DNA of 33,718 nt from Eisenbergiella porci (GTDB taxonomy: Bacteria; Bacillota; Clostridia; Lachnospirales; Lachnospiraceae), in assembly GCF_009696275.1 (NCBI RefSeq), contig NZ_VUMI01000061.1, forward strand, positions 1 through 33,718. Reading direction: 5' to 3'. A program made the position numbers and the translations under genes. The notes under the pieces were generated by a model. That model saw only the letters and a list, made by a program, of their open reading frames with translations, did not search any database and was not told where the DNA came from. Within the stretch, counting starts at the first letter, position 1, and each line of letters starts with the position of its first letter. Positions 1 to 33,718 of the stretch are shown piece after piece.

Positions 1-75
1 TTGGCAGGTAACTCCCTCTCTCTTCTTTATTTCTTCCACCAATTCATATGTTTTATATTTTTCTATGTCATTCAT
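1..75 (-). CDS. Partial small protein, N-terminus only
   Basis: The minus strand has an ATG at 75 followed by 25 open codons up to the window edge; the peptide begins MNDIEKYKTYELVEEIKKRE. A purine-rich stretch (GGAGAAAGAGAGAAG) lies just upstream as a ribosome binding site. The charged YELVEE.KKREGV style resembles small proteins found near the lysis cassette of Clostridia prophages, from memory, so it may be the first gene after the fibre genes in transcription order. It matters because it shows that the sequence at 1..112 is not the 5' part of the plus-strand fibre cassette. No function can be assigned. Confidence 0.6.
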   Translation of the reverse strand, partial: MNDIEKYKTYELVEEIKKREGVTCQ

Positions 76-112
76 ATCTTCTCTCTTTCTCCGACACTCA
101 GCAGTCGGCAGC

Positions 113-492
113 TAAATCAGAATTTAGACGGGGCAAAAATCATCCACGAAGGGAGCGGCGCAGATGTGAAATACTACGCCCAGCTGGGTGCCGATGCAGC
201 GTCAAAAAAATTATTGGGCAGTAAAAATCTTACCCTTTTCAAAAAAGCACTGATTATGGACGGCACAAATGTTCAGAGATACTGGCTGTTTCGGCTTGAA
301 GAAATGGATGTGTCAAGCTATAGCTCCCTAAAAGTAGAGTGCACAGCATCGTTCCAATTAACATGCAATGATATCGTTCTTTCTCAGAGCGGGACAATTG
401 ACTTAAAAGGTATTGATACTGTATCGCTGATGCTGAGGTTAAATGGCGCATCCAATCCGTATTATCCGATTACAGTAGAGCTTTTGGTCTAA
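113..492 (+). other. Headless alternative tail-fibre C-terminus cassette
   Basis: An open plus-strand frame encodes a fibre-type tail end (starts LNQNLDGAK, later GADAASKKLLGS, DVSSYSSLKVE, ends PITVELLV). It matches the pattern of the C-terminal part of the minus-strand fibre 501..1133 (QNLGALND, GADTVTKKLGS, DVSNYTFATF, ends DITITLD). It lacks its own promoter, ribosome binding site and convincing start: upstream sequence is the start region of the minus-strand gene at 75. It ends 8 bases from the end of the opposing fibre gene. The simplest reading is a silent cassette that becomes expressed when the segment inverts and fuses in frame to the fibre N-terminus. Confidence 0.7.
117..127 (+). 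repeat. Left inverted repeat of putative fibre switch
   Basis: TCAGAATTTAG here is repeated perfectly in inverted orientation at 899..909. With flanking matches the shared form is GNTAANTCAGAATTTAG. It sits at the first codons of the silent cassette and is itself near-palindromic (TAAAT CAGA ATTTA), as a recombinase site could be. In both copies the codons are read CAG AAT TTA, so exchange would keep the frame. Confidence 0.5.
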
Positions 493-500
493 AGCGGGCT

Positions 501-1133
501 TTAATCTAAAGTAATAGTAATATCTATGGTTGCGGGCAAGTTGTATTTTACTGCAAAATTAGCTGATATAGAAGTATACTCATTTACATTTAATTTCTGT
601 GTGCCGGTTTTAAATGAACTTATAGCTGTACCGTTACCTAATATATTGATATCAAGATTTGCGGAATTTGTATGTACTGCAAAAGTGGCAAAAGTATAAT
701 TGGATACATCAATTTCTGATATCTGCTGTATTGTTCCGCTTACAACATTGGGTTGACCAGCATATTTCCATCGGAAAGAGATCCCGCTACCCAATTTTTT
801 TGTTACTGTATCGGCACCTGCAACTGGTGTATAGGTAATATATACACCGTCCTCCCTGGCATCCATGCCTTTGATAGCCCCGCTGTCATTCAGCGCCCCT
901 AAATTCTGAATTAACCCATCAGTAGTTTGCTTAACTTCCGAAAATCCGTCAGCTACACGTTGCTCTAAATCGTTCATGTTCTGACTGGAAAAGGCGTCTC
1001 CTTCCTTGCTTACCGTCCCTTCTGACCTTTCCACATCGTATATAACTGCCTGTTTCGTGCTCACATTGGTCAGCTTCCGGCGGCCCGCATATTCGACCAT
1101 ACGGTCCGTCCATGTTTTCTTTTTAAATGCCAT
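501..1133 (-). CDS. Tail fibre / receptor-binding-type appendage protein
   Basis: 210 aa, beginning MAFKKKTWTDRMVEYAGRRK. The conserved N-terminus (about residues 1-75, including DVERSEGTVSKEGDAFSSQN and NMNDLEQRV) is of the kind seen at the base of fibres in Lachnospiraceae prophages and probably attaches it to the tail. The C-terminus (about 75-210) is beta-rich and ends DITITLD. The variable part begins just after QNL at residue ~78, exactly where the inverted repeat 899..909 lies. It is the last fibre gene in the tail operon, two bases after the stop of 1135..1740 in transcription order. Convergent with the silent plus-strand cassette. Receptor binding is inferred from position, not shown. 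Confidence 0.75.
   Translation of the reverse strand: MAFKKKTWTDRMVEYAGRRKLTNVSTKQAVIYDVERSEGTVSKEGDAFSSQNMNDLEQRVADGFSEVKQTTDGLIQNLGALNDSGAIKGMDAREDGVYITYTPVAGADTVTKKLGSGISFRWKYAGQPNVVSGTIQQISEIDVSNYTFATFAVHTNSANLDINILGNGTAISSFKTGTQKLNVNEYTSISANFAVKYNLPATIDITITLD
899..909 (-). repeat. Right inverted repeat of putative fibre switch
   Basis: On the minus strand this reads TCAGAATTTAG, identical to 117..127 on the plus strand. It lies inside the fibre gene at the junction between the constant N-terminus and the variable C-terminus. Inversion between the two copies would swap the two C-terminal ends. Confidence 0.5.
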
Positions 1134-1134
1134 A

Positions 1135-1740
1135 TTATATTAAACCTCCTTCTCCGGCGTAAAACTCCCCGGCGTATGCAATATTTTTCTTATTTCCGAC
1201 ATATATGTCAAAGCAGTCTTTTTGTATCTGCTCAATATCATTGTATTTTTGGAAGGAATTAAGAGGGCTTTCCGGCACTTCCGGTGTTGTATTGCGGTGT
1301 GCATAGTTTCTTAGCCTCTGCACTCCCTGACGTATTCTCTGATAATCAGAAGTGCGGGGCTTTTCCCCGACCTCCCAATTGTATTTCCCCTCTATGACCA
1401 GGGCGGCCAGCTCTCCTATTGTGAAATTGTTTTTTTCTATCCGGTTAAGATCCCGTGCATTAAGCACGCCTTTCTTATTCCGTTCCCGTACGTCCTCCGC
1501 TGTGCGGTCTGTGACAAACCACGGCAGGTCATATACAAGGGTAGTTTCATATTCACTTCGATTCCCGGCAGCGTCAATCATTTCCACCCACAAATGATAG
1601 GTGTTATCTTCCGCCGCCGGGGCATATCCATACCATTTCCCGTCCCGTGACTGGAAAGTGGTAGGATTACTATTTATGGCACCAGCGACATACACAATGT
1701 CGCTGGGTGCTGCAGCAGCTATGTATGCCACATTCACCAC
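1135..1740 (-). CDS. Tail appendage protein, Ig-like N-terminus
   Basis: 201 aa. The start appears to be GTG at 1740 (or the adjacent GTG at 1737) preceded by AAAGG. Residues ~30-75 look like the end of an Ig-like fold (YHLWVEMIDAAGNRSEY). Residues ~75-201 contain TDRTAEDVRERNKKGVLNAR and DLNRIEKNN, a stretch familiar from Lachnospiraceae prophage tail modules, then a linker-like C-terminus. Five bases separate it from the Ig-like protein upstream, so the two are probably co-translated. Likely part of the host-contact apparatus; exact role unknown. Confidence 0.65.
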   Translation of the reverse strand: MVNVAYIAAAAPSDIVYVAGAINSNPTTFQSRDGKWYGYAPAAEDNTYHLWVEMIDAAGNRSEYETTLVYDLPWFVTDRTAEDVRERNKKGVLNARDLNRIEKNNFTIGELAALVIEGKYNWEVGEKPRTSDYQRIRQGVQRLRNYAHRNTTPEVPESPLNSFQKYNDIEQIQKDCFDIYVGNKKNIAYAGEFYAGEGGLI

Positions 1741-1745
1741 CGCCT

Positions 1746-2657
1746 TTATTCGATTTCCAGCTCAATCGCTACGCTGCCGGAAGCATCCGCAGGATTCGGG
1801 GAAATAGAAACGTTTTTGATTTTAGGTACAGAGGTGTCAATCTTGAAATTAATGGTAACAGGCGTAGTAAGCCCTGCGGCATCCCGTGCAGTTACCACAA
1901 GCGTATTGTTACCCTCTGCGCCGGTAAGAGCTTTGCTGAATGCACCGTTAGTTACTGTAATGGATCCTACATCGGTCCCATTGAGTTTAGCTGTTACAGT
2001 TACCGGACTGGATGTTGCATCGTTAGTTGTACCCTCAAGCGTGATAGACTTAGTATTTGTTATAAGACCATTGGCAGGTGATGTAATGTTCAGCGAAGGG
2101 GGAACAGTATCTACCTTGATAGATGCTGTAACAACAGCCGCTGCATTCCCATCATTATCCTGCGCATTGATGGTTATAGTATGGTCCCCATTGGAAAGTG
2201 CCGTCTGCGGTGTATAAACAAACTGATAACCGTTCGTAATTGCCGTTTTGGTCATTCCCGTGCTGGATTCATTGAATGTATTACCATCAATTTTTAGACT
2301 TACAGTCGATGTTTTTACGCCGGAACCGTTTGTCTCGTCTGTGACCTTAAAAGTAATGGGTTGCTTATTGTTGGTGACGCGCGCACCGTTGGTAGGAGTA
2401 ACCAGGGCAATAACAGGTTTAACTTTTTCTTTAACCTGTAGCCGGAGGCTTGCGCCTATGGTTGCGTCTGATGCATCATAAGTTACTACTGTCCCGGCAT
2501 CGTTCGTTATCCTGACTGTTACCGGATAATACTTTCCATCTTTATTAAAACTTGTGATAGACGGAGCTGTTGGGGACGCTGCCCACTTCCCCGCTGCATT
2601 TTTGATGCAGTTTGTCCATACACCATTAATCGATATCTCGACTTTTGTAATTGCCAT
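1746..2657 (-). CDS. Ig-like repeat tail appendage protein
   Basis: 303 aa, with about three tandem bacterial Ig-like/cadherin-like beta domains. Repeat marks are VKPVIALVTPTNGARVTN, DTVPPSLNITSPANG and DTSVPKIKNVSISPNPA, plus the conserved turns QDNDGNAA and ARDAAGLTT. Such domains in tail proteins are known to bind carbohydrate surfaces weakly. The ATG at 2657 overlaps the stop of the 55-aa gene upstream (TAATG), implying translational coupling. Its C-terminal SISPNPADASGSVAIELEIE resembles the N-terminus of that 55-aa protein, suggesting exchange or duplication of a beta-strand module. Confidence 0.75.
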   Translation of the reverse strand: MAITKVEISINGVWTNCIKNAAGKWAASPTAPSITSFNKDGKYYPVTVRITNDAGTVVTYDASDATIGASLRLQVKEKVKPVIALVTPTNGARVTNNKQPITFKVTDETNGSGVKTSTVSLKIDGNTFNESSTGMTKTAITNGYQFVYTPQTALSNGDHTITINAQDNDGNAAAVVTASIKVDTVPPSLNITSPANGLITNTKSITLEGTTNDATSSPVTVTAKLNGTDVGSITVTNGAFSKALTGAEGNNTLVVTARDAAGLTTPVTINFKIDTSVPKIKNVSISPNPADASGSVAIELEIE

Positions 2658-2824
2658 TAAATAATCCCCACACTCTCACCGGCTTTTATTTCATTGCCGG
2701 AATAATATGTTGTCCGCTGGAAAACGATCTCCACGTCCTCCGCGTCTATAATGATTGATAGTTTCTGGTTAGCCTCCACCGGATTAGGTGTTATAGTAAT
2801 GCTATTTAGTTTAGGTTTGTTCAA
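2657..2824 (-). CDS. 55-aa tail-module protein with TTG start
   Basis: The reading frame starts at TTG 2824, directly after the TAA stop of 2825..4543, and ends in a TAATG overlap with the next gene. The peptide begins MNKPKLNSITITPNPVEANQ and ends YYSGNEIKAGESVGII. The end echoes the end of the upstream tail protein (FYQTGTELYIDESVGVI), and the beginning echoes the end of the downstream Ig protein (SISPNPADASG). There is no strong ribosome binding site, so reinitiation after the upstream stop is likely. The tight packing and shared motifs argue it is real. Function unknown, probably part of the tail tip. Confidence 0.6.
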   Translation of the reverse strand: MNKPKLNSITITPNPVEANQKLSIIIDAEDVEIVFQRTTYYSGNEIKAGESVGII

Positions 2825-4543
2825 TTAAATAACACCTACACTTTCGTCAATATATAATTCGGTTCCGGTTTGGTAAAAATCACTTGTGTACTTGTAATAG
2901 CCACGGAGCTGCGCCGTTGATATATACCCGCCTGTCAGGTCCGTCTTGATACTCTCCAGACCAGCCGCATACCCGCCGCGTCCAGCTAGTGTATTTTCGA
3001 CCGCAGCCCATTGTCCGGGCTGTTCCCGGTCAGCAAGATAGCGAATATTGAGAATCAAAGACAACTGATAATAATCAAGTATCGCTTCTGATATTACTTT
3101 TGCCTGACTGTAATTAAACAGTGTTCCGGTAAAATTCTTCGCTTTCGGATTTTCTCCAGCCTTAAGCTGCGGCACGGTGGATGTAACCGTGATATCCTGC
3201 TTGCTATACTGCTTTCCATATATAGTCACCGCGGCCGCTTCTTGCAGCCGGAATGTAATATAATTGGTTTTTGCTTCCACAATCTCCCCGGTGCTTATCC
3301 GCAGGGCAGACACCGGGCTGTTGAACTTCACTTCATTCAGGCCGGCCGGATACGTGGTTTCTTTCACCAGCTCTTTTTCTTCCGTCCCCTCCGTATACTC
3401 TGCGAATTTAATGCTTATCTCGCTTATATACGTATCTTGCTTTGTGGCCGTGGAGAATTTACGGTCTCGTCCTATATCCGCCTGTATGAGCCTTACAGGC
3501 TTATATATTAATACATCATCCCTGCGTGAAGTCTCCGCCGCAGCCCCGCAGGCAAACAATACTTCACGTAGGGCCTTACGCCTGGTCTGGATTTTGAGCC
3601 AGCCATAAAGCGGTGTTGCCGCCACTTCGTCCGTTACCTGGTAAGGAATGTCTGTGCCCGCAAATATATCAGCCAGCACATTCCCGGCCAGCTCCCCGTT
3701 GTACACCCGGCCGGCTGTAAAGTCGGTATCATCAAGGAGCCCTATATAATCCGTGGCCTCCATCTTCGCTATGCTTTTCTGGCTGCTGGGTGTTGTAAGA
3801 AAGTACCTGCCCAGGTATATCCTCTCCCCGTCAACGATTTCATACGGGGCAATGTGCTGCTTTTTCTGCAAGGCCTTATGCAGCCCTTCTGAATTGGCAA
3901 GATTAAATTCGTTGCCCGTATCTACAAATTGGAAAGTAAGCTTATTTATTTTAAGGGTGTTTGACGTTGGATCCATTTCCTCCACCAGGGAAGCCGATTT
4001 AATGTCATTTTCTCCCCAGGTAACGATAACCCCGTAATCAATTCCCCATAGTTTTATGTACCGATATGGGCGGGCCCGCTGAAACTCTATTTCCAGGCGG
4101 CCATAATTCTCAACCAGATTCCGGGCATAATAATCCCTGCTGTCCGGCTGAAAGCTCTTAAGCGCGATCATGTTGCCGTCCAGGGAATACCACCTTATTT
4201 GCATCTGTAGAGGGGTATCACCCACAAAATGGAAGGTAAGCCCCGTACTGGTATGATTTTCTGAAAATAATATTGTTACCAACGGATTTTTCGCAAAATA
4301 TCCATTGCTATCTGACAACTCAGAAGTCCAGAAGGGGATTCCCTCTGGTTCATCCGGCAGCTCCGGCATTGTGCCGTCAAGCACAAAATAATCCTGTTCT
4401 AACGTCGCATAATCAGGAAACGCGGTATTATCCTTAAGGAGCGTTTCCGCTGCGAACGGCTGGTTATCCATTGTTGACGGCGTACTGTCCTGTAATGCGG
4501 TTGTGTCCTTTAAGTCATATATGACCTCAAAATTTGTTTTCAT
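2825..4543 (-). CDS. Tail tip / baseplate protein
   Basis: 572 aa, directly downstream of the 132-aa tail protein (ATGA overlap at 4540..4543) and the tape measure. This is the position of the tail-tip hub (Dit/Tal region) in siphophages. Residues ~60-185 look like a jelly-roll or discoidin-like module (WTSELSDSNGYFAKNP, RPYRYIKLWGIDYG). The middle (~190-330) resembles tail-tip cores (LTFQFVDTGNEFNL, RIYLGRYFLT, ATDYIGLLDDTDF). The C-terminus is beta-rich. No peptidase or lysozyme motif was seen. It likely links the tail tube to the Ig-like appendages encoded next. Confidence 0.7.
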   Translation of the reverse strand: MKTNFEVIYDLKDTTALQDSTPSTMDNQPFAAETLLKDNTAFPDYATLEQDYFVLDGTMPELPDEPEGIPFWTSELSDSNGYFAKNPLVTILFSENHTSTGLTFHFVGDTPLQMQIRWYSLDGNMIALKSFQPDSRDYYARNLVENYGRLEIEFQRARPYRYIKLWGIDYGVIVTWGENDIKSASLVEEMDPTSNTLKINKLTFQFVDTGNEFNLANSEGLHKALQKKQHIAPYEIVDGERIYLGRYFLTTPSSQKSIAKMEATDYIGLLDDTDFTAGRVYNGELAGNVLADIFAGTDIPYQVTDEVAATPLYGWLKIQTRRKALREVLFACGAAAETSRRDDVLIYKPVRLIQADIGRDRKFSTATKQDTYISEISIKFAEYTEGTEEKELVKETTYPAGLNEVKFNSPVSALRISTGEIVEAKTNYITFRLQEAAAVTIYGKQYSKQDITVTSTVPQLKAGENPKAKNFTGTLFNYSQAKVISEAILDYYQLSLILNIRYLADREQPGQWAAVENTLAGRGGYAAGLESIKTDLTGGYISTAQLRGYYKYTSDFYQTGTELYIDESVGVI

Positions 4544-4938
4544 GTCGGGGACCTCGCAGGTTGCTTAGCTGTCATTTTGCATGTAAAAGCTGAAAACTCA
4601 GCTTCTCCATCAAGTATTTTCTTATATTCGTCTGATACTGATGAAATATAACCGCGGAAAGAATATGTCCCTGTTCCTGCCGGCAGCACAAAATCATGAA
4701 ATTCTACGGGTTCCGTCATTTTATTCCAAAATTCGTTATAGTCTGAATCCCCGAACGCTGCACTGTCTCCCACTGTCAGCGTAAAGTTATAATACACGCC
4801 GATAAGTTCCCTTTTCAGGTCTCCGTCCTCGGTACGTTCTGCGAATTTGTCAAGGAAGTCCGCAGAACGTTTTAAAGATACAAGGGGAATGTCAAAGTGA
4901 ATATTATCCACAATAATTCCCTGTGTATATACACTCAT
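4540..4938 (-). CDS. Small tail protein between tape measure and tail tip
   Basis: 132 aa, starting MSVYTQGIIVDNIHFDIPLV. It contains TVGDSAAFGDSDYNEFWNKM, then TYSFRGYISSVSDEY and TCKMTAKQPARSPT. The position just after the tape measure and before the tail tip gene is where a distal tail or tube-like protein is expected. The Y.FRGYISSVSDEY stretch resembles domains that copy the tail tube fold, but this is a weak impression. It starts 3 bases after the tape measure stop. Confidence 0.6.
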   Translation of the reverse strand: MSVYTQGIIVDNIHFDIPLVSLKRSADFLDKFAERTEDGDLKRELIGVYYNFTLTVGDSAAFGDSDYNEFWNKMTEPVEFHDFVLPAGTGTYSFRGYISSVSDEYKKILDGEAEFSAFTCKMTAKQPARSPT

Positions 4939-4941
4939 GCT

Positions 4942-7900
4942 TTATGTCGCCCCCAATACTTCAATGTCAAGCCCCCGCCGGTTCATTTCAGAGAGTATAT
5001 CCGAAATAGAAAGTCTGGCGAAAGCTTCGCCGTCGTAGATAAGATTTATATTGACTGGAAGTTTTTCCTGTCCGTATCCACTTTCCGCAAGCCCCGCCTT
5101 TACCATATCCTTTATTAATCCGGCCGGGGCCTCGACATTAACCTGTCCCCGTGGCTGGTCTCCCAGCATGGCAAGGAACGGATTGCCACCCCTGATAACG
5201 GAACCGGATGCAAGATGGGGTACGCTTTCCAGTACCGCGCTGGCGGCTGCCGGATTAATGCTCCGCGTTGATGGGGATGCTTTCGACGTTTTCCCGGATG
5301 TCGTGCCTACTTTTTCATATCCGCTGCTAAAGAAGTCTTTTACTGCCTGTATAGCGTTTTTTACCCAATCAATAAATTCCTTTAATTTTTCAATTATTGG
5401 ACTTAGAGCTTCATCTACAATTTTGCTTTTTATCGCGCTGAAAGTTGACGATACTTTTTCCTTGAATTTATCAAACTTTTCCTTTAATTCATCTGTCTTT
5501 AGCTTAATTTCGTCGTATTTCTCAATTATTGATTTCTTAAGTTCTTCCAATAATTCGGTGGTTTTTTCCTTGATTTCCTCCCATTTTTCAGTAAAAGCAG
5601 TCTTAATATTTTCAATCAATTCTGACCATTTTTCCTGCGTGAACCAGGGAACGACATTTTCTTCCCACCAAGTGTACAGGGCAGTGTTTTGCCACCAATC
5701 AGCAATTTCATTCCATTTTGTTTCAAAAGCTAGGCCGATATTGGAGAATAATTCTACCCACTTTTCTTGCGTGAACCACGGCGCTACATATGTATCCCAC
5801 CAATCAGGCAAATCCCTAAGTGGTGCGTTTTCTTTCCACCATTCATCGAGAGACTTCCATCCACCTATAAATGATTCTTTTATTTTCTCAAGGGAGGCAG
5901 CAACATCTTCCTTGATTTTTCCAAAAGCGCCCGCAACATCCCAGTTCCATATTGTGTCGTTAAAATATTTCCCTAATTCATCACCAAGGACGAAATTGTT
6001 TGATTCTTCCCTAAGTTCCTTTATTTTTTCAATGGCTGGTTCCAGTTTGACGTTCCATCCATCCTCATTATAATTATCTGGATTAAGACCATATAGAGAA
6101 CTTGCTGCGTCTCTACTGGCATCCTCCAGTTTTTTCATTTTTACCTGATATAATTCAACTGAAATACGTCCTGCATCTAAATCGTCATTGAGTTTTTTTA
6201 TACTTTCTGATATCTCTGACGTAGCAGTCTCAAATTCTTTGAGATTGTCCCCGTGTTTTAGCGCATCAAAAAATCCAATTGTCGCGCCGCCACCGACCAA
6301 AGCTCCATTAAGGGAAAATGCGCCTTGCATAGCCGGAAATAAAGCATTAAGCTTTGATAAGAAATCAATAATTTTAGATCCGGCAATAACAGCATCAAGT
6401 CCAGCAAGTGCTAACTTAAAAGCTATAAATGCTTCTGCCAGATTGAATACCCAGTCAGGAATATCTTTTGTTTCTTTCCCGAATCCCTCAAAGAAATCAG
6501 AAATAGCTTTCTTTATGGACTCGTAATCCATTTCATTTATAATTCCGGCCAGAAAATCAAATGCACTTTGCAGTATTTTCCCCAGGGCACGTCCAATATC
6601 TTCCCAGTCGATATCATTTATCGTATCGATTAAAAATTTTCCAATCTTATGCCCAATCTCTCCCCACTTAATGCCATAAAGTAATGCTATAAGCCCATCG
6701 ACTGCTACATTTATACCATTAGCTATTGTCTGTGCCAACTGCTCCCAATTCAGGGTGCGGACAAAACCCATAATGCTTGTAGCTATACCACGGCAGCCAG
6801 TTATGATCGTATCGGAAATCAGTCCCCAATCCAGGCCGTCCATGAATCCGTTTATGGTCTCTGCTATCGCCTCCCCGAACTTCTGCCAATTAAAGTTTTT
6901 TACAAAGCCATATGCAAATTCAAAGGCTGTGTTTATACCCTGGGCTATAGTAATCCCAAGAAGGTGCCAGTCAAGGTTTTCAAGAATGCCGTTCAGAAAC
7001 GTTGCAAGGCTTTTTCCAAGCTTCCGCGCGGTCTCCCTTACTTCGCTCCAATCGATGTTCTCCAGCATGTCATTTATCTTTTCAGCAAGCATCTTACCCA
7101 GATCGTAAAAATCGGCATCCTGCCACATTTTCTTGATTTTGTCCCAAAAACTTTTAATTCCGCTGTCAATCGGGACTTCCTCAAATCCTCCGGTTGAACC
7201 TCCGCCTCCCCCGCCGCCAGTATTTTTATTCAGAACATCCAGATCGTCGAATTTAGCCAGGGCCCCGGCTGCCTTTTTAGCAGCTCCGGCCGTCCCGTTT
7301 AAAGCATCCTTATAGGCGTCCTGCACTTCCACCGCCTTTTTCCAGGTGGCATGGCCTGTCATATAGGCAAATAACTGTCCCAGCGCATTAACAGCCCGAT
7401 TTACCCAATTAATGAGCTCAATCAGGTACGGCACTACGGCCTGTATAATCGGTGCGAATGCTGCAGCAAATGAATTTTTCAAGGTTCCCAGGGCATTTTG
7501 CAAATCCCGTATGCTCTGCTTATACTCTTCCGAATACTTTTGCAGATTTTTTAATCCGGCTTTGGCGCCGGAAACCATAGCATTAAAGCCCTTTGTAATC
7601 CAGTTAAAAATAAGCAGTGATAGAGCTATTCCCTTAAATCGGGAAGCCAGGGTACTCATTAGACTGCCAGTTTTCTTTCCCTGCTTATTGATGGAGGAAA
7701 AAGTTTTCCCGGCCGCACTGCGTATCTTACTGAATGCGGTGCTGAACTTCTGCTCTACATTTTTGATAGCAGGAAGAATTCCTGATGCAGCTTTCTGCAT
7801 CCGAGGGAAAATCTCCTTCGTGCTACTCTGTTTCTTAAACATTTCATTCAGCTTTGCCTTACTCACTTCCAGCTTCCCGTTGAGTTCGTCAACCTTCTGT

Positions 7901-8304
7901 GAAGTTTTTTCAAACTCTGTTGACATACTGCCGGGCACAAATGCTTTCCCGGCTGATTCAAGGCCAGATAAGCCATCCCGCAGGTGATTCACCTGCTGGT
8001 CTGCCAGACTGATTTCATTCACCAGTTTCCTGTATCCCTTAGAGGATGTATCTCCAGACTTTTCCAAAAGGCGCAGCTTCCCGTATAACTTGTCTGCGTT
8101 GGCCTCTGCCTTTTGCAATTCCTTCTGCATTTCCTGGTATTCGTATGTCGGAACTTTCGCTTCCTTCATACTTGCCATCTTTGCTTGCAGCCGGGAAATC
8201 TCGGTCTCGGTCTTTTTTATCTCATTACAGAGGCGTAGGATCTGACTGTTGGCATCCCGTGTCTCAAATTGTGTGTTGATTTTAAACGTTCCGGCGTATG
8301 CCAT
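4942..8304 (-). CDS. Tape measure protein
   Basis: 1120 aa, by far the longest gene. It sets tail length and is ejected with the DNA. Residues ~15-175 are a long heptad-rich coiled coil (ILRLCNEIKKTETEISRLQ). A hydrophobic segment follows near 225-250 (GIALSLLIFNWITKGFNAMV), then AF.. helices, and a poly-Gly linker (GGGGGGGSTGG) near residue 365. The centre has many short amphipathic repeats with W-[SE]-x-[IL] turns. Two copies of a PWFTQEKW module occur near residues 845 and 890. The C-terminus (PINPAAASAVLES to the end) is the conserved non-helical end. It follows the Gp15-like chaperone gene, as expected. Confidence 0.95.
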   Translation of the reverse strand: MAYAGTFKINTQFETRDANSQILRLCNEIKKTETEISRLQAKMASMKEAKVPTYEYQEMQKELQKAEANADKLYGKLRLLEKSGDTSSKGYRKLVNEISLADQQVNHLRDGLSGLESAGKAFVPGSMSTEFEKTSQKVDELNGKLEVSKAKLNEMFKKQSSTKEIFPRMQKAASGILPAIKNVEQKFSTAFSKIRSAAGKTFSSINKQGKKTGSLMSTLASRFKGIALSLLIFNWITKGFNAMVSGAKAGLKNLQKYSEEYKQSIRDLQNALGTLKNSFAAAFAPIIQAVVPYLIELINWVNRAVNALGQLFAYMTGHATWKKAVEVQDAYKDALNGTAGAAKKAAGALAKFDDLDVLNKNTGGGGGGGSTGGFEEVPIDSGIKSFWDKIKKMWQDADFYDLGKMLAEKINDMLENIDWSEVRETARKLGKSLATFLNGILENLDWHLLGITIAQGINTAFEFAYGFVKNFNWQKFGEAIAETINGFMDGLDWGLISDTIITGCRGIATSIMGFVRTLNWEQLAQTIANGINVAVDGLIALLYGIKWGEIGHKIGKFLIDTINDIDWEDIGRALGKILQSAFDFLAGIINEMDYESIKKAISDFFEGFGKETKDIPDWVFNLAEAFIAFKLALAGLDAVIAGSKIIDFLSKLNALFPAMQGAFSLNGALVGGGATIGFFDALKHGDNLKEFETATSEISESIKKLNDDLDAGRISVELYQVKMKKLEDASRDAASSLYGLNPDNYNEDGWNVKLEPAIEKIKELREESNNFVLGDELGKYFNDTIWNWDVAGAFGKIKEDVAASLEKIKESFIGGWKSLDEWWKENAPLRDLPDWWDTYVAPWFTQEKWVELFSNIGLAFETKWNEIADWWQNTALYTWWEENVVPWFTQEKWSELIENIKTAFTEKWEEIKEKTTELLEELKKSIIEKYDEIKLKTDELKEKFDKFKEKVSSTFSAIKSKIVDEALSPIIEKLKEFIDWVKNAIQAVKDFFSSGYEKVGTTSGKTSKASPSTRSINPAAASAVLESVPHLASGSVIRGGNPFLAMLGDQPRGQVNVEAPAGLIKDMVKAGLAESGYGQEKLPVNINLIYDGEAFARLSISDILSEMNRRGLDIEVLGAT

Positions 8305-8313
8305 GCATCAGAA

Positions 8314-8949
8314 TCACTCTCCCGTTAACTCCTGGAATGCTTCCAGGGCTTTTTTCTTTGCGGCCGCTTTACGCTTCCGTTCGTCGAATGCATCTATTTT
8401 CTGCTTTTCCTCATCCGTGTACTCCGCTGCCTGTGGCTTGCTATCCAGCGCATAAATGGCTTTGGCCCGTATGTATGCCGCCCGCTCTTCCACCGACATT
8501 TTCCCGGTAAGCTTCTTCCCACGTATGTCTGCTACGCGGGTATATGAGCATTCTTCCAGGTTCGACAGTAAGGCCATAAAAGCCCAGAAATGTACTTTTT
8601 CCTGGTTAAGGTCAATCCTGTATTGATGCTTAAAAGCTACCCATATACGCCATTGGTCAACCTGCCAGTCTGTAACCGTTGTCTTGTCCTCTTTGGCCTT
8701 CTGCAGGTTGTCCGTGTACCATCCGTAAAGAAACCAAATGATAGCATCCAGGGCCTCTTCAACTGGTGGCTGCGTTTCTGGGAAAAGAAGGTCAATGGAA
8801 GAATATATTTGCTCTTCCGGGGATAATTCCCGATCAGAAAGCGCCATCTGTATCAGAATCCCCGTCTGAAAATCGCTATCAATCGGGTATCCCTTCCATT
8901 CTTCCGGCAGCGGATCCAGCAGTATGTTATACTTCTGTTCCACTTCCAT
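8314..8949 (-). CDS. Bacteriophage Gp15 family tail assembly protein
   Basis: 211 aa, with the Gp15 family pattern (PF06854 as I recall): LLDPLPEEWKGYPIDSDFQTG at the N-terminus, then a helical core (AIIWFLYGWYTDN, RIWVAFKHQYRIDLN) and VHFWAFMALLSNLEECSYTR. In Listeria A118-like and related siphophages this protein is encoded just before the tape measure and is thought to act in tail assembly. It overlaps the end of 8927..9424 by 23 bases, a common arrangement for the two tail chaperone frames, though here both genes have separate starts. The C-terminal ~45 residues are highly charged. Confidence 0.85.
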   Translation of the reverse strand: MEVEQKYNILLDPLPEEWKGYPIDSDFQTGILIQMALSDRELSPEEQIYSSIDLLFPETQPPVEEALDAIIWFLYGWYTDNLQKAKEDKTTVTDWQVDQWRIWVAFKHQYRIDLNQEKVHFWAFMALLSNLEECSYTRVADIRGKKLTGKMSVEERAAYIRAKAIYALDSKPQAAEYTDEEKQKIDAFDERKRKAAAKKKALEAFQELTGE

Positions 8950-9424
8950 AATCTTCTATTAACTCCGCTTTGGTTCTCTGTTTGGAGCGTGCTCCCTTCC
9001 TGTTACGGCTATATTTCCGGTCAATGTGCTGTCCGCGTTCTTCGAATGTTGCATTGATAAAAGGAATCATTTTTTCTACAAATTCCATAATGCAGACTTC
9101 GTCCGGTATATCTACACCAAATGTCTTTTTACATGTTCCCTCGCCAAACAGCTCATCGATTCTATCTCTGGCCTTTTTGCACAGTTCCACTCTTTTGTTG
9201 GCCGTTTCTGCTATTGCATCAAGCGTTAGTTTCTCTCCCTCTTTCTGTTCGATAAAGGAGGTGAGCTCATCCCCACCTTTACCAAACCAGTCAAAGAAAT
9301 CTGTGAAACGTTCGATAAATGTAGGGTCATTGATAGATATGGCTGCGGTATCTCCGGCCTCATTGATTGTTACCAGACGGATTCCATCGTCAAACTGTTT
9401 GATACTGCCGATTATTTTGCTCAT
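8927..9424 (-). CDS. Tail assembly chaperone-type protein
   Basis: 165 aa if read from the ATG at 9424 (MSKIIGSIKQFDDGIRLVTI), which has AGAAAGGGAA at good spacing; an upstream in-frame start at 9445 lies beyond that site and is less likely. The protein has a beta-rich N-terminus, a helical middle (ANKRVELCKKARDRIDELFG) and a basic tail (RKYSRNRKGARSKQRTKAEL). It lies between the major tail protein and Gp15, where the tape-measure chaperone is encoded in this phage type. Its 3' end overlaps the Gp15 gene by 23 bases. Confidence 0.7.
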   Translation of the reverse strand: MSKIIGSIKQFDDGIRLVTINEAGDTAAISINDPTFIERFTDFFDWFGKGGDELTSFIEQKEGEKLTLDAIAETANKRVELCKKARDRIDELFGEGTCKKTFGVDIPDEVCIMEFVEKMIPFINATFEERGQHIDRKYSRNRKGARSKQRTKAELIEDYGSGTEV

Positions 9425-9449
9425 TTCATTTCCCTTTCTTAACATCTAT

Positions 9450-9488
9450 ACCGAAACAGGGGCACGACGATATAGAACGCACCCCTGT
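9450..9488 (-). terminator. Hairpin after major tail protein gene
   Basis: On the minus strand ACAGGGG (9488..9482) pairs with CCCCTGT (9462..9456), and the stem extends by further partial pairs around an 11-base loop. It is followed only by TTTCGG, so it is a weak or partial terminator, or an mRNA stabiliser. A partial terminator here would lower expression of the chaperone and tape measure genes relative to the very abundant major tail protein. Confidence 0.55.
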
Positions 9489-9518
9489 TATATTAAGTTG
9501 ATAACCTTAATACCTGAT

Positions 9519-10025
9519 TTACTCCGGGGCCGACTTACTCCATGTGTAAGTTCCATCCTCGGCCATTGTGATATATCCTTCTTCTACGGCACCATTGCCG
9601 TTAATCTGGATTGAGGAAACCAGTTTACCGCCACCTTCCCCACCTGCAGAAGAGGCTGCCACAACTACGGGCAGCTTAATCGCTTCGTATACTCCGTCTT
9701 TTCCTTCCACGGCATCGGTCTTGAAAAAGCGGTAATAGTCTGTTTTGCAATCTTCACCCGTGGGGAACTTTTTCAGGAGCTTATCAAGATGCTTCTGCAT
9801 GTCGTCAGCCAGATATTCACGCTCGGGATTCATCGTAAATTCATAGCCGGAAACTGTCGCAGATTTTGCTTTCATATTGACGTACTGCGTACTGTCAATA
9901 CCGGGCCCCCAATCCTCGGAAATCTCTGTATATCCGTCCCCCATTTCCTGAATATCCGTGGAAACTCCGCCAAAAAGCTTTCCAACATCCAGGAGGGACA
10001 CCATATTTGTTCTGTCGAATGCCAT
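9519..10025 (-). CDS. Major tail (tube) protein
   Basis: 168 aa, starting MAFDRTNMVSLLDVGKLFGG. The sequence is beta-rich with a central VSGYEFTMNPEREYLADDMQ and an acidic, Gly-rich C-terminus (SSAGGEGGG, INGNGAVEEG, TYTWSKSAPE). It lies between head-tail joining proteins and the chaperone/tape measure pair, and is followed by a strong hairpin, as is usual for the highest-expressed tail gene. The ribosome binding site GAAAGGAAAA precedes the ATG. It forms the stacked rings of the tail tube. Confidence 0.85.
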   Translation of the reverse strand: MAFDRTNMVSLLDVGKLFGGVSTDIQEMGDGYTEISEDWGPGIDSTQYVNMKAKSATVSGYEFTMNPEREYLADDMQKHLDKLLKKFPTGEDCKTDYYRFFKTDAVEGKDGVYEAIKLPVVVAASSAGGEGGGKLVSSIQINGNGAVEEGYITMAEDGTYTWSKSAPE

Positions 10026-10026
10026 G

Positions 10027-10479
10027 TTATTTTCCTTTCTTCATGTAATGCAGCGTCATATTCACCTGGTAATCGACGGTCCCGTCCTCACCTTTGGCAA
10101 CTATGTACGCGTTTCCTGCTTCTATATCTTCAACGGTTCTCTTTCCTTCCAGAACCGGATAATTTTTTCTTGTGCACATCCATTCCGCTATCTGCGTCAG
10201 CACTTCTTCCGCTTTCAGCCTGCCGTTATTGTTGGTCGGTTGCGCCCTGTACCGCAGGAAGAACGGATACTCTGCCTCAAATGTGCCTGACACATACTTT
10301 TTGGTATAAGCGCCGCTTCCCTGCCGGGAGAAGAAACCGATGGAATCCCCTGTCAATTCTCCGTATTTCTTTGATACCCCGCTGGGGATGCACGGGCAGT
10401 CCGCAAAATACAGGAACATTTTTGTCCGAATCTGTTCCTCTTCTCCGGTACTCAGTATCTTTACTTCTTCTCCCATCAT
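10027..10479 (-). CDS. Tail terminator / minor capsid 3-type protein
   Basis: 150 aa: MMGEEVKILSTGEEEQIRTKM, then YFADCPCIPSG, RYRAQPTNNNGRLKAEEVLT and VDYQVNMTLHYMKKGK. The position directly before the major tail protein and the pattern of a small alpha/beta protein fit the tail-completion (terminator) role and the 'minor capsid protein from bacteriophage' family of A118-like phages. It overlaps the gene before it by 4 bases (ATGA). Confidence 0.65.
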   Translation of the reverse strand: MMGEEVKILSTGEEEQIRTKMFLYFADCPCIPSGVSKKYGELTGDSIGFFSRQGSGAYTKKYVSGTFEAEYPFFLRYRAQPTNNNGRLKAEEVLTQIAEWMCTRKNYPVLEGKRTVEDIEAGNAYIVAKGEDGTVDYQVNMTLHYMKKGK

Positions 10480-10934
10480 TTCCCCCCTATCTGAAATCTC
10501 GGTATCAGCTCATATACATCAACGGTGCTTATCTGGTATGCGTACCCATACTTGTTGCTGACATATTGGAAAAAGCCCGCCGGATACGCTTCACTTTCCA
10601 CGGCCCCGATGGGAAGGTCAATATCTATTCCCAGGAGCGGCTTTCTCACAATTACATAAAAGTCCTTGTTGTCCTTGTCGATGGTAAATGTTCCGGTCTT
10701 GTCCTGTCTCTCTTCCCATTGCTTCGGCGGAAGGTACTTACCGCCTGTCACGGCGGCGGGAATCTTAACGATACAGGCGTCCGCATTCTGGTTTCCTGTA
10801 GTGGCAATCTGGTTTCCCTGGGTGAGCTCCACCCGAACGCCATCGAACCGCGTACCATAATAGGTCTCGGTTTCTAATACGCCATCGATATGCCGATTGT
10901 AGATAATAACAGAATCCACATACCCGATACCCAT
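10476..10934 (-). CDS. Head-tail joining protein (DUF6751-like)
   Basis: 152 aa: MGIGYVDSVIIYNRHIDGVL, ETYYGTRFDGVRVELTQGNQ, ACIVKIPAAVTGGKYLPPKQ and TVDVYELIPRFQIGGK. It looks like the small beta-barrel proteins of the neck (head closure or stopper) encoded between the connector and the tail terminator. I associate the IYNRHIDGVLETETYY pattern with DUF6751, from memory. It overlaps both neighbours by a few bases, so it is translated as part of the joining block. Confidence 0.65.
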   Translation of the reverse strand: MGIGYVDSVIIYNRHIDGVLETETYYGTRFDGVRVELTQGNQIATTGNQNADACIVKIPAAVTGGKYLPPKQWEERQDKTGTFTIDKDNKDFYVIVRKPLLGIDIDLPIGAVESEAYPAGFFQYVSNKYGYAYQISTVDVYELIPRFQIGGK

Positions 10935-11278
10935 TACAACGCCCCCGCTTCCTGGAATGTCTTAAGCATTTTGGGGGCCTGGATTGCAAACCAATCGGTT
11001 ATGGTTTCATCCCTAGCCCATGCTTCCGAACTTCCCGACAAATCCCATACGCCGCTTTCGTAAAAGTAGGCATGGATGATTTCATGCCGTAACACTTTCC
11101 GCGTATACGCCTGTAAATCTTTTACGCTTTCCGCATCCGGTTCAAAAATACCGATACAAATTTTCTTTACGGAAAAATCCATGAAGCCGTCCGCCGTTTC
11201 AAGCCGCGGTTCCTCTTCTTCTGTTCTAAATTCAATTTTGTATTCTGTTCCCAGGATGTTAACCTTACAATTTTCCAT
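10934..11278 (-). CDS. HExxH zinc-metallopeptidase-like protein
   Basis: 114 aa with a clear zinc-binding motif, LRHEIIHAYFYESG, at about residues 66-79: His-Glu-Ile-Ile-His as in ImmA/SprT-like metallopeptidases. A possible third ligand lies in SSEAWARDETITDW some 20 residues later. The protein is tightly packed between the connector gene and the neck gene. Its cellular role is unknown: it could process a virion protein, or be a passenger gene. It is not a usual member of the core head-tail joining set, although small HExxH proteins are known in some Clostridia prophages. Confidence 0.65.
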   Translation of the reverse strand: MENCKVNILGTEYKIEFRTEEEEPRLETADGFMDFSVKKICIGIFEPDAESVKDLQAYTRKVLRHEIIHAYFYESGVWDLSGSSEAWARDETITDWFAIQAPKMLKTFQEAGAL

Positions 11279-11280
11279 TT

Positions 11281-11763
11281 CTACCTCACTGGATATGTCC
11301 CGGCATACAGCAGGTTTACACCATTGGCATCCGGTACGTCGGAAAGGCCATCACGAATGATGGAGTATACGGCCATGTCGAACACTTTCCGGTCTTTTGC
11401 GGCATCCGATTCTATCGTTGCAATCCCTCCGCCTGCAGAATAGCCCTGGCTTTCAGAACCGGAAGTAACAGATGTAACCACTTTGCCCTTTACCGTCCCG
11501 TCCGCCTGTTTGACCACACCTACACTGTCACTTGCGGCTGCCTGTAACTGGTTCACCCGGTACAGAAATTCCGCAAGCTCACAGATGCAGTCTTTTACCG
11601 CCGCAGCGTCTTTTTCTGCAGCCGGGAACGCAAAGGAGAGCTTTCCATAAGTGGATGCATCCACACGGCGCTCCGCCTTGCGTGCGTATCTCTGGAATGC
11701 TTCTTCGCTTTCAAATACTTCTCCGCCATATTCTGTTTGATAATATTTGAAATCGAGGTACAT
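11281..11763 (-). CDS. Head-tail connector protein
   Basis: 160 aa. The N-terminal half (MYLDFKYYQTEYGGEVFESE, FQRYARKAERRVDASTYGKL) and the helical DCICELAEFLYRVNQL fit the helical-bundle connectors (SPP1 gp15 / HK97 gp6 type) that bind below the portal. The second half is Ser/Gly-rich (SVTSGSESQGYSAGGG) and ends GVNLLYAGTYPVR, typical for this family in Firmicutes phages. It is encoded just after the capsid block. Confidence 0.75.
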   Translation of the reverse strand: MYLDFKYYQTEYGGEVFESEEAFQRYARKAERRVDASTYGKLSFAFPAAEKDAAAVKDCICELAEFLYRVNQLQAAASDSVGVVKQADGTVKGKVVTSVTSGSESQGYSAGGGIATIESDAAKDRKVFDMAVYSIIRDGLSDVPDANGVNLLYAGTYPVR

Positions 11764-11951
11764 TACTTTTCCTTCTCTTTCCTTTGGTAATACCCGACTT
11801 TCGCAATGACTTCCTGTAGGGTCAGGTATCCTTCCTGCAGGGAACTTTTCTTTCCTTTCCCAACAGATACTCCTTTTTCCGTGATTTCTACGGGGTACTC
11901 CCTTCCCCCGGATACAAGGAAGGGAACGCCATCCCGTAAGATAAAACGCAT
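11763..11951 (-). CDS. Small protein after major capsid gene
   Basis: 62 aa: MRFILRDGVPFLVSGGREYP, VEITEKGVSVGKGKKSS, then TLQEVIAKVGYYQRKEKEK. It overlaps the major capsid stop and the connector start by one base each, so it belongs to the head operon. The middle has a short beta hairpin and a helix; the C-terminus is basic. Similar short genes occupy this place in A118-like phages. Function unknown. Confidence 0.65.
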   Translation of the reverse strand: MRFILRDGVPFLVSGGREYPVEITEKGVSVGKGKKSSLQEGYLTLQEVIAKVGYYQRKEKEK

Positions 11952-12979
11952 CAGCCGTTAGACTGGATCAATCCAATTTTGATGTTTTTGGGATTGAATT
12001 TCAGCTCCCAGTTGGCCGCCGTTCCCAGCTCGGCTTTTGTCGGGGATTCCGCAACTACGTTGTCAACCTTGAAAGAAAATCCGTTCGGATGAAGAACTTT
12101 TCCTTCCTTGGTATATAGCTTTTCGATACCAGCTTTGCTTTCCGGATCGTAATCGGTGTAATACGGCTCTTCGTAATTGTTTTTCGGTGCTGTCAGGATT
12201 GCTCCCTGTCCTACGATGTAAGTTTTGTACACAGGCACTGCGCCGGTTGTATCCACCGTAAAACGGTCAGTTACAATGGGAATCAGTCCGTCAATTGTGG
12301 GAAGGTCAACTTCCTGAGTCAGCACATTGGTGATTGTGTACTTGTTATAGTCTACAAGCCCCATTGCCTTATAACGCGCAAAAAGCATGGAATTCATGAT
12401 TGCAAGTCCGAAACCGTTCGCCATGTCTCCAAGGGCTTTCTGCTGTGCATAAATCAGTGTCGTTGCATCTACCTTGTTAGCTTCTGTGATATCTCCGGAT
12501 CCGGTTGCGGCATCTTTGGAAATATCCCAAACATGTTCCTTCATGGTATCCAGTTTCATTATTGCGGAAACGATGTTCATAAGTTCCGCTTCCCACACCT
12601 GGCCGTAGTAGTTGGTAATGGAACCTGCCACATGCCTCATAGGGTCAGCTCCGGTCAGTTCTTTAGTGAAATCCTGGGCTTTCCACGCCATCATCCTCTG
12701 AATAAGCATAACGGTCTGTTTGCTACCCTGGATTTCTTTGGGCACGTTATCTGTATTACCGTCGTTGTTGTACGGTTCATAGTCCGCTACGTCTAAGGGC
12801 AGATAAAACGGCAGCGTTGCAACGTTACCTTTCTGTCCGATCAGATCCATAATCGTCGGATCCTCTCTCAGTATCCCGGACGCAATAATTGCATTGCTCC
12901 AGGTCGGCGTTTCGGCCATATAGGAAGCAAATACTTCCGGGTCAAAATCAAAACCGCCAAATGTTCCATTTCTCGGCAT
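11951..12979 (-). CDS. Major capsid protein
   Basis: 342 aa, beginning MPRNGTFGGFDFDPEVFASY. Features of the HK97-like fold are visible: a helical N-terminus (FASYMAETPTWSNAIIASGI), a long spine-helix region (FTKELTGADPMRHVAGSITN), and a P-domain/A-domain with ALGDMANGFGLAIMNSMLFA and IPIVTDRFTVDTTGAVPVYK. The neighbours are scaffold upstream and head-tail joining genes downstream. The ribosome binding site GGAAGGAGATAACAT precedes the ATG. Confidence 0.9.
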   Translation of the reverse strand: MPRNGTFGGFDFDPEVFASYMAETPTWSNAIIASGILREDPTIMDLIGQKGNVATLPFYLPLDVADYEPYNNDGNTDNVPKEIQGSKQTVMLIQRMMAWKAQDFTKELTGADPMRHVAGSITNYYGQVWEAELMNIVSAIMKLDTMKEHVWDISKDAATGSGDITEANKVDATTLIYAQQKALGDMANGFGLAIMNSMLFARYKAMGLVDYNKYTITNVLTQEVDLPTIDGLIPIVTDRFTVDTTGAVPVYKTYIVGQGAILTAPKNNYEEPYYTDYDPESKAGIEKLYTKEGKVLHPNGFSFKVDNVVAESPTKAELGTAANWELKFNPKNIKIGLIQSNG

Positions 12980-12982
12980 ATG

Positions 12983-13633
12983 TTATCTCCTTCCTGTGAG
13001 GGCCGCCCAAGTATCCGGGTCATTCTGCTTAAGCAGGATACGTTCTGCGTCGCCCATCTTTAAAAATTCTTCTCTTGTCACTTTTGTTACTGTACCTCCG
13101 CCTTTGTTAAGCGGATTTGTAAACTGCGCCTTGTTCTGCTCGCGCTTCTGCTGTTCTTCATCCACCAGAATGTTTTCCATCTGCTTTCCTTCGGCATCAG
13201 TGATCAGCCCGGTAAAGATATCAGCAATTGATTTCCCTTTTGCTGTATCCTTGTCCAGCTCCTCCATTAATGACTTGCGCAGCGCAGCCTGAGTAATGGG
13301 GTTTACAAATTTCTTGCCGGAAAGGAATGTATCAACATTTTTTTTCAGCTCCACAAGAGCCGCGTCCTTGGCTCTGGCTGTCTTTTCTTCCTGAAGCTGT
13401 GTTGTAAGGGTGGAAACCTGATTTTTCAGTTCAGCAACGTCAATGTCTTTAAATCCTTCAAGTTCTCCCTGTACCTTGTCCAGAGACGCCTTGTATTCGT
13501 CTCTCTTTTCAACGGCCTTGTCATACTCTGCTTTTGTGCGGTAGTTTTCCTTCCACTCAGCGTCAAAAGCATCTTTTTTCTCTGCGGGAATCTCAATTCC
13601 TATTCCCTTCAAAATCTCATAAATATTTTTCAT
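12983..13633 (-). CDS. Phage capsid scaffolding protein
   Basis: 216 aa when read from the ATG at 13633 (MKNIYEILKGIGIEIPAEKK), preceded by the excellent site AGGAGGATTT; a longer in-frame version starting at 13723 is not supported. The protein is a long charged coiled coil (residues ~25-110: EYDKAVEKRDEYKASLDKV, AELKNQVSTLTTQLQEEKTA) with a short C-terminal capsid-binding part (TREEFLKMGDAERILLKQND). This is the gp20/scaffold type encoded directly before the capsid gene. It guides procapsid assembly and is then lost. Confidence 0.9.
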   Translation of the reverse strand: MKNIYEILKGIGIEIPAEKKDAFDAEWKENYRTKAEYDKAVEKRDEYKASLDKVQGELEGFKDIDVAELKNQVSTLTTQLQEEKTARAKDAALVELKKNVDTFLSGKKFVNPITQAALRKSLMEELDKDTAKGKSIADIFTGLITDAEGKQMENILVDEEQQKREQNKAQFTNPLNKGGGTVTKVTREEFLKMGDAERILLKQNDPDTWAALTGRR

Positions 13634-13708
13634 AAATCCTCCTGAAATGATTTGTTGACCGCTCTTTCTGCGGTAAAGGATTTTGCCCTGTAGACCGGGG
13701 CCGGTAAT

Positions 13709-13785
13709 GCACCGCTGCGGCATCGAACCGCCTTTATACCGCCATCAGGCGTTGGAATCCCGATGTTTCTCCTGCGGAGTGGTGC
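13709..13785 (-). other. Degenerate tRNA-like fold, uncertain
   Basis: In the ~200-base gap between the scaffold gene and the tRNA, 77 bases of minus strand can be drawn as a poor tRNA. The acceptor stem GCACCAC/GCGGTGC has one mismatch. A TTCGATG loop sits on a GCGG/CCGC stem. A loop TTCCAAC could carry a CCA anticodon. The D arm is poor and the variable region too long, so it may be a decayed tRNA or chance. The rest of the gap (13634..13708 and 13786..13837) shows no gene, only an inverted repeat GAGGATT/AATCCTC. Confidence 0.2.
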
Positions 13786-13837
13786 GCCAGAAAGGAGGAT
13801 TGAGGAAATGAGTGAGGCGAATCCTCAAACTGGCTGA

Positions 13838-13909
13838 TTGCAAGGGCGGGATTTGAACCCGCGACCTCCGGGGCATGAACCCGGCAAGCTTCCACTGCTC
13901 CACCTTGCT
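13838..13909 (-). tRNA. tRNA-Met-like (CAU), initiator type
   Basis: A full cloverleaf reads on the minus strand: acceptor AGCAAGG/CCTTGCA with A1·A72 unpaired, D stem GAGC/GCTT, anticodon stem CCGGG/CCCGG with loop TTCATGC (anticodon CAU), variable AGGTC, T arm GCGGG TTCAAAT CCCGC. Three features point to an initiator tRNA: the unpaired 1:72 position, three consecutive G:C pairs at 29-31:39-41, and close similarity to bacterial fMet tRNA (GGTGGAGCAG, AGGTCG, TTCAAATCC). The 3' end is ATCA rather than ACCA. The loop has G37 and C38 where fMet has A37 and A38. It has no promoter of its own; a terminator lies just upstream, so it would depend on late read-through. Confidence 0.85.
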
Positions 13910-13910
13910 A

Positions 13911-13961
13911 CAAAAAAAGAGCCGGCATCTGAATCAACTTAATGATTCAAACTCTGGCTCT
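13911..13961 (-). terminator. Rho-independent terminator of KTR gene
   Basis: Minus-strand hairpin with outer stem AGAGCC (13961..13956) / GGCTCT (13923..13918) and inner stem GAATCA/TGATTC (13948..13943 / 13936..13931), followed by a run of seven T. The stem overlaps the last codons and stop of the KTR gene. Confidence 0.9.
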
Positions 13962-14101
13962 TTGGCTCTGATAGAAATATTGTATTCTTTTTTGCATCCC
14001 TTACACCATGCAGGGAAATTGATTAACACTGTATCCTTCCGGCGCTTGATAAAATGCTTATATCCACACCGCGGACACGAAATCCAATATGTATTCCCCA
14101 T
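13934..14101 (-). CDS. Cysteine-rich KTR-like zinc-ribbon protein (moron)
   Basis: 55 aa: MGNTYWISCPRCGYKHFIKR, then FPAWCKGCKKEYNISI and KEPEFESLS. Two CxxC pairs (residues 9-12 and 33-36) form a zinc ribbon. The W-[IV]-x-CP.CG ... FP..C..CK pattern matches the 'cysteine-rich KTR domain' family (PF14205), common on Lachnospiraceae mobile elements. It has an excellent site (GAGGGGATTTT), its own sigma-70-type promoter (14171..14143) and its own terminator (13961..13911). It is inserted in the late head operon in the same direction. This is the definition of a moron, so it may be expressed in the lysogen. Molecular role unknown. Confidence 0.8.
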   Translation of the reverse strand: MGNTYWISCPRCGYKHFIKRRKDTVLINFPAWCKGCKKEYNISIRAKEPEFESLS

Positions 14102-14114
14102 AAAATCCCCTCGT

Positions 14115-14129
14115 ATAACTTTAGGTTAT
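14115..14129. promoter_or_regulatory. Putative operator half of a pair (downstream)
   Basis: ATAACTTTAGGTTAT, an inverted repeat (ATAAC/GTTAT), lies between the promoter -10 (14148..14143) and the KTR ribosome binding site. It matches 13 of 15 bases with 14177..14191, 62 bp away in the same orientation. Confidence 0.4.
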
Positions 14130-14142
14130 CTTTACAGCTAAT

Positions 14143-14171
14143 ATTATAACTCATAATTATAATAAATGCAA
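14143..14171 (-). promoter_or_regulatory. Promoter for KTR moron gene
   Basis: TTGCAT (14171..14166), 17-base spacer, TATAAT (14148..14143), in an AT-rich island between two late genes. It is flanked by the two 15-bp operator-like repeats. Transcription would start near 14136 and end at the terminator 13911..13961. Confidence 0.75.
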
Positions 14172-14176
14172 TACCC

Positions 14177-14191
14177 ATAACTTCAGATTAT
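14177..14191. promoter_or_regulatory. Putative operator half of a pair (upstream)
   Basis: ATAACTTCAGATTAT, 13/15 identical to 14115..14129 and imperfectly palindromic. It overlaps the stop codon of the minor capsid gene and sits just upstream of the -35 element. Confidence 0.4.
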
Positions 14192-15513
14192 ATCGAGCGC
14201 TTATTATCTGCTATTTTCAGACGTTCTTTACGAGTTTTCAATTTATTCTTATCGCAAAATTCGTCATAAGCATCCATCTTTTTCAGATATTCTTTACGCA
14301 TGTTCTGATACCGCACTTTAAGCTCCTGCTTTACTTCATCCCCCTTCGCTTCTGCCGCCGCATACTTAAACGCATTCATCCGGCGCCGCAGCTCACGCAG
14401 GTTTCGTTCTGCCGCCCGCTGTTTCTGCTCCAGGTCGTATCGGCGCTTGTTCTTATCATCAGCAAACTGTTCCGTATTATTGGTGCTTATGCCCTTGTAA
14501 TATGGCCCGAAAGAATGACGGCAATTCCACCCACACAGTCCCGCTCCCGTCCCATATCCGGTCATTTTAACAAAATCACCTGCGGACCGGTTCTTCTTCG
14601 GCGAAAACAGATATCGAATCTTTTCCAGGAAGCCAAACTTCCCGGCATTGTCCCGGTCGTCCTGCGGCGTTACACTGTATTTCCGCAGCGCATCATTATG
14701 CCAGTCAATGTCATACACCTTGCCCTGCCATGACATATGGTTTGCTGGCTCATCCTTGTCCGTGTATCGGGCTCCCAGATGTGAAGAAACAATTACCTGC
14801 GACACACCCAGCTCTGCGCAGCGCGTCAGCGATATATCCCCGGCTGCCTGGTTAGCTCCGGTCCTCACCGCCCTGGCTACTGCAACCTCAATCTTGTCCT
14901 TGTGGCCGGAAGGATACGTTACCACGGCCCCGTACTGTGCGCACTGGTCAATTGCATCAGCTACGGCCGTATGGATGGATACCCCGTGTGTCACCTTCCA
15001 GTATGCTTCGTCGCAAGCCCGTATATATTCCTTCTGGCAGGAATCCGCCGTCGTCCCGGTCAGATTGTATAATGTCCCGTTGGTCTTTTCGTATGCCCTT
15101 TTTAACAGGGTTATTTCCTTCTTGGTGAGACTTAGTTCCTTTATTGGCTTATACCGGCCTGTATGAGGCTTGAGAGCGCCCACATCTATATTCTCTGCCC
15201 TCAGAATCTTTTCTGTAAATCTGTCATTGTCCCGTTCTATTTCATTCGCGGCAGCTTCAAATGCCCGGTCTATTTCTTCCTGCAGTTCCAGCATGTGCTC
15301 TTTCAATGTCCGCTGTACTTCGTCCGTAAGCATCCCGGCCTCACGCATCTTGCGCACATCGGAAATTGATGCAGGTATAAGCTCCACTTCCTTTTCCTTG
15401 TCAAAAAGCGTCAGGATACGTTTTGAGACACGCTGTACAAGATATGTATTCAGTTTATCTGCGGCTTCTTCAGCCGCATCCACTATACGCAGCAAGAAAT
15501 CCGGTGTCAGCAT
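14188..15513 (-). CDS. Phage minor capsid protein 2
   Basis: 441 aa, of the minor capsid protein 2 family (PF06152 as I recall), which in SPP1- and A118-like phages is a low-copy head protein bound near the portal. Marks are a helical N-terminus (DAAEEAADKLNTYLVQR), the conserved GARYTDKDEPANHMSWQGKV (residues ~247-266), GLCGWNCRHSFGPYYKG (~325-341) and a basic coiled-coil C-terminus (RNLRELRRRMNAFKYA). The GxCGxNCRH motif is the family signature. It starts 3 bases after the 163-aa minor capsid gene. Confidence 0.9.
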   Translation of the reverse strand: MLTPDFLLRIVDAAEEAADKLNTYLVQRVSKRILTLFDKEKEVELIPASISDVRKMREAGMLTDEVQRTLKEHMLELQEEIDRAFEAAANEIERDNDRFTEKILRAENIDVGALKPHTGRYKPIKELSLTKKEITLLKRAYEKTNGTLYNLTGTTADSCQKEYIRACDEAYWKVTHGVSIHTAVADAIDQCAQYGAVVTYPSGHKDKIEVAVARAVRTGANQAAGDISLTRCAELGVSQVIVSSHLGARYTDKDEPANHMSWQGKVYDIDWHNDALRKYSVTPQDDRDNAGKFGFLEKIRYLFSPKKNRSAGDFVKMTGYGTGAGLCGWNCRHSFGPYYKGISTNNTEQFADDKNKRRYDLEQKQRAAERNLRELRRRMNAFKYAAAEAKGDEVKQELKVRYQNMRKEYLKKMDAYDEFCDKNKLKTRKERLKIADNKRSI

Positions 15514-15516
15514 ATG

Positions 15517-16008
15517 TCAATCTCCCTTCATGGCCCGCCGTGCCACCGCAAGCCAGGATTTTGCATGGTTCTTTTCTGCGGCTTCATCCCAGTGGGCCTC
15601 TGCAGACTCCCGGCCGTAGAAAATAGGCTTCCCGGACGGAACCTTTTTTACCCCCGGGCGGCTCCAATATCCGTATTCCGGGTCATAAAATGCACCCTTA
15701 CCATATACCGGATCCACATATAGCTCCCCTTCGTACTGGTAATGGCCGTAATCGCTGTCTGGTGGGTACAGATAGACTTCCCCGCGGGTAGACTTGTTAA
15801 GGGTATCAGTTTCGGCAATCAACGTCCCGGTATCCATCGGCATATACCGCTGTATATCCTGCCATACCTGCGCATCAAGTGCATCCTGCGCCTTGTCCAG
15901 CCGCTTCCCGAATGCTTCATAGGACACCTTCAGGGAATACCCCGGCCCGCTGCGGTCAATATTAAGCTTCCCGAACATACGGGAGAAGAAATTCTTTCCT
16001 ATCGCCAT
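15517..16008 (-). CDS. Minor capsid protein (Minor_capsid_2 / gp10-like)
   Basis: 163 aa. The core LDKAQDALDAQVWQDIQRYM, PMDTGTLIAET and YGHYQYEGELYVDP matches the minor capsid family of A118-like phages (HK97 gp10-like fold). In related genomes this gene usually lies after the connector genes; here it sits between portal and minor capsid protein 2. A second in-frame stretch (YDPEYGYWSRPGVKKVPSGK) and EAHWDEAAEKNHAKSWLAVA complete the family pattern. Confidence 0.75.
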   Translation of the reverse strand: MAIGKNFFSRMFGKLNIDRSGPGYSLKVSYEAFGKRLDKAQDALDAQVWQDIQRYMPMDTGTLIAETDTLNKSTRGEVYLYPPDSDYGHYQYEGELYVDPVYGKGAFYDPEYGYWSRPGVKKVPSGKPIFYGRESAEAHWDEAAEKNHAKSWLAVARRAMKGD

Positions 16009-16010
16009 CG

Positions 16011-17453
16011 TTATTCCTCATCAAAAAGGCCTTTCTTTTCAGCCCTTTTGTTTTCTGCTTCCATTTCGGCCACAATGGCTTTGGCATCCTCTTCGGAATA
16101 TCCCTCAAATCGCACCAGATACCGCCAGAAGGGATACTTCCCGGCCTGTACATACTGCCAGTTGCGCTCCCGGTCCTCATCCTCATTGTATGTAATGTCC
16201 CCAAAGTCATAATTGACCTCGTAGGATCCTACGGGTGTTATGTCATACAGATCCGCCCACTTATCCAGGGCATACAGAACGTCATTGGTGGCCGCTTCCA
16301 GGCTGTCCCTTATCTGCTTAATGGTCTGTATGGTCTCCCGGTCGTCCGCCTCAACCTGTGTAGCTGTCACCTGCCCGGTCCGGCCATTAAGTACAAACTG
16401 CCCGGTGGAATACCCGCACTTAACCCCCACGCTGTCCAGGTAATGATTGATACCAGTCATACGCTGTTCTGTATTCAGCGCCGGATTAATCTCGTGATAG
16501 TCGTCCCCTTCGGTTCCGCCGGGTATGGCCCGGATATATCTCGGCAGCTCATTCCCCTGGCGGTCTCTCAGGCTTTTTATTCTTTCTGTTATTTTTTGGC
16601 CGGGAGTCATGGAAAATGCATCCCCTACAATGACCAGCTTCTTGCTGTCGTCTATCTCATCGGCCATACGCTGTGATGCAATATCAAGCCGTTTAAGCTC
16701 CGGCATGGCGTTGGAGAAGAACGATACGGGAATATCGCTGTTAACGTCCAGGTTGTTTGCGATAGGCATTCCGAAAACGGCAAATAAAGGCTTTTCCAGC
16801 CCTGATATGGTCGCTTCCGGCATCAATCCCGCCCAGGGGCTCCCCTCAATATTAATTTCCTTGCCTATGCTGCCGTCCGCATCACTCTTGTACACCCGGT
16901 TAGACACCTTATATACAGGGTCTACGGCAGGTATCATGTTCTCAAAACGGTGATATTCCAGCCGGGTAAAGAAAACCTTCCCCTGCCGCTGCCGGTCGAT
17001 GAATACCCCTCCATCAATTTTCCCGTCGTCGTCGCAGGAAGTGGGCACAAAGTTATCCGGCAGCACATAGTCCAGGCTCTTCCCGTTGGGCTTGATTACA
17101 ATGTATCCGAATGCACATGCATACTCACACTTATCATACATCATCCGGGCCCGGTACTTGTCTATCTGCTTCTGCAGCCATGCCGCCCTGGCAGAACCTT
17201 CCACGGTAATTCCCAGGGCAAGGGTAGTAAGCCGCGCTGTTTCATTGCACAGCTTTTTGGCAAAATTAATTGTTTCCAGCTCTCTTCCCGGTTCATGGCA
17301 TACCCATTCGGGCTGCCCGGTATATGTGCCGTACCACCGCCGCTGCTCCCGCTGCATAATAGCAGACATTAATGTGTCAACCTTAAAGCAATCTTGTGCC
17401 TCTCTCTGGAACAACGATTCCCACCACCTTTTAATTTCTCTTATCAGTCCCAT
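16011..17453 (-). CDS. Portal protein, SPP1 Gp6-like
   Basis: 480 aa, starting MGLIREIKRWWESLFQREAQ. Portal family signs are NFAKKLCNETARLTTL near residue 70, the stem/wing region (YVLPDNFVPTSCDDDGKIDG), SNAMPELKRLDIASQRMADE, and the C-terminal crown (TQVEADDRETIQTIKQIRDS, EDRERNWQYVQAGKYPFW). Size and order (after terminase, before minor capsid genes) fit the SPP1-type portal, which forms the 12-subunit DNA entry ring. Confidence 0.9.
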   Translation of the reverse strand: MGLIREIKRWWESLFQREAQDCFKVDTLMSAIMQREQRRWYGTYTGQPEWVCHEPGRELETINFAKKLCNETARLTTLALGITVEGSARAAWLQKQIDKYRARMMYDKCEYACAFGYIVIKPNGKSLDYVLPDNFVPTSCDDDGKIDGGVFIDRQRQGKVFFTRLEYHRFENMIPAVDPVYKVSNRVYKSDADGSIGKEINIEGSPWAGLMPEATISGLEKPLFAVFGMPIANNLDVNSDIPVSFFSNAMPELKRLDIASQRMADEIDDSKKLVIVGDAFSMTPGQKITERIKSLRDRQGNELPRYIRAIPGGTEGDDYHEINPALNTEQRMTGINHYLDSVGVKCGYSTGQFVLNGRTGQVTATQVEADDRETIQTIKQIRDSLEAATNDVLYALDKWADLYDITPVGSYEVNYDFGDITYNEDEDRERNWQYVQAGKYPFWRYLVRFEGYSEEDAKAIVAEMEAENKRAEKKGLFDEE

Positions 17454-17457
17454 GCTC

Positions 17458-17694
17458 TCACTTCCTCTGTTTCTGCAAATTCTGAATAGCAGTCATGAAA
17501 CGACAGGTATCATCAACCATTTTCTTCCTATTCTCTGGCTTTTTCATTTCTTCGATGCTCTCATGAAATGCTTTTTCTACATCAGGATACTGTTTAAATA
17601 ACTCACGAACGGCTTTGCGGCAACAATCTGAGCATTTATCAGTACTCCCTATCTGCGGTAATTCTTTTCCACATACAATGCATTTTTTCATCAT
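17458..17694 (-). CDS. Small zinc-finger-like protein between terminase and portal
   Basis: 78 aa: MMKKCIVCGKELPQIGSTDK, CSDCCRKAVRELFKQYP, then a helical charged tail (IEEMKKPENRKKMVDDTC). Two Cys pairs (CIVC at 5-8 and CSDC at 21-24) suggest one zinc ribbon. Its ATG overlaps the terminase stop (ATGA), with GGAGGGGAAATAACGC as binding site. Function unknown; the position could suggest a packaging accessory role. Confidence 0.7.
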   Translation of the reverse strand: MMKKCIVCGKELPQIGSTDKCSDCCRKAVRELFKQYPDVEKAFHESIEEMKKPENRKKMVDDTCRFMTAIQNLQKQRK

Positions 17695-19316
17695 GCGTTA
17701 TTTCCCCTCCTGTTGTAGAAGCTCTCATATGAGTACCGCAGCGCGTCTATGCCGTGGTTGTCCCTGTCAGGATAACCGGAAATGATGTTCCCGTCCTTAT
17801 CCCTGTCATACTCATACTTCTTGATCTCATTTCCTGTTTTCGGTGTGCGGGCCATATCAATAACAATCGTTTTACCCTGCAGCCACTTCATACCGTATTC
17901 AACGGAGCCGGGTCCCTTAATGGCCGCCCTGGCCTGAATACCCATGTCCTTATAGTCAGCCACAGATTTTTTCTCCTGGTTATCGCAGGTAATCATATAA
18001 TCTTCATACCCGCGCTCAAGTATCCACTGCGCCGTGGCTACGTTCTTCTGCTTATTGACATAGTTTTCATCGATTAGGTATATGGTTTCCCTGGCAGCAT
18101 CATAGTAAGACCGGATAAACGCATACGGATCGGGATACCAGCCCCAGTCAACGCCTTGATAGATACAGTCAAAGGAAGCAATTTCTTCGTCGGTAATGGT
18201 ACGCTCTTCAATAAATTCAAAGACATTGCCACCGGTTCCGTTCGCTTCTCCCTCATATTCATTGGCATATGCTGTCGGATTCACCTCTTTCAGATGCTCG
18301 GCATCATCAAGGAATTTCTTTCCCAGCCACTCCGCCGGTACATCCTTATATGTACTATGCTGCACGACGGCATCCGCTTTTGTGAGCTTCACCTCTGCGA
18401 CATACTCATTCGCCCAATTGTTTTTGCTTCTGGGTGGGTTAAAGGACTTAAACTTATACGCAACGTCGCCGCCACGGATTGCCGACTGCTCAATATTACG
18501 GATTTCCTCTGGTCCCGCGAACTGGTCAAGTTCCTCAAACCATATGATTCCGATATAGCCAAACTCCGGCTTGATGGATTTTATCTTAAGCGGATCGTCG
18601 GCGCCACGGAAGAATATCTTCTGCCCGGTTGGCTTGTACACAATTTCCAGGGGAGAAACCTTATACTCAAACTGTTCCTCTAAATCCATTTTTTGTATTG
18701 CCCACTTAATCTGAGCATATACAGAATCCCTTATTGTGTTGCCAACCTTACGTAACACAAGCGCGTGCATATCATGATTGTTTTTAATGAGCTCATTGAT
18801 AATGCATGAGATAGCAGAGGATTTTGTGGAACCACGGCCTCCAGGAAGAACATACTCACTGTGCTTTCCCCGCCGGATGTCCCGCACCATCGGATGGAAC
18901 ACATCGGCAACAATATCCAGGTCCATGTGATAGCACTTGGCGTTCCTGGCCTCTTCCATTGCCTTTTCCTTGGCTTCCTGTTCCTCTTTAATCTTCAACG
19001 CCTTTTCCAGGTCATTTGCTGCCTTAAGGCGGTCAGTAAGAGCCGCGTCCATCCCGAATGCGTCTTTCTCTTCCCCCTTCATTACCCGCAGCCGGAACGC
19101 CTGTATATCTTCCAAGGATACAAGCCGGGTAGCTTCCACTTTCCCTTGCCGTTCTGCTATATAAGCGGCCACGTGAGTTTTCTTGAGGTTATCCGCTCCT
19201 ATCCTATACGCAGTCTTTTCAGAGTACCCGGCGCGCTTTGCTGCCTGTGTTGCGTTGCCTGTCTCAAGGTAGTAATCCGCAAAGGCTTTTTGCTTTATGG
19301 TCAGTTTCTGTTCCAT
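17691..19316 (-). CDS. terL: Fused small/large terminase subunit
   Basis: 541 aa, longer than the usual ~430 aa large subunit. Residues ~1-60 (LTIKQKAFADYYLETGNATQ, KRAGYSEKTAYRIGADNL) are the HTH of a small terminase (Terminase_2 type); ~60-125 is a charged linker helix. From ~130 the large subunit begins: Walker A GGRGSTKS (159-166), Walker B IGIIWFEEL (~255-263), then the RNase H-like nuclease with acidic residues in QGVDWGWYPDP (D390), ITCDNQEKK (D445) and DRDNHGIDALRYSYE near the end. No separate terS gene is seen upstream. It recognises and cuts phage DNA and drives packaging. Confidence 0.9.
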   Translation of the reverse strand: MEQKLTIKQKAFADYYLETGNATQAAKRAGYSEKTAYRIGADNLKKTHVAAYIAERQGKVEATRLVSLEDIQAFRLRVMKGEEKDAFGMDAALTDRLKAANDLEKALKIKEEQEAKEKAMEEARNAKCYHMDLDIVADVFHPMVRDIRRGKHSEYVLPGGRGSTKSSAISCIINELIKNNHDMHALVLRKVGNTIRDSVYAQIKWAIQKMDLEEQFEYKVSPLEIVYKPTGQKIFFRGADDPLKIKSIKPEFGYIGIIWFEELDQFAGPEEIRNIEQSAIRGGDVAYKFKSFNPPRSKNNWANEYVAEVKLTKADAVVQHSTYKDVPAEWLGKKFLDDAEHLKEVNPTAYANEYEGEANGTGGNVFEFIEERTITDEEIASFDCIYQGVDWGWYPDPYAFIRSYYDAARETIYLIDENYVNKQKNVATAQWILERGYEDYMITCDNQEKKSVADYKDMGIQARAAIKGPGSVEYGMKWLQGKTIVIDMARTPKTGNEIKKYEYDRDKDGNIISGYPDRDNHGIDALRYSYESFYNRRGNNA

Positions 19317-19570
19317 GCAGTCACCGCCTTATATATATCCAGCAGGCAGAATATTACCTCAGGCATGGAGCATGTCCGCAGTATTTCATAATCCATATTT
19401 TTCCATTCCTCTTTCTTGGCAGAGTAGTAGTCTATGGGAGTGCATATCCGGTATGAGGTTATCATGCGCTTCTGGTCGGCAGAATAGAACTGGTTACTAT
19501 TCACCTTGATAATCAATCCTGCCTTTACAATTGCGGTCTGTAATTTTTTCATTCTGCCATTCAAGTTCAT
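19301..19570 (-). CDS. Small protein preceding terminase
   Basis: 89 aa from the ATG at 19570 (MNLNGRMKKLQTAIVKAGLI), chosen because AAGGA sits 7-8 bases upstream; the longer frame reaching 19684 would run through the promoter and leader hairpin. The rest reads IIKVNSNQFYSADQKRMIT, SYRICTPIDYYSAKKEEWK and PEVIFCLLDIYKAVTAW. The 3' end overlaps the terminase start by 16 bases. It is the first gene of the late transcript. I do not recognise it; the small alpha/beta layout offers no firm function. Confidence 0.65.
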   Translation of the reverse strand: MNLNGRMKKLQTAIVKAGLIIKVNSNQFYSADQKRMITSYRICTPIDYYSAKKEEWKNMDYEILRTCSMPEVIFCLLDIYKAVTAWNRN

Positions 19571-19616
19571 GCGCTGGTCCTTCTTGTCTCTTTTCTGGTT
19601 GTTATTTACAACGCAA

Positions 19617-19657
19617 AGAGCCAGATACGCAACTGTGTTGTCCGCGTACCTGGCTCT
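19617..19657 (-). promoter_or_regulatory. Leader hairpin of late operon
   Basis: Between the late promoter and the first gene, the minus-strand RNA can form a 14-bp stem: AGAGCCAGGTACGC with GCGTATCTGGCTCT, loop 13 bases. The single non-Watson-Crick position is a G·U on the minus strand but an A·C clash on the plus strand, so the structure fits minus-strand RNA. The tail is CTCTTTGCG, too poor in U for a strong terminator. A leader attenuator or antitermination element is possible. Confidence 0.5.
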
Positions 19658-19672
19658 TGGCTCTATACGCAG

Positions 19673-19701
19673 AGTATAACACATAGTTATATCATTTTCA
19701 A
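19673..19701 (-). promoter_or_regulatory. Late operon promoter
   Basis: TTGAAA (19701..19696), 17-base spacer, TATACT (19678..19673), in the gap after the integrase stop. It is close to sigma-70 consensus and points at the terminase-to-fibre block. Confidence 0.75.
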
Positions 19702-19722
19702 TATTAATAATTTGTAATTATA

Positions 19723-20754
19723 TCATGCCACCTCCATATACCTTGCCGCCTCTCTATGAATGCGCTTTTGGCTCCGGGCAATATACCGCTTGGTTGTCTC
19801 CGGGCTCCGGTGTCCCATAAGCTCCTGAAGCGTCTCAAGCGGGCATCCCTTATCTGCCATCCGGGTTGCAAAAGTCCGGCGGAATACATGGACGGTGAGA
19901 ACCTTATCCAGCCCCGCACGTACCCCGATAGCCTTTGTTATGTCCTCTATCGCGCTTTTCCCTAATCTACGGGGAATCCCGTGGTATGTCCGGTTTGTCA
20001 CAAATAGTGCTGGATTGCTGTCCTTCCTTCTCTCCAGGTACATGATAAGGTGCAGCTTTGCTCTGGCATCCAGTACCACCGTGCGGATCCTGTCCGACTT
20101 CTCCCCGCGGAATGTCACTGTTCCGGCCGTAAAGTTAACATCCGATATGTTCATGGCGGCTGCCTCACCTACACGCACACCCGTTGAAAACAAGAAGTCC
20201 GTCAGCGCTTCGTCCCTTATTGTCTTTTCCACGTCCCTTACGGCCACTTCCTCTTCCAGCGTCAGGTGGATGTTCTCTGTATCCAGCGGTTTCATTCCTT
20301 TTATGGTTTTTACTGGATGCATCGTTATGTATCCTTCATCATGCAAAAAAGTGAAGAAACTGGATAGATTACGCTTTGTATTTACCAATGTGTTTTGGCT
20401 TACATTAAGGGAACGTGCAGCCAGGAAGTATTTTATATCATCCTTTGTTATTTCTCGGTAATTTTTATTTAAAAAGTAGAATAACTGGCGAACCGATAGC
20501 CTGTATTGTGCCAGGGAACTTTCCTTGCATCCCTCAAGCTTTTTATTCGCACAGAAAATCCGAATCATATAATCATTATCATCTGTCCAGGTTGACAGCT
20601 CGGTGCTCTCTTCCTCGACTCTCAGGCCATGAAGCTTCGTCCGCAGCACATTATCTAAGGCCTGTAATTGTACTGTTTCCAAAATAGTTGACATTGCAGT
20701 AATAACGCTTTGTATTACCAGCTCTTTATTTGTTAGATTTCCAGAATTTACCAT
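19723..20754 (-). CDS. int: Tyrosine recombinase / integrase
   Basis: 343 aa when started at ATG 20754 (MVNSGNLTNKELVIQSVITA); an in-frame extension to 20907 would cross the promoter, hairpins and SOS box and is rejected. The N-terminal helical arm and SAM-like core-binding domain occupy ~50-145. The catalytic domain has R194 (STGVRVGEAAAM), H289-x-x-R292 (VHVFRRTFAT), H315 (ELMGHRSPETT) and nucleophile Y324 (TKRYIARS), so it should be active. It belongs to the XerC/D-like group common in Lachnospiraceae elements. It sits between early and late genes rather than at an end. Besides attP integration it might act on the fibre inversion sites. Confidence 0.9.
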   Translation of the reverse strand: MVNSGNLTNKELVIQSVITAMSTILETVQLQALDNVLRTKLHGLRVEEESTELSTWTDDNDYMIRIFCANKKLEGCKESSLAQYRLSVRQLFYFLNKNYREITKDDIKYFLAARSLNVSQNTLVNTKRNLSSFFTFLHDEGYITMHPVKTIKGMKPLDTENIHLTLEEEVAVRDVEKTIRDEALTDFLFSTGVRVGEAAAMNISDVNFTAGTVTFRGEKSDRIRTVVLDARAKLHLIMYLERRKDSNPALFVTNRTYHGIPRRLGKSAIEDITKAIGVRAGLDKVLTVHVFRRTFATRMADKGCPLETLQELMGHRSPETTKRYIARSQKRIHREAARYMEVA

Positions 20755-20785
20755 ACCTACACCCGTTTCCTTCCTGCCGAGAATA

Positions 20786-20794
20786 TGGTATAAT
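20786..20794 (+). promoter_or_regulatory. Extended -10 promoter and palindrome upstream of int
   Basis: TGGTATAAT on the plus strand is an extended -10 element without a clear -35. It lies inside an imperfect palindrome, GAGAATAT ggtata ATAATCTC (20779..20800), that a repressor could bind. It points away from int, into the hairpin at 20811..20855. Confidence 0.45.
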
Positions 20795-20800
20795 AATCTC

Positions 20801-20855
20801 AGCGACATAAGCGGTGCATGATTCTCTTGGCGGGGGACGTGCACCGCAGCTTTTT
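20801..20855 (+). ncRNA. Putative plus-strand small RNA with terminator
   Basis: Starting just after the extended -10, ~55 bases end in a hairpin GCGGTGCA (20811..20818) / TGCACCGC (20840..20847) followed by AGCTTTTTG. The arrangement promoter-hairpin-T-tract suggests a short RNA antisense to the int 5' leader. No peptide is visible. The hairpin could instead be a protein-binding repeat or part of attP. Confidence 0.35.
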
Positions 20856-20865
20856 GTCCAGTTAT

Positions 20866-20879
20866 CGAACATATGTTCT
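20866..20879. promoter_or_regulatory. LexA-type SOS box
   Basis: CGAACATATGTTCT contains the perfect palindrome GAACATATGTTC and fits the Gram-positive LexA box (CGAAC-N4-GTTCG type). It lies between the small membrane-protein gene and int, so the host SOS response could control int or the plus-strand transcript. Confidence 0.6.
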
Positions 20880-20896
20880 TTAATGTGCATTTTTTT

Positions 20897-20924
20897 GGCA
20901 GCTCCATAAAGAGCTGCCATTTTT
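20897..20924 (+). terminator. Strong plus-strand terminator upstream of int
   Basis: GGCAGCTC cataaa GAGCTGCC followed by ATTTTTG, an 8-bp perfect stem. On the minus strand the hairpin is followed by A residues, so it acts mainly on plus-strand transcripts, preventing them from entering the early operon. Confidence 0.65.
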
Positions 20925-20938
20925 GATATATTCAGTTT

Positions 20939-21049
20939 TCAATCCAACAGTTGTTCCTCATGCCGCATCTTAATACAAGCAGTTACGGCCAGTATGTACC
21001 CAGTTGCGATTATGCAGCATACTGTAATTGCTACTACCTTAATAATCAT
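20939..21049 (-). CDS. 36-aa single-span membrane protein
   Basis: The frame starts at ATG 21049, two bases after the stop of the upstream gene, with GGAGAATAGGG as binding site inside that gene's end. The peptide is MIIKVVAITVCCIIATGYIL followed by AVTACIKMRHEEQLLD: one hydrophobic segment (~residues 4-25) and a short charged tail, presumably cytoplasmic. It is the last gene of the small-gene cluster before the SOS box. Function unknown. Confidence 0.6.
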   Translation of the reverse strand: MIIKVVAITVCCIIATGYILAVTACIKMRHEEQLLD

Positions 21050-21051
21050 CC

Positions 21052-21321
21052 CTATTCTCCATTAATTACTTTTCGCATACGCTTTTTTAGCACCATCTGG
21101 CACCCACATTCCGGGCAGTCCATAGCATCATATATATCATTTTCGCTCGGACTACCATTTAATGCTGCATTGATTCCCCCACTCACAATCTTATCCCTGA
21201 CAACATATTCTGCTTTTGGATACACCCGTTTTCCGCATACTTTGCAGGTTATTTTGTTAATATTTCTTGTTTCTTCAGGAATGAAAGTTCCACGCTTTCT
21301 CCATTGTCTATCTCTTCTCAT
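21052..21321 (-). CDS. Zinc-ribbon small protein
   Basis: 89 aa from ATG 21321 (MRRDRQWRKRGTFIPEETRN); the GTG three codons upstream has no separate binding site. Cys pairs are in TCKVCGKRVYPKAEY and MDCPECGCQMVLKK, a typical two-knuckle zinc ribbon, around a middle that reads VVRDKIVSGGINAALNGSPS. Basic ends suggest nucleic acid binding. It is common in type in Clostridia phages but of unknown role. Confidence 0.65.
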   Translation of the reverse strand: MRRDRQWRKRGTFIPEETRNINKITCKVCGKRVYPKAEYVVRDKIVSGGINAALNGSPSENDIYDAMDCPECGCQMVLKKRMRKVINGE

Positions 21322-21358
21322 TATCTTCACCTTCTTCGTTAAATTTCAGTTTAACCGG

Positions 21359-21592
21359 CTAATCCGCTTTTTTAGGACACCATGCAGGGGATGTTTTAAT
21401 CGTAACTTCATGCGACCACGGTTTTCCAAAACACAGAAATCCTTCCATTTTCTGAATCCTATGATGCGAAAAGTAATCTGCGATATATTTCGTGTCTGGA
21501 TGTTCGCACCAAAAACTCGGTCTGCTATTTTCGGGCCGCCCCCGATCCTTGCAAAATTCGCATTCACTGCACTTTATATTTCTTTTCTGCAT
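21359..21592 (-). CDS. Cys-rich small phage protein
   Basis: 77 aa: MQKRNIKCSECEFCKDRGRP, FWCEHPDTKYIADYF, HRIQKMEGFLCFGKPWSHEV, then TSPAWCPKK. Six or more Cys, with the frame C-x2-C-x2-C ... WC-x-HP ... WCP-x-K, recur in the neighbour at 21623. It probably binds metal. Binding site GGAGGTGTCGG before the ATG. A linker repeat (21607..21616) separates it from the gene upstream. Confidence 0.7.
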   Translation of the reverse strand: MQKRNIKCSECEFCKDRGRPENSRPSFWCEHPDTKYIADYFSHHRIQKMEGFLCFGKPWSHEVTIKTSPAWCPKKAD

Positions 21593-21622
21593 TCCGACAC
21601 CTCCATTAAATCCTCATTATAC

Positions 21623-21811
21623 TTAGCTTTTTAGCGGGCACCAATCCGGTACTCGTTTCTTGCTATGATATCTCCCATGATACAAACCTTTGATTTTACA
21701 GACTTCGGTGTGTTTACAGACATTTCCCGCAGGCTTACCCTGTTCTTTCCACACTTCTCCATATTCGCATTTCATGCATGGATGCAACTCTGCGCGGCTG
21801 TTAAATTCCAT
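21623..21811 (-). CDS. Cys-rich small phage protein, paralogue-like
   Basis: 62 aa: MEFNSRAELHPCMKCEYGEV, KPAGNVCKHTEVCKIKG, then RVPDWCPLKS. It shares with 21359..21592 the layout of an N-terminal C-x2-C, a central C-x-H pair and a terminal WCP-x-K. Possibly a diverged duplicate. Binding site GGGAGGAAATAGG. Preceded by a linker repeat that overlaps the end of the gene upstream. Confidence 0.7.
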   Translation of the reverse strand: MEFNSRAELHPCMKCEYGEVWKEQGKPAGNVCKHTEVCKIKGLYHGRYHSKKRVPDWCPLKS

Positions 21812-21827
21812 CCTATTTCCTCCCGTA

Positions 21828-22061
21828 CTACTGGCCTAAATCTTCATTTTCTGTTTTTAATGAGTTAATATCTATTCCAGCTGCATGTGCCAATTCATTC
21901 GCTGCTTCAATTACGGAAGGCTTTCTGTAATTGAAACAAGGTTTTGTGCTTTGACGTCTGCACATGACCGAAAATCCAAATGAGCACTCCGCACCTTTGC
22001 GTTCGCCGCATGTTCGACACTGATTACGGAGTTTTGGCATATCTACTCTTGCTCTTCCCAT
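21828..22061 (-). CDS. Cys-rich small phage protein
   Basis: 77 aa: MGRARVDMPKLRNQCRTCGE, RKGAECSFGFSVMCRRQSTK, PCFNYRKPSVIEAANELAHA, ending TENEDLGQ. Five Cys in the first 50 residues suggest a metal-binding head followed by a helix. The last codons and stop contain the linker repeat 21837..21846. A start at the internal ATG (MPKLRN) is also possible. Function unknown. Confidence 0.65.
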   Translation of the reverse strand: MGRARVDMPKLRNQCRTCGERKGAECSFGFSVMCRRQSTKPCFNYRKPSVIEAANELAHAAGIDINSLKTENEDLGQ

Positions 22062-22100
22062 ACCACATTCCTCTCCCGGGTTTTGCCGTCAAATCCTCAC

Positions 22101-22274
22101 TTATTGAATATATTCTTTGTTTATTTGATATGCTTTTTCCATTGCATTATCGTAATCATTTTTTGAAAAGAAATCATTACTGGCAACATAATTTTCCAGT
22201 ATATCTTCTGGCAAGCTACTTTCTGAAAAATCACATCCATTTTTAAAAAAATGACAGTTCCCGCATTTTTTCAT
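22101..22274 (-). CDS. 57-aa Cys-containing small protein
   Basis: Starts at ATG 22274 after the very strong site GGGAGGGAGAAA: MKKCGNCHFFKNGCDFSESS, then PEDILENYVASNDFF, ending YQINKEYIQ. Three or four metal ligands (C4, C7, H8, C14) open the protein and a helix closes it. It is bounded by linker repeats on both sides. Function unknown. Confidence 0.65.
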   Translation of the reverse strand: MKKCGNCHFFKNGCDFSESSLPEDILENYVASNDFFSKNDYDNAMEKAYQINKEYIQ

Positions 22275-22298
22275 TTTCTCCCTCCCGATAAATCTTCA

Positions 22299-22502
22299 TT
22301 AACCATTACAGATTTTAAATGCATCTGTTAATGTTTTAACTGGTTGTGGTACCCCACAGATAAGAAAGGCTCCAATCCCTGAAATTTCCTTATCTGTAAA
22401 ATCACTTATGAATTGGGTAGGCCAATCCGTGTTGTAGACTTGTCGTTGTCCATCCGCATCTATATACAAAAATACAATAAACGGTATCTTATCCACGATC
22501 AT
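22299..22502 (-). CDS. Small hypothetical protein
   Basis: Up to 67 aa: MIVDKIPFIVFLYIDADGQR, QVYNTDWPTQFISDFTDKEI, ending TLTDAFKICNG. AAAGGAGGA sits only one base from the ATG at 22502. The GTG two codons later (22496) has ideal spacing and may be the true start. Short beta strands then helix; unrecognised. Its stop abuts the linker repeat 22289..22298. Confidence 0.6.
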   Translation of the reverse strand: MIVDKIPFIVFLYIDADGQRQVYNTDWPTQFISDFTDKEISGIGAFLICGVPQPVKTLTDAFKICNG

Positions 22503-22517
22503 TCCTCCTTTAAATCC

Positions 22518-22733
22518 TCACTTATCAAATTGTTCTAAAATCCATCCCTTATATTTCTCTGCATCATATATGATCGCATTTAAGGCCGGAATCACTTCCC
22601 GCAATATATCAGCATCTTTTTTTTCATACATCTCAATTCTCTTTTCACAAAGATGCTCGGAATCTATTTCAATATAATTCTCAAAATTAAGTGCCATATC
22701 ATGTAGCATTGATATATCCACCAATAATATCAC
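22518..22733 (-). CDS. Small hypothetical helical protein
   Basis: Up to 71 aa, with a helical core: MLHDMALNFENYIEIDSEHL, EKRIEMYEKKDADILREVIP, ending GWILEQFDK. The start is uncertain. GTG at 22733 overlaps the stop of the upstream frameshifted gene (GTGA). An internal ATG at 22709 has GGTGGA upstream, and AAGGGGTGAT lies between. The stop TGA is the first triplet of the linker repeat 22511..22520. Function unknown. Confidence 0.55.
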   Translation of the reverse strand: MILLVDISMLHDMALNFENYIEIDSEHLCEKRIEMYEKKDADILREVIPALNAIIYDAEKYKGWILEQFDK

Positions 22734-23103
22734 CCCTTCGTTTTCTGGCCTAAATCCTCATTTCCCTTATCACGAATAGAATCAGAAAATTTACCACACG
22801 CTTCATCCAAAGACAGCCTTCCAGCTCTCAATTCATCTCTCAGTTCATCGCTTTTTACATCCAGCTCTTTTGCCAGTTCATATATGACATCCGAAACACC
22901 ATCCAGATATGTTCCTTCCTTAGATTCGCAATTGATACTTGTAAAAATTTCTTCTGCAATATCAAGACCTTTTCTAATTCCCTCATAATATTTTGCGCAG
23001 AAGTAATTGCTAAAGTTTCCGCCTGCTGCTGATATCTTCTGCTATCATTGATATACTTAAGTGCCTTATCAGTATCAACATTTTTTGCTTTATACATTTT
23101 CAT
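22730..23103 (-). pseudogene. Small phage gene broken by a -1 frameshift
   Basis: Read from ATG 23103 (GGAGGA upstream), the frame begins MKMYKAKNVDTDKALKYIND but then degrades and stops at 22855. The -1 frame carries a natural continuation (YYEGIRKGLDIAEEIFTSIN, YLDGVSDVIYELAKELDVKS, DEACGKFSDSIRDKGNEDL) to a TGA at 22730..22732, which overlaps the next gene. The shift lies near 23000-23035. The span is 374 bases, one short of 125 codons, so a single lost base explains it. It could be true decay or a sequencing error. No canonical slippery heptamer was seen. Confidence 0.6.
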
Positions 23104-23123
23104 TCCTCCGTTAAATCCTCAAT

Positions 23124-23351
23124 TCAGTTTTTCAAAGGAACAGAAACATCCATAAGACATAAAAACAGCCATTTTCCTTTTGGATATTCCCGTTCTATGC
23201 GGAAAGTTGTACCGTAGTTAAACTGCTTCGTGTCCTCTTTCAATTTGTTGTAAATGCCATCTGGATAATCAAAAAAACCTTGTGTAACAATTCCATTATG
23301 TGTAGGATGGGTTTTGTATTCTGTCTCCCATACTCTCAGATGTTTTATCAT
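23124..23351 (-). CDS. Small hypothetical protein
   Basis: 75 aa: MIKHLRVWETEYKTHPTHNG, GFFDYPDGIYNKLKEDTKQF, ending LMDVSVPLKN. Compact beta-rich layout with several Trp/Phe/Tyr. AGAAAGAGG precedes the ATG. It lies between two linker repeats (23112..23121 and 23376..23385). Not recognised. Confidence 0.6.
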   Translation of the reverse strand: MIKHLRVWETEYKTHPTHNGIVTQGFFDYPDGIYNKLKEDTKQFNYGTTFRIEREYPKGKWLFLCLMDVSVPLKN

Positions 23352-23382
23352 CCATATACCTCTTTCTGAAAATGTTAAATCC

Positions 23383-23712
23383 TCAGTTTAACAGTTTTAA
23401 CTCAGACCAATTATTAGGACTTCTTGCTAAGCTTCTATCTTTAATCCAATGTAGTTCCCTATATCTTTCTCCATCCACCATATATAAGCCATATGGTTTC
23501 AATAGTTCATTATTGACTTCATTATCTTCATGAGGAGAGAAAATCAAAGTTATCTTTTCTTTTTTCTTATTATCTTTTATCTTTTCTGCAATATATAAGA
23601 TGGCCTCTATGTTCCACGCTGAATAAATTGCATTGACTATATTATCTTTTCTCTCTGTAAAATAACCACTATCACCCATGCAATTTTCGTAATAGAATCT
23701 TATAATTCTCAC
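23383..23712 (-). CDS. Small hypothetical protein with GTG start
   Basis: 109 aa: (GTG)RIIRFYYENCMGDSGYFTE, AIYSAWNIEAILYIAEKIKD, KEKITLIFSPHEDNEVNNEL, ending NNWSELKLLN. The binding site GGGGAGGTGAG overlaps the GTG, and no better in-frame start follows for 11 codons. The stop TGA forms part of linker repeat 23376..23385. Unrecognised alpha/beta protein. Confidence 0.6.
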   Translation of the reverse strand: MRIIRFYYENCMGDSGYFTERKDNIVNAIYSAWNIEAILYIAEKIKDNKKKEKITLIFSPHEDNEVNNELLKPYGLYMVDGERYRELHWIKDRSLARSPNNWSELKLLN

Positions 23713-23742
23713 CTCCCCGGCCTACTAGCCTAAATCCTAATT

Positions 23743-24060
23743 TTAGATGATAAAATCATTCTCGGTTTCTACCACATCCAATTCCATCACATCATCTGTG
23801 CTCCCAAGCATCATTTCTTTAAGTATATTAAGCCTCTCTATACAAGCATCAATGCTTTCCACCTTGTAAAACACCATCAATGTATCTGCATTTGACAACT
23901 TATATCCATTGTCATTCCTCGTATATGAACCTATTTCGTGCGGTTCTGTTGTTTTAAATGCTAACATGCCATATCGAGGAGTATCATTTTCAATGTGAAG
24001 AACAGGTGTCATCATAATATCCCCAGTTCCAAATATTAACTTCGCTTTTCCTTTTACCAT
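23743..24060 (-). CDS. Small hypothetical protein
   Basis: 105 aa: MVKGKAKLIFGTGDIMMTPV, RYGMLAFKTTEPHEIGSYTR, YKLSNADTLMVFYKVESIDA, ending VVETENDFII. The Fx-Phe/Gly strand-turn pattern and C-terminal helix suggest a small alpha/beta domain. The binding site (AAAGGAGAAAAAATA) directly follows linker repeat 24075..24084. Not recognised. Confidence 0.6.
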   Translation of the reverse strand: MVKGKAKLIFGTGDIMMTPVLHIENDTPRYGMLAFKTTEPHEIGSYTRNDNGYKLSNADTLMVFYKVESIDACIERLNILKEMMLGSTDDVMELDVVETENDFII

Positions 24061-24107
24061 TATTTTTTCTCCTTTAAACCCTCAATTGCTCAATAACTTT
24101 TGTCCTG

Positions 24108-24410
24108 TTACGCTTCCGGCAATTTCTCATACATTGTTTCATAAATGGCAGTTGCATAATTCATTAAAAGTTTCTTTGCTTCCTCTTCCTGTATAGCTTC
24201 TCCGAATATCTCCCCATAATCTCTTTCATGGGTCAAAAGCCAGTTCCCTTTTGCAGATTTCCATAATTTACACTGGTACTCCCGGCCAATCTCTTTTCCA
24301 GTACACATGGCGCTGAAAAAGAAATTATTTACTCGATACCATTTTCTAACCTCCGCCACCTCTTCCATGTTTTCAGTGTTATATTTCATTCCATTAATCA
24401 CAAATTGCAT
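24108..24410 (-). CDS. Hypothetical phage protein
   Basis: 100 aa: MQFVINGMKYNTENMEEVAE, VRKWYRVNNFFFSAMCTGKE, YQCKLWKSAKGNWLLTHERD, then a helical end (EEAKKLLMNYATAIYETMYE). The strand-turn-strand middle with W..AKGNW..T recurs in small phage proteins of Clostridia, as far as I recall, without known function. GGGGAGAAACAAA precedes the ATG; the 5' end overlaps the gene upstream by 17 bases. Confidence 0.65.
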   Translation of the reverse strand: MQFVINGMKYNTENMEEVAEVRKWYRVNNFFFSAMCTGKEIGREYQCKLWKSAKGNWLLTHERDYGEIFGEAIQEEEAKKLLMNYATAIYETMYEKLPEA

Positions 24411-25092
24411 TTTGTTTCTCCCCTAAATAATAATTATTTGGTTTCTCGCACCGTTCAAAATCTATTACCCATACCCACGGATTTGCATCCCATCCGTAGC
24501 GGTCAAAGTCTGATTTTTTTATGGTGTAATCCCATAATTCCGCAAAATCATTTGTCTGAAATCCTTCTCCTATATAAGTAATTTCTTTTTCTAGCGGAAC
24601 CCCCTCTTTTTTAGCTTCTTTATCGTTTATTTCCTGTAACCGTTCCACCCGTACATCCGTAACCTTTAACCAGATACGGGCCGCTTCTTTTGGCATGTGG
24701 ATGGACGGGCGCCATTTCGGTTCAGGGACAACATCTCCAATTGTCTCCCTGTGGTAATCTGCTTTATATGCAGTTCTGTTACCTCTCAAACCGTCTCCCC
24801 TGTATCCCGCCAAACCTTCGTCAAAATAATTTGGACAGAATGCTTCCCGGACATACAGGATATCTCCATACTTGCAAGGTGGTTTAACGAATAAAATCCT
24901 GCCTCCGTACTCATTTGTTCCGAATCCATACTTTCCAATGTTTCGTTTATCCCCAGCAATGCAGTACCCGATTTTGTATATCTGTTCAGGTTCCGGCTGC
25001 GGCTTAATTACCCGGCGCGTAACCGTCTTTCTACCGTCCAATATCGCCCGAACCATTTCGGTGTTAAACAGGATTGGCAACAATCTACTCAT
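24394..25092 (-). CDS. ASCH/PUA-like phage protein
   Basis: 232 aa, starting MSRLLPILFNTEMVRAILDG followed by RKTVTRRVIKPQPEPEQIY. The PILF.TEMV.AILDG.KT.TRR opening, then YGDILYVREAF, and the late EARIWLKVTDVRVERLQEI / ELWD are typical of phage proteins related to the ASCH (RNA-binding, PUA-like) superfamily. A role in RNA or nucleotide binding is inferred only. The ATG overlaps the stop of the 57-aa gene upstream by 8 bases. Confidence 0.7.
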   Translation of the reverse strand: MSRLLPILFNTEMVRAILDGRKTVTRRVIKPQPEPEQIYKIGYCIAGDKRNIGKYGFGTNEYGGRILFVKPPCKYGDILYVREAFCPNYFDEGLAGYRGDGLRGNRTAYKADYHRETIGDVVPEPKWRPSIHMPKEAARIWLKVTDVRVERLQEINDKEAKKEGVPLEKEITYIGEGFQTNDFAELWDYTIKKSDFDRYGWDANPWVWVIDFERCEKPNNYYLGEKQNAICD

Positions 25093-25258
25093 GCGACATA
25101 TCTTCCTTTCCGCTGAAACTTATTGTTTCTAGGCTCTCAATGTCAGCGTATAAAGAGCCCATCATAGTATCGCAATGCCTGTCACATGGATCCGTGGCGT
25201 CACATCCTCCGTAACTATTTATGATTTCAAGCACTGCCTGTTTGTTTATTAAATCCAT
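25085..25258 (-). CDS. 57-aa small protein
   Basis: ATG at 25258 with AGAAAGAAG upstream gives MDLINKQAVLEIINSYGGCD, ATDPCDRHCDTMMGSLYADI, ESLETISFSGKEDMSHE. Three Cys (19, 25, 29) with His 28 could bind metal. The stop overlaps the ATG of the ASCH-like gene (ATGAGTAG), good evidence that both are translated. The 89-base gap upstream (25259..25347) holds a small hairpin GCGGC/GCCGC and nothing else I can name. Confidence 0.6.
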   Translation of the reverse strand: MDLINKQAVLEIINSYGGCDATDPCDRHCDTMMGSLYADIESLETISFSGKEDMSHE

Positions 25259-25347
25259 CTGTACTTCTTTCTGCGGCTCGTACGCCGCTTAAAAACATCT
25301 ATACCTTACGTTCTTCGTCTCACACTTAATACCGCCCGTATGAGGCT

Positions 25348-25677
25348 TTAAAAGCGCCATATACTATCGCTGGGCCTATGGAAGGGGCGCACCGTGCTAT
25401 CCCATTTTTCTCGGATGAGCTTCTCAACATCGATAACATCCCGAATAACCTCGGCTGCAGCGTCCCACTCTTCCTGCCACTCCTCTCGTACTTCTACGGG
25501 CAACTTTTTGGGCTCCTGTACGGTCACAAACCTGTATTGTCCGCGGTAACGTGTTCCCGCATATGCATATTTACAGACATTTTTCTTGAGAATCCCGAAC
25601 TGCTCGTGAATCTCCTGGGCGGTGTATATCCCGATCTCATCCTTGCCTAAAAACACAATGTATTTTCTTTCCGCCAT
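25348..25677 (-). CDS. Hypothetical phage protein
   Basis: 109 aa: MAERKYIVFLGKDEIGIYTA, QEIHEQFGILKKNVCKYAYA, GTRYRGQYRFVTVQEPKKLP, then a helix (EEWDAAAEVIRDVIDVEKL). The start overlaps the stop of the replication gene (TAATG). The N-terminal YTAQEIHEQFGI.K..V stretch resembles a small HTH with a GT.YRG.Y wing, so a DNA-binding role is possible. Not assigned to a family. Confidence 0.6.
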   Translation of the reverse strand: MAERKYIVFLGKDEIGIYTAQEIHEQFGILKKNVCKYAYAGTRYRGQYRFVTVQEPKKLPVEVREEWQEEWDAAAEVIRDVIDVEKLIREKWDSTVRPFHRPSDSIWRF

Positions 25678-26360
25678 TAGTTATCACCTCCCAGCAATTC
25701 ACGTTCCAGTGCGTCCACGTCTACCTCCGTTTTCATAATCCCGCGATTATATCTGTCTGCCGCGGTAGCTTTCTTGCTGGCATGACCTTCGTTCCGGTTA
25801 TTCCGCGCCCAGTTTCGTACCGCAGCCTTCCAGTCCTTCATTTTTGTTTTCCCAACCAGCCAGCCTTTTGAAGCGTAAAAGTCAACAAAGCACTCAGCAT
25901 CTACCCGGTATCCACCCTCCTGGCAATATTCCCTTACATTCTCCACGGTCGGCGGTATGAACGATTTTTCTTTAGACACTTTAGTGTCTTTCTTTTTAAT
26001 ATCATTTACATTATCATTATCATTTACATTATCAGGTAGATTTGCTACGGTTTGCTTGCATGTGCTAGCATTTGCTAGACCTGCTATGTTTTGCTTGGCA
26101 TTGCTTGCCTTTTGCTTTCCCCCGGCGCTTCCGGCAGCCCGCCTTTTCTCAACCACTTCCTGGTACTTTTTAGTATCACGGTCTATCTGCGCTGAGATAA
26201 AAGCAAAAGCCATCTGCGGTCCCGCCGGAAGGTCAGTAGGCTGTCCGGTATCCACATAATCCATCACGGCCCGGATAAGCTGCCCCAGCTCTGCATCGGT
26301 AAGAAGGTCAAACTGCCTGCGGTAGTCGGTGTACAATACAAAGCTGTTCTTCTTCTCCAT
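25677..26360 (-). CDS. DUF6291-type phage replication protein
   Basis: 227 aa from ATG 26360 (MEKKNSFVLYTDYRRQFDLL); a GTG three codons upstream is also in frame. The N-terminal domain (residues ~1-75) is DUF6291-like (LTDAELGQLIRAVMDYVDTG, AFAFISAQIDRDTKKYQEVV). The middle (~75-130) is low-complexity A/N/K/Q-rich and is the translated iteron region. The C-terminal ~90 residues (PPTVENVREYCQEGGYRVDA, FYASKGWLVGKTKMKDWKAA, VRNWARN) resemble the C-terminal helical domain of phage replisome organisers (DnaD-like/DUF1376 type). Probably binds the origin within its own gene and loads the host helicase. Confidence 0.75.
   Translation of the reverse strand: MEKKNSFVLYTDYRRQFDLLTDAELGQLIRAVMDYVDTGQPTDLPAGPQMAFAFISAQIDRDTKKYQEVVEKRRAAGSAGGKQKASNAKQNIAGLANASTCKQTVANLPDNVNDNDNVNDIKKKDTKVSKEKSFIPPTVENVREYCQEGGYRVDAECFVDFYASKGWLVGKTKMKDWKAAVRNWARNNRNEGHASKKATAADRYNRGIMKTEVDVDALERELLGGDN
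26001..26120. other. Candidate origin of replication (iterons + AT-rich repeats)
   Basis: From 26041 to 26120 the plus strand has eight consecutive units built on TTTGCTWGCA. TGCT occurs at 26043, 26053, 26063, 26073, 26082, 26092, 26102 and 26113, so the spacing is 10,10,10,9,10,10,11, one helical turn each. Directly beside it, 26001..26036 is two copies of the AT-rich 18-mer ATCATTTACATTATCATT (last two bases differ). Iterons plus an AT-rich unwinding element inside the initiator gene is the layout of lambda-type and many Gram-positive phage origins. Confidence 0.6.
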
Positions 26361-26361
26361 A

Positions 26362-26703
26362 TCAGCCACCGCCCAGCCATTGAAAAATATCTATCTGGTT
26401 CTTAGACAATTCATCCTGTTTCTTGGGCTTAAGGCATTCCCTGATAGCATCACAACGCTTTTTACAGCTTCCTGTGCGTGCGCATTCTCTCCGGTAGTAT
26501 GCTTCTGCCTTAAGAGTGTCCCCTGGGCTTCCATCAGGCCTGAAATAAGCATTATCTATATTTACAATCAAGATTTTTCGTTCCTGTAAAGCCTCTGCTA
26601 TTCGCTCCCGGTTTGTCCGATCTCTCTGACGAGTTAACGCCTCCAGGGTTTCTCTTGATATCCGATTTTTGTAACCAAATGGAATGTAGTTCTCTATAAA
26701 CAC
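26362..26703 (-). CDS. Hypothetical phage protein, possible HTH
   Basis: 113 aa: MFIENYIPFGYKNRISRETL, EALTRQRDRTNRERIAEALQ, then IVNIDNAYFRPDGSPGDTL, a Cys-rich part (RRECARTGSCKKRCDAI) and LSKNQIDIFQWLGGG. The FGYKNRISR..L....R.TDR..RE.IAEA opening is typical of a small HTH protein found next to phage replication genes. Its stop is one base before the likely start of the replication protein, so the two are co-expressed. Confidence 0.65.
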   Translation of the reverse strand: MFIENYIPFGYKNRISRETLEALTRQRDRTNRERIAEALQERKILIVNIDNAYFRPDGSPGDTLKAEAYYRRECARTGSCKKRCDAIRECLKPKKQDELSKNQIDIFQWLGGG

Positions 26704-27105
26704 TCATTCACCTTCTTCCTGTATTACAATCTCAATTCGCGGATTGTGTCGGTCGAGAAAGAACTGATCTGAAAAGCCTGTGATATTGTCCCAACCATCG
26801 TTCTCCAATACTCCACACTTTACAAGGCTGTCCTGGACAAACTTGTGGGCTACACCTGCTATATTATCAAGGTCACGTTTCCGGTTTGGTTCATAGAAAC
26901 TGTATCGGATGAATACCGGGTTATGTATCCTTAACCTCTTAAGTTGCAGGCGGATAGCATTTGCTATGAGCATCTGGCATTCCTGCTTCATGTCATTACC
27001 ACAGCTATGTCCCTTGGTTCCACGGCGTGTAAATGACCTCTCAGCACGCAGGTAATCATTCAGGCCCGGAAGGGTTCCTTTCAATATCAGTTTGTATTCT
27101 TTCAT
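26704..27105 (-). CDS. rusA: RusA-family Holliday junction resolvase
   Basis: 133 aa: MKEYKLILKGTLPGLNDYLR, the family core EPNRKRDLDNIAGVAHKFVQ (residues ~74-93) with catalytic Asp residues in RDLDN, then DSLVKCGVLENDGWDNI and a C-terminal strand (RIEIVIQEEGE). Size (~130 aa) and the P.R.RDLDN motif are characteristic of RusA, which cuts four-way junctions during phage recombination and replication. The 5' end overlaps the 3' end of the frameshifted gene 27056..27381 by 50 bases. Confidence 0.85.
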   Translation of the reverse strand: MKEYKLILKGTLPGLNDYLRAERSFTRRGTKGHSCGNDMKQECQMLIANAIRLQLKRLRIHNPVFIRYSFYEPNRKRDLDNIAGVAHKFVQDSLVKCGVLENDGWDNITGFSDQFFLDRHNPRIEIVIQEEGE

Positions 27106-27381
27106 AGTTCTCCTTTAACCAGCTCTCAAGCCTTTTATGGCTTTGTGTAACCACGTTCGCGTATTCCTTCATGGAAATTATCCTGTCGTTACCTTCTGGC
27201 ACCTCTACAAGGCTGCAAAAGCGTTTGATAAGTCCTGGAAGGTTTTCACGGCCCCAGTAACCAATAATTCTCTCGCCATCCCGCTCTTTTCCCTCTTTAC
27301 TTGCCCGGTATATTTCTGTTTCAATGCAAGGTTAAGAGGATCGGGTTCTATAAAATAACCCTCAAATAATTGTATTTTCAT
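27056..27381 (-). pseudogene. Small phage gene broken by a -1 frameshift
   Basis: From ATG 27381 (AGGAAGGA upstream) the frame begins MKIQLFEGYFIEPDPLNLAL. Another frame takes over near 27290-27310 with SKEGKERDGERIIGYWGREN, LIKRFCSLVEVPEGNDRIIS and SHKRLESWLKENYERIQTDI up to a TGA at 27056..27058. The span, 326 bases, is one short of 109 codons, so one missing base restores a 108-aa protein. The joined product resembles small phage proteins with an N-terminal ...GYF...DPLN stretch and a GYWG turn, as I recall. Either a true lesion or a sequencing error. Confidence 0.6.
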
Positions 27382-27408
27382 AAATGTTCCTTCCTGCGGC
27401 GGGACGTT

Positions 27409-27453
27409 GGGCGGCTATGGCACCGCCCAGCCCATAGATAGGAGGCTATGGCT
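27409..27453. other. Two adjacent hairpins in intergenic gap
   Basis: The 27382..27508 gap has no convincing gene. It contains GGGCGG ctatggca CCGCCC (27409..27428) immediately followed by AGCC-c-ATAG ... CTAT-GGCT (27429..27453). Neither strand has a good T-tract, so a structured leader or processing site is more likely than a terminator. Confidence 0.4.
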
Positions 27454-27508
27454 CGTGATATATCGTCCCTGCACTCGCAAATATATGTAAGCCTTTCAGC
27501 GTTACACC

Positions 27509-28105
27509 TTATTCTTTGATTTCAAGCCATTCAGCAGAACTAGAGGCTTTCCATTCATCGAAGGTATGAACAGCATACCTCGGCGTTGAGTGCCCTCCGT
27601 CACAGACAAAACGCCCTTCCTTAAATTCATAGATTTTACCGACCGTATACTTGCTAATGTTGTTTGTGTTGGATAAACAAACCACCTTGCCGTTATATAG
27701 TGGTTCCACAATGGCATCATCTTTAAAAATACGATCCAAAATAAGATGTGCGCCTGTTTCAAAATTATAGGTATCATCTGGATGTAATTTTGCTGCTGCC
27801 CTCTTTACTTCCTTGCCGTTTTCTTTCAGAATGCCTATTGTTGCGTTTCCTTTCCGATAGATTACAAGCTGCTGTTTTTTTGGTTCATTAACAATCATCT
27901 GGTCAGAAACAGTCCACCCATCTATGCAGTAATTCCCTGAATCTAGCACATCGTCCACTCTATATTTGTTTCCGCACATATACCTCATACTTTTTACAAA
28001 ATTGCACGGCATCTCAATAGTTCCACATGAATTTGTTTCATATTCCTTCGCCATATCTTCCCATTGGCGGATTGTCACTATATCACCAACTTTATACTTT
28101 GCCAT
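27509..28105 (-). CDS. Hypothetical phage protein with SH3-like patterns
   Basis: 198 aa: MAKYKVGDIVTIRQWEDMAK, GTIEMPCNFVKSMRYMCGNK, YRVDDVLDSGNYCIDGWTVS, then a second half (NGKEVKRAAAKLHPDDTYNF, VVCLSNTNNISKYTVGKIYE, ending AEWLEIKE). The two V-G-D/K-I-Y/V strand starts suggest two small beta barrels. Such proteins occur beside phage recombination genes but have no known role. AAAAAGGAGAGATTCATA precedes the ATG. Confidence 0.65.
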   Translation of the reverse strand: MAKYKVGDIVTIRQWEDMAKEYETNSCGTIEMPCNFVKSMRYMCGNKYRVDDVLDSGNYCIDGWTVSDQMIVNEPKKQQLVIYRKGNATIGILKENGKEVKRAAAKLHPDDTYNFETGAHLILDRIFKDDAIVEPLYNGKVVCLSNTNNISKYTVGKIYEFKEGRFVCDGGHSTPRYAVHTFDEWKASSSAEWLEIKE

Positions 28106-28122
28106 TATGAATCTCTCCTTTT

Positions 28123-28443
28123 TTATAATAATGAACTGTTATATTTCCTTCGGAATGCCTCCCTGGCCTCCGCCTCCGTCATTCCCTGGGATACTGCATG
28201 TTTTTCCCATGCAAGCTGCCCGGCAATTTTAGACAATTTCTCAGCCATCGGATTATCATGTATCCGATTTTTTACATCGTTCTGCGTGTGGCAGTAAGGG
28301 CAGCAAGGAACTTTTATACCGTCCTCTTCTGCCAGACGCCGGATGCTGTCGCCAAAAAGAAGATGATGCTCTTCGGTTGTAGGGCGTCCGCAGCAGAAAC
28401 ATATGCCTGAATATTCGGTAACAATACTATTTGTTTTTTTCAT
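28123..28443 (-). CDS. HNH-type nuclease-like protein
   Basis: 106 aa from ATG 28443 (MKKTNSIVTEYSGICFCCGR) with GGGGGAAGTG upstream; an upstream in-frame start is rejected. Zinc pairs CFCC and CCPYC surround TTEEHHLLFGDSIRRLAEED, and CHTQNDVKNRIHDNP follows, so an HNH-like (beta-beta-alpha metal) core with EHH is likely. The second half is helical (LSKIAGQLAWEKHAVSQG). It overlaps the stop of the PD-(D/E)XK gene (TGATG), linking it to the recombination module. Confidence 0.7.
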   Translation of the reverse strand: MKKTNSIVTEYSGICFCCGRPTTEEHHLLFGDSIRRLAEEDGIKVPCCPYCHTQNDVKNRIHDNPMAEKLSKIAGQLAWEKHAVSQGMTEAEAREAFRRKYNSSLL

Positions 28444-29240
28444 CACACTTCCCCCAGCAGATCTTCTGTCCATATGGAATGCGTCAAAACCCTGGTATGT
28501 TTGCAGTAATCGCACATTTCACAACGCAGAGGTTCTATTTCTCCATTCTTTAAAGCCAATATTTTCGGCACATTGCTTTCCACTTCCGCCAGCGCGGCAT
28601 CCATAAGACTTTGTTCCACCTGTATAACCGCAATGTCTGGATACTCTTCCTTTGAGGCTGCCGCAATTTTCACAGGGAGCTTTTTCCCGGTATTAATTTC
28701 AACTATTTTCTGGTATATGGCCCCCTGCAGATCATATCCCCAATAGGTTATGAAATTCATGTAGCCTGAATCCTTAACCCAGTTTGCTTCCCGCAGGGAT
28801 TTCATACATTTAAGGTCAACAATAAGTGTATCGGGAAAATAACTGTCCATTTTTATTTTCCACTCTGCACCAAATAATTCTCCGGTCATAATTACCTGTT
28901 TTTCGCCCTGCATATGAAGCATAAAATAATCATCACGTTCAATACGGTTAATTACTTCCTCTGCCCTTCGATACTCTGCTTTTAATGTCCCCTGTTTTGT
29001 GAAAATATCAGGATTCTGTGCTTTAAACAGGTCAAGCGTCCCTTCAAAGTGCGCATCTACGTAGCTGCCAACCAGAAGGGAGGTTGTTTTCTTCATTGCC
29101 CACTCCCCATTCAGGCAGGCCATTGCTTCCGCCTCGCAGCCTACACGCCCCATAGTACCAACAAACTTTTTATACTGGCTGACAGAGAGGTATTCCCTGT
29201 CAGCTTCCGGCGAAAAATAATTTTCCTGTGTAAGCTTCAT
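28443..29240 (-). CDS. PD-(D/E)XK nuclease-like protein (DUF3799 type)
   Basis: 265 aa, beginning MKLTQENYFSPEADREYLSV. The nuclease core shows GSYVDAHFEG (residues ~57-66), EWKIKMDSYFPDTLIVDLKC with the D...DLK motif (~127-146), and QGAIYQKIVE. A Cys cluster at the C-terminus (CEMCDYCKHTR) could hold an iron-sulfur or zinc ion, as in AddB/Cas4-like nucleases. In phages this DUF3799-type protein is the exonuclease partner of RecT. Overlaps the RecT gene by 4 bases. Confidence 0.8.
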   Translation of the reverse strand: MKLTQENYFSPEADREYLSVSQYKKFVGTMGRVGCEAEAMACLNGEWAMKKTTSLLVGSYVDAHFEGTLDLFKAQNPDIFTKQGTLKAEYRRAEEVINRIERDDYFMLHMQGEKQVIMTGELFGAEWKIKMDSYFPDTLIVDLKCMKSLREANWVKDSGYMNFITYWGYDLQGAIYQKIVEINTGKKLPVKIAAASKEEYPDIAVIQVEQSLMDAALAEVESNVPKILALKNGEIEPLRCEMCDYCKHTRVLTHSIWTEDLLGEV

Positions 29241-29875
29241 ATAAAGTGTTCCTCCGCTTCTTTAACAATTTCGTCCGGTATTCCTAACGGTTCATCTGTT
29301 TCTAAAAGCTCATTCTTTGCGATATCTTCCACTTCTCCCTCAACGTAAGCTCCCATAAGAGCATTAGGAATATATACTCTGGCAAAAAAAGCCGCCGCCC
29401 GATATGCAAGCATCTGTTCAGGCATTGTTTTCCACTTACTTCCGCTTTTCTGATACCACTCTTCCGCCTTTGCCATTTGAATTGTTATTTCCGTACCCCT
29501 AACAATTTCACCGGTTTCTTTATATTCAGCCTGAATATAACATCCCCAGGTATCGGTATTGCGTTCCCCCGTATATACCGGCCTTACATTTTTAAACTCT
29601 TTTGCTGCACGGATCATGGCCATACATGCCTGACCACTCCATAAAGGTTTCCCTTTAACAACATAAAGGTTTTGCATTACCATCATTGGGGACATTCCAT
29701 TTCTATTTGCCATATCAACCGCTATCGCGCAGTCCATCGGTTTCCCTTGAAAGTTCTGGGGTACAAGCTGGCTGCTGGCAAACATTTTCCCGATATCATA
29801 TAATTTTTGGAAACTATCCGCATCTGCGAATGGTGTTGTAATCTCATGTTTTTCAGTTACCATTATTTCTTCCAT
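29237..29875 (-). CDS. recT: RecT-family single-strand annealing protein
   Basis: 212 aa, starting MEEIMVTEKHEITTPFADAD after AGGAGGATTAACT. Core SSA signatures are FASSQLVPQNFQGKPMDCAI, AVDMANRNGMSPMMVMQNLY, VKGKPLWSGQACMAMIRAAK, and WKTMPEQMLAYRAAAFFARV. It pairs complementary strands and acts with the neighbouring nuclease. The short acidic C-terminus (EPLGIPDEIVKEAEEHFI) may contact host SSB. Confidence 0.85.
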   Translation of the reverse strand: MEEIMVTEKHEITTPFADADSFQKLYDIGKMFASSQLVPQNFQGKPMDCAIAVDMANRNGMSPMMVMQNLYVVKGKPLWSGQACMAMIRAAKEFKNVRPVYTGERNTDTWGCYIQAEYKETGEIVRGTEITIQMAKAEEWYQKSGSKWKTMPEQMLAYRAAAFFARVYIPNALMGAYVEGEVEDIAKNELLETDEPLGIPDEIVKEAEEHFI

Positions 29876-29886
29876 AGTTAATCCTC

Positions 29887-31317
29887 CTATAAACTAACGA
29901 CGGTAAATGCATCATCATCGGTTGTGCGCGTAGCAATAAACTGTAACCCTTTTGCCTGACACTTTCTATAAAGAGCATCACGCAGCCCTTTTGAAAGCTT
30001 TTCTACGCCGTCAATAAGAATAAGCTGTAAACCATTAGGCTTCTGGATTGCCACATCAATGCAAAGGTCAAGTTTTTCCCCGTCTGATAGATTGCTGATA
30101 GGAAGACCATTAATAAGTGGCACCCCATCTTTTATGGAAAGTCCTTTAATGGGGATTTTACATTCTGTAAGGATTTCCCCGGGAAGTGAACGGGCCTTTT
30201 CGATAAGGCTGGTAAGATGCTGGGAATTTTCAGAAAGAATTCTAATATCTTGCTGTAATCCCTGCATCCTGCGGTATTCATTAATATGGGACTTCATGCG
30301 TTCCATTTCTTCAGCTTCTTTCACCAATAAAGATACATCCTGCGGCTCTTTTCCGCGGTATTCGCTGTAGGCCTCTACCTCTGCATCATACTGTGCAATG
30401 TTAGCTTTGTATTCCTGTTCTACTACGGCCAGCTTGTCCGCAAGCTTTTCTTCAAGGCTATCACGCTCTGTTTCCAGCGCCCGGATCTGTTCCTGCAGAC
30501 GGGATATATCTTTCTCAATCTGGGTTTTACGGTTCCCAAACTCCGTATTTAACGCTGCCTTACGGATTTCACGGTCGGCTTCATATTTCCGTACCTTGTT
30601 ATTCCGGCCTTCCAAAAGAGTTTTTGCTTTCTGGATTTCTTCGTTCTCTTTCCTGATGCGTTCAATTTTCTGATAAATTTCTCCGGTGCTTGCTTTCTCC
30701 CACTTTTCAACATCGTAATGCTCCGGGATAACTGCTGCGATTTCCTCTACAAAAGCTCTCTTATTGCGGATATCTCTGTTAATGTCCTGCCGGTTCTGGA
30801 AATACTCTCCATTTTCTGATTGGATATCATTTAACACGCTGAGAATGTTCTGTTCGTAATTCACCCAGGAAGGAATTTCCCCAAACCATCCCTTTATTTT
30901 GTTCATATCCCAGGGATATTCAATCATGTCAAGGATTGCAGCATTTTGTTTTTTGGCATCCCAGCTCATAAACTCAACCGGGTTCAATTGCAGCGGAGTA
31001 AAAATATCGCGGAGAAAAGCTTCCGGGCTACCTACTTCATGTCCGTCTTTTTTTACACTCTTGTAATCGGACCTATCAGTCCGAATTTTTCGGTTTATCC
31101 GAAGCCCATTATCTGTTTCAATAAGAATTTCTCCCTCTGTCTCCCCGTTTCTTACAATTAAGTCACGGTTAGACTTATTGGTAAGCGCAAGACGTATGGC
31201 ATCAATTACAGAAGTCTTTCCAGCTCCATTTGTTCCGCGCAGCTCCACAGAACTGCCATCCCCGTCGTATTCCTTTATTCCATACAGATTTCTAATTTTA
31301 ATTTTTGTTGTACGCAT
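29887..31317 (-). CDS. SbcC/RecF-like AAA ATPase
   Basis: 476 aa, beginning MRTTKIKIRNLYGIKEYDGD. Walker A GTNGAGKTS lies at 28-36. A long coiled coil covers ~160-360 (EKDISRLQEQIRALETERDS). The ABC signature LSDGEKLDLCIDVA and Walker B LQLILIDGVEKL are near the C-terminus. It is a short-armed SMC-like ATPase without the zinc hook motif (no CxxC), always found upstream of recT in this module type, to my knowledge. Likely helps end processing or DNA bridging. GGAAAGGAAGATGTGA precedes the start. Confidence 0.8.
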   Translation of the reverse strand: MRTTKIKIRNLYGIKEYDGDGSSVELRGTNGAGKTSVIDAIRLALTNKSNRDLIVRNGETEGEILIETDNGLRINRKIRTDRSDYKSVKKDGHEVGSPEAFLRDIFTPLQLNPVEFMSWDAKKQNAAILDMIEYPWDMNKIKGWFGEIPSWVNYEQNILSVLNDIQSENGEYFQNRQDINRDIRNKRAFVEEIAAVIPEHYDVEKWEKASTGEIYQKIERIRKENEEIQKAKTLLEGRNNKVRKYEADREIRKAALNTEFGNRKTQIEKDISRLQEQIRALETERDSLEEKLADKLAVVEQEYKANIAQYDAEVEAYSEYRGKEPQDVSLLVKEAEEMERMKSHINEYRRMQGLQQDIRILSENSQHLTSLIEKARSLPGEILTECKIPIKGLSIKDGVPLINGLPISNLSDGEKLDLCIDVAIQKPNGLQLILIDGVEKLSKGLRDALYRKCQAKGLQFIATRTTDDDAFTVVSL

Positions 31318-31361
31318 TCACATCTTCCTTTCCATGTGCTATAATGCACTTGAGATTATTC

Positions 31362-31544
31362 CTATTTGCTCCGTGTCCTGTTCCCGCAGGCCGGAGCTTT
31401 TTCTTTGTAAGAGACTGCTAGAATCACCACCAGGGCCACAATCATAATCCCTATGGCCGCAGGCTGCAGCTCTCCGTTTTGGTTCTCTATCCCGCCGGCT
31501 CCCAGCATCAGGGCCAGGAAGGAAAATGCCTGTATTACCTTCAT
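31362..31544 (-). CDS. Small two-span membrane protein
   Basis: 60 aa from ATG 31544: MKVIQAFSFLALMLGAGGIE, NQNGELQPAAIGIMIVALVV, ILAVSYKEKAPACGNRTRSK. Two hydrophobic stretches (5-18 and 29-45) with a polar turn between them and a basic end. A different frame from the GTG at 31551 is less protein-like. AAGTAGGTG precedes the ATG. Function unknown. Confidence 0.55.
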   Translation of the reverse strand: MKVIQAFSFLALMLGAGGIENQNGELQPAAIGIMIVALVVILAVSYKEKAPACGNRTRSK

Positions 31545-31551
31545 ATTTCAC

Positions 31552-31650
31552 CTACTTCTTCCGCGGCGGCCACACCGCTATAATGATTATCAGCAACACT
31601 TCCGTAATGACCGTGGCCCCTACGCCACACCAAAACTCAGGAATATACAT
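31552..31650 (-). CDS. 32-aa single-span membrane protein
   Basis: ATG at 31650 with AAAGGAGGTTGACT: MYIPEFWCGVGATVITEVLL, IIIIAVWPPRKK. A short amphipathic start, one membrane span and a basic tail give the usual layout of tiny phage membrane proteins of Clostridia. It is followed by the second small membrane protein. Function unknown. Confidence 0.65.
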   Translation of the reverse strand: MYIPEFWCGVGATVITEVLLIIIIAVWPPRKK

Positions 31651-31652
31651 AG

Positions 31653-31970
31653 TCAACCTCCTTTCTGGATATTTTCCCGCAGAAACTCTTTGCCAAATAT
31701 CTTTTCCTTTGCAGAAAGCATCCGGTCCGGTACCGCAGGTTTTGTTTCCTTCTGAAACTGTGAAAGCGGTATCCGCCAGTTACCTGTTGACTTGTCCGCA
31801 GTTATCTTGCCGGCATTAATCCGGCGGTATATGTTTTCAGGGCTTGTCTGCATAATCTCTGCAAGCTCCTGTACCGTTACCCAGGACTCTACCCGGCGGC
31901 ACTTCTCCACCTCGGCAGCCAGTTCATCCACCCGCCGCTTAAGGTGTTCTACTTCTTCCTCCAAATACAT
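31653..31970 (-). CDS. Coiled-coil HTH (excisionase/MerR-like) protein
   Basis: 105 aa from ATG 31970 (MYLEEEVEHLKRRVDELAAE), with GGAGGTGCGGC. An N-terminal coiled coil precedes an HTH_17-type domain (WVTVQELAEIMQTSPENIYR, RINAGKITADKSTGNWRIPL). The order of coil first and then DNA-binding domain suggests dimers. It may be the excisionase or an early regulator. The end (KEKIFGKEFLRENIQKGG) is basic and helical. Confidence 0.7.
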   Translation of the reverse strand: MYLEEEVEHLKRRVDELAAEVEKCRRVESWVTVQELAEIMQTSPENIYRRINAGKITADKSTGNWRIPLSQFQKETKPAVPDRMLSAKEKIFGKEFLRENIQKGG

Positions 31971-31980
31971 GCCGCACCTC

Positions 31981-32748
31981 CTATGGATCAAGCCAATCAG
32001 AATCTTTTTTAAGTGCGGAGCATATTCTTTCCTTTGTTTCTTTTGTCGGCCGGGTTTTGCCGTTCAGAATGTTGTAGACCGTAGAGTCGCTTATTCCGGC
32101 TCTGTGTGCCACTTCTGCAACACTCACTTTGTTTTGTTTCAGATGTTTTTTTAGCTTTGACGTATCCACTGGAACGCCCTGCTTGTAAAACTCTTTCCAT
32201 TCCGGCTTTTTCGTTTCTTCCTTGTTCACTACAGGAATCGCGGGATTTTCCGCTGTCGCCCCGGCGTCAATATCAGGAATCAAATGTTTGAGAATATTCA
32301 TAACTTCCCGTTTACTGTAGGGCACCGTTGCCATAATGCGGGCGGCCTCAAGATATGTTGTCGGCTCCATTGGAAGCACTTTTATCGGCGCCGCAGGTTC
32401 CGCTTCCTTTCTTCTGAAATAGGAATCAACAATCTCCCTCTGTACCTTCCATGCCAGTTCATCATTAAACGACTTCACCAGCATCAGATACCCCGACTCA
32501 GTAATTAGTGTGAGGCCATTGTTGTTGACTTCCGTTCCACGAATTTCGTTGATCGGGAAATCACTGGATTTTACTTTTACAAAATCAACGCCATTTATAA
32601 AACGCTGGCGGTTTGTTAAGAAATTCCGGCTGGCGGTTCCTATGGGCCGCTCGTGAACCTCATCGATATCCTTAAAAGTAACAACACGCTTCCCGTTGTA
32701 CTCCCGCAGGCGGATATCATGCCCGTGAATTGATACTACATTGTCCAC
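31981..32748 (-). CDS. ORF6N antirepressor domain fused to XRE HTH
   Basis: 255 aa from GTG 32748, behind GGAAGGAGAAGAAAA. Residues ~8-120 are an ORF6N domain (VTFKDIDEVHERPIGTASRN, INGVDFVKVKSSDF, GLTLITESGYLMLVKSFNDE). Residues ~195-250 are an XRE-type HTH (VSVAEVAHRAGISDSTVYNI, LNGKTRPTKETKERICSAL). The linker (TTYLEAARIMATVPYSKREV) is helical. ORF6N proteins are usually antirepressors; the added XRE domain could let this protein bind operators itself. It lies opposite the plus-strand gene across a short control region. Confidence 0.8.
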   Translation of the reverse strand: MDNVVSIHGHDIRLREYNGKRVVTFKDIDEVHERPIGTASRNFLTNRQRFINGVDFVKVKSSDFPINEIRGTEVNNNGLTLITESGYLMLVKSFNDELAWKVQREIVDSYFRRKEAEPAAPIKVLPMEPTTYLEAARIMATVPYSKREVMNILKHLIPDIDAGATAENPAIPVVNKEETKKPEWKEFYKQGVPVDTSKLKKHLKQNKVSVAEVAHRAGISDSTVYNILNGKTRPTKETKERICSALKKDSDWLDP

Positions 32749-32766
32749 TTTTCTTCTCCTTCCAAT

Positions 32767-32795
32767 TTGCTTTATGCTTTTTACCGTCTTATAAT
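32767..32795 (+). promoter_or_regulatory. Plus-strand promoter for 32844..33152
   Basis: TTGCTT (32767..32772), 17-base spacer, TATAAT (32790..32795), followed by the small palindrome TGTAGTTACA (32795..32804), a possible operator at the transcription start. It lies between divergent genes, so it probably takes part in the genetic switch. Confidence 0.55.
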
Positions 32796-32843
32796 GTAGT
32801 TACAGGCGTTGCCGCGCCGAGTCTATAAGAAAGGAAAAAGCAA

Positions 32844-33152
32844 ATGACAAAAGATGCTGACAAAATGATTTGTTGTATCTATAAGGAATATCTTCAGCGC
32901 CGAAAACTTGGAAATTCCATAGCTGAATCCAGTCTATTCAGCAGTGAATATTTCAAGAATGACCCTGTTTTGTCAAAATGGCACCCAGATGATTGTACTG
33001 AAATTGCCCGTGAGCTTAAAAAAATGGGTTTTCTTGATATCTGGGTTTCTGGAAAGTTTATTCTTACTTCTGAAGCTATTACTTATATGGAAAATCGTTT
33101 CAAAAATGGTATCGTAGAGTTAACCGATTTCATTTCAAAACTGATTCCTTAA
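32844..33152 (+). CDS. Plus-strand winged-helix-like protein
   Basis: 102 aa: MTKDADKMICCIYKEYLQRR, SSLFSSEYFKNDPVLSKWHP, DDCTEIARELKKMGFLDIWV, SGKFILTSEAITYMENRF. A helix-rich start, a recognition-helix-like stretch (CTEIARELKKMGFLD) and a strand pair (IWVSGKFILT) fit a winged helix, somewhat like YjcQ-type proteins. AAAGGAAAAAGCAA precedes the ATG. The only convincing plus-strand gene of the window, so it may be expressed in lysogeny. It ends 4 bases into the convergent gene 33149..33325. Confidence 0.7.
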   Translation: MTKDADKMICCIYKEYLQRRKLGNSIAESSLFSSEYFKNDPVLSKWHPDDCTEIARELKKMGFLDIWVSGKFILTSEAITYMENRFKNGIVELTDFISKLIP

Positions 33153-33325
33153 TTCCAACCGGGTGCTGTTGCCTCAAATTGTTTATTTTCTTCAAATGAC
33201 AGCACCCACCTTCCGTTGATAAACTCCAAATATAATTTTGAAATTCTCTCCTTCTTCTCACCATTAATAATCAGAATCCCTTCATTTGGAATAACGACTA
33301 TGCTTTCAATCTTGTTCGTTTCCAC
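33149..33325 (-). CDS. Small hypothetical protein
   Basis: 58 aa from GTG 33325 (read METNKIESIVVIPNEGILII), chosen because AAGGAGGG sits 8 bases upstream; a frame reaching 33460 would overlap the excisionase-like gene. It continues NGEKKERISKLYLEFINGRW and ends EENKQFEATAPGWN. Beta-rich, mostly charged; no family recognised. Lies between the excisionase-like gene and the convergent plus-strand gene, sharing 4 bases with the latter. Confidence 0.55.
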   Translation of the reverse strand: METNKIESIVVIPNEGILIINGEKKERISKLYLEFINGRWVLSFEENKQFEATAPGWN

Positions 33326-33377
33326 TTCCTCTACCCTCCTTCCATTACTTACCACTTGTCTGTGGTGAAAGTCCGTT

Positions 33378-33584
33378 TTATTGGACAGTGATAGTGTTAC
33401 TATTATTGCATGTAGGAACTGTACATCTGGATTCTTCAAAGATTCTGATATCTTCTTCACGAATCCTGTATTCTCTTCCGATTTTCACAGCCGGAAGCTT
33501 TTTCTTTCGAATCCAGTCCCATATGGTGATTACTTTAACACCATATCTTTCAGCAACATCTTCACAGGTGTACATTTTCGACAA
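33378..33584 (-). CDS. Excisionase-family HTH protein
   Basis: 68 aa from TTG 33584 (AGGAGGGATAAAT gives good spacing): MSKMYTCEDVAERYGVKVIT, IWDWIRKKKLPAVKIGREYR, IREEDIRIFEESRCTVPTCN. A textbook HTH_17/MerR-like recognition domain (TCEDVAERYGV...W.RKKKLPA.KIGREYRI..ED). Such proteins work as excisionases or phage regulators. Its leader contains palindromes (see 33612..33672), but no clear promoter was seen. Confidence 0.75.
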   Translation of the reverse strand: MSKMYTCEDVAERYGVKVITIWDWIRKKKLPAVKIGREYRIREEDIRIFEESRCTVPTCNNSNTITVQ

Positions 33585-33718
33585 ATTTATCCCTCCTAGT
33601 ATAATAATGGTGTAGTCAAGAACGACTACTGGTTAACAGTTACAAAGTCCAATCTAATAAATCTATATAGATATAACGGAAGGAGGAGTTCCCCCTCCAT
33701 CAGAAGTTATAGGACAAC
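33585..33718. other. Right-edge intergenic region with palindromes
   Basis: No gene. The stretch holds GTAGTC aagaac GACTAC (33612..33629), the perfect 12-bp palindrome ATCTATATAGAT (33661..33672), and GGAGG...CCTCC near 33681..33697. These may be operators for the excisionase-like gene. TATACT appears just before its ribosome binding site, but no well-spaced -35 was found. The immunity repressor may lie beyond the edge. Confidence 0.4.

Follow-up and report, generated by a model that had tools for sequence, protein, structure and literature searches.

A probably invertible pair of C-terminal cassettes at a prophage tail-fibre locus of Eisenbergiella porci, and its candidate tyrosine recombinase

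The window analysed here, 33,718 nucleotides long, is the whole of contig C108 of Eisenbergiella porci (genome 6.1 Mb), so that its left edge at position 1 coincides with a break in the assembly. It holds a prophage whose genes mostly run on the minus strand, with the early genes at its right side and the Ig-like and fibre genes at its left end (Table 1). We call the gene at 501..1133 a fibre gene on account of its position and kinship; neither the window fibre nor the silent cassette has a Pfam or PHROGs family. As put forward in the original prediction, whose coordinates are correct, two fibre C-termini converge at this place, one of them the end of a full gene and the other an open frame on the plus strand. 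We found this frame to lack a start codon, with no ATG between the contig end and the site. The expressed and the silent end both lie between inverted sites of the TAAATCAGAATTTA type (113..913). Of the motifs that had been claimed for the two ends, the shared block 'GAD..KKL.GS' leaves a trace in the DNA, namely a 26-nt inverted pair (187-212/793-818) that is 85% complementary. Residues 1-91 of the window fibre, that is, the stem and the first part of the end, are 86% identical to those of G310 (L247). At the other end of the window, 33592..33718 is a repeat that has 11 further matches in the genome, six of which stand at the very start of other contigs; the left and right breaks of the window are thus due to different repeats.

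Table 1. Features of the window discussed in the text (aa, amino acids; sites and cassettes are putative)
Feature	Position	Strand	Details
Outer flank and site A	1..127	+	Identical to G000:C94:214-340; terminal 127-base assembly overlap
Small gene adjoining the switch	1..75	-	Start MNDIEKYKTYELVEEI.., cut by the contig end; read from the identical C94 stretch
Silent C-terminal cassette	112..492	+	GSGADVKYYAQLGADAASKKLLGS type; begins L-N-Q-N-L; 126 aa from site to stop
Site A, outer, inverted orientation	113..126	+	TAAATCAGAATTTA; read L-N-Q-N-L
Conserved block of silent cassette	187..212	+	GADAASKKL
Palindromic centre	490..503		TAAAGCGGGCTTTA; 14 bp; spans both convergent stop codons
Fibre gene, last gene of the prophage	501..1133	-	210 aa
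Expressed C-terminal cassette	501..913	-	ALNDSGAIKGMDAREDGVYITY type; begins L-I-Q-N-L; 137 residues
Conserved block of expressed cassette	793..818	-	GADTVTKKL
Site B, inside the fibre gene	900..913	-	TAATTCAGAATTTA; read L-I-Q-N-L
Constant N-terminal stem of the fibre gene	914..1133	-	About 75 residues
Tape measure	4942..8304		Window prophage
Terminase	17691..19316		Window prophage
Tyrosine recombinase, Xer-like, candidate invertase	19723..20754	-	Probable start ATG 20754

Site A reads TAAAT-CAGA-ATTTA and site B, on its minus strand, TAATT-CAGA-ATTTA. The 11-bp inverted repeat reported earlier, in which TCAGAATTTAG at 117..127 is the exact reverse complement of 899..909, was recovered, together with its extension to 15 of 17 matching positions when the flanks are included (111..127 against 899..915); a repeat search returns the pair 113-127/899-913 at 93% of 15 positions. 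This repeat is the core plus the right arm of a palindromic site. Site B was placed at the junction of the constant and the variable part of the fibre, where the repeat had been predicted to fall, and translation verified that the codons CAG AAT TTA stand in the same frame at both junctions (L-x-Q-N-L). At least one exact 11-bp inverted repeat arises in 13% of 1000 first-order Markov sequences modelled on 1..1133; thus, the repeat alone is weak evidence, and the case for a switch rests on comparison. The inverted TAAAT-N4-ATTTA pair in the 4.6 kb around the fibre gene was equalled in none of 100 such shuffled sequences, using a pair test (at most one arm mismatch per site, the same spacer, 150-4000 bp apart) that was designed after the site form had already been seen. 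Of 18 loci scanned, 10 have inverted same-spacer sites, and at each of the ten none of 100 shuffles gave a match; five of the ten are fibre loci chosen for their sites. The strict pair test failed at L324, where the arms are TAAAC/GTTTA, and also at C68 (L008) and at the cassette store of G311 (L248), because the left arm has drifted there.

Across the 6.1-Mb genome, TTAATTCAGAATTTA has five matches with at most one mismatch, all in fibre or cassette loci, and 29 with at most two mismatches, compared with nine for a reversed control pattern; the bare 15-mer matched at least 120 stretches of viral contigs, which look like chance. The 23 sites compared had been chosen by their core, so that the conservation of the core among them is partly by construction. 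Of the 26 sites translated, two G309 rows yield no protein, a stop codon being created by the base that precedes the left arm; C68_2 opens 35 residues only and the G310 cassette is cut after 18 residues. A third CAGAATTTA of the window is found at 20742..20750, at the probable start of the recombinase gene; it is perhaps an old or regulatory site, and probably a chance match.

The palindromic centre TAAAGCGGGCTTTA has the same TAAAN-N4-NTTTA form as the crossover sites. Using the window copy as the pattern and allowing at most one mismatch, we found five matches, the window included, in the 589 kb of compared DNA, against 0.33 per shuffled pass, and all four others lie at the centres of cassette pairs, in C110 (L011:5179), the G311 store (L248:661 and 1415) and L327:5400. 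At two mismatches there are 10 further matches against 4.7 expected; six of them are at cassette ends, two of these six being copies of one another. This centre is possibly a second recombination point or a two-way terminator.

The arrangement of stem, site, expressed end, convergent silent end and inverted site is repeated in C94 and C110, which are other contigs of the same genome, and in G311, G312 and G313. In C94 the fibre gene occupies 690..1361 on the minus strand, the silent end extends to 681 and the sites are at 326 and 1062, and in C110 the fibre gene (4411..5181 of L011) has a silent end behind it and perfect inverted sites at 4811 and 5495. C68 holds an orphan cassette between two site cores about 405 bp apart. 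The same site is found in G310 to G313 and in L326.

Three comparisons place the limits of sequence identity at the site. C94 and the window share 127 identical bases that end one base past site A, and their next 200 bases are 26.5% identical. G312 and G313 have a single difference in 3414 bases ending with the fibre site, with differences from the very next base and 25.5% ungapped identity in the next 200 bases. G311 and G312 are identical over 685 bases; this block opens one base ahead of the fibre site, takes in the two cassettes together with the outer site and runs on to where the G312 record ends, so that the left boundary is the one observed; in the 200 bases before this block identity is 23.5%, and the fibre stems are unrelated. 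In these comparisons identity of 99.97-100% gives way to background level at the site or one base off it, and, since an identical pair sits on unrelated fibre stems in G311 and G312, the cassette pair behaves as an exchangeable unit.

Cassette types that are silent in one locus are expressed in another. The silent type of the window is the expressed end of the L326 fibre, fused in frame on a full stem at a perfect site, and over 177 residues the stems of L326 and C94 are 42% identical. The original prediction had looked to homologues of this cassette attached to the same fibre N-terminus; we found the silent type on a full stem in L326, related to that of C94, and not on the window's own stem. 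Along its whole length, the silent cassette also matches the cassette that G313 expresses, at 28%. Conversely, G313, the G311 store and C68 hold the expressed type of the window in silent form, with homology beginning at the site or within a few bp of it. Both types are convergent in L327, with the different core AGCG, and no locus among those compared has the same two cassettes in both orientations. The window has two cassettes, and multi-cassette arrays occur in G309 and in the G311 store; the tail locus of G309 (L274:12234-17300, G309:C18) has a recombinase gene inside its array and the core AGCG. Elsewhere, a 48% fibre match was found in a Lachnospiraceae genome. The first 1140 bases of the window had DNA matches in five of 299 family genomes, four besides its own, covering 30-48 query bases each, and the silent cassette was found by protein search of 397 family genomes in its own genome only. 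Searches of phage collections with the silent cassette and two cassette segments gave no match, nor did searches of viral contigs with the C94 fibre and the G309 recombinase. The sites, their frame, the cassette homology, the identity boundaries and the placement of one cassette pair on two unrelated stems are thus findings of comparison at the sequence level, and the recurring layout, the boundaries at the sites and the cassette types expressed or silent elsewhere together lend support to the predicted invertible tail-fibre switch.

About 18.6 kb from the fibre gene lies a gene whose product matches PF00589 (E 1.6e-29) and in whose translation we recognised by eye the residues R-K-HxxR-H-Y, the catalytic motif of tyrosine recombinases. 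Against a role as the invertase, it is only 31% identical to the recombinase at the corresponding place in G310, although four left-end tail genes of the two phages are 85-86% identical, and we saw neither a CAGA site pair nor a cassette next to it. The protein is 30-37% identical to 13 others compared (133-187 bits), and in its own genome it is the sole close relative (150.8 bits, the next 58.3) of the recombinase of G309, a genome of the same genus in which the gene is embedded in the cassette array. Inverted TAAA(T/C)-N4-(A/G)TTTA repeats are found beside six of 11 recombinase loci, namely, L306, L308, G309, L322, L324 and L310, the cassettes of L310 having been recognised by eye and its last arm base being different (ATTTG). 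The recombinase adjoins a fibre or cassette locus in G309, L322 and L324, with related fibre genes in G309 and L324 and a gene matching the C110 fibre in L322. No inverted repeat of the site form was found at the recombinase loci L307, L309, L311, L312 and L323; L307 carries two copies of this form, both pointing the same way. Inverted repeats of 13-14 bp of another kind are present at L309 and L311, and repeats of a different form also accompany the sites at L308 and L324.

Four of the related recombinases are located at type I restriction loci, and the window protein is 36-37% identical to them (170-187 bits); an inverted pair of the site form is present in L306 and L308 and absent from L307 and L323. 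In L306 and L308 the recombinase adjoins the Pfam type I specificity domain (Methylase_S), and the sites are TAAATGATAATTTA. The L308 site reads N-D-N-L in the specificity protein, and the fibre sites read N-Q-N-L. L306 and L308 are the gut phage records MT835621 and MT838471, which appear to hold hsdS inversion loci. In L309 (Terrisporobacter phage TPELB_ph1), a recombinase of the same group, annotated as an integrase, lies at 17645-18640 directly behind a gene in tail-fibre position, and this phage also encodes a 527-aa protein annotated as an integrase whose start looks by eye like that of a serine recombinase.

In a tree of 30 recombinases, one branch (support 80/96; recovered in 81% of bootstrap trees) separates a set of 14, the window gene among them, from integrases encoded elsewhere in its genome and from those at the ends of G310, G312 and G313; 0 of 500 shuffles were as clustered. 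The set had been collected by similarity to the window or the G309 gene, so that the grouping is partly by construction, several of its members come from loci at which no inverted site pair was found, and the branch is not starred. The grouping of the window recombinase with relatives at cassette and hsdS loci is therefore suggestive, not firm.

A serine invertase was considered and rejected. In agreement with the original prediction that none is near the site, the genome has 36 PF00239 matches, of which none falls on the contig of the window or on C94, C110 or C68. Every full-domain match is in an open frame of at least 316 aa, which led us to set aside a small serine invertase of the kind that the Gin, Cin and Min systems use.

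It seems unlikely to us, though worth serious attention, that the segment is invertible through another recombinase acting in trans, encoded elsewhere in the genome or to the left of the window, and that 19723..20754 encodes the integrase of the prophage. PHROGs does label the window protein 'integrase', the genome has 36 PF00589 matches besides those to PF00239, and the examined stretches of C94, C110, C68 and G312 have sites and no recombinase of the candidate group, so that an enzyme acting in trans, or since lost, must be assumed for these. However, G310 and G313 both carry an end-located integrase of their own in addition to a mid-phage recombinase of the candidate group, and the one in G310 stands at the place corresponding to that of the window gene. 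Moreover, the cassette store of G311 lies about 2 kb from its copy of the recombinase, and the tree groups the window gene with genes beside cassette or hsdS loci, away from those integrases. The earlier suggestion that the 'integrase at 20754' acts on the sites thus stands as far as the gene is the best-supported candidate, given that two related phages have such a gene plus a separate end-located integrase; that it is the acting enzyme is what we infer from this.

We regard as improbable that the segment is a static relic, that is, an old inverted duplication in which the site is kept for the sake of its L-N-Q-N-L peptide and the cassettes have been swapped by homologous recombination. Such a relic would accord with the sites being coding on the cassette side and with an 11-bp repeat that is in itself not unusual. 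Against this, the left arm of the outer site, which lies outside the cassette, is still a perfect TAAAT at C108A, C94A, C110, G312 and G313 (C68 and the G311 store have a drifted one), identity drops to background at the site or next to it in the three comparisons above, and inverted same-spacer sites recur at more than half of the loci scanned, with the share of chosen loci already given. That two prophages were misjoined at a shared repeat, the convergent cassettes being no neighbours in the cell, is highly improbable, for although the window begins at a contig end in a shared 127-base stretch, the contig itself contains the two sites and the two cassettes, and in C110, G313 and the fibre locus of G311 this layout is found at a distance from contig ends.

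We consider it probable that 113..913 is an invertible two-cassette unit at the 3' end of the tail-fibre gene, with 19723..20754 as the likely source of its enzyme. The tyrosine recombinase would pair sites A and B, each with 5-bp arms (TAAAT/ATTTA) and an asymmetric core of four bases (CAGA); its protomers would bind both arms of each site, and cleavage and exchange at the core would flip the segment, the binding and the place of the cut being taken from what is established for tyrosine recombinases. An asymmetric core would set the direction, so that inverted sites would flip the segment between them and sites in two loci could exchange. Because both sites read CAG-AAT-TTA on the cassette side, the frame would be kept on a flip, which would preserve the first ~75 residues of the fibre and replace the end of ~137 residues by the silent one of ~126. 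Judging from its position at the tail end, such a change of the tip would probably alter which receptor is bound by the phage. The most likely enzyme is the recombinase that this prophage encodes at 19723..20754; it presumably flips the segment in this strain of Eisenbergiella porci, and it would be expected to exchange cassette pairs between fibre genes as well, given that the same site occurs in the other prophages of the cell and in orphan stores.

Among known systems, the Rci shufflon of R64 combines a tyrosine recombinase with C-terminal cassettes; it differs from the present locus in that its target is the pilin-tip gene of a plasmid, and we liken the two by description. The closest described system that we found is the Rin shufflon of bifidophages. 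According to its source, a receptor-binding gene in Bifidobacterium prophages has there a constant N-terminus of 168 aa and an exchangeable C-terminus of 95-100 aa, with rix crossover sites of 11 bp and a predicted tyrosine invertase; a second, simpler inverted locus without an adjoining recombinase is reported too, and the idea of a trans-acting enzyme is already present (PMC6109161). As far as that source describes it, Rin shares with our locus a phage receptor-binding or fibre gene with constant N-terminus and exchangeable C-terminus, short sites and a predicted tyrosine recombinase, which in the window is encoded by the phage and has an intact catalytic domain; the likeness is one of description and not one to the Rin protein or the rix sequence. 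Unlike Rin as described there, the window has one silent cassette, a candidate enzyme 18.6 kb from the fibre and the site TAAAT-N4-ATTTA, which moreover is present in several prophages and orphan stores, with an identical cassette pair on two unrelated stems. The same source mentions the invertible tail-fibre C-termini of Gin, Cin and Min (Mu, P1 and p15B; PMC6109161), which our locus resembles in this respect, but no small serine invertase is present at the window locus.

PsrA, a tyrosine recombinase, is reported to invert type I hsdS genes at a 15-bp repeat (PMC7096588; PMC4948785). The window system resembles it in that parts of a protein gene would be swapped by inversion through a tyrosine recombinase, and relatives of the window recombinase lie beside Methylase_S genes with TAAATGATAATTTA sites; however, the target of PsrA is a restriction specificity gene and here it is a fibre, and the resemblance is one of description, not of site letters. 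Tail-fibre inversions in prophages of Proteobacteria and hsdS inversions have been reported (PMC5903667). What characterises tail-fibre inversion in general, a silent inverted C-terminus bounded by inverted in-frame crossover sites, is found in the window. Of the inverton groups reported to be tied to tyrosine recombinases, group 139 is almost wholly from Clostridia and group 145 overlaps restriction S genes (PMC11892184). Among the titles and abstract openings returned by our literature search, no paper concerned this locus, and a search with the sequence letters returned papers on other subjects.

Compared with these systems, three features appear new, namely, a site form common to fibre and hsdS loci, one site spread over several prophages and orphan stores of a single cell, and one cassette pair on two unrelated fibre stems. 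We put forward tentatively, as a possibility that we would not yet rely on, a tail-tip network shared within a poly-lysogen, in which the recombinase of one prophage might flip and trade cassette pairs in trans across the co-resident prophages and orphan stores, the same recombinase group and the TAAA(N)-N4-(N)TTTA form might reshuffle type I restriction specificity genes, the site might force L-N-x-N-L on both unrelated proteins, and the TAAAGCGGGCTTTA centre might re-pair single cassettes. The host range of gut phages is usually read from one assembled fibre, and here at least two tips are carried by the prophage; a whole pair of tips can also come to lie on the fibre gene of another phage. 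The common site form makes it testable whether one type of recombinase serves both tail-tip and restriction-specificity switching.

Contig ends gave further hints about these loci. The ends of C68 and C127 overlap by exactly 127 bases, as do C94 and the window, which is as expected for a fork in a k=127 assembly graph; such a fork would be located at site A. An assembly may also break where co-resident prophages have flanks in common. We had taken contig ends near sites as a sign of assembly forks, given that six of the nine contigs with a CAGA site end within 400 bp of a site. In three of these six (G311, G312 and L326), as in L327, the record stops precisely at a start or stop codon, which probably reflects provirus trimming, so that only C94, C108 and G310 remain; we dropped this argument and lowered our confidence slightly. 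The right ends of C147 (L010:7556) and C107 (L009:5873) belong to a further tail locus of this genome with the variant site TTAAATTCTAATTTT, and, both ending near it, may be two sides of one cassette array left unresolved in the assembly. Small early genes in C110 (7729-8328) are 93-100% identical to window positions 21346-21868, the two prophages being otherwise different, a sign of recent exchange outside the fibre too.
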